Position numbers and translations under genes: made by a program. The notes under the pieces were generated by a model that was given only the letters and a program-made list of their open reading frames with translations, searched no databases and had not been told where the DNA came from. Source: Bacteroidales bacterium (GTDB lineage Bacteria; Bacteroidota; Bacteroidia; Bacteroidales; ML635J-15). Taken from it: a DNA stretch of 46,011 nt. Shown one piece after another: positions 1-46,011 of the stretch (position 1 is the first letter of the stretch; each line of letters starts with the position of its first letter). The DNA lies in NCBI GenBank assembly GCA_028702535.1, contig JAQVOR010000009.1:1-46011 (forward strand). Reading direction: 5' to 3'.

Positions 1-252
1 TAATATTGGTAAAGCTATAGTAACCAGTTTCTTACAAGTCCCGTATGGGACAATACATTTTGAAAATAGCACAAGTTCTAAAGTAGTGTTTAGCAAAAAC
101 AAAACCGACTAAACGAATCCTAAACTTGTATAATTTAATATATTAATAAATAATGTGTCGTCTCATACGGGATTTGTAAAGCATTAACAGTTAAGGTTTT
201 AATTACATTGCGTCCTTTTGGGACTAACACCATAGATAATGAGTTTATTGTT
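1..252. repeat. Intergenic stretch with short GTCCC/GGGAC palindromes
   Basis: No gene is seen before the first coding region. Three short palindromes are present: GTCCCGTATGGGAC at 38-51, a degenerate relative (TCTCATACGGGAT) at 161-173, and GTCCTTTTGGGAC at 212-224. The first, read on the minus strand, and the second, read on the plus strand, share longer flanking similarity (about CATACGGGA followed by TTGTAA). They are therefore two inverted copies of one small dispersed element. Related copies lie at 3279-3339, on the other side of the next two genes. Confidence 0.6.
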
Positions 253-1332
253 TTACAATTCCTTAGGTTTGATTTTAATATTTGGCAAGATTTTTTTATA
301 CTCTAATTCAAAATTTGGAGTAAAAATATTTTTATTCAATTGATTTTTAATTTCCTTCATACTCCAGAACTTGACATCATCTACTTCATCATTTGGCTTA
401 AAATTTATTTCATTTATATCAGCCATAAAAACAAACACCAATTCCTTTTCAATATCCGACTGCCAAAAATACTTAGTTATAAAATTATGTTTAAGATTTT
501 TAAGTCCTAACTCCTCTTTGGTTTCACGTTTTAAGGCAGTTTCTATATCCTCACCAAGTGCAATATGACCACCAACAGCAGTATCCCATTTTTCGGGTTG
601 AACTAACTTGTTTTTATTACGTTTTTGCAACAAAACTTCGCCTTTATTATTAAATATATGCAAGTGAATCACTGGATGCAACTTCATTGAGCCATTATGA
701 GCCTCACTCCTAGTCATACGTCCAATTATTTTGCCGTCAGTATCAATTTCGGGTAAATATTCTTGTGTATTTTTCTTACGTGTCAATAAATTGTGCACAA
801 ATTCTATAAGCATTAAAACTCCAAAAACTATGTAAAATAATACTCCACTAATAAACGCCCAAGCCTCTTTGGACATAAAAAATGCTGAATAAAAAACAAG
901 AATAGTATGTCCTAAAAATATCCAAAACATTAGTTTAATAGTTCGAGTCATCATTCTTTGCTGCTCATCATTAAACTCAATTCCTTTCATATATCTTTGC
1001 GACATCATCATCATTATGTTTTTTGATGAGAAAGCTGACATACCAAGTATTCCGACAAGAATAAGCCCAATTACTCCAGGTTTGATTTTAAAGAAAATGT
1101 CGTTATGAAGTAATATCGAAACAAGTCCTAAAGCGACAATTAGCAAAGTATCGTAAAGCACAAATTTATCTAATCTTTTTTCTTTAAAATAAATTACGGC
1201 GAGTTGAACAATTCCAAATCCAGTTGCTACATATAAGCCAATCTCTGTTCCCCACAACTCATCAGCAACAATAAAAACCAGTAATGGTAATAATCCTGGC
1301 AAAAGAGTTTTAATTATCCCCGAAGCTTTCAT
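253..1332 (-). CDS. YciB/IspZ-like membrane domain fused to a Nudix hydrolase
   Basis: 359 residues. The first ~180 form several hydrophobic helices. Their pattern, including an LLHND motif followed by a K-x-K segment near residue 75, resembles the YciB/IspZ (septation protein A) family of inner-membrane proteins. A soluble Nudix domain follows from ~residue 215. Its Nudix box spans residues 255-277 (G-x5-E-x7-RE-x2-EE-x-G), so the metal-binding glutamates are intact. The domain resembles the IPP-isomerase-like/YfcD branch (LLQ-x-R, P-x-x-WD and GGH before the box). It would hydrolyse a nucleoside-diphosphate-type substrate at the cytoplasmic face of the membrane; the substrate is unknown. 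The gene is divergent from its right neighbour, with short spacing. The Nudix call is firm; the YciB call rests on pattern similarity only. Confidence 0.8.
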   Translation of the reverse strand: MKASGIIKTLLPGLLPLLVFIVADELWGTEIGLYVATGFGIVQLAVIYFKEKRLDKFVLYDTLLIVALGLVSILLHNDIFFKIKPGVIGLILVGILGMSAFSSKNIMMMMSQRYMKGIEFNDEQQRMMTRTIKLMFWIFLGHTILVFYSAFFMSKEAWAFISGVLFYIVFGVLMLIEFVHNLLTRKKNTQEYLPEIDTDGKIIGRMTRSEAHNGSMKLHPVIHLHIFNNKGEVLLQKRNKNKLVQPEKWDTAVGGHIALGEDIETALKRETKEELGLKNLKHNFITKYFWQSDIEKELVFVFMADINEINFKPNDEVDDVKFWSMKEIKNQLNKNIFTPNFELEYKKILPNIKIKPKEL

Positions 1333-1372
1333 ACCACAAAATTAAATTATAATTTGTTTCAAAAGAATAATT

Positions 1373-1401
1373 TTTGTTTTTATTTATATTTATTAAATTT
1401 G
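1373..1401 (+). promoter_or_regulatory. Bacteroidota-type promoter (TTTG-N17-TAAATTTG)
   Basis: TTTG at 1373-1376 is followed after 17 bases by TAAATTTG at 1394-1401, a perfect TAnnTTTG -7 box. The predicted transcript starts about 20 bases before the ATG at 1429. Seen in sequence; activity is inferred. Confidence 0.5.
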
Positions 1402-1428
1402 CTGTCTGAAATTTAAAGCAATAGAACC

Positions 1429-3255
1429 ATGAAAAGATTCTTAAAATTTCTTGCAAAGAATAGACAAATTCTATTTTTCATATTATTATTTGCTGGTGCT
1501 TGTCTTATTAGTACCGATATTTTTGCCCGCATGGGTGGAGCAGGCGGAAGCAATAACGGCGGCGGCGGTGGCGATGGTATAGGCGAGCTTATATTTATGA
1601 TATTCATGCTTTTACCTTTCCCTTTTAACTGGATAGTTGTAATTGGCTTGCTTATAGGAGTATTTGTTTATTCGAAACTCAAAAAACGAGGATCTATACT
1701 TAATAAAGTCCAGACATCTCAAATTCCTAGTAAAAAGAATGAAAAAGCACTTGCATCATTCAAATTATTACATCCTAATTTTGATGAAAATCAATTTCAT
1801 AATAAAGTAAAAACTGCATTTACCGACATTCAAAATGCCTGGGCAGCAAAAGATATAAACAGAGTACGCCGATTTATTACAGACGGAATGTATCAAAGGG
1901 TAAATACCCAGTTTAAAATGATGAATATTTTGGAGCAAAGAAATGAGATTGAAAAACTCACAATAAAATCCACAGTAATCGACAAAATTGAAAGTGACGG
2001 TTTATATGACATAATACATGTAGCTGTATTTGCAAGCATTAAAGATAAGTTCATCTCAGATAAATATACAAATTTGAGTACTGCTACATTTGAGGAATTT
2101 GTTGAATACTGGTCTTTTATTCGCAAAATTTCTGCTAAAGGGACAGATATGTACTCTACTTATAATTGTCCGAACTGTGGTGGCGATCTTTCTGGAGCGA
2201 ATCTAAGCGATGTAAGTAAATGCCCTTATTGTGGTACATTTACAAATAGTGGAGAATTTGACTGGGTACTCGCCGAAATTACTCAAGCCGACGATTACGC
2301 TACTACCAACCATTTGCACAATCTTAGCGATACTCTTGCCAATAAAATAGAAGATATCTTAGATACAGATGAAGACTTTTCTGTTCAGTTAATTGAAGAT
2401 AAAGCAAGTAATGGCTATCTACAAATACAGACAGCAAGAGTAATGAAAAATCCAAAAATAACTCGCCGTTTTGTAAGTGATGAGTATTACAACAAACTTG
2501 AGAATTTATTAAAGTCTGAGGAGCATTTTGTGTATAATCGTATATTTATAAATGATGTTACATTAATAGGTGCATTGCAAAATGAAAATAAAAACATACT
2601 TGCACTTGCAATTAAATCATCTTTTCAGCGAGTTAAAATTATAGATGGTAAAGCTCAATTGCTGGATTTTACTATAACAAGTAAAAACGAAGTACTGATG
2701 ATGAGCAAGGATATTGCCAGCGGAGAAAACAAAGGTTCTGTTTATGCACAGCAATGTCCGTCATGCGGTGGCATTATCTCTGATACAACAGATATTAATT
2801 GTCCATATTGTGGTAACTTGCTTAATAGTACAAAAAACGAGTGGATTATTACAGATATTATGAGCCAAGAAGAGTATCTCAATTATTATAAAGCAAACGC
2901 AAGTCTTTTTGTTGCGAATGTCAATCCTAAGAAACTTGATGCTACATACAAAGTTAGAGACTATGCTTTTAACAATGTTCTAATTATGGTTGCTGCCGAC
3001 GGAGTTTTTGATAATGAAGAAATGGACTTTGTTAATAAACTGGCAAAAAAATGGGGATATGCTCCATCAAAACTTGCGGGTATGCTTGATATGGCTAAAA
3101 ATAATCAACTTGTAATTAGAATGCCAGAAAAGAGTAAAGATCGTGATAAGATTTATAAACTCATGTATAAAGCAGCAAGTATAGACGGCTATATTTCGCC
3201 AGAGGAACAAAGTTTACTTGATAACATTAAAAAAGAGTACTTGGAGCAGGATTAA
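1429..3255 (+). CDS. Membrane protein with Tim44-like domain, two zinc ribbons and TerB-like C-terminus
   Basis: 608 residues. Order of parts: an N-terminal hydrophobic segment (~12-32, cleavable signal or membrane anchor), a Gly-rich linker (~36-50), and a second membrane segment (~53-83). Next comes a Tim44/Mba1-like domain (~105-235) with a zinc ribbon: CPNC at ~247 and CPYC at ~265. A second similar domain is followed by another ribbon (CPSC ~443, CPYC ~458). The C-terminal ~100 residues contain acidic EF-like motifs (AADGVFDNEE, SIDGYISPEE) typical of TerB-like domains. The family is a known but uncharacterised group of bacterial TIM44-like/TerB proteins. The repeated domain-plus-ribbon layout suggests an internal duplication. 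A role in binding partners or metal at the membrane is only inferred. It has its own promoter and no operon partner. Confidence 0.75.
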   Translation: MKRFLKFLAKNRQILFFILLFAGACLISTDIFARMGGAGGSNNGGGGGDGIGELIFMIFMLLPFPFNWIVVIGLLIGVFVYSKLKKRGSILNKVQTSQIPSKKNEKALASFKLLHPNFDENQFHNKVKTAFTDIQNAWAAKDINRVRRFITDGMYQRVNTQFKMMNILEQRNEIEKLTIKSTVIDKIESDGLYDIIHVAVFASIKDKFISDKYTNLSTATFEEFVEYWSFIRKISAKGTDMYSTYNCPNCGGDLSGANLSDVSKCPYCGTFTNSGEFDWVLAEITQADDYATTNHLHNLSDTLANKIEDILDTDEDFSVQLIEDKASNGYLQIQTARVMKNPKITRRFVSDEYYNKLENLLKSEEHFVYNRIFINDVTLIGALQNENKNILALAIKSSFQRVKIIDGKAQLLDFTITSKNEVLMMSKDIASGENKGSVYAQQCPSCGGIISDTTDINCPYCGNLLNSTKNEWIITDIMSQEEYLNYYKANASLFVANVNPKKLDATYKVRDYAFNNVLIMVAADGVFDNEEMDFVNKLAKKWGYAPSKLAGMLDMAKNNQLVIRMPEKSKDRDKIYKLMYKAASIDGYISPEEQSLLDNIKKEYLEQD

Positions 3256-3278
3256 AGATTTACAAAATATTATATATC

Positions 3279-3339
3279 ATCCCTACGGGATTTATATTTC
3301 TTTTATCTTTCGATTACCAACATCACGTCCCTACGGGAC
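3279..3339. repeat. Two CCCTACGGG palindromes
   Basis: ATCCCTACGGGAT (3279-3291) and GTCCCTACGGGAC (3327-3339) are perfect 5-bp-arm palindromes with a TAC loop, 35 bases apart, just after the stop of the preceding gene. They match the style of the elements at 38-224. The rest of the gap up to 3635 (about 300 bases) shows no gene I can support. Confidence 0.6.
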
Positions 3340-3635
3340 TACGGCTATCAAACAGTGTCCTGTCCACAGAGTGAACTTACCAAAATGAACTTTTCGCCAT
3401 GAAGTCAAAACAATCAAATATCGATAAGTTAAACTACGAAAATTAAACCAAAAAATCCTGTAAGCAATGGTGTTGCATGTTTTATTATTTATCTAACCCA
3501 ATAGCACCGACAAAGTTTTCAATTCAGTTAGACGAAATAATTCAAACCTGAGTATTACAATAGTTTTATCGGACAACAGTGATTTGAAAATTATATTTCA
3601 ATAGTTTTTTTGACAAACAACAACTCATAAACCAA

Positions 3636-3818
3636 TTATTTGTTTCGTAAATATATTAAAAATAATTCTGCACAAGCTTTGGCATCACTCAACGCGTCAT
3701 GATGACTTAAGTGAATTTTATAATTATTACATAGCGAAGCAAGATTATTTTTAAAAATCCGATATGTGCATTGTTTATCATAATTATGAGCTTGCATCCC
3801 ATAATATGCCTTAAACAA
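3636..3818 (-). pseudogene. C-terminal remnant of a DnaQ-like 3'-5' exonuclease
   Basis: A 60-codon open frame ends in HHDALSDAKACAELFL. This matches the Exo III motif (H-D-A-x-x-D-A) of DEDDh exonucleases such as the DNA polymerase III epsilon subunit. The first ~100 residues of the family, carrying the DxE and later Asp motifs, are missing. The only available start is a TTG next to the terminator hairpin at 3821-3844, and the frame runs into that hairpin. I read it as a truncated relic left by a deletion or insertion. Too short to be catalytic. Confidence 0.6.
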
Positions 3819-3844
3819 AAGCCGTCTGCAAGTTAGCAGACGGC
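3811..3844 (-). terminator. Rho-independent terminator of the T9SS-cargo gene
   Basis: A perfect 9-bp stem, GCCGTCTGC (3821-3829) / GCAGACGGC (3836-3844), has a 6-base loop. On the minus strand it is followed by a T-rich run (TTTTGTTTAA). It sits 16 bases after the stop of the minus-strand gene at 3860. Confidence 0.85.
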
Positions 3845-3859
3845 TATATAAAGCGGCGA

Positions 3860-5935
3860 TTACTGTATTTTTGTAAATTTATTTATACTTAAACCTTCTT
3901 CTGTTTCAATTTTGATTATAAACAATCCGTTCTCCAATTCAGACACATCAATGTCGTTTTGAGTACTCCCCTTTTTAACGATTTGTCCAGCAGCATTAAA
4001 AATTGAAAACTGCACTTCTTTATCAATATCAAGGATTAATTTATTAGTAACAGGGTTTGGATAAGTATTTGTTTTTACCAAGTTGAGATTATCAATATTA
4101 CTTCCTTGCCAGCCATCAAACCATCTGTAAGTACGATTTAATAGATCGTTACGGGCATCAATATTTTGAATTTGCTCGATTCCAAAAGCGAAATAAGCAA
4201 TTTTTGATTTTCCTTTATAACTTTTTACTGCTGCTGCTTTTCCATCAGGATAAAACAAGACTTCGGCAGCGTCACCATAATTTTTAATAGCATCGGGAGA
4301 AAAGTTACCTCCGTAAGCATCAAACAAAGCTACTTGGGATATTCCGCTATAAATTGAATCCTCCGTAGCATTTATTACATTATTTTGTGCATCTCCCTCA
4401 TTACGAAAGCTGGATGACAAATAATTTTGGAAAAACAGTTTTTGTGTTATTGAGGTAGAATAGCCATTAGATCTATAAATATCCTGACCAATATCCTGAC
4501 CAGCCATCAACAAGTTTCCTCCTGCGTCAATAAAATCTATTAAAACATTTGTTTGTTCAATAGTTAACACAGGTAGTGTACCACCGACATTAAAGTAAAT
4601 ATTTTTAACATTATCAAGTAATCCATACTCGACTGCTTGTTCAAGAGTATATCCTGGAATTGCACCAACAGAAGTACATCCTGCTTCATTTAATCCTATT
4701 TTATATAATTCTGCATACTCATCGCTTGTAATATTATTAATACTCCCCGATCCGTTAATAATCAGATTATCAACCCCTGATACCACAAAAACCTCTACAA
4801 TCTTTTCATTATTTTGTTTAGTACCGCTACTTTCTATAGTCAAGACACAATGAGCCACCCCTGGATTCTCATTTGGAGTAACACTAATCTTAACATTTTT
4901 TACTTCGTCAGCAAGCATATTGATATTTGCCGTTTCTGTAAAAACTTCTTGGTTAACTGTAAAATTAATTTCCCAAGCATCTGGAGCATCATACGATAAG
5001 CTTAATATCATATTTTGTTCCTCTGGAATACCATTAATTAATGTAAGATCAAAATCGGAGCTTTGTCCAGCTTCGCCAGCCTGTAAGTGATTATCAGTAA
5101 ATAGACGTCCAAAGTCTGGTTCAATTTCTCCGTTATGCCAACCAAAAATCACAGGCACTTCAGCACCTGTTATAACCTCTTGCCTAGTTTCAGTAATAAA
5201 TGCAACAACAGAGCAATTTTCGGCCACAAAGTCATCCTCCAAAACATAAGTATAAGTTCGATTAATGAGACTTCCCTGTTCGATATTCTCAATTTCATCG
5301 CCCCACTGTCCGGTAACCAAATGTCTTAATATATGTTTATGGTTATATGACGAGCTTGCTCCTGCCTGATAACCAATAACATTACTTTCGAGAATTGCCA
5401 CTTGAATAAAATTTGATTCCAGCCCAAAAGGTAAGCCTTCGACATAAAATGCTTCAACGGTAATTGAGACTTCACGAGTTTCTGAATCATAGGTTGTTGA
5501 CAAACCTACATTAACAGGAGATGCCTGCTCCAAAATTCGTTCGGCAGCTTGTGCCCATTTAGCATTATACAAAGCAGTACCTCCACCTTCAGTTAAATCA
5601 GCAAATAGATGTCTGTTAATGGTTGCTGAAGGGTATCCTCCCAAATTTGTCTGTCCCTGAAGAGCACTACCAAATGATGTTCTAAAGTCGGGTTGTCCTG
5701 TATTTGGAGCTGCATAAGACCCATTGTGTATATTAATAATAAATGCTTTTCCTGGATTATTGCTAACAATATTTTCAGCAGCCGTATGTCCATAAGGACA
5801 AGAAGGACAATTTATGCCAGTATATTCTTCCAATATAACCGCTTTCTTTTGAGGACGTGTTGTTACAATATCCTGAGCTATCATTACACTAGGAAATATA
5901 GTTGCAATCAAGCTCCATAATAATATTTTTTTCAT
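3860..5935 (-). CDS. Secreted Omp28-like protein with T9SS sorting domain
   Basis: About 691 residues from the chosen ATG at 5935. The frame stays open upstream to 5998, but only the 5935 start gives a standard signal peptide (MKKILLWSLIATIFPSVMIA, cleavage near AQD). The N-terminal third has an Omp28-like, thioredoxin-fold look: an EEYTGINCPSCPYG segment with a CPSC pair, then a fasting-to-NIHNG strand, as in Omp28-related outer-membrane proteins. The middle is Ig-like and ThuA/gutA-like beta structure. The last ~75 residues (YPNPVTN, IFNAAGQIVKKG, ENGLFIIKI, KF at the end) form a type A T9SS C-terminal sorting domain. The protein should be exported by Sec, pass the outer membrane by T9SS and be anchored or released at the cell surface. 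Substrate or partner unknown. Confidence 0.88.
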   Translation of the reverse strand: MKKILLWSLIATIFPSVMIAQDIVTTRPQKKAVILEEYTGINCPSCPYGHTAAENIVSNNPGKAFIINIHNGSYAAPNTGQPDFRTSFGSALQGQTNLGGYPSATINRHLFADLTEGGGTALYNAKWAQAAERILEQASPVNVGLSTTYDSETREVSITVEAFYVEGLPFGLESNFIQVAILESNVIGYQAGASSSYNHKHILRHLVTGQWGDEIENIEQGSLINRTYTYVLEDDFVAENCSVVAFITETRQEVITGAEVPVIFGWHNGEIEPDFGRLFTDNHLQAGEAGQSSDFDLTLINGIPEEQNMILSLSYDAPDAWEINFTVNQEVFTETANINMLADEVKNVKISVTPNENPGVAHCVLTIESSGTKQNNEKIVEVFVVSGVDNLIINGSGSINNITSDEYAELYKIGLNEAGCTSVGAIPGYTLEQAVEYGLLDNVKNIYFNVGGTLPVLTIEQTNVLIDFIDAGGNLLMAGQDIGQDIYRSNGYSTSITQKLFFQNYLSSSFRNEGDAQNNVINATEDSIYSGISQVALFDAYGGNFSPDAIKNYGDAAEVLFYPDGKAAAVKSYKGKSKIAYFAFGIEQIQNIDARNDLLNRTYRWFDGWQGSNIDNLNLVKTNTYPNPVTNKLILDIDKEVQFSIFNAAGQIVKKGSTQNDIDVSELENGLFIIKIETEEGLSINKFTKIQ

Positions 5936-5990
5936 ATATTTTAAATTTTTAGTTGATATATAAACTGTAAAACGCATAATATGGTTGCAA

Positions 5991-6551
5991 TTATTCAAAA
6001 GTTTTATTAAAAGCTATTTCCTCTATCTCTTTTCTTTCCCGTGGCATTTGCTCCATTTTAAAGATATCAAGCGGCAGATTTCCAGTCATACCTCCATATC
6101 CCATTGCAACCATTGTTACGGGTTCTAGTTTATCAGGAATTTTCAACAATTCTCGTGCTTTTGCAGCATCAAATCCGCCCATAATATGTAACGAAATACC
6201 CATCGATTCAGCCATAATCGACATATTTCCCATAGCGAGACCTAAGTCATGCCAAGCATGTTTATACACTTTTTCGTTATGTTCATATTTAAGTCTAGCC
6301 ATTGTAATCATCAGAACAGGAGCTGCCTTAGCCCATGCTTGATTAAATTCCTGCATTATACTCAACAGGGTTTCATACAATTCAGGATTTTTCTGTTTAT
6401 CTGCATATATAAATCTCCACGGCTGACCATTATAGGAGGATGCAGCCCACCGAGCAGCTTCAAACATTTTCAATAAATCCTCTTCGCTAATGTTTTTTTC
6501 AAGAAATCCTCTTGGGCTATGTCTCAATTTTATTAATTCCATCATTTCCAT
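5991..6551 (-). CDS. Nitroreductase-family FMN oxidoreductase
   Basis: 186 residues, the full length of a small NfsB/FRP-fold nitroreductase. Typical marks are RHSPRGF at residues 10-16 (the R-x-S-x-R FMN-phosphate site), AARWAASSYNGQPWRF (~32-47), and a C-terminal AMGYGG plus R-x-R-K stretch. It would use NAD(P)H and FMN to reduce nitro-aromatics or quinones in the cytoplasm; the physiological substrate is unknown. It lies 55 bases upstream of the T9SS-cargo gene on the same strand, but there is no functional reason to link them. Confidence 0.88.
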   Translation of the reverse strand: MEMMELIKLRHSPRGFLEKNISEEDLLKMFEAARWAASSYNGQPWRFIYADKQKNPELYETLLSIMQEFNQAWAKAAPVLMITMARLKYEHNEKVYKHAWHDLGLAMGNMSIMAESMGISLHIMGGFDAAKARELLKIPDKLEPVTMVAMGYGGMTGNLPLDIFKMEQMPRERKEIEEIAFNKTFE

Positions 6552-6580
6552 AATTGTTCACTTTTTATATTTTCAACTTT

Positions 6581-6588
6581 CAAAATTA
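6581..6588 (-). promoter_or_regulatory. -7 box TAATTTTG upstream of the nitroreductase gene
   Basis: Minus-strand TAATTTTG matches TAnnTTTG exactly and lies 30 bases before the ATG. No good -33 TTTG was found at normal spacing, so this is a partial match. Confidence 0.35.
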
Positions 6589-6890
6589 GTAAAAATAATA
6601 GTCTATTAACTTAAATAACAGTTTTTATACCAATTATGTTGAAATATTTTAGTAAAACATAAGAACTGTGATGCAAATTATTTTAATATTATCTATCAAA
6701 TCTGCAATATTTTTTTCTCATTAAATCATTGACAAACAATTATTTAGATAAACAGGAGTTCACTGTTACGGCAAATATTTTAAAGTTGGTATCCCTTAAA
6801 TAATGTATAGTTTATAATATGTTATTTTAATAAAATCTTAAAATTCCTTTAAACCTGTCAATAAACATTTTCATAATTAAATATTTTTTT

Positions 6891-6898
6891 TAATTTTG
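6891..6898 (+). promoter_or_regulatory. -7 box TAATTTTG upstream of the kor operon
   Basis: TAATTTTG matches TAnnTTTG and sits 37 bases before the first ATG of the operon. No clear -33 TTTG is present at 17-23 bases. The rest of the 383-base divergent gap 6552-6934 is AT-rich, and I see nothing else defined in it. Confidence 0.4.
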
Positions 6899-6934
6899 GG
6901 GAGAATAAATAATATTTATTAAAACAATATAGTT

Positions 6935-7162
6935 ATGGCAAAAATCAGAGGAGCTATTTTAGTTGACGTTGAGGCGTGTAAAGGCTGTGGTGTTTGTATC
7001 CCTGCTTGTCCTCAAGACGTTCTGGACTTAGCAAAAGAAGTAAATGGTAAGGGATATAATTACTCTTACATGAAAAATCCAGAGGCATGTATAGGTTGTG
7101 CAAACTGTGCAATTGTATGTCCTGATGGTGTAATATCTGTTTATAAGGTAAAAGTGGCCTGA
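6935..7162 (+). CDS. korD: 2-oxoacid:ferredoxin oxidoreductase, ferredoxin (delta) subunit
   Basis: 75 residues with two complete [4Fe-4S] binding motifs: CKGCGVCIPACPQ near residue 16 and CIGCANCAIVCP near residue 50. This is a bacterial 2x[4Fe-4S] ferredoxin. Position as first gene of a four-gene operon with alpha, beta and gamma subunits of a pyruvate/2-oxoglutarate-type oxidoreductase identifies it as the electron-transferring delta subunit. The next gene begins 26 bases after its stop. Confidence 0.9.
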   Translation: MAKIRGAILVDVEACKGCGVCIPACPQDVLDLAKEVNGKGYNYSYMKNPEACIGCANCAIVCPDGVISVYKVKVA

Positions 7163-7188
7163 TTTAATCACATAAAAAATTAGAAAAA

Positions 7189-8274
7189 ATGGAAAAAGAA
7201 CTAAGGTTAATGAAAGGTAATGAAGCGATAGCAGAAGCTGCTATACGCTCTGGGGCAGACGCTTATTTCGGATACCCAATTACTCCCCAGTCGGAGGTAA
7301 TTGAGTATTTGATGGCGGAAAAGCCTCACGAGAGAACAGGAATGGTAGTTTTACAGGCAGAAAGTGAAGTTGCTGCCATAAACATGGTTTATGGTGCTGC
7401 TGGTTGCGGACGAATGGCAATGACTTCGTCTTCTAGCCCTGGTGTCAGTTTAAAACAAGAGGGAATCTCATATATTGCAGGAGCTGAATTACCATGTTTA
7501 ATAGTAAACGTAGTTAGAGCAGGTCCTGGTTTAGGAACTATCCAACCAGCACAGTCTGACTATTTTCAGTCAACTAAAGGTGGAGGACATGGTGATTACA
7601 GACTTATTGTTTTAGCACCGGCATCTGTTCAAGAAATGTACGATTTCGTAGAATTAGGATTTGAATTAGCATTCAAATATCGCAACCCAGTTATGATTCA
7701 ATCTGATGGTATTATTGGTCAGATGATGGAAAAAGTTGTGATTGGTCCTCAAAAACAAAGAAGGACACCTGAAGAAATCATCAAACAATGTCCTTGGGCT
7801 ACAGTAGGAAAACCTACCACAAGAGAGCGTAATATAATTACATCTTTGGATCTTGTTGCGGCTAAACAAGAAGAGTTTAACTTAAAACTCATAAAAAAAT
7901 ACAAAGAGGTAAAAGAAAATGAAGTTAGATATGAGTTAATAAATACAGAAGATGCCGATTACATTCTAGTTGCTTACGGTTCATCAGCACGTCTAAGCAT
8001 GAAAGCCATGGATTTGCTACGAGCTAAAGGGATTAAAGTTGGTATTTTACGATTAATCACACTTTATCCATATCCGACAAAAATTATTGGAGAATTAACT
8101 AAAAAAGTTAAAGGTTTTCTTGCAGTAGAGATGAGTGCAGGACAAATGGTTGAAGATTTACAGCTTGCTGTACAATTTAAAAAACCAGTTGCTCATTTTG
8201 GTCGTCTTGGTGGAGTAATTCCTGCACCAGAAGAGATTGTAGAAGCTTTAGAACAAAAAATAATAGGAGGTTAA
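7189..8274 (+). CDS. korA: 2-oxoacid:ferredoxin oxidoreductase, alpha subunit (KorA/VorB type)
   Basis: 361 residues. The start (KGNEAIAEAAIRSGADAYFG, then YPITPQSEV) is the typical pyrimidine-binding domain of the PFOR superfamily alpha chain. Conserved glutamate E-x-E-x-A-A-I (QAESEVAAINM) and GPGLGTIQPAQSDY follow. The C-terminal third is the transketolase-C-like domain (VAYGSSAR, VGILRLITLYPYP). The complex oxidatively decarboxylates a 2-oxoacid to acyl-CoA and CO2 while reducing ferredoxin. Length and sequence fit both 2-oxoglutarate (KorA) and branched-chain (VorB) subfamilies, so the substrate is left open. Confidence 0.9.
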   Translation: MEKELRLMKGNEAIAEAAIRSGADAYFGYPITPQSEVIEYLMAEKPHERTGMVVLQAESEVAAINMVYGAAGCGRMAMTSSSSPGVSLKQEGISYIAGAELPCLIVNVVRAGPGLGTIQPAQSDYFQSTKGGGHGDYRLIVLAPASVQEMYDFVELGFELAFKYRNPVMIQSDGIIGQMMEKVVIGPQKQRRTPEEIIKQCPWATVGKPTTRERNIITSLDLVAAKQEEFNLKLIKKYKEVKENEVRYELINTEDADYILVAYGSSARLSMKAMDLLRAKGIKVGILRLITLYPYPTKIIGELTKKVKGFLAVEMSAGQMVEDLQLAVQFKKPVAHFGRLGGVIPAPEEIVEALEQKIIGG

Positions 8275-8277
8275 ATC

Positions 8278-9066
8278 ATGGCAGAAATCACAATACAAGA
8301 TATCATAAAAAAAGAAAACCTTGTTTATACAAAGAGCAAGGTTATGACAGATGCTACTTTAAGCTATTGTCCGGGATGTGGTCATGGTACTGCTCACCGT
8401 CTTATTGCAGAGGTAATAGAAGAAATGGACATTCAGAGTCAAACCGTAGGTGTTTGCCCAGTTGGTTGTTCTGTTTTAATGTATAATTTTCTTGATTTGG
8501 ACATGCAGCAAGCCGCACACGGAAGAGCACCTGCTGTTGCAACTGCAATCAAGCGCTTAATGCCCGAGAAATTCGTATTTACTTATCAGGGAGATGGCGA
8601 CTTAGCTGCTATCGGAACTGCCGAGACCATTCACGCATGTAACCGAGGCGAAAATATTGTAATTATTTTTGTAAATAACGGTATTTATGGAATGACAGGT
8701 GGTCAAATGGCTCCAACTACACTTAAAGGAATGCCTTCATCAACTTGCCCTTACGGAAGAGATATTGAAATGATGGGTAATCCACTAAAAATGACAGAAC
8801 TTGTTGCACAACTTGCTGGAACATACTACGTAACTCGTCAAAGTGTTCATTCACCACGCAATGTACGTAGAGCGAAAAAAGCAATTCGCTTGGCTTTTGA
8901 AAATCAAAAGCTAAAAAGAGGTGTATCGTTCGTTGAGATAGTTTCTAACTGTAACTCAGGCTGGAAATTACCTCCTGTAAAAGCAAACGAATGGATGGAA
9001 GAAAATATGTTCCCGTTTTATCCACTTGGAGACATTAAAGTGGACGGTGAAATTGTTAGTAAATAA
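8278..9066 (+). CDS. korB: 2-oxoacid:ferredoxin oxidoreductase, beta (TPP-binding) subunit
   Basis: 262 residues. YCPGCGHG (~residue 31) is the start of the beta-chain fold. The thiamin-diphosphate/Mg motif is complete: GDGDLAAIG at ~97 followed by NNGIYGMTGGQ at ~130. It begins three bases after the alpha-subunit stop, so translation is probably coupled. It carries the catalytic thiamin diphosphate; the TPP-riboswitch receptor at 12-14.7 kb would help supply that cofactor. The substrate is not fixed by sequence (2-oxoglutarate or branched-chain 2-oxoacids). Confidence 0.92.
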   Translation: MAEITIQDIIKKENLVYTKSKVMTDATLSYCPGCGHGTAHRLIAEVIEEMDIQSQTVGVCPVGCSVLMYNFLDLDMQQAAHGRAPAVATAIKRLMPEKFVFTYQGDGDLAAIGTAETIHACNRGENIVIIFVNNGIYGMTGGQMAPTTLKGMPSSTCPYGRDIEMMGNPLKMTELVAQLAGTYYVTRQSVHSPRNVRRAKKAIRLAFENQKLKRGVSFVEIVSNCNSGWKLPPVKANEWMEENMFPFYPLGDIKVDGEIVSK

Positions 9067-9082
9067 TTAAAACGTAAAAATT

Positions 9083-9625
9083 ATGACTGAAGAAATAATT
9101 ATTGCCGGTTTTGGTGGACAAGGTGTTCTTTCGATGGGTAAGATATTAGCTTACTCCGGACTTATGCAAGGTCAAGAAGTATCGTGGATGCCATCATACG
9201 GACCAGAAATGAGAGGCGGAACCTCTAACGTTACAACAATTATTAGTGACGAAAGAATCAGCTCTCCAATATTAAATAAATACGATACTGCTATTATCCT
9301 TAACCAACAATCAATGGATAAATTTGAATCAATGGTTAAACCAGGTGGTAATCTGTTGTATGATCCAAACGGGATAATACGCCATCCTGAACGTAAAGAC
9401 ATTAACATATACAAAGTTGAAGCAACACACATTGCTACAGAAATGGGTAACGTTAAAGTTTTTAATATGGTGGTTTTAGGTGCTTATCTTAAAATTAAAC
9501 CTATTGTTAAAATGGAAAATGTTATGAAAGGTTTAAAAAAATCTATTCCCGTACGTAATCATAAACTGCTTCCGCTTAACGAAGAAGCAATTAAAAACGG
9601 AATGAAATCATTAGTAAAAGCTTAA
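9083..9625 (+). CDS. korC: 2-oxoacid:ferredoxin oxidoreductase, gamma subunit
   Basis: 180 residues. GFGGQGVLSMG at the start and SYGPEMRGGTSN at ~40-52 are signatures of the gamma (POR_C/KorC) domain, which binds near the CoA site. Full length for the family. Last gene of the operon, 16 bases after korB; a strong hairpin terminator follows at 9647-9689. Confidence 0.9.
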   Translation: MTEEIIIAGFGGQGVLSMGKILAYSGLMQGQEVSWMPSYGPEMRGGTSNVTTIISDERISSPILNKYDTAIILNQQSMDKFESMVKPGGNLLYDPNGIIRHPERKDINIYKVEATHIATEMGNVKVFNMVVLGAYLKIKPIVKMENVMKGLKKSIPVRNHKLLPLNEEAIKNGMKSLVKA

Positions 9626-9646
9626 AATTACAATCTATTTCAAATA

Positions 9647-9689
9647 AAAAGAGGCTGTTTAAAATATTTTTTAAACTCGCCTCTTTTTT
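9647..9689 (+). terminator. Terminator of the kor operon
   Basis: Stem AAAAGAGGC (9647-9655) / GCCTCTTTT (9679-9687), with further A/T pairing (TTTAAA...TTTAAA) inside, runs into TTTT. The A-rich 5' arm means it could also stop minus-strand transcripts. Confidence 0.8.
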
Positions 9690-9790
9690 GTTTGTTCTCC
9701 TTATCATTTATTTATTTTCATAACAATAATTCAAAAAAGTTTAAAGTGCTACACTGTACTGCATCGCTTTTCATTTTCACTATCCAAATG

Positions 9791-11248
9791 TTAAAATTCA
9801 TTGCTTAAAATTTTATTTACAAAATCAACCCAGTCATACGTATTAATTGTCTCGTCAATATAATAATCAGGTTGAATGCCCTTGCCGTCAATTGTCATGT
9901 TAGGAATTCGTTTGCTCCTTGACAACCCATAACCCAATTCAAAATCATTGCATGGCGATTTTACAAAGTGCATATTCGATATATCTAATGAGCCATAAGT
10001 AGTTGTGCCAAATAATTTAACTTTTTTGCTTTGTTTGGCTGCTAAAAGAAATTGTTCAGTCGTGCTTCCGCATCCATTGTTTATTATTATTCCAACATTT
10101 TTTGGATATAAGTATATCGTATCATAAGCTATAATATCTATGATTGTAGTATCAAGGCTGACAAATTCTCCAATATGCTGATTTAATTTTTCAAAGGCTG
10201 TTTTTGCCCATTTTTTATCTTCTTCTGAGAATTCTGGGTCATTCATAAATTCTATCATACGCAGATTATTAGTTTTTGAAGATAAAAATTCAACTCCAAT
10301 AGTTCTGATTGGGTTGGTATAAATAATAGGAATTATTTTCTCAAAACAATTATCACTACCACCACCGTTAAATCTTAAATCAATGATCAGGTTTTCTTTA
10401 GAACTTATTATATTCATATTGTTTTCAATAAGACTGTCAATTATTTTTTTATTTGCGTAATCAAAAGATGGGATTCGTAATAACGTCGTATTTTCAGTAA
10501 TTTTTTCAAAATAAGCTTCGTTTTTTGTGAATATATTAAAGTACATTTCAACTAATTTGTTGGATGGGAAACAAGGAGAAACTCTTTTTAATAATACAAA
10601 ATCCATTTTTAAATAGTTGTTTCCAATCAGTTCAATGTTTTTAATATTCTGCACTGAATGATCTTGCATATAATAAACAGCATCGTATTTTCCATTTTCT
10701 TCTTTTATTTTAAATTTTACTTGAGCCTTACTCCAATAAACTCCATCTGCTTCAATTATAAAGCCTATATATTCATTTTTATTTTTTTTTACTCCAATTT
10801 TATAGGGTTCAGAAAACCAAACACCTTCTAATCCAGGTTCTTTAATTTTAGATAGATATTTATTATATTCATTTTCGTTATACGGAAATGTTTCCCAATT
10901 TTTGTATTGGTTCCTTATTTTTAGAGTATCTAATATGGCGTTTTCTTGTGTTACTGTATCACTGGCGAAATCAATCCATAAATGTCCTTTCCGAAAAAAA
11001 TACAACCAATTTTGAAGATTCTCAAGGCATTCTTGCTTACTATCTATTGTTTTTACTTTTTCTTCATAATAGTTTAAATGATTTGTGTATTCTTCAATTC
11101 CTTTTTTATCAATTACATATTGAAATCCTGCATCATTTTTTTCAAATGTCTCTTTTAACCATACAAAATTATCTGCACAACTACAGTTTTGAGCATAAGT
11201 TAAGTGTGTCGCAAAAAACATAAAGATTATTAAAAGTAGTCTTTTCAT
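9791..11248 (-). CDS. Exported S41-family (tail-specific protease-like) peptidase
   Basis: 485 residues with a clear signal peptide (MKRLLLIIFMFFATHLTYA, cut near AQN). The C-terminal half has S41 peptidase features: LIIDLRFNGGGSDN (~290-305), then VGIIINNGCGSTTEQFLLAAK, where the Ser of CGST is the likely nucleophile. The conserved E follows in the same helix, and GTTTYGSLD and GIQPDYYID come near the end. The N-terminal ~200 residues are not recognisable and contain no obvious PDZ domain. Expected in the periplasm or outer membrane as a lipid-free soluble protein. It starts 4 bases after the stop of the membrane-protein gene upstream on the same strand, so the two form an operon. Confidence 0.8.
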   Translation of the reverse strand: MKRLLLIIFMFFATHLTYAQNCSCADNFVWLKETFEKNDAGFQYVIDKKGIEEYTNHLNYYEEKVKTIDSKQECLENLQNWLYFFRKGHLWIDFASDTVTQENAILDTLKIRNQYKNWETFPYNENEYNKYLSKIKEPGLEGVWFSEPYKIGVKKNKNEYIGFIIEADGVYWSKAQVKFKIKEENGKYDAVYYMQDHSVQNIKNIELIGNNYLKMDFVLLKRVSPCFPSNKLVEMYFNIFTKNEAYFEKITENTTLLRIPSFDYANKKIIDSLIENNMNIISSKENLIIDLRFNGGGSDNCFEKIIPIIYTNPIRTIGVEFLSSKTNNLRMIEFMNDPEFSEEDKKWAKTAFEKLNQHIGEFVSLDTTIIDIIAYDTIYLYPKNVGIIINNGCGSTTEQFLLAAKQSKKVKLFGTTTYGSLDISNMHFVKSPCNDFELGYGLSRSKRIPNMTIDGKGIQPDYYIDETINTYDWVDFVNKILSNEF

Positions 11249-11252
11249 ATTT

Positions 11253-11849
11253 TTAAAACCTTAAAAGTTGATTAAAATTAATATATTGTTTGTATTTTTT
11301 ATATTCTATACTAAAAAAACGATAATAAAACCAAAGTGCACTTACACCTGTAAGGACAAATAATAAGGTAGGAATACCGTTTTTGTAAAGTTGCTTATAT
11401 GTATCGCTTAATAACAGAAGTGTTGTGGAAGTGCCAACCATAAAACCAACAGTTATAAGTGTCATGGAAACAACATACCCAATTGAAGCAAAAAACACGT
11501 TCTTATTTTTCGGTGTTTTGTAAAACAATTTACCAAAATAAGATGTATCATTAAAGTATAGATATGAAGCAAATTGATTTAAAGTAAGCCCTTTTTCTGT
11601 GGGATAGTTGGGTTTAAATTTAAACAAATAATAGTATAATAAGTAAACGCTTACCCCTACAAGAAGTGATTGAATGATGATAATACTAACCCAACCAGCT
11701 CCTAAAAACTTAACTAAAATATTTGTTTCGCCTCTAAGGTCGGGGATGTATAAATATGTTGAAATAATATCAGAAAGTCTGCTGATAATAACAAGTACAG
11801 CTAAAACTATAATTTTTTTAGTGCTGCCTTTTTTGTCTGATATTTCCAT
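11253..11849 (-). CDS. Unknown four-helix membrane protein
   Basis: 198 residues, not recognised. Hydrophobic segments near residues 12-32, 48-75, 118-145 and 158-178 predict four membrane helices, with a positively charged N-terminus (cytoplasmic) and a polar loop (~75-115) between helices 2 and 3. First gene of a two-gene operon with the S41-like peptidase, only 4 bases apart. They may act together at the envelope, but no function can be given. Confidence 0.6.
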   Translation of the reverse strand: MEISDKKGSTKKIIVLAVLVIISRLSDIISTYLYIPDLRGETNILVKFLGAGWVSIIIIQSLLVGVSVYLLYYYLFKFKPNYPTEKGLTLNQFASYLYFNDTSYFGKLFYKTPKNKNVFFASIGYVVSMTLITVGFMVGTSTTLLLLSDTYKQLYKNGIPTLLFVLTGVSALWFYYRFFSIEYKKYKQYINFNQLLRF

Positions 11850-11886
11850 AATTCAATTTTATACTATTCGGTTTTGTAGTTTTTTT

Positions 11887-11902
11887 CAATGCACCATAAC
11901 GG
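11887..11902 (-). other. ACCGTTATGGTGCATTG boundary-like motif
   Basis: Minus-strand ACCGTTATGGTGCATTG lies just upstream of the membrane-protein gene. It resembles the motif ending long-repeat copies at 36958-36972 (ACCGTTAGGTGCAAC) and 45716-45730 (ACCGTTAGGGGCAAT). In all three places the motif is GC-richer than its surroundings and abuts accessory genes. Confidence 0.35.
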
Positions 11903-11940
11903 TTTTGTATTCTGCTAATGTGCAGGCAGGAAGCTTGTTT

Positions 11941-11948
11941 CAAAGATA
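11941..11948 (-). promoter_or_regulatory. -7 box TATCTTTG upstream of the membrane-protein/S41 operon
   Basis: Minus-strand TATCTTTG is an exact TAnnTTTG match, about 90 bases before the ATG at 11849. No matching -33 TTTG was found. Confidence 0.35.
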
Positions 11949-12100
11949 AACATTTTTAACTTAAGGTGGGTTCTAAAAATTCATTTTTTTCATTTTAATT
12001 TATAAAAAACCGCAGAACCCATTAACGATTTTTTAATATCATTATAAAAATACAATAATTTTTATTAAACAACAGAAAAATATCAACTTGGCTTAAATAT

Positions 12101-14572
12101 TTAAAACTTCAACACCACTCCTATCATAAAATTTATTCCTGCTTGCGGATAATAATACGCCCAAGTTTGCTCTAATCCTTGTTCGTACCAGATACCACCA
12201 TAAGCATTATTAGAGTAATCAACATTAAGTATGTTATTTATTAAGAATTTTATTTGAATTTCGCTAAATAGATTTGTGGTAAACGTATAATCCAATTGTA
12301 AGTTATTTACCAAATACGCATCAAGCATTCTGTTTTCATTTGAAGTATTATCAAAGAATTGATCGCCAACATATTTTGAAATCCAACTAATATTAAATCC
12401 AGTTATTGGTTTAAATGATACAATACCCGATGCTATAATATTTGGTGAGTATGCAATGTCAGTTTCCCCTAAATTATAAGCTTCAAAAGTTTCGTTCCAC
12501 ATTTCGTCATAAGCAGTAGCCCACGAAGTAAAATTCTTTATTTTGTTTTGACTGAATGTACAGTTAGCGTCTATACTCAACATTTTATGAGGTTTAATTC
12601 CAGCAGAAAACTCAACACCAGCACGATAACTTTCGGGTACATTTGTCATAATATCATAGCCTACACTGGATTTTTCGCCTGTTGGTACTAACTGATTTTT
12701 ATAATCCATATAATATAAATTCATGCCAAAATTCAGATTTGATTTTTGAAAGATATATCCAAGTTCAATATCATTTAAGGTTTCATACATCGGAGTTTTG
12801 TTAGGATCACCAGTTGCATCTTTAAAATTTGTTCTTGTTGGCTCACGATTTGAAATTGCAAAGGACACATAAGCTTTCATTTTAGGATTTATAAAATAAT
12901 ATAAACCAGCTTTAGGATTAATAAAATCAAAACTATGAGTCTGTTTTAAGTCTTTTTGGTCTCCATCAGGCATTAAATCATAATCTTTTCCAGACATATC
13001 ATAATTTATATGACGATATTGAATATCTCCATAAGCGAATAAATCTTTCACAACTTGATAATTCAGTTTTGCGAAAACATTCATCGAAACTTTTGTACCT
13101 GTATTTCGATACCACTCAAAATCTTTTTCCACATCGCCAGGATTACTCATCCAAATAATATTTCCAAAATGCACTCCATCATAAATATTTCCAGCACCGC
13201 CAAGACTTACTCTTAGTTTTTCTGATTTATAATTTGCCGATAAAGTTCCACCATAAAAATTATTTCCCATCATTTTACGCTGAATAATATCACTTTCAGA
13301 AATAAGGACATCTGGAGAATTTAAAGTGTCAATCCCAATAATTACAGGAAGCCCTTGAACAATAACATTTGGAAGCCCATATTCATCAAGTATTGCATCT
13401 TCTTTGTACTGCTCATAATAACCATCTCCGCGAGTGTAATGCAAACCTGCACTAATGTCTATTTTATCATTAAACATGTAAGAATATAGCAATTGATAAT
13501 GGGTTTGAATGTAATTATCGGTTTGGTCTTTATAATATTTTCTATTTTCTTGATTATCAAAATATTCACCTGCCGGATTGTATGTTCTATCAATTTCCAG
13601 CATTTCTTCAGGACATCCCCACCACGAGATTCCTGTTCTTTGACGACCGTGAATAAAATTAGCTCTCAAAAGACTTTTCTCATTTCTCCACGAAGTTGTG
13701 AACATAACAGATTGATTTTTTGCAAAAGCGTTTTCAACATATCCATCACTATTAACATTCGACAATCTTAAATCAAAAGAAAGCCCATTATTTATTAAGC
13801 CAGTTCCAGCAGAAATACTTTGTTTAAATGTATTAAAACTTCCACCTATTAAGCTTACCTGTGCATAAGGTTTATTGTTTGGATTTCCAGTTAAGAAATT
13901 CATACTCCCACCAAAAGAAGCCGCTCCGTTTGTTGAAGTTCCAACGCCTCTTGTAATTTGGACACTACTGACCGAGCTTCCAAAATCTGGCATATTTACC
14001 CAAAATATTGTTTGAGATTCTGCATCATTTAAAGGCATACCATTGACTGTAACGTTAATACGAGTTGGATCGGTTCCACGTATTCTATAATTTGTATAGC
14101 CAATACCTGTTCCAGATTCTGATGTTGCCACAAATGAAGGCGTTAATTCCAACATATACGGTAAATCTTGGCTAAAATTTCTTTCTTCCAAAGCTGCTGC
14201 ATCAATAATGGTATTAGCTACAGGTGCAAGGTCATCAGCACGTGTTGCCGATACAATAACTTCGGAACTCATCATTTTTGAGATAGTAAGAATAATATCT
14301 CCAATGTTCTGGTTTTTTGTTTTTTTGTCAATTTCAAGTTCAAAATCCAGATATCCAACAAACGAAAAAACTAAAACAGTTGGCTTTTTAGATATTTCAA
14401 GCGAAAAACGACCATTCGCCTCAGTACTTACACCATTATTAGTGCCTTTTTCGACAACATTTGCACCTACCAGTGGCTCGTTTTGGAAATCGACGACCCT
14501 TCCAATAATTACTTGACTAAAAATTTGGGAAACAAATAAACTTAAAATTAAAATAAAAAAAATACGTTTCAT
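12101..14572 (-). CDS. TonB-dependent outer-membrane receptor, predicted thiamin importer
   Basis: 823 residues. A signal peptide (first ~19) is followed by a carboxypeptidase-regulatory-like beta-sandwich (~22-105; GRVVDFQNEPLVGANV, TEANGRFSLEI). A plug domain comes next (~110-230; RIRGTDPTRINVTVNGMPLNDAESQ, TNGAASFGGSMNF), then a 22-strand-type barrel ending in an aromatic residue (VVLKF). The family imports ligands across the outer membrane using TonB energy. Substrate: the 5' leader is a TPP riboswitch, and thiamin-regulated TonB receptors in Bacteroidota are predicted thiamin (precursor) transporters. No inner-membrane thiamin transporter is adjacent. The substrate call rests on the riboswitch alone. 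Confidence 0.88.
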   Translation of the reverse strand: MKRIFFILILSLFVSQIFSQVIIGRVVDFQNEPLVGANVVEKGTNNGVSTEANGRFSLEISKKPTVLVFSFVGYLDFELEIDKKTKNQNIGDIILTISKMMSSEVIVSATRADDLAPVANTIIDAAALEERNFSQDLPYMLELTPSFVATSESGTGIGYTNYRIRGTDPTRINVTVNGMPLNDAESQTIFWVNMPDFGSSVSSVQITRGVGTSTNGAASFGGSMNFLTGNPNNKPYAQVSLIGGSFNTFKQSISAGTGLINNGLSFDLRLSNVNSDGYVENAFAKNQSVMFTTSWRNEKSLLRANFIHGRQRTGISWWGCPEEMLEIDRTYNPAGEYFDNQENRKYYKDQTDNYIQTHYQLLYSYMFNDKIDISAGLHYTRGDGYYEQYKEDAILDEYGLPNVIVQGLPVIIGIDTLNSPDVLISESDIIQRKMMGNNFYGGTLSANYKSEKLRVSLGGAGNIYDGVHFGNIIWMSNPGDVEKDFEWYRNTGTKVSMNVFAKLNYQVVKDLFAYGDIQYRHINYDMSGKDYDLMPDGDQKDLKQTHSFDFINPKAGLYYFINPKMKAYVSFAISNREPTRTNFKDATGDPNKTPMYETLNDIELGYIFQKSNLNFGMNLYYMDYKNQLVPTGEKSSVGYDIMTNVPESYRAGVEFSAGIKPHKMLSIDANCTFSQNKIKNFTSWATAYDEMWNETFEAYNLGETDIAYSPNIIASGIVSFKPITGFNISWISKYVGDQFFDNTSNENRMLDAYLVNNLQLDYTFTTNLFSEIQIKFLINNILNVDYSNNAYGGIWYEQGLEQTWAYYYPQAGINFMIGVVLKF

Positions 14573-14635
14573 AATAATTAAATATTTAATAATTAAATTT
14601 TAATCGGGATGAAACTACACGGTATTTGATACATT

Positions 14636-14722
14636 CTTCTCCCTTCGGCGGCATTATCCGCATCAGGTTCAAAGGGTATGTTCTCAGCCGTTTTGGCACC
14701 CCCGTCTCAATTTGAGACAATG
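14636..14722 (-). promoter_or_regulatory. TPP (THI-box) riboswitch
   Basis: On the minus strand the core elements appear in order: GGGGGTGCC, GGCTGAGA, ATACCCTTTGAACCTGAT, GCGGATAATGCCGCCG and AAGGGA. These are the conserved pyrimidine- and pyrophosphate-sensing helices of the TPP aptamer. It lies 60-150 bases upstream of the TonB receptor ATG. A perfect -7 box is directly upstream, so the transcript starts almost at the aptamer. Binding of TPP is expected to switch the receptor off. No obvious terminator hairpin lies between aptamer and ATG, so control of translation is more likely. Confidence 0.95.
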
Positions 14723-14730
14723 CAAAGGTA
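14723..14730 (-). promoter_or_regulatory. -7 box TACCTTTG of the riboswitch transcript
   Basis: Minus-strand TACCTTTG is an exact TAnnTTTG match ending one base before the aptamer region. A matching -33 is not clear. Confidence 0.5.
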
Positions 14731-14820
14731 CATTATTTTTTTGTTAAATAAAATTATTTTATGATATTTGTAATACTGTGATTCAGTGATCCAGTAATTC
14801 TGTGATACTGTGATTCAAAC

Positions 14821-14857
14821 CGAGAACCGAGAACCGAGAACCGAGAACCGAGAACCG
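14821..14857. repeat. Tandem repeat (CGAGAAC)5
   Basis: Five perfect tandem copies of the 7-mer CGAGAAC, then a partial CG. Intergenic, between the riboswitch and the hydrogenase terminator. GC-rich in an AT-rich setting. Confidence 0.9.
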
Positions 14858-14864
14858 TTTTTTT

Positions 14865-14896
14865 TGTGATACTGTGATACTGTGATACTGTGATAC
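14865..14896. repeat. Tandem repeat (TGTGATAC)4
   Basis: Four perfect copies of the 8-mer TGTGATAC. Diverged copies (TGTGATTC, AGTGATCC, TGTGATAC, TGTGATTC) lie at about 14777-14816 on the other side of the CGAGAAC block. The array therefore seems to have been longer and was split by the 7-mer array. Confidence 0.9.
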
Positions 14897-14956
14897 AAAT
14901 TATGTCGAACTGAGGCTATGCCAATGTAACTACAATTTCACACATGACTTTAGCAA

Positions 14957-14988
14957 ACAAAAAAAGAGTAGCGAATTGCATTCGCCAC
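14957..14988 (-). terminator. Terminator of the hydrogenase operon
   Basis: Minus-strand stem-loop: GTGGCGAAT / ATTCGCTAC (14968-14988) with a 3-base loop and one mismatch. It is followed on the minus strand by TCTTTTTTTG. It lies 65 bases after the hydC stop. Confidence 0.8.
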
Positions 14989-15053
14989 CCTTTGAAACAA
15001 ACAAACTAACTATGAAACTATGAATTATTATAAACCAAATAATAATAATAATT

Positions 15054-15536
15054 TTATTTAAACTCTCCGAGGATAGTTTTAACGTCTTCGGGAGATACTC
15101 TACCATAGGTTTTATCGCCAATCATCAAGACTGGAGCTAATCCACATGCACCGACACAACGCAGGCAACTAAGCGAGAATTTTCCGTCTGGTGTAGTTTC
15201 GCCGACATTAATTTTCAGTTCTTTTTTTACTTCCTCTAGTACTTTTTCGGCACCTCTAACATAACATGCAGTTCCAGTACAAATAGATATTGGATGCTGT
15301 CCTTTTGGTGTCATAGTAAAGAAACTATAAAAAGTAACTACACCATAAACTTTGGCAAGGGACATATTGAGATTATCCGCAATTACTTCTTGAATTTCAG
15401 CTGGAAGATATCCAAAATGTTCCTGAGTTCTGTGTAAGACATTTATTAGTTCACCCTGATCGTTATTGAAAGTCTCGCATATCTCTTTGATATCCTGACA
15501 ATCCTGTTCTTTTAATTTTATATGAATACTTGACAT
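15054..15536 (-). CDS. hydC: NADH/ferredoxin [FeFe]-hydrogenase, NuoE-like subunit (HydC)
   Basis: 160 residues, thioredoxin-like [2Fe-2S] protein of the NuoE/HydC/HndA family. The helical N-terminus (LINVLHRTQEHFGYLP) is followed by the cluster ligands CTGTACYVRG (~95) and CLRCVGACGLAP (~132), the four-cysteine pattern of the family. Smallest subunit of the trimeric hydrogenase; it passes electrons between the NADH-binding HydB subunit and the iron-sulfur chain. Last gene of the operon, 12 bases after hydA, with no Shine-Dalgarno sequence, unlike the three genes before it. Confidence 0.92.
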   Translation of the reverse strand: MSSIHIKLKEQDCQDIKEICETFNNDQGELINVLHRTQEHFGYLPAEIQEVIADNLNMSLAKVYGVVTFYSFFTMTPKGQHPISICTGTACYVRGAEKVLEEVKKELKINVGETTPDGKFSLSCLRCVGACGLAPVLMIGDKTYGRVSPEDVKTILGEFK

Positions 15537-15547
15537 GATATTATCTT

Positions 15548-17320
15548 TTATTTTTCGATGTAAATTTTTTTCTTTTTATCAAAATACTCTGTATGCAACA
15601 AGTGATGTGCTTTTTCACTCATTGGCTGACCTAAGAATTCTTCGTAAAGTTTAACAATCTCAGGATTTTCGTGAGATTTACGAATAGCTTTACCCTCATC
15701 CTCTCTGTATATAGCAGCAGCACGAGCTTTCAAGATATTGATATCTCCATGATGTAAAGGTTGACCACCTCCACCAATACAACCACCAGGACAAGCCATT
15801 ATCTCTATTGCATGAAACTCACTTTCACCTTTTTGAATTGCCTCTAGTAATTTACGAGCATTTCCAAGTCCGTGTGCTATACCAATATTTAGTTTTAATC
15901 CGTCAAAATCGACTACCGCTGAGCGAACGCCTTCAAAACCTCTAAGTTGTTCAAATTCTACTTTTTCGAGTTTTTTCTTAGTGTAAATCTCATACGCAGT
16001 TCTACAAGCAGCTTCGATAACACCACCAGTATTTCCAAAAATTACACCTGCGCCCGTTGATTGTCCCATTAGCTTATCAAAATCTTCGTCTGGTAGATGT
16101 TTAAAATCGCCAATACTTTGTTTGATTAAGTGAGCTAATTCGCGAGTTGATATTGAATAATCCACATCGGGATTTCCATCGACAGCAAACTCTTCGCGTT
16201 GAGATTCATATTTCTTAGCTAAACAAGGCATAACCGACACAACAATCAAATCTTCACGTTTAACGCCTAATTTATCAGCCATATATGTCTTTGCAATAGC
16301 ACCAAACATTTGCTGAGGAGATTTAGCAGTTGAAGGAATATCTTTCAATTCTGGGAAATTGTGTTCAAAAAATTTAACCCAAGCCGGACAGCAAGATGTT
16401 AATAATGGTAATTTCACATCTTTATCACCAGCAAGAAATTTTGTAAGCCTGCTAAGTAATTCAGTTCCTTCTTCCATAATTGTAAGGTCGGCAGCGAAAT
16501 CTGTATCAAAAACTCTATCAAATCCTAATCGACGCAGAGCGGCAACCATTTTACCTGTAACAATTGTGCCAGGTTTTAAACCAAACTCTTCGCCTAAAGC
16601 AACACGAACCGCAGGAGCTGTTTGCACAATCACAGTTTTATTTGGATCGGCCAGAGCTCTAATAACTTTATTTGTATGATCCTGCTCGGTAAGAGCACCT
16701 GTAGGACAAACTGCAACACATTGTCCGCAGAAAGTACAAGGAGACTGAATAAGATCTTGCTCAAAAGCAGGAGCAACAACAGCGGTAAAACCTCGATTTA
16801 TTCCACTCAACACACCACAAGTCTGAACCTCGTTACACATAGTTTCGCAACGACGACACATAATACATTTATCCATATCACGAATGATAGCTGGCGAAGA
16901 ATCTGATTTATAACTTGATTGCTCACCTTGATAATGTATTTCGCGTACCCCTAATGTTTGGGCCAGAGTTTGCAAATCACAATTTCCATTTTTCGCACAA
17001 GTTAAGCACTCAAATGGGTGATCAGACAATATTAACTCCATAACAGTTTTGCGAGCGTTTAAAACACGCATTGTATGAGTTTTAATGTCCATGCCCTCCA
17101 TAACTTTGGTTACGCATGAGGGTGCAAGGTTTCTACGTCCAGCAACCTCTACAACACATATACGACATCCACCAGGGTTATGTGTAATACCCAAGTCTTT
17201 AAGATTCATATAACATAATGTAGGAATCTCTATGTCAATTTTTTTAGCAGCTTGAAGAATTGTTATTCCTTCCTCAACCTGTAATTCTTGTCCGTTTATC
17301 TTAATATTTATAAGAGTCAT
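15548..17320 (-). CDS. hydA: [FeFe]-hydrogenase catalytic subunit (HydA), NADH/ferredoxin type
   Basis: 590 residues. From the N-terminus: a [2Fe-2S] plant-ferredoxin-type domain (Cys at ~36, 52, 55, 69), a His-ligated [4Fe-4S] (HPFECLTC then C, ~101-114), and two [4Fe-4S] (CIMCRRCETMC ~153, CTFCGQCVAVCP ~196). The H-cluster domain has all three signatures: TSCCPAW (~308), MPCLAKKYE (~364) and EIMACPGGCIGGGGQP (~505). The residue set is complete and should be active. It makes or oxidises H2 in the cytoplasm. With HydB and HydC beside it, it fits the trimeric electron-bifurcating group A3 type, coupling NADH and ferredoxin. AGGAG precedes the ATG. Maturases (HydE/F/G) are not in this window. 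Confidence 0.94.
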   Translation of the reverse strand: MTLINIKINGQELQVEEGITILQAAKKIDIEIPTLCYMNLKDLGITHNPGGCRICVVEVAGRRNLAPSCVTKVMEGMDIKTHTMRVLNARKTVMELILSDHPFECLTCAKNGNCDLQTLAQTLGVREIHYQGEQSSYKSDSSPAIIRDMDKCIMCRRCETMCNEVQTCGVLSGINRGFTAVVAPAFEQDLIQSPCTFCGQCVAVCPTGALTEQDHTNKVIRALADPNKTVIVQTAPAVRVALGEEFGLKPGTIVTGKMVAALRRLGFDRVFDTDFAADLTIMEEGTELLSRLTKFLAGDKDVKLPLLTSCCPAWVKFFEHNFPELKDIPSTAKSPQQMFGAIAKTYMADKLGVKREDLIVVSVMPCLAKKYESQREEFAVDGNPDVDYSISTRELAHLIKQSIGDFKHLPDEDFDKLMGQSTGAGVIFGNTGGVIEAACRTAYEIYTKKKLEKVEFEQLRGFEGVRSAVVDFDGLKLNIGIAHGLGNARKLLEAIQKGESEFHAIEIMACPGGCIGGGGQPLHHGDINILKARAAAIYREDEGKAIRKSHENPEIVKLYEEFLGQPMSEKAHHLLHTEYFDKKKKIYIEK

Positions 17321-17335
17321 TTTGTAAGTCTCCTG

Positions 17336-19129
17336 TTATTTAATAAATATTGCACTAAATTTACACTTATCATAACATGCTCCGCATTTAATACAGATGT
17401 CCTGATTTATTTCGTGAGGCATTTTGCGTTCACCAGAAATTGCATTTACCGGACAAACACGTGCACATGCTGTACAGCCGACACAAGCTTCTGCATCTAT
17501 GATATACTTTTTAAGAGCGGTACACTTACCTGCACGACATTTCTTATCTATTACGTGCTCAACATACTCGTCCCAAAAATTTGCCAAAGTTGACAATACT
17601 GGATTTGGAGAAGTTTGTCCTAAGCCACAAAGTGAAGTATCTTTAATTACTCCGCTAAGGTTTTTCAAAAGCTCAAGGTCTTCCATTGTTCCTTTGCCCT
17701 CAGTAATTTTGGTAAGTATTTCGTGCAAACGTTTGTTCCCTATTCTACAAGGTGAGCATTTACCACATGATTCTTCAACTGTAAACTCAAGAAAGAATTT
17801 GGCAATAGATACCATACAGTCGTCCTCGTCCATTACAATCATACCACCCGATCCCATCATAGAACCAGCAGCAATAAGATTATCAAAATCTATTGGTGTA
17901 TCAAGATGTTTTTCGGTAAGACATCCACCAGAAGGACCACCAGTTTGAACAGCTTTAAACTTTTTACCGTCTTTAATTCCACCACCAATTTCATAAATGA
18001 CTTCACGTAATGTAATTCCCATCGGGACTTCAATTAGTCCGACATTATTGATTTTACCAGCAAGAGCAAAAACCTTAGTTCCTTTTGATTTTTCGCTGCC
18101 AATAGATGCAAACCAATCGGCTCCTTTTAATAGAATTACCGGAACAGAGGCAAAAGTCTCTACGTTATTTACGTTACTAGGTTTTCCGAGATATCCAGAT
18201 TCAGCAGGGAAAGGTGGTTTTACGGTAGGTTCACCTCTATGACCTTCCATCGAGTGTAGTAATGCGGTTTCTTCACCACAAACGAAAGCTCCAGCTCCGT
18301 ATCGAAGTTCGATATCAAAATTAAACCCAGTACCCAAAATATCTTTTCCAAGTAATCCGTACTCCATTGCTTGTTTTATAGCAACTTTAAGTCGATGTAT
18401 TGCAAGAGGATATTCAGCTCTAATATAGATAAGACCTTTATCTGCGCCCATTGTATAGCCACAAATTGCCATTGCTTCAAGAACTGTATGAGGGTCGCCT
18501 TCGAGAACTGATCTGTCCATAAAAGCCCCAGGGTCACCTTCGTCAGCATTACAAACCACATATTTTTGGTCGGACGCTTGTTTTGCAGCAATTTCCCATT
18601 TTAAACCTGTAGGAAAACCGCCTCCTCCACGTCCACGAAGTCCAGATTTCTTTATTACATCAATAACTTCTTGTGGTGTCATCTCCATAAGAGCCTTACC
18701 TAAAGCCTGATACGCATCACGTGCGATTGATTCATCAATATCCTCAGGATCGAGGAAACCACAATTGCGTAAAGCTATCCGTATTTGTTTTTGATAAAAC
18801 CCCATGTGTTTTGAGTCGCTAACACTTTCTTTATTTGTAGGATCTACATACAACAATCTGTGTACCTTACGTCCTTTAATAATGTGTTCCTCAATAATTT
18901 CTTTAGCATCTTCTGGTTTGACCTGTGTATAGAAAGTGTTATCAGGGATAACTTTTACAATAGGTCCTTGTTCACAAAACCCGAAACATCCTGTAACAAC
19001 AACTTTAGCCTCATCCTCTAACCCATGTGACTCTAACTCGGCATTAAGTTGCTCCACAATTTGATTGCTTTGAGAAGCCTTACAACCTGTACCACCACAA
19101 ACTAAGAGATGCATTTTGTACTTGTTCAT
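17336..19129 (-). CDS. hydB: Hydrogenase NADH-binding subunit, NuoF-like (HydB)
   Basis: 597 residues. An N-terminal thioredoxin-like [2Fe-2S] domain (CGGTGCKAS ~11, CFGFC ~48) is followed by the NuoF core with its Gly-rich FMN/NADH site (RGRGGGGFPTGLKW ~165-180) and NADEGDPGAFMDRS. The [4Fe-4S] ligands SCGKCSPCR and a later CGLG come next. Two C-terminal [4Fe-4S] ferredoxin motifs follow (CVGCTACARVCP, CIKCGACYDKC). This three-part layout is diagnostic of HydB in bifurcating hydrogenases, where FMN is the proposed bifurcation site. GGAGG is placed well before the ATG. It is separated from hydA by 15 bases and from the upstream gene by 18. Confidence 0.94.
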   Translation of the reverse strand: MNKYKMHLLVCGGTGCKASQSNQIVEQLNAELESHGLEDEAKVVVTGCFGFCEQGPIVKVIPDNTFYTQVKPEDAKEIIEEHIIKGRKVHRLLYVDPTNKESVSDSKHMGFYQKQIRIALRNCGFLDPEDIDESIARDAYQALGKALMEMTPQEVIDVIKKSGLRGRGGGGFPTGLKWEIAAKQASDQKYVVCNADEGDPGAFMDRSVLEGDPHTVLEAMAICGYTMGADKGLIYIRAEYPLAIHRLKVAIKQAMEYGLLGKDILGTGFNFDIELRYGAGAFVCGEETALLHSMEGHRGEPTVKPPFPAESGYLGKPSNVNNVETFASVPVILLKGADWFASIGSEKSKGTKVFALAGKINNVGLIEVPMGITLREVIYEIGGGIKDGKKFKAVQTGGPSGGCLTEKHLDTPIDFDNLIAAGSMMGSGGMIVMDEDDCMVSIAKFFLEFTVEESCGKCSPCRIGNKRLHEILTKITEGKGTMEDLELLKNLSGVIKDTSLCGLGQTSPNPVLSTLANFWDEYVEHVIDKKCRAGKCTALKKYIIDAEACVGCTACARVCPVNAISGERKMPHEINQDICIKCGACYDKCKFSAIFIK

Positions 19130-19147
19130 AAAAATACCTCCTTATTA

Positions 19148-19540
19148 TTAATCAATAGAGTGATAATTAGCTGGTATAATACCTTCTACTAACTCACCGT
19201 TTTTAATATATTTTTCTATTATCTCATCAGCTCTGTCAATAGTAACATAACCAAACACTACTGGGTCTTCACCTGGGCGTGTAATTTCTACTGTAGGTTC
19301 AGCATAACAATATCCCATATCACCTACTTGTATTACTAAAGCTTCTACATTTCTCTTTTCAATCTCCTCTATAAAGTAGTTCATAATTTCTTTTGCTCCT
19401 GATGCTATGCCACTAGTAGCCATACCTACTTTAATTTGAACTATTGCATCGGGCGAATCGCTTTTTACACGAAGATTGATCTTGTTTTGCAAATCGTCTT
19501 TCATTTTACGTAAGTCTGCAAGATTGTTGATTTTATTCAT
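19148..19540 (-). CDS. Small [2Fe-2S] ferredoxin-like protein of hydrogenase operons (HndB-like)
   Basis: About 130 residues. The frame is open to 19585, but the ATG at 19540 is preceded by GGGAGG at ideal spacing, so that start is chosen. The protein has the thioredoxin-like [2Fe-2S] fold pattern of the family found as first gene of hnd/hyd operons: a MATSGIASGAKEIM segment, GDMGYCYAEPTVEITRPG and VFGYVTIDRADEIIEKYI. The usual cysteine set is not obvious: only one Cys (GYCYAE) is seen, so the cluster may be absent. Role inferred: accessory or electron-transfer partner of HydABC. Confidence 0.8.
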   Translation of the reverse strand: MNKINNLADLRKMKDDLQNKINLRVKSDSPDAIVQIKVGMATSGIASGAKEIMNYFIEEIEKRNVEALVIQVGDMGYCYAEPTVEITRPGEDPVVFGYVTIDRADEIIEKYIKNGELVEGIIPANYHSID

Positions 19541-19582
19541 CGTTTTACCTCCCGGTTTTGTTAATAATTTTATTTTACGCCT

Positions 19583-19614
19583 CAAAAATATTAAATGTTA
19601 TTACACAAAACAAA
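19583..19614 (-). promoter_or_regulatory. Promoter of the hydrogenase operon (TTTG-N20-TATTTTTG)
   Basis: On the minus strand a -33 TTTG (19611-19614) is followed after 20 bases by TATTTTTG (19583-19590), a perfect Bacteroidota promoter. The start of transcription would be near 19577, leaving a leader of ~37 bases with the GGGAGG ribosome site. An inverted repeat, ACAAAAC (19605-19611) / GTTTTGT (19617-19623), overlaps the -33 box. Confidence 0.65.
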
Positions 19615-19619
19615 TGGTT

Positions 19620-19655
19620 TTGTTATTTTCTTAACACTGTTACACTTATAACAGG
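19620..19655. promoter_or_regulatory. Two tandem Rex-type operators upstream of the hydrogenase operon
   Basis: Two perfect 16-base palindromes TGTTA-N6-TAACA stand one base apart: 19621-19636 (TGTTA TTTTCT TAACA) and 19639-19654 flanks (TGTTA CACTTA TAACA at 19638-19653, with outer C/G making 6-base arms). The first, extended by one T, matches the published Rex consensus TTGTTAANNNNTTAACAA except at its two variable-looking A positions. They lie directly upstream of the -33 box. The same double arrangement occurs at 22368-22403. Rex senses NADH/NAD+, fitting an NADH-linked hydrogenase. A CRP/FNR-family protein with TGTNA-N6-TNACA preference is the alternative. Confidence 0.6.
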
Positions 19656-19731
19656 CAATTTAAACCTAATCTAAATAACAAGCCTGTTTTTACAATGATA
19701 ATTAACTAACTACCAACAGATTATAAGAATA

Positions 19732-19745
19732 TTGATTTATATCAA
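19732..19745. promoter_or_regulatory. Perfect FNR-type box TTGAT-N4-ATCAA
   Basis: TTGATTTATATCAA fits the FNR consensus exactly, extended to ATTGAT/ATCAAT. It lies ~155-170 bases upstream of the predicted start of the hydrogenase transcript. An FNR/CRP-family activator could bind here under anoxia. The distance is larger than usual for direct activation. Seen: the palindrome. Inferred: the regulator. The rest of 19656-19965 shows no gene. Confidence 0.45.
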
Positions 19746-19965
19746 TCCAAATAAAGATAAACAATTCTGTTGAACAACATTTATAATTTTAATGACTAAC
19801 TATAAACCTCTTATGCTTTCCTGACTATTGTCATGCTTTTCGCATGATAAAAATCATAATTGATTTTAAGAAACTCGCAAAAAAAAATAAAAGGAAAAAT
19901 AAATGACCATAAAACAATCTAAAAGCCATTAAAAATTATCAAAATTTAGTGAGATTTTAATAAAT

Positions 19966-20496
19966 TTAAGCAATGCTTTGAGTGATAAATTCTGTGAGAC
20001 TTTTAATAACTGATGCACTATTAATTTCAAAACCTTCAAAAACCTCTTTCACACTGTTAGAGTCAATAGAAAACTCATCAAGATCATTTTTATATTTAAA
20101 AACAAAATTAATTTGCTGATATTGACAAACAAAAGATGCTATACATTCGGCTACATTGCCAAGAGGTTGTCGGTCGATATGATTTTTTCCAAATGTGGCT
20201 TTAACAAAGGTTCCCTGTCCAGGGGTAGAATCAATAAGAAATTTACCTCCTGTGAGATTTGCATTGAACTTTAACAAAGCCAAACCCATACCAGTTTTTC
20301 TTTCTTTTCGACTTGAGAAAAAACTTTTATTTATCGCCTCTAAAGTTTCTTTATCTATACCACAACCATTATCGGAAATTGAAATACTTATAATATTATC
20401 AATATCCGAATCTATAAGTTCTATTTTTATAAAACTAGCTCCTCCCCTAATTGAATTATGAATAATATCAGTAATATGCATATCAAGTGTTTTCAT
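19966..20496 (-). CDS. GHKL ATP-binding protein (stand-alone histidine-kinase-like domain)
   Basis: 176 residues, essentially one HATPase_c domain: N box HITDIIHNSIRGGAS (~8-20), G1 box DNGCGID (~42), F-box-like FFSSR, and G2 box GMGLALLK (~69). The N-box asparagine is kept. No phosphorylatable His domain or sensor is attached, so it is a stand-alone ATPase/kinase. It overlaps the PHP gene by 4 bases (coupled) and is the last gene of the accessory operon upstream of the hydrogenase. Similar genes occur beside [FeFe]-hydrogenase operons of other anaerobes, where a signalling role is supposed but unproven. Confidence 0.85.
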   Translation of the reverse strand: MKTLDMHITDIIHNSIRGGASFIKIELIDSDIDNIISISISDNGCGIDKETLEAINKSFFSSRKERKTGMGLALLKFNANLTGGKFLIDSTPGQGTFVKATFGKNHIDRQPLGNVAECIASFVCQYQQINFVFKYKNDLDEFSIDSNSVKEVFEGFEINSASVIKSLTEFITQSIA

Positions 20497-21224
20497 AATT
20501 TAGGAAAATTTAGGATTGCAAATTTAAGAGCAGTTTTTATTTCATCAAAACACAAATGTTCTAGTTGCAAACAATTATATGATTTACCAATATCAGTAAT
20601 AAAATGTGCGTCGGAGTTTGTAATATAATTATAATTTTTAAACCAAGGGAATTTTTCTAAGAAATCATTATTTTGAGCAAAAGGGCTAAGCTCCATTACA
20701 TTAAAATTAAGATTATCAGGAACAATACCAAGTTGGGAACTAATACTATATCTGGGGCGGTCAACATGAGCTGGAATAAAGATGCCGTTCATCTGTGCCA
20801 CACGGTCTGCCAATTCATTTATACTTAGATCCAATGAATTAATTAATAGATGCTCAATTTCGCCAATAATGTTTTCATTTTCATCAACAATAAATTGGTC
20901 GCCAAATTTATCAGGCGAGTTAGGAAAAAAAGTTTGTTTAGAGTCTAAAAAGTCTTGAAAATCATTAAGCGATGTCATATCAGGCATAAAGCAAATTGAG
21001 TGAACCTCTTCTCGCGTATTAACCTCCACTCCCAGCATAACATATACACCATTTTTTTTACCAATATTATGAGTTACTTCGGCATTTAAAGATGAGTTGT
21101 GATCTGTAATTCCTATTATATCAATATTTTTCTCAACAGCCTTCTTGATTATTTCAGAAGGGCTCATTGACAAGTCTCCACAAGGAGATAAAACAGTATG
21201 TATATGCAGATCTGCTTTATAATT
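20493..21224 (-). CDS. PHP-domain metal-dependent phosphoesterase
   Basis: About 243 residues from a GTG at 21224 (protein beginning MNYKADLHIHTVLSPCG). The frame opens at 21263, but that start overlaps the upstream gene by 47 bases and adds a non-conserved hydrophobic leader. Family motifs: DLHIHTVLSPCGDLSMSP (motif I with two His), GITDHNSS (motif II, ~48), and NSDAHFITDIG near the C-terminus (motif IV). Metal ligands are therefore complete. PHP enzymes hydrolyse phosphoesters with Zn/Mn/Fe; the substrate is unknown. It overlaps the DRTGG gene before it and the GHKL gene after it. Confidence 0.85.
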   Translation of the reverse strand, partial: NYKADLHIHTVLSPCGDLSMSPSEIIKKAVEKNIDIIGITDHNSSLNAEVTHNIGKKNGVYVMLGVEVNTREEVHSICFMPDMTSLNDFQDFLDSKQTFFPNSPDKFGDQFIVDENENIIGEIEHLLINSLDLSINELADRVAQMNGIFIPAHVDRPRYSISSQLGIVPDNLNFNVMELSPFAQNNDFLEKFPWFKNYNYITNSDAHFITDIGKSYNCLQLEHLCFDEIKTALKFAILNFPKL

Positions 21225-21555
21225 CACAATTAATAAGATTATACAGTTTAGCACAAAATTCATAACATGCTAAATTAGTAACCAACACCGCAACATTTTC
21301 TAAATTAGCATGCTCAAGCATATCCACATCAGGTTTACCATTATTAATTAGGACAACTGCCGGAATATCTTTAAGCGAAGCAATTGCAGCAACATTTTTA
21401 TGTGTTTGCATAGTAATCCACAGTTCTTCAGCCTCAGCATTTCCCATAACATCGCTTAACAGATCCGATGCGTAAGCACTTTTAATATCTTCATCTTCGT
21501 TAGCAGCATTAAGTACAACGAGATCAAGTTTTTTAATTATTTCTGACAATTTCAT
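21217..21555 (-). CDS. DRTGG-domain protein
   Basis: 112 residues, a single DRTGG-type domain. The conserved pattern is AYASDLLSDVMGNAEAEELWITMQTHKNVAAIASLKDIPAVVLINNG (residues ~28-75, partial quote by halves), followed by a C-terminal CYEFCAKLY. The literal DRTGG tetrad is not kept, as in many short members. The family is a ligand-binding regulatory domain linked to kinases and CobB-like proteins; the ligand is unknown. Its stop overlaps the GTG of the PHP gene. A paralogue is encoded two genes upstream (21983-22333). Confidence 0.8.
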   Translation of the reverse strand: MKLSEIIKKLDLVVLNAANEDEDIKSAYASDLLSDVMGNAEAEELWITMQTHKNVAAIASLKDIPAVVLINNGKPDVDMLEHANLENVAVLVTNLACYEFCAKLYNLINCEL

Positions 21556-21565
21556 AATATATAAG

Positions 21566-21976
21566 TTACAAATAAATAATTATATGAGCATTTGTACCGA
21601 GTCCTTTAATACTTTCTATTTCAAAAACATCAGCATTTCTCTTAATATTTGGCAATCCCATTCCAGCACCAAACCCCATTTCTCGAACAGAATTTGAAGC
21701 TGTAGAATACCCCTCACTCATAGCTAAATCAACATCTTCGATGCCAGGACCATAATCTTTCACAAACATTTGAACCTGATTTTCTTCAATTAGTACTCTT
21801 ATTGTACCATGATCTGCATGAGCGACAACATTTATTTCAGCTTCAAACAAAGCAACTACGATTCTCTTTATTTTTGCTGGATCGACATTACGCTGTTTTA
21901 AAGCCCTCTTAATAGTACTTGAGGCATTTCCTGCGACTGAAAAATTTGCACCTTCTATTTCAAATAAATATTCCAT
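21566..21976 (-). CDS. RsbW/SpoIIAB-like anti-sigma-factor ATPase
   Basis: 136 residues, one HATPase_c domain of the serine-kinase/anti-sigma type: N box VVALFEAEINVVAHA (~40-55), G1 box KDYGPGIEDVDLAM (~74-87), and G2 box GFGAGMGLPNIKRNADVF (~102-118). The MREMGFGAGMG layout is that of small RsbW/anti-sigma kinases found beside DRTGG genes. No RsbV-like antagonist or sigma factor is adjacent. Lies 6 bases after the first DRTGG gene and 10 before the second. Confidence 0.83.
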   Translation of the reverse strand: MEYLFEIEGANFSVAGNASSTIKRALKQRNVDPAKIKRIVVALFEAEINVVAHADHGTIRVLIEENQVQMFVKDYGPGIEDVDLAMSEGYSTASNSVREMGFGAGMGLPNIKRNADVFEIESIKGLGTNAHIIIYL

Positions 21977-21982
21977 AATATA

Positions 21983-22333
21983 TTAATAAAGCGGTTTAAT
22001 ACCATAGGAATACAACTCTCCACAAACCCTGTAAACACTATGGTCTGTTTCTAACAAACAGATATCACAATCCTTAGCAATACTAAGCATCTGGGCATCA
22101 CATTTTTTACCCCTACATATAATAATGAGATTTATTTCAGCCATTTCTGCGGTACGAATAGTTTGCACATTACACAAGCCAGTTATCAGCATGGTTTTGT
22201 CATAAGTCAGTCTCAAAACATCACTCATCAGATCTGACGCAAAAGCAAACTCAAAATCATCAGTACTTAAAGTACATACGTCGCCACAAACTGAGCGTGC
22301 ATCAATTAGTTTTATTATTTCATTCATCAACAT
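21983..22333 (-). CDS. DRTGG-domain protein, first gene of the hydrogenase accessory operon
   Basis: About 117 residues from the ATG at 22333. A longer frame begins with TTG at 22354, but that TTG lies inside the -7 promoter box, so it cannot be translated from this promoter. The domain pattern matches its paralogue at 21217: FAFASDLMSDVLRLTYDKTMLITG (in two halves), TIRTAEMAEINLIIICRGK and the C-terminal YRVCGELYSYGI. It differs by extra cysteines (CGDVC at ~14-18, CDAQ, CDIC). A cysteine-rich DRTGG domain next to a hydrogenase could sense redox or Fe-S status, which is speculation. Confidence 0.78.
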   Translation of the reverse strand: MLMNEIIKLIDARSVCGDVCTLSTDDFEFAFASDLMSDVLRLTYDKTMLITGLCNVQTIRTAEMAEINLIIICRGKKCDAQMLSIAKDCDICLLETDHSVYRVCGELYSYGIKPLY

Positions 22334-22351
22334 AACATTCCATTTTTTTTG

Positions 22352-22359
22352 CAAAGGTA
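22352..22359 (-). promoter_or_regulatory. -7 box TACCTTTG of the hydrogenase accessory operon
   Basis: Minus-strand TACCTTTG matches TAnnTTTG exactly, about 20 bases before the ATG at 22333. The -33 region falls inside the Rex-type sites at 22368-22403, so a bound protein would block RNA polymerase. Confidence 0.55.
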
Positions 22360-22367
22360 ATAAGTTT

Positions 22368-22403
22368 TTGTTATTTCATTAACATTGTTATTTACTTAAC
22401 ACC
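22368..22403. promoter_or_regulatory. Two tandem Rex-type operators upstream of the accessory operon
   Basis: Two perfect TGTTA-N6-TAACA palindromes (TGTTA TTTCAT TAACA at 22369-22384; TGTTA TTTACT TAACA at 22386-22401) are separated by one base. Aligned over 36 bases with 19620-19655, every half-site matches and all differences fall in the spacers. Both sites extended by a leading T match Rex TTGTTAANNNNTTAACAA well. They overlap the expected -33 region, which suits repression. Confidence 0.65.
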
Positions 22404-22450
22404 ATGTTTGAAAACATCATAACAAAAAATTAAACTAAAATTATTAAAAA

Positions 22451-22789
22451 TTATTTCGTACTCAGGTTATAACCCTCTTTCAACAAAAATTCTTTAATTT
22501 TATCAATCATTTCGCCTTGAATAATTATTTCTCCATTTTTTGCAGATCCTCCAGTACCACATTTTGTTTTGATTTGCTTAGATAGAGCCTCTAAATCATC
22601 AGATTTGCCAATAAAACCAGCGATAATAGTAACTGATTTTCCTTTTCGTTGTTTACGATCAATAAAAACACTCAATTTTTGTTTTGCAGGACTAAGAGTT
22701 TCGGTTTCCTCTATTTCATTTGTATCATACTCAAAATCCTGATTTGTTGAATAAACCACTCCTTCTCTATTTTTCCATTGTTTTTTCAT
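22451..22789 (-). CDS. yciH: SUI1/YciH-family translation factor
   Basis: 112 residues. The C-terminal two thirds is a SUI1/eIF1 domain: LSVFIDRKQRKGKSVTIIAGF (partly), then LSKQIKTKCGTGGSAKNGEIIIQG and IKEFLLKEGY, including the conserved KCGTGGS turn. The N-terminus is a short acidic extension. Bacterial YciH binds the ribosome and helps discriminate start codons. It lies downstream of rnpB's 5' end but is read as a separate unit on the minus strand. Confidence 0.92.
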   Translation of the reverse strand: MKKQWKNREGVVYSTNQDFEYDTNEIEETETLSPAKQKLSVFIDRKQRKGKSVTIIAGFIGKSDDLEALSKQIKTKCGTGGSAKNGEIIIQGEMIDKIKEFLLKEGYNLSTK

Positions 22790-22886
22790 GTTTATTATTT
22801 TTCAATCATCATTCTGTTACAATTATATTTAAAAATTAGCATAATTGTGGTTTCCACATCACACTACTATTTCCCATAAAAAAAAA

Positions 22887-23214
22887 GTAGGCATATAAGC
22901 CGGATTCTGTGTTCTCGCATAACGAGACTTCTATCATTTATCTAATGCGATCTACCCCCCGGCTCAGGCGGGCAGCCTTAAAACGCCGGTATATGTGATC
23001 TTGCAACCCACAGTACGAACAGCTAATGATGTTGCCATCACTACTGGTAGGCTCTTACCCTACCTTCTCACCCTTATTCGTCAAAGACGAACGGTTATTT
23101 TCTTCTTCGCATACATACCCTCACGGATATCTCCTCTTTCAGAAGTGCAGTGCCCTGTGTTGTCCGGACTTTCCTCCCTTTCGACTAGCAAAAAGGCGAT
23201 AGAATTGCCTACTT
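22887..23214 (-). ncRNA. rnpB: RNase P RNA (bacterial class A)
   Basis: On the minus strand the transcript begins AAGTAGGCAATTC and contains the hallmark GGGAGGAAAGTCCGGACA near its 5' end, then CACAGGGCACTG. Near the 3' end is ACAGAATCCGGCTTATATGCCTAC. The 5' AGTAGGC pairs with the 3' GCCTAC (P1 helix), and a T-run follows on the minus strand. About 328 nt, normal for the class. It is the catalytic RNA that trims tRNA 5' ends. Confidence 0.96.
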
Positions 23215-23219
23215 TGGTG

Positions 23220-23227
23220 CAAAAATA
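23220..23227 (-). promoter_or_regulatory. -7 box TATTTTTG of rnpB
   Basis: Minus-strand TATTTTTG, an exact TAnnTTTG match, ends 5-6 bases before the mature 5' end of RNase P RNA. This spacing supports it as the true promoter element. Confidence 0.6.
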
Positions 23228-23272
23228 CAAAAAACATCTATATCTTATTTTTATTTATTCATTCATTTTAAT

Positions 23273-23280
23273 TAAATTTG
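23273..23280 (+). promoter_or_regulatory. -7 box TAAATTTG upstream of the DUF6913-like gene
   Basis: TAAATTTG matches TAnnTTTG exactly. Its last three bases are the TTG that would be the most upstream start of the next gene, so that start is unlikely to be used. Confidence 0.45.
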
Positions 23281-23298
23281 TCCCAAATACAAAATGAA

Positions 23299-23877
23299 GT
23301 GACAAAATTTACAGAATTAAAATATAAATATGGTTTGTACCGATTGCGTAAAGACTTTCGTAAACCAGAGGATAATGCTATTGCTTGTAACTTAAAACAA
23401 GCAAAAAGCATTGGCATTATTTATAATGCCACAAAACAAGAAGATTTTATTCTCGTTAAAGATTTCGTTTACAAACTAAAAACTATAGTTCCGCAAGTTC
23501 AAGCAATGGGCTTTGTAAATAATAAAGAGCTTTCTGATTTTCATATCCAGCCTTTAGAATTTAGTTTTTTTTGTAACAGCGATTTAAACTGGTATTATAA
23601 GCCTCACGAAGATTCTGTTGATGAATTTGTAAAAAAAGAATTTGATATACTTATAGATCTTAACTTTAAAGAACTGTTAGCCGCTAGATTTGTTCTTGCC
23701 GAGTCGGCAGCATTATTTAAAACCGGTAGATTTTGTATTATAGAGCCAAATTACTACGATTTGATGATTCAATTACCTAAAATAGACAAAAATCAGGAAG
23801 ACGAAGAAGAAGTAAACCCGTTAAAACTCTTGATACAACAAACTGAACATTATTTACAAATGATAAAACCTGAATAA
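23299..23877 (+). CDS. Conserved Bacteroidota protein (DUF6913-like)
   Basis: About 193 residues from GTG at 23299. An alternative TTG at 23278 lies in the -7 box and no in-frame ATG exists early. The pattern (Y-x-Y-G-L-x-R-x-R-K-D-F at the start, then IGIIYNATKQEDFILVKDFV, KKEFDILIDLNFKE, FVLAESAALFKTGRF) is that of a lineage-specific family commonly found directly before dapA. The central segment looks like a Rossmann-type alpha/beta protein. No enzymatic function is known. Its stop is one base before the dapA ATG, so the two are translated as a pair. Confidence 0.72.
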   Translation: MTKFTELKYKYGLYRLRKDFRKPEDNAIACNLKQAKSIGIIYNATKQEDFILVKDFVYKLKTIVPQVQAMGFVNNKELSDFHIQPLEFSFFCNSDLNWYYKPHEDSVDEFVKKEFDILIDLNFKELLAARFVLAESAALFKTGRFCIIEPNYYDLMIQLPKIDKNQEDEEEVNPLKLLIQQTEHYLQMIKPE

Positions 23878-23878
23878 T

Positions 23879-24757
23879 ATGAAAACAAATTTTACTGGTA
23901 CTGGAGTAGCAATGATAACTCCTTTTAAAGAAGATAAATCGGTTGATTACAACGCATTTGCGAAGTTAATTGATTTTTTGATAGACGGAGATGTCGAATT
24001 TCTGCTTGTAATGGGAACAACCGCAGAGTCTGCAACTTTATCATTTGATGAGAAAAACAAAATACTCGCTTTTGCAAAAGAACAAATTGCAGGCCGAGTG
24101 CCAATAATGTATGGTTTAGGAGGTAACGACACTGCCGATATTGTCGATAAAATAAAAAATACCGATTTATCTGGCGTGGATGGAATATTATCTGTCGCAC
24201 CTTATTATAATAAGCCTAACCAAGAAGGGCTCTATCAACATTTTGCTGCAATTGCTATTGCAAGTCCTGTGCAAGTAATTTTATATAATGTACCTGGACG
24301 CACAGTAGTTAACATATTACCTCAAACTGTACTTAGACTTGCAAATGATTTTGAGAACATAGTAGCAATCAAAGAAGCTTGTGGCTCGGTTGATCAAATT
24401 ATGGAGTTAATAAGAATTATGCCAAAAGATTTTACAGTGATTTCGGGTGATGACGGCTTAACATTACCGCTTATTGCTGCTGGTGCCGAAGGTGTTATAT
24501 CTGTTATTGCAAACGCATTTCCGAAGCCATGGTCAGATATGGTTAGATACGCTAAAAAATACCAATTTGACAAAGCAAAACCTATTCATTACAGGTATTT
24601 GCCAACTATATCCAACCTGTTTGCCGAAGGAAATCCTGCAGGTGCAAAAGCATATCTATCGCAAATGCAAATTATTGAAAATCATCTTCGACTGCCAATG
24701 ATACCAGTTAGTGATAAACTTTTAACAACTATTATAAGCGATTTGAAAGCCGAATAA
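23879..24757 (+). CDS. dapA: 4-hydroxy-tetrahydrodipicolinate synthase
   Basis: 292 residues, full length. Family signatures: GTGVAMITPF at the start, GTTAESATLS (~44-53) with the conserved T-T pair, YNVPGRTVV (~133-141) with the catalytic Tyr, and the Schiff-base Lys in VAIKEACGS (~161). GDD and GAEGVISVIAN follow. It condenses pyruvate with aspartate semialdehyde in lysine/diaminopimelate synthesis. It is coupled to the DUF6913-like gene in front of it. Confidence 0.95.
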   Translation: MKTNFTGTGVAMITPFKEDKSVDYNAFAKLIDFLIDGDVEFLLVMGTTAESATLSFDEKNKILAFAKEQIAGRVPIMYGLGGNDTADIVDKIKNTDLSGVDGILSVAPYYNKPNQEGLYQHFAAIAIASPVQVILYNVPGRTVVNILPQTVLRLANDFENIVAIKEACGSVDQIMELIRIMPKDFTVISGDDGLTLPLIAAGAEGVISVIANAFPKPWSDMVRYAKKYQFDKAKPIHYRYLPTISNLFAEGNPAGAKAYLSQMQIIENHLRLPMIPVSDKLLTTIISDLKAE

Positions 24758-24770
24758 TACTAATTTTGTC

Positions 24771-24811
24771 ATAAAACTATTTTACAATAAAATTTATTAG
24801 AATAGTTTTAT
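24771..24811 (+). terminator. Long inverted repeat after dapA
   Basis: Perfect 11-base arms ATAAAACTATT (24771-24781) and AATAGTTTTAT (24801-24811) with a 19-base AT-rich loop begin 13 bases after the dapA stop. AT-rich, so weak as a terminator. The right arm overlaps TATATTTG (24809-24816), an exact -7 box for the next gene, so it could equally be an operator. Confidence 0.4.
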
Positions 24812-24853
24812 ATTTGGCAACTATTTTATACACACATTATTAATACAACAATT

Positions 24854-25555
24854 ATGAGAGCTAAACTTAAAGCATTTTTTTACGCATTAAGACTGCATAT
24901 TTTTATTCCATCAAATATTCTTTTCTTTTTGGGAAACCTTGCTGGACTTTCGAGATTTGTCCATAAACACAAAAAAGATGGAATGTGTGATTATTATTCA
25001 TCAAAATTCGATTATGCTAAACGTGAAAAACTTTATGAGTACGTTATCGATAAATTTAATCTAAATGATGACGGAATTGATTTTCTTGAATTTGGCGTTT
25101 CCAAAGCCGTATCTTTTAGGTGGTGGGCAAACAAAATAACAAATGCAGAATCGAGGTTTTATGGTTTCGATACTTTTACGGGATTACCTGAAGATTGGGG
25201 CACATTTAAAGCTGGCGATATGTCAACTGGAAATGAGTTGCCAAAAATCGGAGATAAACGTGTATGCTTTTATCAAGGATTGTTTCAGCAAACATTATTG
25301 CCGTTTTTAACAAATTATGACAACTCAAAAAGAAAAATTATTCATTTAGATGCTGACTTATATTCATCTACACTTTATATACTGACAATTATGTATCCCT
25401 ACTTAAAACCAGGAGATATTTTGTTTTTCGATGAATTTAGCGTGCCAATGCATGAGTATAAAGCATTTATGGAATGGACAAAATCATTTTATGTTGAATA
25501 TGAAGTTTTGGGATCAGTTAATAACTTTTTTAGATTAGCAATAATAATTAAATAG
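24854..25555 (+). CDS. TylF/MycF-like class I methyltransferase
   Basis: 233 residues. LEFGVSKAVSFRWWA (~78-92) is the SAM-binding first strand and loop. FYGFDTFTGLPEDWG follows, then a HLDADLYSSTLY motif (~165) with the metal-binding acidic residues of the macrocin O-methyltransferase family. FFDEFSVPMHEYKAF also fits. The N-terminal ~30 residues are hydrophobic, possibly membrane-associated. Such enzymes methylate sugars or glycans; the substrate is unknown here and no glycan genes are adjacent. Confidence 0.82.
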   Translation: MRAKLKAFFYALRLHIFIPSNILFFLGNLAGLSRFVHKHKKDGMCDYYSSKFDYAKREKLYEYVIDKFNLNDDGIDFLEFGVSKAVSFRWWANKITNAESRFYGFDTFTGLPEDWGTFKAGDMSTGNELPKIGDKRVCFYQGLFQQTLLPFLTNYDNSKRKIIHLDADLYSSTLYILTIMYPYLKPGDILFFDEFSVPMHEYKAFMEWTKSFYVEYEVLGSVNNFFRLAIIIK

Positions 25556-25630
25556 TATTTTTACGAATGTCTGAGAGTTAAAATTCGCTAAAGTTCAAGA
25601 GCTGTGTTATAATATATTCAGAGGGCTAGA

Positions 25631-26941
25631 TTATTTTATATTCAAATTCATAAACCACTCTGTAAGTGCATTAATTCCTTCAACAACTTCGGGGCAACAT
25701 TTTAACATGAAATTATTAATACTATTATTATCATTTTGAATCATGTTTACATTATCGAGTGCAAGTTGACCGTTAAAATTCACATAGGCTAATCTAGCTA
25801 AGAGTTCATCATCTTTATGTCCAAAATCAGTTCCAGGCAACATTGCAACACCAGTTTCTTTAAGAAGTGCTGAACACATTTGAGCTGATGTTGTAATTTT
25901 TCGATTTTCGAGTAATTCTCGATAATATGAGAAATCTGGAAACAAATAAAATCCGCCATTCACCTGTGGGACAACGATTTGTGCATTAGCAAGTTCGTTT
26001 CTAATATATTTTGCCATTGTCCTCAATATCAGTCTGGAGTCCTCTAAATATTTATCAATTGCCGGACTTCCATTAAATGCTGTAACAGCTGCGAATTGTA
26101 TAGGTGCTGAAGTTGATGTGTAAGTTTCACTGGCAACAATAGCCATTGCATCACGTAACCAATAAAGTTCCTTAGGAAAAATAAAAGTCCCCAAGCGCCA
26201 ACCTCCTGCACCGCACCATTTGCTTAAACCTGTGCTAATTATTGTTCCTTCGGGATAAAATCTTGCAATTGACACATGTTGTGCCTGATGGTGCAATAAT
26301 CCATAAATCTCATCAGAAACTAAAATCACTTTGTATTTACGAGATACTGCTGCAAGTTCTTTTAGTCTTTCAAGTTTGTATGTGCAACCAGTTGGATTTG
26401 ATGGATAATTTAAAATCACAACTCTTGGTCGGTCTGGATCGCTTTTGCAAATTTCTTCGAGCATTTGTGGCGACAATCTATAACCATCTTCAAGTTTTGT
26501 AGGCACCCAATGCACATGACGACCAATAATATATGCCTGTGGAAAATATGACACCCAACTCGGTGTTGGAATTATAAGATCTCCATAATAAACCAATTGC
26601 AAAATAAAAATAAGCTCTTTACTACCTGGACCTATTAAAACATCATCGGCAGTAGCTTTTACATGCTGAGTTTTTACAATAAAATTTGCAATTGACTCCC
26701 TTAATTCTGGCAAACCTTTTACAGGCAAGTAATCCTTTTCGGCAGCATGCTTTTGCAAGCTCTTCACAACCTCTGCTGGCACAGGAAAAGGAGATTGTCC
26801 AAGACCAAATTTATAAACTTTTTTACCTTCTGCTCTCATCTTGTTACTCAATTCATTTATTGCCAAAGTCGCCGATGGCTTTAATCCACGCACATTCAAA
26901 TTGAGATTAATCGGATGGTCTTGTTTTTCAGTTTTGCTCAT
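25631..26941 (-). CDS. PLP-dependent class I/II aminotransferase
   Basis: About 436 residues from ATG at 26941; an ATG eight codons upstream (26965) is also possible. Fold-type I marks: GLGQSPFPVP near the N-terminus, NYPSNPTGCTY (~187), SDEIYG (~212-217), and the PLP lysine in STGLSKWCGAGGWRLG (~241), with the phosphate-binding Arg. It would transfer an amino group between an amino acid and a 2-oxoacid; specificity is not clear (aspartate/tyrosine-type). Stands alone, facing the methyltransferase gene. Confidence 0.85.
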   Translation of the reverse strand: MSKTEKQDHPINLNLNVRGLKPSATLAINELSNKMRAEGKKVYKFGLGQSPFPVPAEVVKSLQKHAAEKDYLPVKGLPELRESIANFIVKTQHVKATADDVLIGPGSKELIFILQLVYYGDLIIPTPSWVSYFPQAYIIGRHVHWVPTKLEDGYRLSPQMLEEICKSDPDRPRVVILNYPSNPTGCTYKLERLKELAAVSRKYKVILVSDEIYGLLHHQAQHVSIARFYPEGTIISTGLSKWCGAGGWRLGTFIFPKELYWLRDAMAIVASETYTSTSAPIQFAAVTAFNGSPAIDKYLEDSRLILRTMAKYIRNELANAQIVVPQVNGGFYLFPDFSYYRELLENRKITTSAQMCSALLKETGVAMLPGTDFGHKDDELLARLAYVNFNGQLALDNVNMIQNDNNSINNFMLKCCPEVVEGINALTEWFMNLNIK

Positions 26942-26965
26942 ACATATATTTATTAAATCTTGCAT

Positions 26966-27333
26966 AAAAATAATAAAAATAATAATAGGATAGCAATAAA
27001 TGGTGCAAATTGTTGTAAAACAGATTTATTAAAACTAGCATATCCTCAAAATAAAACTCCCAAACAGCAATAAAGGTTTTTATTAAAATGGAGAAGAGCT
27101 AATAAAAAAAGATATTTTTTTATTTTTTACTTACAAATATGTCTTATACTACCTCTATATATCATCATAAAAAGATGCTTCCGAAAACAATTCGCCTTAT
27201 CATTTATCGTAATCTAGAATATCATTCACGTACTTTTCTGTCATATTTTAGTTGTTTTTTTATCAGAATTTTCAACATTTGTGTCTCCATATTGTTATGT
27301 ATGCATTGATAAATTAATTTAACTAAAACTATA
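26966..27333. other. Divergent AT-rich intergenic region
   Basis: 368 bases between the aminotransferase and thioredoxin genes, both pointing away. No gene, RNA or convincing TAnnTTTG/TTTG promoter pair was found by eye. Confidence 0.5.
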
Positions 27334-27750
27334 ATGAAAATATTTTTACTAACGATTGGAGGATTATTTGTTTTATTAATTCTATACACGCTTATTATGG
27401 CTCGCCGCATGAAAAAGACACCGGCAGATGCAGATAACGAAAACATAAAAATACTTACCGATCAGAGTTTCGATAACCAAATAAAAAAGGGTGTAACACT
27501 TGTTGATTTTTGGGCTCCTTGGTGTATGCCATGCAAAATGATGATACCAGTATTAAATGAATTATCACAAGATGATAGTCATGATGCAATAATTGCTAAA
27601 CTTAATGTTGATGAAAATCAGAAAACAGCAGCAAAATATGGCGTTCGTAGTATCCCGACATCAATAATTTTTAAAAATGGAAAGGAAATAAAACGATTTG
27701 TAGGAGTTAAACCAACGCAATTTTTTGTTAAACAAATCAAATCAATTTAA
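27334..27750 (+). CDS. Membrane-anchored thioredoxin
   Basis: 138 residues. One N-terminal membrane helix (ILLTIGGLFVLLILYTLIMA region, residues ~4-23) is followed by a positively charged stretch (RRMKK) and a thioredoxin domain (~38-138). The active site is WAPWCMPCKMM, i.e. CMPC instead of the usual CGPC. The cis-proline motif SIPTSIIF and GVK near the end are present. The basic residues after the helix suggest the domain faces the cytoplasm, though the reverse cannot be excluded. A disulfide reductase. Confidence 0.9.
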   Translation: MKIFLLTIGGLFVLLILYTLIMARRMKKTPADADNENIKILTDQSFDNQIKKGVTLVDFWAPWCMPCKMMIPVLNELSQDDSHDAIIAKLNVDENQKTAAKYGVRSIPTSIIFKNGKEIKRFVGVKPTQFFVKQIKSI

Positions 27751-27924
27751 TATTATATTTTCAAAAATTAGCTAAGGGTTTGTCAAATAATAAAGTATGC
27801 AGAATTGACTGAGCTATTTTGTTGTTTTTCGAGACGCAAAATTTAACTAATAGCTTGCTCAATTCGATAAAAACTCATACTTCAATAAATAAAAAGAAAT
27901 AAAATTTAACTTATATAAAATATT

Positions 27925-27954
27925 TTGCTAATTTTATCAAGAATTATTTAGCAA
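27925..27954. promoter_or_regulatory. Inverted repeat TTGCTAA / TTAGCAA upstream of the first XRE gene
   Basis: TTGCTAA (27925-27931) and TTAGCAA (27948-27954) are perfect 7-base arms, 17 bases before the ATG. A likely autoregulatory operator of the small XRE controller; compare the sites at 40639-40700. No other structure is clear in 27751-27924. Confidence 0.4.
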
Positions 27955-27970
27955 GATTATTTTTTCAATT

Positions 27971-28297
27971 ATGAAAGAAACATTTGGAGAATTTTTAAAA
28001 AATTTGAGAGTTGAAAACGAAATGACCTTAACTCAACTTGGTGCAAAACTCGGAATTGACAGCGGAGCTTTAAGTAAAATTGAAAATAACAAAAGAAAGT
28101 TAGATGAAAAGATTTTGCCTAAAATTGCTAAAGTATTCAAACTTAATTTAGATAAATTAAAAGATGAGTTTATTAGTGAACAAATTGCTTATAAAGTATA
28201 TGAAAATAATTGTACAAATAATGTTCTAAAACTTGCAGAAGAAAAAATTGAATATATTAAACAAAGAAATTATAAACAAGGAAGTTTAGATTTATAA
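27971..28297 (+). CDS. XRE-family HTH controller of a restriction-modification locus
   Basis: 108 residues. N-terminal Xre/Cro HTH (~5-63): TLTQLGAKLGIDSGALSKIEN is the helix-turn-helix, with the S-K-I-E-N recognition helix end. The C-terminal ~45 residues form an extra helical domain. By eye ~45% identical over its full, gap-free length to the protein at 40703-41029, which also precedes a DNA methyltransferase. It ends 2 bases before the (broken) restriction-modification gene, so it is probably the C-protein-type regulator of that enzyme. The gene itself is intact. Confidence 0.82.
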   Translation: MKETFGEFLKNLRVENEMTLTQLGAKLGIDSGALSKIENNKRKLDEKILPKIAKVFKLNLDKLKDEFISEQIAYKVYENNCTNNVLKLAEEKIEYIKQRNYKQGSLDL

Positions 28298-28299
28298 TT

Positions 28300-30635
28300 A
28301 TGGCAAACGAAAGAAAAACAGAACAAATAGTTCGCAAACATTTTGAAAAGTTTGCAGAACAATAATTATTGAAGAACAAAAATCTGATAATGCTAAAATT
28401 GACAAATTACTTAAAACAGCATCAAAAAAGGGAACAGGACAAGGTTATCCTGAATTTAATATTTCTTTTAAAGAAAATTCAAATTTATTAATTGTTATAG
28501 AATGTAAAGCAGAAGTTAGCAAACACGAAAGTAAAAATAGAATAAAATATTCAGAATATGCTGTTGATGGAGCTTTGCTATATGCTTCATATTTGTCTAA
28601 AAATTTTGATGTTATTGCAATAGCTGTAAGTGGCGACACAAAACAATCATTAAAAATATCCCATTTTCTACATTTAAAATCTGAAAAAAAAGCAATACCA
28701 AAATTTGACGATAAATTTTTAAGTGCAAACGATTATTTAAAAGCTTACGAAAATAGCGAAGAAAAATTTAGACAAGATTATAATACCCTTTTAGAGTTTA
28801 CCAAAGAATTAAACTGAAAACTTCATACGCATAAAATACTTGGCAGTCAAAGAAGTTTGCTAATCAGCTCTATATTAATAGCATTAGAATGCAAACCTTT
28901 CAAAAAAACGTATGGAGACTATAATAATGCTGAAAATCTTTCTAAATTTTTAACTCAAACAGTATCTAATGAATTAGAAAATGCTAATATTACAGGCAAA
29001 AAATTAGATAATTTAAACATTCAGTTTAGTTTTATTAATACAGATACATCATTATCAAAAAAAGAAAATGTTCTTAAAAATATTATTGATGAAATAGACG
29101 AAAACGTTAACACCTTTATTAAAACTCATCGATACTTTGATGTTCTTGGTCAACTATACATTGAGTTTTTAAGTTATGCTAATAGTGATAAAGGTCTTGG
29201 TATTGTTTTAACACCACCACATATAACAGAATTATTTTCAGATTTGGCAGGAGTTAATAAAAACACGATAGTTTATGATAATTGTACCGGAACTGGCGGT
29301 TTTCTAATTAGTGCAATGAGTAAAATGATAAAAGATGCAAAAAATGACCAAGATAAAATTGATGAAATTAAAGCAAATCAACTAATTGGCACAGAATATC
29401 AATCTCATATTTTTGCTCTGGCTATATCAAACATGTACATCCATCAAGATGGGAAAACTAATATTATAAATGGTAGTTGTTTTGATGAAGAAATAATCAA
29501 ACAGGTAAAAGAAAGAAAACCAACAGTAGGTTTTCTAAATCCGCCTTATAAGTCAAACAAAAAAACAGATACTGACGAATTAGAATTTATTTTAAATAAT
29601 TTGGAGTGTATAAATGATGGTGGAACTAGTGTTGCTATTGTTCCAATGCAAAGTGCTTTAGCAACAAAAGGAAAAGTTTATGAGTTAAAAAAGAAATTAT
29701 TAGAAAAACATACTCTTGAAGCAGTTTTATCAATGCCAGACGAATTGTTTTTTAATTCAAAAGTAGGTGTTGTTTCTTGTATTATGGTTTTTACAGCACA
29801 CAGACAACACAGCAAACATAAAGAAACATACTTTGGTTACTATAAAAACGATGGTTTTGTAAAACGAAAGACAAAAGGCAGAATTGACGCTTATGGAAAC
29901 TGGGAAAAGATAAAAGAAAAATGGTTGTCAAATTATATTAATAAAAAACATGAACCAGGATTAAGTGTAAATAAAAGTGTAACGGCAGAAATGGAATGGG
30001 TGGCAGAAGCCTATATGGAGACTAAATATTCTGTTTTAAACAAGAATATGTTTTCTCAAACATTAATAGATTATGCTACATTTCTGTTTGGGAATAAACT
30101 TTCAAATGAAGTCTCATCCAAAGCTTATAATAATGAAGATATTGTTTTAGATACAAAAAGTTGGATTTCATTTAAATTAGATGAACTTTTCACTATTACT
30201 GGCAGAAAAACGACTCCCTTGTTAGAATTAGAAGAATACGGTAATGGTGTATTCCCTTATGTAACAACACAAGCAACAAATAACGGAATTGAAGGTTTTT
30301 ATGATTTTAGCACAGAAAAAGGAAATGTCTTGACAGTTGACAGTGCTGTTTTAGGTTATTGTTCATATCAAGAATTAGATTTTTCTGCAAGCGACCACGT
30401 TGAAAAATTAATTCCAAACTTTGAAATGAACAAGTATATTGCTATGTTTCTGGTAACGATTATGAATTTAGAAAGATATAGATATAACTATGGTAGAAAA
30501 TGTAGTCAAACAAGAATGAAAGAAATAAGTATAAAATTGCCTTCAAAAGACAATAAACCTGATTTTGCATTAATGGAAAATTACATAAAGACATTACCAT
30601 ATTCATTATCAATAAAAATGAAGGAAAGTGAATAA
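28300..30635 (+). pseudogene. Broken single-chain restriction-modification enzyme (nuclease + N6-adenine methylase + specificity domain)
   Basis: The frame starts with ATG at 28300 (MANERKTEQIVRKHFEKF) and must shift by one base between 28347 and 28363. It then continues to an in-frame TGA at 28815-28817 and resumes in the same frame to 30635. Parts in order: a PD-(D/E)XK-like nuclease (PEF ... IVIECKAE at ~28450-28510), an N6_Mtase domain with NCTGTGGFL (~29280) and NPPY (~29539), and a C-terminal type I S-like recognition domain (from WISFKLDELF, ~30160). An intact copy would be ~778 residues, resembling type IIG/BcgI-like single-chain enzymes. Two lesions make it a pseudogene unless both are sequencing errors; the AAT-rich site of the first gives no clear slippery run. 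Confidence 0.82.
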
Positions 30636-30766
30636 ATACCTAAATTTTTAAACGAACAAAACACACTCAGCATAAAATCTTGATAAGCCATAAACATAAA
30701 AATTTCGTTGTTTTGTGAAATATTTTGCGATGTTAATATTATTTTTTGTAAAAATAGTAAAATAAA

Positions 30767-30798
30767 TTTGGATAGTGAGCATATGTTCACTATCTTTG
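30767..30798 (+). promoter_or_regulatory. DUF134 promoter with a palindromic operator filling it
   Basis: TTTG (30767-30770) and TATCTTTG (30791-30798) are 20 bases apart, a perfect Bacteroidota promoter. Palindrome GATAGTGA (30771-30778) / TCACTATC (30787-30794), centred on CATATG, occupies exactly the spacer and the first half of the -7 box. A protein bound there must block RNA polymerase. The first gene downstream codes for an HTH protein, so autorepression is the simplest reading. Confidence 0.72.
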
Positions 30799-30821
30799 CA
30801 TTAAATAAATACATAAACAAC

Positions 30822-31367
30822 ATGTCACCACGTCGAAAAAGGATGAGAAAAATATTCGGACCGCCTGCAATTAAATCTTTGCAGCCACGACGAAGAGGTG
30901 GAGGCAGTATAAGTTCTGAACCGGTAATTTTATTGCTTGAGGAATATGAAGCCATAAAATTATGTGATTACGATTTAATGACACATCAAGAAGCTTCTGA
31001 AATAATGGGAGTTTCTCGACCAACATTCACAAGAATTTATGCAGCGGCAAGACGTAAAGTAGCACTTTCGCTTGTTGAGGTTAAAGCAATACTTATAGAA
31101 GGTGGCAAAGTCTATTACGATAGTGAATGGTGCGAGTGTAATGATTGTGGATGTAGCTTTAACCATTCTGACGCAAGCTCGCAACCCGATATTTGCCCAT
31201 TATGCGGTAGCAAAAATGTAAAAACTTGCTTACCCAACTCTGAGGATGATAATTTGTGCGAATGTTCAAATTGTAACGCAAAATTTACTTTACTTGAAGA
31301 TGCAAATTGCATCAATAAACTTTGTCCTTTTTGTGGTGGAGAAATTTATAAATCTGTTTCAAAATAA
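30822..31367 (+). CDS. DUF134 HTH regulator with two zinc ribbons
   Basis: About 181 residues from ATG at 30822. The frame is open back to 30708, but those extra residues cover the promoter and the family starts MSPRRKRMRKI. HTH: MTHQEASEIMGVSRPTFTRIYAAARRKVA, similar to sigma region 4. The N-terminal RRK/GPP segment and ILLLEEYEAIKLCDYD are typical of DUF134. The C-terminus, longer than the basic family, has two CxxC-type zinc ribbons: CECNDCG...CPLCGS and CECSNCN...CPFCGG. Genes of this family usually sit with NifX-like metallo-cluster proteins. Its operator overlaps its promoter. Metal or cluster sensing through the ribbons is inferred. Confidence 0.85.
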   Translation: MSPRRKRMRKIFGPPAIKSLQPRRRGGGSISSEPVILLLEEYEAIKLCDYDLMTHQEASEIMGVSRPTFTRIYAAARRKVALSLVEVKAILIEGGKVYYDSEWCECNDCGCSFNHSDASSQPDICPLCGSKNVKTCLPNSEDDNLCECSNCNAKFTLLEDANCINKLCPFCGGEIYKSVSK

Positions 31368-31398
31368 AATAATAAATAAACTAATAAATTAATAAAAT

Positions 31399-31722
31399 AT
31401 GAAAGTAGCAATTACATCAACAGGAGACAACTTAGAATCGAAAATTGACCCACGTTTTGGGCGATGTGCATTCTTTGTTATCTATGACACTGAGACCAAA
31501 TCAACAGAGTTTTTACTCAATCCAAACAAAAATGCAAGTAACGGAGCAGGTCCTGCTTCAGTACAAATGGTTGCAGATAAAGGTGCGAAAAAAATTGTCT
31601 CTGGTGAATTTGGAATGAAAATAAAGTCTATGCTTGACGGTTTAGAAATACAGATGATTGTAATTAAAGATCATCAAAAATCAATCCAAAGCATTATAGA
31701 TATGTTAAATAATAATAATTAA
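31399..31722 (+). CDS. NifX/NafY-like Fe-Mo-cofactor-binding-fold protein
   Basis: 107 residues. MKVAITSTGDNLESKIDPRFGRC (first half), then FFVIYDTET, GAGPASVQMVADKGAKKIVSG and IKDHQKSIQSIIDML. This is a single 'dinitrogenase iron-molybdenum cofactor' (Nitro_FeMo-Co) domain, in the free-standing form common in anaerobes without nitrogenase. No nif genes are nearby. It may carry a metal cluster. 31 bases after the DUF134 gene. Confidence 0.88.
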   Translation: MKVAITSTGDNLESKIDPRFGRCAFFVIYDTETKSTEFLLNPNKNASNGAGPASVQMVADKGAKKIVSGEFGMKIKSMLDGLEIQMIVIKDHQKSIQSIIDMLNNNN

Positions 31723-31736
31723 ATAAGGAGGTTAAT

Positions 31737-31958
31737 ATGCCAAATTTTGATCAAACAGGTCCTGAAGGACAAGGTTCTATGACAGGGCGAAAAATGGGTA
31801 AATGTGCAGGGAGTAATCCTGAAGACACTACTAATTTAGGTTTAGGACGCAGACTAGGTCGCAAAAGCGGTCGTGGTTTGGGTAATGGTGCTGGGCGTGG
31901 TGCCGGTCGTGGCTTAGGTCGCGGTGCTGGTCGTGGTAATCAAAACACAGAAGTTTAA
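31737..31958 (+). CDS. DUF5320 small Gly/Arg-rich protein
   Basis: 73 residues. The start (MPNFDQTGPEGQGSMTGRKMGKC) follows the DUF5320 pattern GPxGxGxMTGRxxGxC. The C-terminal half is a repeat of G-R-G/G-A-G-R units with a strongly basic, disordered character. A clear GGAGG ribosome site 7 bases before the ATG is unusual for this phylum. Members occur next to NifX-like and DUF134 genes; function unknown. 14 bases after the NifX-like gene; a terminator follows. Confidence 0.82.
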   Translation: MPNFDQTGPEGQGSMTGRKMGKCAGSNPEDTTNLGLGRRLGRKSGRGLGNGAGRGAGRGLGRGAGRGNQNTEV

Positions 31959-31982
31959 TTAAAATAAATTTTTACCTGCACT

Positions 31983-32031
31983 AAGGCAGCGAGATTATAT
32001 AGCGTCTGCTTATATCTCGCTTGCCTTTTTG
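31983..32031 (+). terminator. Terminator (partial) inside the metal-protein cluster
   Basis: AAGGCA-GCGAGAT (31983-31995) pairs with ATCTCGC-TTGCCTT (about 32013-32027) with one bulge and is followed by TTTT. It would end the DUF134-NifX-DUF5320 transcript or attenuate read-through into the second NifX-like gene. Confidence 0.75.
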
Positions 32032-32050
32032 CCTAATTAAAAAATTATAT

Positions 32051-32434
32051 ATGAATAGAATTATTGCACTTCCAATGGAAAATGGCAAATTATGTGAACA
32101 TTTTGGCCATTGTCAGTATTTTGCTATCGTAAAAGTTGAAGACGGAAAAATAACTGACATTAAAGAGGTAGAACCACCAGAGCACGTACCTGGATTGTAT
32201 CCAAGATGGGTAGCAAGTTTTGGTGTAACGGATGTTATTACTGGCGGCATGGGTCAAAAAGCAATAGAATTGTTTAACGAACAAAAAATAAATGCTTTCG
32301 TTGGAGCTCCAATCAAAGCTGCTAAAGAATTAGTAGAAGATTTTATCGGTAATAAATTGACGCTCTCAGCAAATTTTTGCAATCACGACCACGACCACGG
32401 AGATGGACATGAACACAGTAACTGCAAACACTAA
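32051..32434 (+). CDS. Second NifX/NafY-like protein with His-rich tail
   Basis: 128 residues from ATG at 32051; an earlier frame start at 32021 lies in the terminator. MNRIIALPMENGKLCEHFGHCQYF is the variant Nitro_FeMo-Co start with Cys/His ligands. GGMGQKAIELFNEQKI and VGAPIKAAKELVEDF follow. The tail is rich in His/Asp (NHDHDHGDGHEH) with CKH at the end, a probable metal-binding region. Its last 32 bases overlap the next gene. Confidence 0.87.
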   Translation: MNRIIALPMENGKLCEHFGHCQYFAIVKVEDGKITDIKEVEPPEHVPGLYPRWVASFGVTDVITGGMGQKAIELFNEQKINAFVGAPIKAAKELVEDFIGNKLTLSANFCNHDHDHGDGHEHSNCKH

Positions 32435-33299
32435 AAGTAAATTAAAAGACCCACGATGTGTCGATTGTTTTAGACGCTCATATTTTAGACTTTTTAAGAA
32501 ATATAAAGTATCTGAAATACTTCAGACTAATTTTCTTAAACGGTTTGATGAGATTATAAAAGATGCCGATAAATTATCTTCACCAGAAATTCAACGAGAG
32601 CTTACTAAGGAATTTCGGAATTTAATAGGAGTCGAGGATCCTTTCTTGGAAGAGAAAAAAGCAAGTAATGTTCAAGCATTAAAAATATTTGAACGTTGGG
32701 AACCTGTTGTTTTTGAAGAAGTCGATTCTTTTAAAACAACTTTACGACTTGCAATAGCAGGAAATATAATGGACTATGGTGCTGCCGATCATTTCGACAT
32801 CGATTCTGTAATCATAAAAGTCTTACACGCCGACTTCGCAATTGATCATTCGTGTTTATTAAAAGAAAAAATTGAAGAAGCCAAAAATATCTTATATCTT
32901 GGAGATAATGCTGGAGAAATTGTATTCGACCGACTTTTTATCAAATCAAATATGTCGGATAAAGTTACTTATGTAGTTAAAGGTGGACCTGTGTTAAATG
33001 ATGTTACTTTACGTGATGCTGATGAAGTTAAAATGAGGCGAAATGCAGATGTAATTACTAACGGTTATGATGCTCCTTCGACTGTATTAGAAAAATGTAG
33101 TCCTGAGTTTATCGAGCATTATAATAAAGCAGATCTTATTATTTCAAAAGGACAAGGCAATCTTGAAGGTTTAATAAATGAAAAGGATCCTAGGATATTT
33201 TTTCTGCTTATGGTTAAATGTGATGTGATTGCTGAATTATTAGGGGTAGAAAAAGAAAGTTTTGTAGTTTATAATGGAGGAATTGATATTGAAAAATAA
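32403..33299 (+). CDS. DUF89-family metal-dependent phosphatase-like protein
   Basis: 298 residues (start at 32403, or 32409). The bacterial/archaeal DUF89/ARMT1 fold is recognised from CVDCFRRSYFR at the N-terminus (Cys pair), YLGDNAGEIVFDRLFI (~165) with the conserved D-N-A-G-E, YVVKGGPVLNDVT, and DLIISKGQGNLEGL (~250). Characterised relatives are metal-dependent damage-control phosphatases on phospho-metabolites. The N-terminus overlaps the preceding gene's His tail by 32 bases and its end overlaps the next gene, so translation is coupled. Confidence 0.82.
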   Translation: MDMNTVTANTKSKLKDPRCVDCFRRSYFRLFKKYKVSEILQTNFLKRFDEIIKDADKLSSPEIQRELTKEFRNLIGVEDPFLEEKKASNVQALKIFERWEPVVFEEVDSFKTTLRLAIAGNIMDYGAADHFDIDSVIIKVLHADFAIDHSCLLKEKIEEAKNILYLGDNAGEIVFDRLFIKSNMSDKVTYVVKGGPVLNDVTLRDADEVKMRRNADVITNGYDAPSTVLEKCSPEFIEHYNKADLIISKGQGNLEGLINEKDPRIFFLLMVKCDVIAELLGVEKESFVVYNGGIDIEK

Positions 33300-34173
33300 A
33301 AATATTAAAATAGCTATCGCAAGCGGTAAAGGCGGAACCGGAAAAACATTATTATCAACTTCGCTATTTAGTGTACTTAAAAATAAGTATGATAATCTTA
33401 CTCTTGTTGACTGTGATGCAGAAGAACCCAATTCGGGCATATTCTTAAATAAGGAACTCATAAGTACTGATATTGTTACTCAGAGAGTTCCAGAAATTGA
33501 CGTAAATAAATGTACATTTTGTAGCAAATGCCACGATTATTGTGCGTATAATGCAATTTTCATTCTCCCGCCATACAAAATAATTAGAGTTATTAATGAA
33601 TTATGTCATGGTTGTGGAGCATGCACAGTTGCTTGTGAATTTGGTGCATTAACCGAAAAGGATTTTGAGCAAGGAGTTGTCTCGGAATACAAAATAAAAG
33701 ATACACAAAGCAGATTTATTGAATCACGAATGAAAGTTGGAGTAATGTCTCCAGTTGATGTGATAAAAGCAGGATTAAAAAAAGCTGGTTATAATGGAAT
33801 TGTAATTTTTGATGCCCCTCCAGGTACCTCCTGCCCTTTTATTCATACAGTTATGTTAGTCGATTTTGTTGTGCTTATAACCGAACCAACTCCTTTTGGA
33901 TTAAGCGATCTTAAACAATCTGTTGAAACACTAAAAACCATGAATAAGAATTATGGAGTAGTCATTAACAGAGCAGGTTTGGGAAATGATGATGTGTACG
34001 ATTATCTCACCGAAAACAATATTCCACTTCTTATGGAAATACCATTCGACAGAGAAATAGCAAACCATTACTCAAAGGCAGAAATCGCATCAGAATATAT
34101 GCCCGATTTTAGTGATAAATTATCCAATATGTTTGAAACAATAATAAAAGAATATGGAAATAGCAGTAATTAG
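33274..34173 (+). CDS. MinD/ParA-type ATPase with inserted 2x[4Fe-4S] ferredoxin (first of a pair)
   Basis: 299 residues. Deviant Walker A GKGGTGKT (~18-25), with the lysine signature of the SIMIBI class. The inserted ferredoxin (~68-118) has CTFCSKCHDYC and CHGCGACTVAC motifs. APPGTSCP (Walker B region) and TEPTPFG follow. Family members sit beside NifX-like proteins and are supposed to load or transfer metal clusters at the cost of ATP. A TTG at 33289, eight bases after a GGAGG, is an alternative start (MKNKNIKIAIASGKGG). Overlaps both neighbours (26 and 20 bases). Confidence 0.86.
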   Translation: MEELILKNKNIKIAIASGKGGTGKTLLSTSLFSVLKNKYDNLTLVDCDAEEPNSGIFLNKELISTDIVTQRVPEIDVNKCTFCSKCHDYCAYNAIFILPPYKIIRVINELCHGCGACTVACEFGALTEKDFEQGVVSEYKIKDTQSRFIESRMKVGVMSPVDVIKAGLKKAGYNGIVIFDAPPGTSCPFIHTVMLVDFVVLITEPTPFGLSDLKQSVETLKTMNKNYGVVINRAGLGNDDVYDYLTENNIPLLMEIPFDREIANHYSKAEIASEYMPDFSDKLSNMFETIIKEYGNSSN

Positions 34174-35023
34174 TGGAAAAGGTGGTACCGGAAAAAGTGT
34201 TGTTAGTTCAGCATTTGCAAGCATGTTTCCAAATACCATGCTGGTAGATTGTGATGTAGATGCTGCAAACTTACATTTACTTTTTAATCCAGAAATAGAA
34301 CACGAAGAAGTATTTATTGGTGCAGAAAGTGCTGTAATTGATTATGATAAATGTACAAATTGTGGATTATGTGCAGAATATTGTCGCTTTGATGCAATAT
34401 CTTTTGTTGATGAGATAATTACAATTAATGAAGTATTTTGTGATGGCTGTAGATTATGCACAAGAATATGTCCAGAAGTGGCAATTAAAATGGTCGAAAA
34501 CGATAAAAGTCGATTATATTCAGGCAATTATCGTTATGGTAAAATGGTTTATGGAATACTTGGTCCAGGTGAAGAAAACTCTGGCAGATTGGTGAACCTC
34601 GTTCGAGATAAAGCCAAAAATATTGCCGAAAAAGAGGGTATTAACACAATTATAATTGATGGACCTCCTGGAATAGGTTGTCCAGTAGTATCAACAGTTA
34701 CTGGAGTTGACCACGTTGTTATTGTCGCAGAACCTACTATGTCGGGAATTCATGATTTAGAAAGAACTTTGGAACTTACAAAAGGCTTTAATCTAAAAAC
34801 ATGGGTAATTATCAATAAGTTTGATATTAATACTAATATGGCAAATAAGATTGTAGACTATTGCAAAACCTTGAATATCGAATTATTAGCTAAAATACCT
34901 TTTGATGCTGATATTGTTAAAGCAATGGTAAATTGCAAAACAATACCCGAATATTTAAAAGATTCTGATATACATATTGATTTATTAAATGCACTAAATA
35001 AATTAAAAAATCATGCCAAATAA
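34154..35023 (+). CDS. MinD/ParA-type ATPase with inserted 2x[4Fe-4S] ferredoxin (second of a pair)
   Basis: 289 residues, sister to the preceding protein. MEIAVISGKGGTGKSVVSSA carries the Walker A; DCDVDAANLHLLF follows. The ferredoxin insertion has CTNCGLCAEYC and CDGCRLCTRIC motifs. GPPGIGCPVVS and AEPTMSG complete the nucleotide site. Two paralogous P-loop/ferredoxin proteins encoded with 20 bases of overlap suggest an obligate heterodimer. The pair is known in many anaerobes, but its client is not established. Confidence 0.86.
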   Translation: MEIAVISGKGGTGKSVVSSAFASMFPNTMLVDCDVDAANLHLLFNPEIEHEEVFIGAESAVIDYDKCTNCGLCAEYCRFDAISFVDEIITINEVFCDGCRLCTRICPEVAIKMVENDKSRLYSGNYRYGKMVYGILGPGEENSGRLVNLVRDKAKNIAEKEGINTIIIDGPPGIGCPVVSTVTGVDHVVIVAEPTMSGIHDLERTLELTKGFNLKTWVIINKFDINTNMANKIVDYCKTLNIELLAKIPFDADIVKAMVNCKTIPEYLKDSDIHIDLLNALNKLKNHAK

Positions 35024-35534
35024 TAAAGGAATGGTTCATTTTTATACTGGTAACGGCAAAGGTAAAACTACTGCTGCTCTCGGATTGGCTTTAAGATCTG
35101 CTGGATTAAATAAGCGTATCTTTATTGCTCAATTTGTCAAAGGAATGCACTATGCAGAGCTAAACTCAATTAAAAAACATGAGAGCATAAAATTAAAACA
35201 ATTTGGTAGAGATTGCTTTATAGAAAATGAGCCTGTTGAGGAAGATATACTTGCTGCAAAACAAGGATTTGAAGAAGTAAAGAAAATAACAACATCTAAC
35301 GAATATGATTTAGTGATTCTTGATGAAATATTTATAGCAATGCATTACAATCTCATTTCTCAAGATGAAGTCGTTGAACTTATCAAATCAAAAAATCAAA
35401 ATCTTGAATTAGTGCTTACAGGACGAAACGCTCCCGAGAGTTTATATGAATATGCTGATTTGATTACTGAGATGAAAGAAATTAAGCATTATTATAATGA
35501 AGGCATTGAGGCCAGACCAGGAATTGAATACTAA
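35013..35534 (+). CDS. cobO: CobO/BtuR-like ATP:corrinoid adenosyltransferase
   Basis: 173 residues. P-loop GNGKGKTTAALGLALRSAG (residues 14-32), FVKGMHYAEL, and LVILDEIFIAMHYNL as Walker B with the conserved D-E. LVLTGRNAPESLYEYADLITEM and the C-terminal G-I-E-ARPGIEY are the usual end of the family. The reaction of the family is adenosylation of cob(I)alamin or its precursors. Overlaps the preceding ATPase gene by 11 bases. No other cobalamin genes are in the window, so a role in the metal cluster here, or a general corrinoid role, both remain possible. Confidence 0.88.
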   Translation: MPNNKGMVHFYTGNGKGKTTAALGLALRSAGLNKRIFIAQFVKGMHYAELNSIKKHESIKLKQFGRDCFIENEPVEEDILAAKQGFEEVKKITTSNEYDLVILDEIFIAMHYNLISQDEVVELIKSKNQNLELVLTGRNAPESLYEYADLITEMKEIKHYYNEGIEARPGIEY

Positions 35535-35588
35535 ATTTAAAAGAAAAAGAATTACATCACAAAATAATTAATTATTAATATTAAAATT

Positions 35589-36383
35589 ATGGGATTATTT
35601 GATAAAATTAATTTACCAGCAGTAAAAAATGTAATTGTTATTGCATCAGGTAAAGGTGGAGTGGGCAAATCAACAGTATCGGTAAACCTTGCTATTTCAT
35701 TAGCTCGCAACGGATACAAAGTAGGATTAGTGGATGCTGATATTTATGGACCGTCAATTCCTAAAATGTTTGGTATCGAAGACCAAAAACCTAAATTAGA
35801 GGTTATTGATGAGAAAGAATACATGACACCCATAGAAAAATATGGTGTAAAAATTATGTCAATTGGATTTTTTGTCGAACCTGCACAAGGATTAATTTGG
35901 AGAGGACCTAAAGCAGCCGGAGCTATAACTCAATTATTTGAAAATACAGTTTGGGGCGAGATTGATTATTTATTAGTTGATTTTCCTCCAGGAACTGGTG
36001 ATATCCAATTAACAACAATTCAAAAAGTACCTTTAGCAGGTGCAATTATCGTTACAACTCCACAACAAGTTGCTGTGAATGATGCTCGTAAAGCTACATC
36101 AATGTTCCAAAATCCGGATTTAAAAGTGCCAATTCTTGGAATTATTGAAAATATGAGCTGGTTTACTCCTGAGAAACATCCAGACGAAAAATATTTTATT
36201 TTTGGTCAAGGTGGTGGACAAATACTCGCCGATGAATACAAAACTGAGTTACTTGGTCAAGTTCCGTTGGTTGCCGAAGTAGGTGCAGCAGCCGAATTAG
36301 GTAAAAGTGTTTTTAATCAAGCAAATAAAATTCCAATGGAGGCTTTTGAACAAATTGCCAAAGTAATATTGGAAAAAGTATAA
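35589..36383 (+). CDS. Short Mrp/NBP35-type iron-sulfur carrier ATPase
   Basis: 264 residues. Walker A SGKGGVGKSTVSVNLA (~20-35), DADIYGPSIPKMFG, WRGPKA and DFPPGTGD are diagnostic of Mrp/ApbC. Compared with the housekeeping Mrp (about 350-370 residues), it lacks the N-terminal MIP18/DUF59 domain. The CPxC cluster motif that normally follows ENMSWF is also missing: the sequence here runs ENMSWFTPEKHPDEKY. It may therefore not bind a [4Fe-4S] cluster by the standard CxxC. Last gene of the cluster, 54 bases after cobO. Confidence 0.86.
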   Translation: MGLFDKINLPAVKNVIVIASGKGGVGKSTVSVNLAISLARNGYKVGLVDADIYGPSIPKMFGIEDQKPKLEVIDEKEYMTPIEKYGVKIMSIGFFVEPAQGLIWRGPKAAGAITQLFENTVWGEIDYLLVDFPPGTGDIQLTTIQKVPLAGAIIVTTPQQVAVNDARKATSMFQNPDLKVPILGIIENMSWFTPEKHPDEKYFIFGQGGGQILADEYKTELLGQVPLVAEVGAAAELGKSVFNQANKIPMEAFEQIAKVILEKV

Positions 36384-36580
36384 TCTTTGAAATCAATAGG
36401 TTTTTGAAGATGTAGATAATACCAATATAATCACAAAACACCGCATATAAATTGATTGTTTTGCGTATCTGCTTCGTTAAAAAATATTGATGTAACTATC
36501 ACTATGTCAAGATTTTTTGCCTTGCATAAACACAAAACAATAAGAATATCCAATACGGTATTTTGCAATTAAATTGGTAT

Positions 36581-36611
36581 AACAACACCTCAGGGATGGG
36601 GTGTTGTTTTT
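36581..36611 (+). terminator. Terminator after the Mrp gene
   Basis: Stem AACAACACC (36581-36589) / GGTGTTGTT (36599-36607) with 9-base loop, followed by TTTTTG. It lies ~200 bases after the mrp stop. The intervening 36384-36580 holds no gene I can support. Confidence 0.7.
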
Positions 36612-36699
36612 GTTTATGCACTTTATATATACTGTTAATTTGGAGGAGGTTTGGGTTATGTTAAAAAAATGATATCCATCTAAAAATAAAAGACTGAAA

Positions 36700-36970
36700 A
36701 AAAGTTTGTATTTTACTACCAAAACAGGTAAAGTTGATTAAGTCGTTTTTTTGGTAAAATGCGATTTGTAGAGGTGTAAATACTTGTTTTGCACAACATA
36801 TTCACAAATATTTCATTATTTTACTGCAAATTGTTTTTTTATTCAAATTGTAATTAGTATTTTTATAAGAAATATATAAATGGGCACTATCGGTAAATAT
36901 ATTTGTTGTAATTTTATACATATAGGGAGTTATTATATGGGGTTAGTGTACATGTATTACCGTTAGGTGC
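36700..36970 (+). repeat. Long dispersed repeat, copy A (3' part only)
   Basis: Aligns with copies B (from ~40240) and C (from ~45515) over ~270 bases. Landmarks are TTACTACCAAAACAGG, TAAAATGCGATTTGTAGAGG, AAATACTTGTTTTGCACAAC, AAATTGTAATTAGTATTTTTA and, at the end, TTAGTGTACATGTATTACCG then TTAGGTGCAAC. Similarity by eye is ~80%. Copy A lacks the ~185-base structured 5' segment of B and C. It ends ~55 bases before the DUF262 gene. Confidence 0.8.
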
Positions 36971-37028
36971 AACCCGTGAGGACAAAAAAACTCCACAGAA
37001 TCTCAATTATGATTAAATATAACTATAT

Positions 37029-39230
37029 ATGAAAACAGAAAGTCATTCAATCAACGATGTTTTAGCAAAAAATGCAACATCATTTTTTATTCCACCATTC
37101 CAAAGAGCCTATGCTTGGGGGAAACCAGAAATCGTGAGATATTTTAGCGATATTTCAAGGATTATTGAATCAGAATTAGATAAGAAACAGCACGACAAAT
37201 TAGAACACTTTTTTGGGACAATTGTGATTAAGGAGGAGAAAGCAGGTTTTGCTAATAAATCTGTTGTTGTTGATGGTCAACAAAGACTTACAACAACCCT
37301 AATTTTCTTAATTGCATTACGTGATTCCGAAACAGATTTAATCAAACAAGATTTTATTACACAAAACTATCTCACAAATAATTCATCCTCTTTTCAGGAC
37401 AAAATAAAACTTAAACAAGTAACAAAAGATTGGGATTCTTACAGAGCATTAGTAAATAAAACAGAGCTTAATACTGGTGTTATTAGCAATGCTTATGATT
37501 TACTAAAAAAACTCATAAATGAAAAGAAAAGGCTAAATCCAGAAATAGATTTTAAACATTTCATTATTGCTATCCAAAGAATGAATGTCGCAGTAATTTT
37601 CTTGGATGAAAGACCTTTTAAAGGAGAGGACCCTCAAATAATTTTCGAGACATTAAATTCATTAGGTAAACCTCTAACTCTATCTGACCTTGTAAGGAAT
37701 TTTGTCTTACTAAATATGGATAGTAAAAAACAATCAGATATATATGAAAAAATATGGCATCCAAAAATTGAAGTGATACTTAATGATAATACCTCAAAAT
37801 TTTTCCGTGACTATTTACAATACAAAACAGCAAGTTCATTAAAAGTAGTTAGTGATAACAACACAAAAAAACTATATCAGCAGTTTAAAGATTTTGTAGA
37901 AGATAATTTTGAAAACCACAATGATTTTATTAACGACATCGTACGTTTTGTGAAATGTTATAAATGGATTATTACTGAAATTGTTCATGATTCCATTTCT
38001 CTCGATAATGCTAATGACAGAGAAATCAAAGAACTTCTTAGAAACATCTTTCACGATATCAAGGCGGAAGCTTTTAAGCCATTTGTTTTAGGTTTACTGG
38101 AATACCACCAATACACTATTAACAGTGTAAGACTAAGTGATGAAATCCTGATTTCTACCTTGTCAACAATTAAAACCTATCTGATTAGACGAAGAATTTT
38201 GGGATTAACTCAGGGAGAAAACAAAAACATAGTCACATTAAGCAAAAAAACAGAAGGTTTAGTAAAGGGTAATATTTCAATGCTGGAATTATTGACTAAT
38301 ATGTTTTATAGGCTTAGGTTACCAAACGACAATGAAATGAAAACAGCCCTTGCTTCAATGAACTTTTATGAAGAATTAAAACAATACTCGAAATTAATTT
38401 TAGGTAAAATTGAAGAACACAATACTAAGGTCGCTGTAGATTTTAGAAATCCTAAAATTACTATCGAACATATAATGCCGCAAAAATTAGATAAAAGTTG
38501 GAAAATAGAATTGGGCGAGAGTTATGATGTAATCCACAAAAATTATTTACACAACATTGGCAATTTAATACTTACGGAATTTAATAGTGAAATTGGCAAC
38601 AAATCATTTGAAATTAAGAAAAAGAAGTTAGAAACCTCCTCACTTAATTACAGATTAGACATTATTAGTAAAAGTTCCTGGAATCAGCAAAGCATAGAGA
38701 AGCATCAAACAAATATGATTAATTGGTTTCTTGAAACCTTCCCATTACCTGAAGAAAACAAACAAAAGTTAAATTGGAATACTCAAACAATTGAGAATAC
38801 TTCATTTTCACCTTTAGATTCAGATGCAGGAGAAATGGCTGAAGGGAATAAGCCATTTGAACTACAAATCTTCGAAGATGTTATAAAAGTAAATTCTTGG
38901 CAGGATGTTTTCATAAAGTTTTTAAAATATATAAAAGAAAATCCAAATTTTGATTTTGAGTTTATACTTGATAACCAAACAGAATTGTTTAGGCGTGAAG
39001 AAACGGTAATAAAGTGGAAACGTTTAAGAGATTTAATTGATTCTAATATTGATTTATCAAGTCGTTATAAAGCATTTGATGGGAAAGTATGGGATAGAGT
39101 GAAAAATTTAAATGACGACTTACTTTTTATCCACATAAATATTTCTGCATCTAACTGCATTACAAGAATTGGGAGCATAATGGAAAAATTCTTTATGCCA
39201 GAAAACTCAGTGCAAATAAAGTTAAAATAA
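37029..39230 (+). CDS. GmrSD-like DUF262/DUF1524 defence protein
   Basis: 733 residues. The N-terminal DUF262 (GmrS-like) domain has PPFQRAYAW (~21-29) and the ParB-like nucleotide motif VDGQQRLTTT (~81-90), then DLVRNFVLLNMDSKK. A helical middle follows. The DUF1524 (GmrD-like, HNH-type) domain has ITIEHIMPQ (~476-484) and YLHNIGNLILTEFNSEIGNKSF, which carry the catalytic His and Asn. This architecture is the single-chain type IV restriction enzyme that attacks modified phage DNA. Residues ~590-733 form an extra C-terminal domain I do not recognise. Sits alone between repeat copy A and a boundary-like element. Confidence 0.85.
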   Translation: MKTESHSINDVLAKNATSFFIPPFQRAYAWGKPEIVRYFSDISRIIESELDKKQHDKLEHFFGTIVIKEEKAGFANKSVVVDGQQRLTTTLIFLIALRDSETDLIKQDFITQNYLTNNSSSFQDKIKLKQVTKDWDSYRALVNKTELNTGVISNAYDLLKKLINEKKRLNPEIDFKHFIIAIQRMNVAVIFLDERPFKGEDPQIIFETLNSLGKPLTLSDLVRNFVLLNMDSKKQSDIYEKIWHPKIEVILNDNTSKFFRDYLQYKTASSLKVVSDNNTKKLYQQFKDFVEDNFENHNDFINDIVRFVKCYKWIITEIVHDSISLDNANDREIKELLRNIFHDIKAEAFKPFVLGLLEYHQYTINSVRLSDEILISTLSTIKTYLIRRRILGLTQGENKNIVTLSKKTEGLVKGNISMLELLTNMFYRLRLPNDNEMKTALASMNFYEELKQYSKLILGKIEEHNTKVAVDFRNPKITIEHIMPQKLDKSWKIELGESYDVIHKNYLHNIGNLILTEFNSEIGNKSFEIKKKKLETSSLNYRLDIISKSSWNQQSIEKHQTNMINWFLETFPLPEENKQKLNWNTQTIENTSFSPLDSDAGEMAEGNKPFELQIFEDVIKVNSWQDVFIKFLKYIKENPNFDFEFILDNQTELFRREETVIKWKRLRDLIDSNIDLSSRYKAFDGKVWDRVKNLNDDLLFIHINISASNCITRIGSIMEKFFMPENSVQIKLK

Positions 39231-39250
39231 TTAGAGAAACGAGAAAAACA

Positions 39251-39402
39251 AGGGCAGCACCTAATAGCAGGTATAAAATATAGCGGTTTTACAGGGTTTT
39301 CAAGCGTTTTTAGCTCGCATCAGGGTTTGTAGCGTGGGATGGAAATGCTGCTACGAACTCCGCTACATTTCATACCCGCAACCGTTAACACTATAAAAAC
39401 CT
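39251..39402. other. Boundary-like element with hairpin, GC-richer than the flanks
   Basis: GCAGCACCTAATAGCAGG at 39253-39270 is followed by GTAGCG (~39330) and, after GGGATGGAAATG, its complement CGCTAC (~39360) with CATTTCATACCCGC. It ends in GCAACCGTTAACAC (~39380-39393). The CCGTTA end recalls the ends of repeat copies A and C. It separates the DUF262 gene from the toxin-antitoxin pair and may be a module junction. No gene in 39231-39477. Confidence 0.4.
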
Positions 39403-39443
39403 AATTAGATTGAAAACACAAAATTAATTTGCTTGTGATGCTA

Positions 39444-39467
39444 TTTTGGTGTACTTTTACACCAAAA
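39444..39467. promoter_or_regulatory. Operator palindrome of the ParD-ParE operon
   Basis: TTTTGGTGTA (39444-39453) / TACACCAAAA (39458-39467), perfect 10-base arms around CTTT, ending 10 bases before the antitoxin ATG. It overlaps the -7-like TATTTTGG. Ribbon-helix-helix antitoxins commonly bind such a site to repress their own operon. Confidence 0.65.
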
Positions 39468-39477
39468 ATTAATAATT

Positions 39478-39717
39478 ATGATTAGACAAAGTATTTCATT
39501 TACGGAACCAAATGATAAATGGTTAAAATCTCAAGTTGAGAGTAAAGAGTATTCAAGTAAAAGCGAACTAATAAATGATTTAGTACGTCAAGCCAGAAAA
39601 CAACAACGTCAAATAGACTGGTTAAAGTCTAAACTAGAAAATGCAGAAAAAAGTGGGTTTACAAATGATAGTAAAGAACAAATATTACTAAGATCTAAGG
39701 CTTTACTAGATGAATAA
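39478..39717 (+). CDS. parD: Ribbon-helix-helix antitoxin (ParD-like)
   Basis: 79 residues. MIRQSISFTEPNDKWLKSQV, then KEYSSKSELINDLVRQARKQQ is the beta-strand plus two helices of the RHH fold as in ParD/CopG antitoxins. The C-terminal half is a charged helix that would wrap the toxin. It overlaps the toxin gene by 8 bases and has a palindromic operator upstream, the usual autoregulated order antitoxin-toxin. Confidence 0.85.
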   Translation: MIRQSISFTEPNDKWLKSQVESKEYSSKSELINDLVRQARKQQRQIDWLKSKLENAEKSGFTNDSKEQILLRSKALLDE

Positions 39718-40003
39718 ATATAGATTAAGCAATGTTGCAAAAGAAGATTTAATCAGGATTCATAATTACGGAATGAAAAAATTCGGAGAAGCACAAGCTG
39801 ACAAATATTTTGATTCGTTTTTTAAGTATTTTGATATTATAGCCGAGCATCCATTTTCATTTGAGTCTGTTGATTATATAAAACTAGGATATAGACGTTG
39901 CGTATGTGGGTCTGACAGCATTGATTACAAAGTAAATAATGAAGCTATTGATATTATGGCTATTGTTGGTAGGCAAGATTTGAATACTATTTTTGATGAT
40001 TAA
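39710..40003 (+). CDS. parE: ParE/RelE-superfamily toxin
   Basis: 97 residues. NKYRLSNVAKEDLIRIHNYG (~2-21), FGEAQADKYFDSFFKYFDIIAEHPF (in part) and the C-terminal CGSDSIDYKVNNEAIDIMAIVGRQD fit the ParE toxin fold. The final G-R-Q-D segment matches the family's usual H/R-x-x-x-D-L end. ParE toxins poison DNA gyrase. The gene follows directly on its antitoxin. Confidence 0.85.
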   Translation: MNKYRLSNVAKEDLIRIHNYGMKKFGEAQADKYFDSFFKYFDIIAEHPFSFESVDYIKLGYRRCVCGSDSIDYKVNNEAIDIMAIVGRQDLNTIFDD

Positions 40004-40029
40004 AATTACAACTGCTAATCAAATAAATG

Positions 40030-40466
40030 CCTACCAGTAAAAACTGACAGGGAGAGTCCTTCGACAAAAGTGCAGGAACCACCTCTCACAGTTCTGCTGA
40101 GTTTTTGCCGAAGTACCACCGTACACTTCAATTTACTTCGGCATCGCACAGAACAAGTCGTTTAGTGTAAACCAAGCGGTTCATATACACGACATTTTTT
40201 AGGTTTTAAGAATAACAAAAGCATATTGTTTTACTACAAAAACAAGTAAAATTGATAAAGGAGTTTTTGGGTAAAATGCGATTTATAGAGGTTTAAATAC
40301 TTGTTTAGCACAACATGTTTACAAATATCTTATTATTTTATTGCAAATTGATTTTTATTTCAAATTGTATTTAGTATTTTTACAGGGAATATATGTGTTA
40401 TAATTTCATATTTATAAGGAGTTTTGGGAATATTGTGGGGGTTAGTGTACATGTATTAACGTTAGC
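40030..40466 (+). repeat. Long dispersed repeat, copy B
   Basis: About 437 bases, matching copy C (45306-45725) from CCTACCAGTAAAAACTG to the end motif (here TATTAACGTTAGCG). The first ~180 bases differ at only two positions (40079 C/T and 40117 C/T). The remainder is ~85% alike with small gaps, and matches copy A too. The copy lies between the ParE gene and the second restriction-modification module. Confidence 0.85.
40031..40200 (+). ncRNA. Candidate structured RNA inside repeat copy B
   Basis: Helices visible by eye are CAGT/ACTG (40035-40038/40043-40046), GAGAG+TCCT / AGGA+CTCTC (40052-40060/40074-40087), GTTCTG/CAGAAC (40091-40096/40149-40154) enclosing TGCCGAAGTA/TACTTCGGCA (40106-40115/40134-40143), and GTCGT/ACGAC (40157-40161/40189-40193) followed by ATTTTTT. 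The two differences from copy C both fall in predicted loops. The conserved block ends just at the T-tract. No coding frame explains the conservation. RNA nature is inferred; the strand is chosen from the T-tract. Confidence 0.35.
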
Positions 40467-40638
40467 GTTCAGTGGAAGACAAAACAAACGACAGATTGAC
40501 AATGGAATTTTTGCTGCATAAAGAAAAGAAAAAAGGACTCACGCACATTCAGGCACATTCGGTTTTTGCCGACACACAACCCAACTCTGAAAAACCAAAA
40601 GAGCCTTCATTTTCCTAACGCACTAAATAAATAAATAA
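40467..40638. other. Non-coding stretch upstream of the second XRE gene
   Basis: No gene. Contains CGTTAG just at the end of copy B and CTAACG at ~40617-40622, a 6-base inverted pair, the second as CCTAACGCAC. GC is higher than in the neighbouring genes. Possibly a second junction. Confidence 0.3.
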
Positions 40639-40700
40639 ACTTGTAAAATTAAAAAAAATGAGTAAATTTGTCAATAATTGACAAGTTAAAATTTACAAGT
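40639..40700 (+). promoter_or_regulatory. Promoter and operators of the second XRE controller
   Basis: -7 box TAAATTTG (40663-40670) has TTG of CTTGTA (40641-40643) 19 bases upstream as -33. Three copies of an ACTTGT(A/C)AA-type half-site surround it: ACTTGTAAA (40639-40647, plus strand), the palindrome TTGTCAA-TAA-TTGACAA (40668-40684) overlapping the -7 box, and TTTACAAGT (40692-40700) just before the ATG. The arrangement resembles C-boxes of restriction-modification controllers. Confidence 0.6.
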
Positions 40701-40702
40701 CC

Positions 40703-41029
40703 ATGAATGCAACATTTGGAGAATACATCAGAAAACTAAGGACAGACAATGGGTTAACATTGACTGAACTTGCCGCATTACTTAAACTTGACTCTGCAAA
40801 TTTGAGTAAAATTGAAAATGGCAAGAGAGAGTTTGACGAAAAACGACTAGACAAATTGGCATCTGCTTTTAGTTTAGATATTGAAAAATTAAAAGTAGAA
40901 TACTTTGGCGACCAATTCGCTAAGAAAATGTTTGAGTTTAAATGTTCACCAGAAACATTAATTGTTGCTGAAGAAAAAGTGAAATATTTGAAAAGTATAA
41001 ATATGGTACAAACCGAAATAAAATTCTAA
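40703..41029 (+). CDS. XRE-family HTH controller of the second restriction-modification system
   Basis: 108 residues. TFGEYIRKLRTDNGLTLTEL begins the HTH; LDSANLSKIENGKREFDEKRL is the recognition region. It is the same length as, and ~45% identical by eye to, the controller at 27971-28297, including the C-terminal C-x-x-x-x-L-x-x-AEEK-x-x-Y-x-K pattern. The four-base gap to the methyltransferase gene and the operator sites over its own promoter indicate a C-protein-like role: delaying or balancing expression of methylase and nuclease. Confidence 0.85.
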   Translation: MNATFGEYIRKLRTDNGLTLTELAALLKLDSANLSKIENGKREFDEKRLDKLASAFSLDIEKLKVEYFGDQFAKKMFEFKCSPETLIVAEEKVKYLKSINMVQTEIKF

Positions 41030-41033
41030 AATC

Positions 41034-43541
41034 ATGAGCAAACCCTTGACATACATTAGTTTATTCAGTAGTGCAGGAGTAGGTTGTTTCGGCTTTAAGC
41101 AAAACGGTTTTGAGTGCATTGCTACGAATGAGATCCTCACAAAACGTCTGAAAATTCAGCTTTTTAATGAAAAGTGTAAATACGATACAGGTTATTTAGA
41201 TGGAGATATTTCAACAAAAAACGTTAAAGACAAACTTTTTTCTGAAATAAAAAAATGGCAAACAGAACATCAAATTTCCGAACCTGATATAATTGTGGCT
41301 ACACCACCTTGCCAAGGAATGTCTGTTGCCAATCATAAAAAAAACAAAGAATTGAATAGAAATTCCTTGGTAGTTGAATCCATTAAAATAACAAAAGAAG
41401 TAAATCCCAAATTTTTCATTTTTGAAAATGTCAGAGCGTTCCTAAATACTACTTGCACAGACATTGATGGAATTGAAAGACCAATTGAAGATGCAATAAA
41501 ATTAAATCTAGGAGGGCATTATAACATCCTTTTCAAACTTGTAAATTTTAAAGATTATGGTTCTCATTCTAGTCGAACAAGAACCTTGGTAATCGGAGTT
41601 CGCAAAGACTTACAGAATATCAGTCCTTATGATATTTTTCCTGAGAAATCAAAACCAAAAACACTACGCAAATTATTTGTAGGATTGGAAACAATAAATG
41701 AAATGGGGCAAATATCGGAAACCGATATTTATCATTCATTCAGAGAGTTTGATAAAAAAATGCTTCCTTGGATTGCAAATTTAAAAGAAGGGGAATCAGC
41801 ATTTCAGAATACAGAGAAAGAAAGAATACCGCATCAAATTAAAGACGGAAAAATCGTTTTTAACAAAAGCAAAAATGGAGATAAGTATGCTCGTTGGTAT
41901 TGGGACAGAGAAGGTCCTTGTGTTCACACAAGAAACGATATTTTATCTAGTCAAAACACGGTTCATCCATCAGAAAACAGAGTTTTTAGCATTAGAGAAC
42001 TTATGTTGATGATGAGTATTCCCAATTCTTTTCAATGGACAAATAAATCAACGGAAAAGTTGAATGGATTGAGTCTGTTAGAAAAGAAAATGTTTTTAAA
42101 GAAAGAGGAACTAAACATTAGACACTGTATTGGAGAAGCCGTACCTACTGTAGTTTTTGAAAATATTGCTAAAAGAATTAAAGCAGTTTTAAGCCAAAAA
42201 GTTCTTTCTACTACAGAAATAAACAATATTATTAATAAGGAGGTACTGAATAAAACAGATAATTTGACTTCCTATATTAATTTAAATTTCAAAAATTTAG
42301 GACTTGAAAATATTTGTCAGATTGCGGAATACGCCAATTCAAGTCGTCAGGAGAATTCTGCATTTTTCACAAGAAAAGACATTGCGTTTTCTGTTGTGAA
42401 AGATTTACCAGAACTAAAGGAAAAAAAGAAAATAAGAATTTTAGAACCATCTGTTGGTATTGGAAATTTTGTTCCTTTACTTATTGAAAAATACGAAGAT
42501 AAGGATGAAGTGATTTTTGATCTTTTAGACATTGATAGTAATTCTTTTATTGTTCTAAAAAATATTTTAGACAAATTAGAATTGCCTAAAAAATTCAAGT
42601 TCAATTTTATTAATACTGATTTTCTCACACATAACTTTAATGTAAAATATGACATTGTTGTTGGAAATCCACCATACAAAAAACTAACTAACAATCAAGA
42701 ACTATTAGCACTTTATAAATTCACAGCAAGGAATAACGAAACAAACAACTTGTTTTCATTTTTCATTGAAAAGGCAATCTCATTAGGTAATTTTGTTTCA
42801 CTAATCGTTCCCAAAAGTCTTATTAATTCACCTGAATTTAATATCACAAGAGAAGTTTTGAATAAACATAACATTTTGAAAATTTGTGATTATGGAGAAA
42901 AGGGATTTAAAGGTGTAAAGATTGAAACGATAAGTTTCTTGCTTGAAACTTCAACTAAAAAACAATCAGAAACTCTATTAATAGAAAGTTACATCGCTCA
43001 ATCAATTCAAGAGAAACAAAAAGAATATTTGTTCTCAGACAAATTTCCTTATTGGCTGATATACAGAAATGAAGAGTTCGACCAAATTTCTGAGAAACTT
43101 AAATTTGATATTTTTCAAAGTTTTAGAGATAGGCAAATAACAAAGCAACACACTAAAGGAAATGGTAAAATAAGGGTGTTGAAATCCCGAAATATTGGTA
43201 AAAATAAAATTTTGGAATTGGAGAATTACGACTGTTATATAGATGACATAAAAAATTTGACTGTAGCCAAGTTTCTCAATCGTGAAGATGTAGTAATGAT
43301 TCCTAACCTAACATATTATCCTAGAGCAAGTTTTTTGCCTAAGAACACTATTGCAGACGGATCAGTTGCTTTATTAACTCTGAAAAACGGTAGCAGAATA
43401 CCAACAAAAAAAGATTTGGAATATTATGGCTCAAAAGAATTTGAAAAGTTTTACAGAGTCGCTCGTAATTATGGAACTCGTTCACTAAATATTGATAATA
43501 ATTCAGTATTTTTCTTCGGACTTTTAAAAAAAATAGAATAA
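41034..43541 (+). CDS. Fused C5-cytosine and N6-adenine DNA methyltransferase
   Basis: 835 residues. N-terminal ~380: a C5-cytosine MTase with motif I-like LFSSAGVGCFGFKQNG, catalytic PCQGMS (motif IV, ~93), ENVRAF (VI, ~131), SRTRTLVIGVR (VIII), and RHCIGEAVPTVVFENIAKRI (IX-X, ~365). Residues ~440-835: an N6-adenine MTase with LEPSVGIGNF (motif I, ~470) and NPPYKKL (motif IV, ~545), then a TaqI/Eco57I-like C-terminal recognition part (NLTYYPRASFLP). Two base chemistries in one chain suit an asymmetric target whose strands carry C and A respectively. It starts 4 bases after the controller and ends 1 base before the nuclease gene. Confidence 0.9.
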   Translation: MSKPLTYISLFSSAGVGCFGFKQNGFECIATNEILTKRLKIQLFNEKCKYDTGYLDGDISTKNVKDKLFSEIKKWQTEHQISEPDIIVATPPCQGMSVANHKKNKELNRNSLVVESIKITKEVNPKFFIFENVRAFLNTTCTDIDGIERPIEDAIKLNLGGHYNILFKLVNFKDYGSHSSRTRTLVIGVRKDLQNISPYDIFPEKSKPKTLRKLFVGLETINEMGQISETDIYHSFREFDKKMLPWIANLKEGESAFQNTEKERIPHQIKDGKIVFNKSKNGDKYARWYWDREGPCVHTRNDILSSQNTVHPSENRVFSIRELMLMMSIPNSFQWTNKSTEKLNGLSLLEKKMFLKKEELNIRHCIGEAVPTVVFENIAKRIKAVLSQKVLSTTEINNIINKEVLNKTDNLTSYINLNFKNLGLENICQIAEYANSSRQENSAFFTRKDIAFSVVKDLPELKEKKKIRILEPSVGIGNFVPLLIEKYEDKDEVIFDLLDIDSNSFIVLKNILDKLELPKKFKFNFINTDFLTHNFNVKYDIVVGNPPYKKLTNNQELLALYKFTARNNETNNLFSFFIEKAISLGNFVSLIVPKSLINSPEFNITREVLNKHNILKICDYGEKGFKGVKIETISFLLETSTKKQSETLLIESYIAQSIQEKQKEYLFSDKFPYWLIYRNEEFDQISEKLKFDIFQSFRDRQITKQHTKGNGKIRVLKSRNIGKNKILELENYDCYIDDIKNLTVAKFLNREDVVMIPNLTYYPRASFLPKNTIADGSVALLTLKNGSRIPTKKDLEYYGSKEFEKFYRVARNYGTRSLNIDNNSVFFFGLLKKIE

Positions 43542-43542
43542 A

Positions 43543-44742
43543 ATGATAGAACTAGAGAAATTGCTAAAAAGCAAAAATTATGACATAAGAGTTTCTAATG
43601 ATGCGAGATTTATGGATCAAAAATGCACCCCTGATGTGGTCTGTATTATCGCTGATTGTGTGTTAAATTTGAGAGAAAGTGACCCCGCAAAAGAATTTAA
43701 AGTTCAAGACATTTGGGATTCACAGTATTTTGTCAAAAACGTAAAAGCAATTTTCAACAAACCCTCTGCTACTAATCCAACAACAAGAAGTGAATACGAT
43801 AAATTTATTCAACAGCCTTTACGCCTTTTAGCATATGCAGGCGTTTTGAATATTGAAAAAAGAGGAACAACGAATTACTACAAAATTGCCAGTCTAACTG
43901 TACTGGAATATATTTCATTGAAAGACCGAAATACTTACAATTTTCTTTATAAATATTTTACAAAAGTATTATCTGATAGCGGACTCTTAAGGTTTTTTGA
44001 AGCATACAAAAAGAAATATGAAAATGGCAATTTAACACAAACGAATTTTGAAGATTTACAAAAGCGTTTTATCAAATTTATCATTGGTAATACAGCAATC
44101 AATGGAGAAGTGGAAATAAAGCGTATTTCCCCTAAGTTATTGAATGTTTACGCTAGTGAAAACAATTTGCCAGGCTCTGTTAAAGGAAGAATGTCAGATC
44201 ACGAATTTTACTATACAGACTTGATGTATAACCGAAAAAATTGGCGTGACGCTTCAAAAGACAAAACCATTTCACGACAAGAAGAAAGTGTCGAAAGTGA
44301 ACAAGATATTGTAATTGATACACCATTTAGTGCATATTTGGTGCAAAAAGCAATGAACCAAATAAGGAAGATGTACTCTGAAAGTGAAGTTAAAGACCAA
44401 TGGGCAAATGGCGATGCAACTCAAGTTCATCATATTTTCCCGAAAAGCAAATTTCCGCAACTTGCTCACTATTTTGAAAACTTAATCAAACTGACAGCAA
44501 CGCAACATTATACAAAAGCACACCCGAACAACAAAACAGATGCGATTAATTTAGATTATCAACTTGTTTGTTTACTAGCAAAATCTGATAGTGTTGAAAA
44601 ATCTTTGAAGAAAAACGAATTGTATTACAAAAAAGAATCTTTCGTTTATTGCATAAACATAGGACTAAGCCAAACCTTGAATTTTGATTTAAGTTTTCGA
44701 CAAATTAAAACAGAATTGGCAACAATTTATAATAATCTATAA
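43543..44742 (+). CDS. HNH restriction endonuclease
   Basis: 399 residues. The C-terminal third holds an HNH/beta-beta-alpha-metal motif: TQVHHIFPKSKFPQL (~292-306, first His pair), then NLIKLTATQHYTKAHPNN (~312-330) with Asn and the last His. The N-terminal two thirds (~1-230) is probably the DNA-recognition part and includes a winged-helix-like QPLRLLAYAGVLNIEKRGTTNYYKI. Placed directly after the fused methylase (1-base gap), it is the partner nuclease that cuts the unmethylated site. Catalytic residues appear complete. Confidence 0.88.
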   Translation: MIELEKLLKSKNYDIRVSNDARFMDQKCTPDVVCIIADCVLNLRESDPAKEFKVQDIWDSQYFVKNVKAIFNKPSATNPTTRSEYDKFIQQPLRLLAYAGVLNIEKRGTTNYYKIASLTVLEYISLKDRNTYNFLYKYFTKVLSDSGLLRFFEAYKKKYENGNLTQTNFEDLQKRFIKFIIGNTAINGEVEIKRISPKLLNVYASENNLPGSVKGRMSDHEFYYTDLMYNRKNWRDASKDKTISRQEESVESEQDIVIDTPFSAYLVQKAMNQIRKMYSESEVKDQWANGDATQVHHIFPKSKFPQLAHYFENLIKLTATQHYTKAHPNNKTDAINLDYQLVCLLAKSDSVEKSLKKNELYYKKESFVYCINIGLSQTLNFDLSFRQIKTELATIYNNL

Positions 44743-44787
44743 AACTAAATATTATGTATAAACATTTTTTTTTGAAAACGCAATAAA

Positions 44788-45135
44788 ATGAGATTTGACT
44801 CACCGCAAGAGTATTACGAAACTTTAGGGTTTCTTGCAAAATCTGATGGTTCAATATCATTAGTTTGGGAACATAACGAAAACCAAGGTGCTTGGGGTAG
44901 TGGAGGTCGAATTCACTGCCATAATAATATTATTAGTTTCACTGCACCTTTAACACGTAAATTTACAGCAGGTAGGGCAAGAAATGTTATTCATAGAATT
45001 AACTGTAATGAATTTGTTCAAGATATTGTAACAAATCACTCTTTTCAAATAGGTAGCAATCAAGACACTAATGCAATTAGAATTACGATTCCACCTCAAT
45101 TTATTGTTGACTTTAACCGTGGTTTAGCATTATAG
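44788..45135 (+). CDS. Small unknown protein of the restriction-modification module
   Basis: 115 residues, not recognised. Predicted mostly beta structure with aromatic and His-rich patches: FDSPQEYYETLGFLAKSDG, VWEHNENQGAWGSGGRIHCHN, and RINCNEFVQDIV. Starts 46 bases after the nuclease gene, same strand, so probably co-transcribed. A DNA-binding helper, a nuclease inhibitor or an unrelated cargo gene are all possible. Confidence 0.65.
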   Translation: MRFDSPQEYYETLGFLAKSDGSISLVWEHNENQGAWGSGGRIHCHNNIISFTAPLTRKFTAGRARNVIHRINCNEFVQDIVTNHSFQIGSNQDTNAIRITIPPQFIVDFNRGLAL

Positions 45136-45305
45136 CCAACGCTTCGTAGTCAAGCACATTTGCACGTTGCACCAGCCAACGCTAAGACCAAAACCTGCAA
45201 AAGAGCTTGCCTACCCAAACGCACGGACGACAGAAAAGATACAGCAAAAATGAAAGAAAATTAACGAGAAAAATGAACAACGAAACGCCCAATCGAGTAG
45301 CCCCC
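45136..45305. other. GC-richer non-coding junction after the restriction-modification module
   Basis: Contains AGCCAACGCT twice (~45134-45143 and ~45176-45185), GCACGTTGCACC (~45162) and CAAAAGAGCTTGCC (~45201). No gene. It runs directly into repeat copy C through a run of seven C. Looks like a module end comparable to 39251-39402, though the sequence differs. Confidence 0.4.
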
Positions 45306-45725
45306 CCTACCAGTAAAAACTGACAGGGAGAGTCCTTCGACAAAAGTGCAGGAATCACCTCTCACAGTTCTGCTGAGTTTTTGCCGAAGTACTACCGTAC
45401 ACTTCAATTTACTTCGGCATCGCACAGAACAAGTCGTTTAGTGTAAACCAAGCGGTTCATATACACGACATTTTTTAGGTTTTAAGAATAACAAAAGCAT
45501 ATTATTTTACTACCAAAACAGGTGAAATTGATTAAGGAGTTTTTTTGTAAAATGCGATATATACAGGTTTAAATACTTGTTTAGCACAACAAATTTAGAA
45601 ATATTTTATTATTTTATTGCAATTACTTTTTATTTCAAATTGTAATTAGTATTTTTACAAGAAATATATGAAAGGAGTTTTGGGAATATTGTGGGGGTTT
45701 ACTGTACATAATATTACCGTTAGGG
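45306..45725 (+). repeat. Long dispersed repeat, copy C
   Basis: About 420 bases, matching copy B from CCTACCAGTAAAAACTG; a ~24-base deletion relative to B lies around 45670. It ends TAATATTACCG then TTAGGGGCAAT. Together with copy B it forms a direct repeat flanking the whole restriction-modification module (40703-45135), so recombination between them would remove the module in one step. Confidence 0.85.
45307..45476 (+). ncRNA. Candidate structured RNA inside repeat copy C
   Basis: Second copy of the folded ~170-base segment. All predicted helices are kept without change (TGCCGAAGTA/TACTTCGGCA, GTTCTG/CAGAAC, GAGAG/CTCTC, GTCGT/ACGAC) and it ends in the same ATTTTTT. The two substitutions relative to copy B are in loops. 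Same caveats as for copy B. Confidence 0.35.
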
Positions 45726-46011
45726 GCAATCCCCCTTCGACTAAAATATCGATGAATATTTTCGCTAACGATAGGGTAAATTGAAGAAAAAGTGAATGTA
45801 ATTTGAAAATATTAAACAATTATAAATCAAATTAGAAATTTAAAAGTAGTTTTGTGTTATACATTGTTAGATAAATTATAAAATAAAGAAAGGAGGTGTC
45901 AGGCAAGGTAAAGAATAGCGAAGAATTTGTTGCAGCATAAATTTTATGTGTAGTAACAAAGAGTAATTAAAAATTAGTGATTAAAAAAGACAACACAGCC
46001 TCCGCAAAAAG
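45726..46011. other. Non-coding end of the window
   Basis: AT-rich, no supported gene. A GGAGGTG at 45892-45898 looks like a ribosome site, but the frame after it closes within a few codons. Confidence 0.5.

Follow-up and report, generated by a model that had tools for sequence, protein, structure and literature searches.

A doubled palindrome, very probably a tandem Rex operator, precedes hydrogenase and sensor operons in Bacteroidales

The window, by which we mean the whole 46,011-nucleotide stretch of Bacteroidales DNA analyzed here, contains a [FeFe]-hydrogenase operon and an accessory, signaling-type operon, both on the reverse strand. Their genes are given in the order of transcription.

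19148..19585, reverse strand: hydrogenase operon gene 1, weakly 2Fe-2S-ferredoxin-like (NCBIfam 33 bits, cut-off 150)
17336..19129, reverse strand: HydB-type NuoF-like flavoprotein subunit (profile matches)
15548..17320, reverse strand: HydA, [FeFe]-hydrogenase catalytic subunit (NCBIfam group A6, 908 bits)
15054..15536, reverse strand: HydC-type NuoE-like 2Fe-2S subunit (profile matches)
21983..22354, reverse strand: accessory gene 1, DRTGG-like (22.7 bits, below the Pfam cut-off of 25.2)
21566..21976, reverse strand: accessory gene 2, RsbW/SpoIIAB-like ATPase (profile matches)
21217..21555, reverse strand: accessory gene 3, HPr-kinase N-terminal-like (24.1 bits, cut-off 24)
20493..21263, reverse strand: accessory gene 4, PHP-domain protein (profile match)
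19966..20496, reverse strand: accessory gene 5, histidine-kinase-type ATPase domain protein (profile match)

The H-cluster motifs of HydA are intact (TSCCP, MPCLAKKYE and MACPGGC), and together with the NuoF- and NuoE-like subunits they complete the composition of an NADH-dependent [FeFe]-hydrogenase of group A6, HydABC type; the enzyme is putatively electron-bifurcating, by family resemblance only. Gene 1 of the hydrogenase operon has no Pfam match. Because its TTG start overlaps the −7 box, translation perhaps begins at ATG 19540 (130 aa); alignments at 15 of the 16 best loci begin at residues 13–16, and those of two close relatives at residue 1. Accessory gene 1 perhaps starts at ATG 22333 or 22327.

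Each operon is preceded by a pair of palindromes, as the first-pass annotation had described.

19621..19636, unstranded: operator palindrome TGTTA-N6-TAACA, hydrogenase promoter, −33-proximal (0 mismatches)
19638..19653, unstranded: operator palindrome TGTTA-N6-TAACA, hydrogenase promoter, distal (0 mismatches)
22369..22384, unstranded: operator palindrome, accessory operon promoter, −7-proximal (0 mismatches)
22386..22401, unstranded: operator palindrome, accessory operon promoter, distal (0 mismatches)

These are the only four matches to TGTTA-N6-TAACA at 0 mismatches in the whole window. In each promoter the two palindromes are separated by 1 bp, which places their centers 17 bp apart. All four half-sites are identical between the two operators, as claimed at first pass; the differences are not confined to the spacers: the single base between the palindromes and the final two bases of the flank vary too, and 25 of 36 bases agree over the two 36-base stretches.

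Whether such a motif exceeds chance depends on whether one counts single palindromes or pairs. The genome shows no enrichment of the single palindrome, which matches at 16 places whereas the same pattern read backward matches at 31; for this reason it was dropped as evidence. Eight of the 12 single palindromes outside the window lie within open reading frames. The single sites did not lead to classical Rex targets: two intergenic ones fall outside the four pairs, one beside OsmC-like and Crp-family genes (L023) and the other beside genes without a Pfam match (L024). By contrast, the doubled site at up to 1 mismatch occurs at four places in the genome, each ahead of an operon of the [FeFe]-hydrogenase or accessory type; rex is the last gene in one of these operons. 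One further place appears at 3 mismatches, where the backward pattern yields 1–3 matches as well. At up to 1 mismatch, the backward control yields nothing in 61 genomes and one place in 295. A search of the 61 genomes with the gap left free (0–30) recovered 22 exact pairs, 21 with a 1-base gap and one with a gap of 29, compared with a single pair for the backward control. Furthermore, 49 of 51 doubled sites in the first sample precede one of four operon types, and no doubled site was found in 197 genomes from other orders of the phylum, which were scanned for this arrangement only. The scarcity of single palindromes would suit an origin in chance or AT-rich low complexity, but the backward, free-gap and other-order controls rule it out for the pair, and we give it a negligible probability. 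The proposal of more than AT-rich similarity holds, with near-empty controls, a fixed gap and recurring operon types, although for the doubled arrangement and not for the single palindrome: the signal resides in the pair only, and single sites carry none.

The palindrome had been read at first pass as the core of the Rex consensus, and it equals the motif ATTGTTANNNNNNTAACAAT given for Thermoanaerobacter ethanolicus Rex in the excerpt of PMC5886521. A rex gene, which that reading presupposed, is present at L017:8378-9001 in an operon with the same doubled operator. Its product matches PF06971 (N-terminal DNA-binding, 52 bits), PF02629 (Rossmann-type CoA_binding, 64 bits), NCBIfam Rex models including NF003995 (200 bits, cut-off 126) and the PDB Rex entry 2vt2 (E = 6e-33). 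Rex proteins feature a GxGxxG nucleotide-binding motif, which here reads GMGHLG. Base contacts of the Rex recognition helix are of the Arg48/Lys49 type in T. maritima numbering, and the glycine-rich wing is described as strictly conserved, according to the available portion of PMC8836258. The recognition helix of the Bacteroidales protein (P0001) reads QVRRD, retaining the arginine and replacing lysine with arginine as in Rex chains 2vt2 and 3keo; its wing, GTQRKGY, keeps the outer glycines and the tyrosine, while one middle glycine of the aligned chains is not kept. A VRRD-M recognition helix is found in Rex from all 17 site-bearing genomes of the first sample, and a KDLS-like helix in 6 of 13 other rex-bearing genomes; G037 and G042 carry Rex of the VRRD-M type yet lack a strict doubled site. 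The Rex tree was used solely for this recognition-helix comparison, and it includes two rows in the wrong frame (L086 and L099) and three very divergent ones (L110, L111 and L112).

The doubled site and rex occur together across the order. The site is present in 65 of 295 genomes sampled, a subset of the order in which genes of the same types follow it. Of these 65 genomes, 64 have rex, compared with 117 of the 230 that lack the site (P = 5e-15, uncorrected for kinship and thus inflated by phylogenetic non-independence). The sole site genome with no rex match is G165, which has three sites and is 92% complete. Among 26 genomes of the window's genus, nine have both rex and the site, 17 have neither and none is mixed. 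We found the first gene of the accessory operon in 14 of the 17 rex-less congeners and that of the hydrogenase operon in 11. The operator is absent from all 25 corresponding upstream stretches, where the best match has 6–10 mismatches, like shuffled sequence. In the same scan the G015 locus, truncated at a contig edge, shows no site, but the site is visible there on a longer stretch. A 28-row tree suggests three co-losses of site and rex within the genus, but over all its rows the well-supported branches by themselves force only two changes; the forks that make the losses in G025 and G009 separate events are supported at 90/89 and 87/76, below the tool's support mark. This tree was built without G033, which has no HydB match, and without the rex-less accessory-gene congeners G002, G013 and G017.

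These patterns could also arise if the tandem site were bound by another dimeric regulator, of the Crp/Fnr type or from a two-component system of the sensor operon, with rex a mere neighbor. The sensor operon does encode a receiver-domain protein and receiver/histidine kinases, and no full-length sensor kinase was found in the rex-less congeners, so the sites could have disappeared once the whole operon, and not just rex, was lost. FNR-like TGAT-N4-ATCA sites lie upstream of both hydrogenase operons, and the Crp-family gene beside the single palindrome in L023 makes other regulators with similar half-sites possible. However, profile search detects no DNA-binding domain in the 130-aa receiver protein, and the palindrome core is that of a published Rex motif. 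Where half-sites are degenerate in other genomes, they frequently read TCACA, as in the general Rex consensus TTGTGAANNNNTTCACAA quoted in the excerpt of PMC6391272, and other families have sites ahead of glutamate dehydrogenase, an enzyme that depends on a nicotinamide cofactor. We consider a different regulator quite improbable.

The four operon types behind the doubled site are the [FeFe]-hydrogenase operon, the accessory operon, another hydrogenase operon of NuoE-NuoF-HydA composition, and the sensor-rex operon. Among 40 hand-picked further sites, 25 precede these types and 11 precede glutamate dehydrogenase. The site lies 7.5–8.5 kb from rex in 29 of 32 genomes, the 32 being those with a listed site and rex on one contig. 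The sensor operon also encodes a fusion of an H-domain with a kinase in which the equivalent of the proton-shuttle residue Cys299 is missing (SSDCPAIV). The first-pass annotation had joined the two operons of the window in one NADH-responsive regulon; the doubled site that they share with rex agrees with this, while the predicted regulon is wider, taking in the second hydrogenase operon, the sensor-rex operon and, in other families, glutamate dehydrogenase, and its NADH response is a prediction. The anticipated targets alcohol dehydrogenase, Nqr/Rnf and butyryl-CoA dehydrogenase did not appear among the genes identified beside 91 doubled sites.

We called promoters with the −7 consensus TAnnTTTG, as given in the excerpt of PMC7366714.

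19583..19590, reverse strand: −7 element TAnnTTTG (TATTTTTG), hydrogenase operon, 63 bp from operator start
19611..19614, reverse strand: candidate −33 element TTTG, hydrogenase promoter, 20 bp upstream of the −7 box
22352..22359, reverse strand: −7 element (TACCTTTG), accessory operon, 42 bp from operator start
19732..19745, unstranded: second palindrome TTGAT-N4-ATCAA, upstream of the presumed Rex operator of the hydrogenase promoter

In the accessory promoter, the −7-proximal palindrome (22369..22384) occupies the place of the −33 element. The operator lies between −33 and −7 in most accessory and sensor operons, and downstream of the likely promoter in the second hydrogenase operon and one glutamate dehydrogenase; these positions, at most promoter types, fit with repression. 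At the hydrogenase promoter, the operator is upstream of the candidate −33 element and directly adjoins it, an unusual spot for a plain repressor. The second palindrome, which we take to be FNR/CRP-like, sits at offset −91 in 5 of the 12 hydrogenase promoters compared; its spacing from the −7 box is not obviously that of an activator site.

The −7 offset is 63/64 in 11 of 12 orthologous hydrogenase promoters; accessory offsets were compared across 14 promoters. Across both types, 23 of 26 promoters of the first sample and 15 of 16 of the second, the latter read from printed offsets, have the −7 box at 41–43 or 62–64 bp, counted from where the operator starts. The two registers differ by 21 bp, equal to two helical turns, a hint of possible contact with RNA polymerase. 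Rex could then act in a dual, phase-locked manner, activating or contacting the polymerase from the 62–64 register and repressing elsewhere. The orthologous promoters are not independent, however, and the sensor operon sits mostly at 38/39, out of phase with 42. RNA polymerase footprints extend as far upstream as the hydrogenase operator, so ordinary occlusion is possible there, and we regard dual action as unlikely.

The doubled site is very probably a tandem Rex operator that represses at low NADH. Two Rex dimers would occupy the adjacent palindromes, their centers 17 bp apart. At low NADH, with Rex free or bound to NAD+, the [FeFe]-hydrogenase operon would be repressed together with the signaling operon, the second hydrogenase operon and the rex-containing sensor operon. 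As NADH rises, Rex would leave the DNA and hydrogenase would be made, reoxidizing NADH and releasing H2; Rex, remade upon its own release, would provide feedback. What we observed are the sites, their placement in the promoters, the restriction of the doubled site to these operons across the genome, its conservation, and its joint occurrence with rex, including its absence in the genus wherever rex is missing. From this we infer that Rex binds, that it represses, that its dimers cooperate and that it responds to NADH. It is conceivable, though doubtful, that the operator is also a rigid scaffold for two cooperating Rex dimers, helically phased with RNA polymerase. The NADH threshold set by such a scaffold would be steep, and the upstream register might allow activation, with one NADH sensor both repressing the sensors and tuning hydrogenase output, and with the 41–43 and 62–64 bp registers swapping between families. 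Helically phased tandem action would be a mode undescribed for Rex in the literature passages compared.

Rex control of hydrogenases is known elsewhere. In the excerpts of PMC6391272 and PMC5886521, Rex sites are predicted before [FeFe]- and [NiFe]-hydrogenase operons and hydG in Caldicellulosiruptor bescii and Thermoanaerobacterium; for C. bescii, gel shifts back the hydrogenase-gene sites, and a site is also predicted at rex itself. The Bacteroidales sites resemble these in preceding hydrogenase operons and in the core shared with T. ethanolicus. The sites in those excerpts are listed one by one, and the regulons include ethanol and carbon genes; T. saccharolyticum adhE has two Rex sites, about 120 bp apart (PMC6391272, PMC5886521). 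The Bacteroidales pair is instead fixed in tandem, and its targets center on hydrogenases, joined in other families by glutamate dehydrogenase. In the excerpt of PMC10084766, a Rex site is predicted for Solidesulfovibrio fructosivorans hnd and Rex/HydS control is proposed in Ruminococcus albus, similarly placing a multimeric bifurcating hydrogenase under Rex and a sensory hydrogenase; its descriptions contain neither a tandem operator nor an operon of sensor hydrogenase, kinases and rex. Putative sensory [FeFe]-hydrogenases of groups C/D (Tm HydS, Tam HydS) likewise lack the Cys299 equivalent, according to the excerpt of PMC8163306. Unlike HydS there, the Bacteroidales fusion joins kinase and H-domain in one protein, encoded in the same operon as rex. 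Among the matching literature titles listed, none concerns tandem or cooperative Rex operators or Rex in Bacteroidetes/Bacteroidales; Ravcheev et al. 2012 lies outside this comparison. The fixed doubled operator and the hydrogenase-centered, autoregulated regulon look like a new variation on this known control.

Because hydrogenase and sensor genes of this bacterium and of many relatives share a switch that very probably binds Rex, H2 production appears tied to the redox state of the cell. The tandem pattern by itself suffices to pick out candidate Rex targets, given the constant gap in 21 of 22 free-gap pairs and its absence from the 197 other-order genomes. Rex-less congeners that keep hydrogenase genes without operators constitute a natural experiment in regulator loss. 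Our analysis offers a testable explanation of when many uncultured Bacteroidales may vent electrons in the form of H2, a currency that they exchange with methanogens and other consumers of this gas.

The first-pass annotation had reported two doubled palindromes in the window; both are there, at 19621-19653 and 22369-22401, and they comprise its only four perfect TGTTA-N6-TAACA sites. The single palindrome is not enriched in the genome (a 3.49-Mb draft of 239 contigs, with the window in contig 47), matching 16 places versus 31 for the pattern read backwards, and a lone palindrome says nothing. The doubled form with a one-base gap occurs at four places genome-wide at up to one mismatch; the next-best match has three mismatches, a level at which the backward control yields one to three matches. 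The genes behind the four operators are as follows.

Genes behind the four doubled sites of the window genome
Site 1, window, hydrogenase operon: ferredoxin-like protein (weak match), HydB, HydA (NCBIfam group A6, 908 bits), HydC
Site 2, window, accessory operon: DRTGG-like protein (weak match), RsbW-like ATPase, HPr-kinase-N-like protein (borderline match), PHP protein, ATPase
Site 3, contig C55 (locus L017), sensor operon: NuoE-like, NuoF-like and HydA-like subunits, [FeFe]-hydrogenase domain/histidine kinase fusion, receiver, receiver-kinase, rex
Site 4, contig C234 (locus L027), second hydrogenase operon: NuoE-like and NuoF-like subunits, HydA (871 bits)

Two electron-transfer flavoprotein genes follow the second hydrogenase operon on the same strand (L027:236-2034). 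Of the 14 accessory operons found in the window genome and its first-sample relatives, nine contain a gene for a HydS-like [FeFe]-hydrogenase (439 aa at locus L125:5843-7162), placed after the RsbW-like gene and before the HPr-kinase-N-like one. This gene is absent from the window genome (gene junction 21555-21566) and from genomes G010, G012, G020 and G024.

The annotation had also called for a rex gene and for conservation of the site in relatives, and both were found. The genome encodes rex within the sensor operon, behind the doubled site on C55; the 207-aa product scores above the threshold of Rex models and is similar to Rex proteins of solved structures. Of 61 genomes, made up of the window genome and 60 relatives, 17 carry the doubled site in one to four copies, mostly at the same operon types, and the backward control is absent from all 61. 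When gaps of 0-30 were allowed, 21 of 22 exact pairs had a gap of 1 and one a gap of 29, with one pair for the backward control. These 17 genomes hold 51 sites, and the neighborhood of every one was retrieved: 49 precede an operon of the four types, one precedes a glutamate dehydrogenase gene (L116) and one lies by an M28 peptidase gene (L150). Order-wide, the site is present in 65 of 295 genomes and 46 of 183 genera (backward control, one place), and it was found in none of 197 genomes from other orders of the phylum.

A second sample comprised 40 sites in 36 genomes, hand-picked among the order sites listed, none from the first sample and with many sites on the rex contig left out. In this sample, 25 sites lie within 600 bp of a gene belonging to a hydrogenase, accessory or sensor operon, 11 precede glutamate dehydrogenase, two lie by 4Fe-4S protein genes, one precedes hypA on a stretch that also contains rex, and one is unassigned. 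Glutamate dehydrogenase, which is a target of none of the window genome's doubled sites, stands behind the operator in other families (L116, L210, L214, L223, L227, L229, L233-L235, L237, L238 and L240).

The site tracks rex: 64 of 65 site genomes have the gene (G165 alone has no match), versus 117 of 230 site-free genomes (Fisher p 5e-15, kinship ignored). Within the window's genus the coincidence is exact, with both in 9 genomes and neither in 17. From these 17 rex-less congeners we recovered the first gene of the accessory operon in 14 and of the hydrogenase operon in 11, the others being missing or weak matches only; a scan of 400 bp ahead of each of the 25 starts found no operator, the best candidates having 6-10 mismatches, no better than shuffled sequence. 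In a 28-row tree built from hydrogenase-operon proteins, the losses map to three points within the genus: one nine-member clade, G025 and G009. The placements of G025 and G009 have only moderate support; starred branches over the whole tree force only two changes. Because no full-length sensor kinase was found in the rex-less congeners, the whole rex operon is probably missing from them. The genomes are mostly drafts, so absences of site or gene are uncertain.

In every one of the 17 site genomes of the first sample, Rex has the recognition helix VRRD-[ILM]-M. Among 13 other rex-bearing genomes, six have a KDLS-like helix, three are divergent, two gave no usable reading, and G037 and G042 have VRRD-type Rex yet no strict doubled site. 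Named records supplied 24 sensor-kinase loci, with Bacteroidales MAGs as the two nearest relatives (hydrogenase-kinase protein 91 and 89% identical); rex lies behind the kinase in 18, and the other six stop short of that point. The doubled site is present at up to one mismatch in two of the 24 and at two to three mismatches in eight more, in each case directly ahead of the NuoE-like gene. Most of these have TCACA half-sites, the half-site of the general Rex consensus given in PMC6391272. The remaining 14, one of which begins within the operon, have no site at up to three mismatches. Two loci, L225 and L226, have a divergent Rex-like gene (30-31% identical) near the doubled site; it points away from the accessory operon.

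Bacteroidetes promoters are described as combining a TAnnTTTG -7 box with a -33 TTTG element, the latter not found in every case (PMC7366714). Counted from the operator's first base (chance ~0.0007 per position), the -7 box lies at 38, 39 or 42 in 11 of 14 sensor operons (51 in one, no box in two), at 42/43 in 8 of 14 accessory operons (62/63 in three; 33, 34 and 38 once each) and at 63/64 in 11 of 12 hydrogenase operons (42 in one). The second sample gave 62-64 in five, 41-43 in three and 54 in one for accessory operons, and 63/64 in six and 42 in one for hydrogenase operons. The second hydrogenase operon has no box downstream of the operator, bar one shared divergent site; with a looser pattern chosen post hoc, TAnnTTT[GA], 8 of 10 have a match 41-43 bp upstream, which would put the operator in the transcribed leader. 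At L116, the only glutamate dehydrogenase gene so examined, the box begins 12 bp upstream of the operator. Most promoters are thus overlapped or followed by their operator, a position that fits a repressor; in the main hydrogenase promoter, as in some of the accessory type, the operator is located upstream of the -33 position. The preferred registers are 21 bp, or two helical turns, apart, which plain occlusion does not demand.

TGAT-N4-ATCA palindromes, which we take to be FNR-like sites, precede both hydrogenase operons at constant offsets (at 19732-19745 in the window; ahead of the operator in L027): -91 in 5 of 12 hydrogenase promoters and -78 in 6 of 10 second hydrogenase promoters, with one more at -98. 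Shuffles predict ~0.1 per set, and the accessory and sensor promoters (14 of each) have none. A second, FNR-like regulator likely acts at the hydrogenase operons.

Comparative sequence evidence underlies the Rex reading throughout. Thermotoga maritima Rex is described as leaving DNA on NADH binding (PMC8836258), and in the simplest reading tandem Rex dimers would repress the hydrogenases, the sensors and rex itself at low NADH. The palindrome centers are 17 bp (1.6 turns) apart, which would set the two dimers on different helix faces, so that they could pack without clash. Hydrogenases and rex, predicted as targets here, are reported or predicted Rex targets in Caldicellulosiruptor and Thermoanaerobacterium (PMC6391272, PMC5886521), and Rex control has been proposed for hnd (PMC10084766). 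Among the papers listed in our literature searches, screened mostly by title, none is titled as dealing with a fixed tandem operator for Rex or with Rex in Bacteroidales.

The HydA-like subunit of the sensor operon (L017:3240-4874) has altered active-site motifs (TDCPA, SPCIAHKYE and SCKSGCIDGCGQ), as in all four window-genus genomes with motifs readable by scan; catalytic-type motifs such as MPCTAKK are kept in G050 (L146) and in four of five named Bacteroidales loci read. This subunit may be an enzyme turned sensor in the window's lineage. Located 2.5 kb past rex, a second hydrogenase-domain protein, without a kinase domain (L017:11491-13353) is followed by a SpoIIE-type phosphatase (13356-14540), possibly a second H2-signaling branch that could work with the window's RsbW-like protein. 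The kinase-fused H-domain lacks the Cys299 equivalent (it reads SSDCP), as putative sensory hydrogenases are described to do (PMC8163306). H2 input through the sensor operon is therefore likely, and this operon, which also contains rex, would thus read both H2 and NADH.
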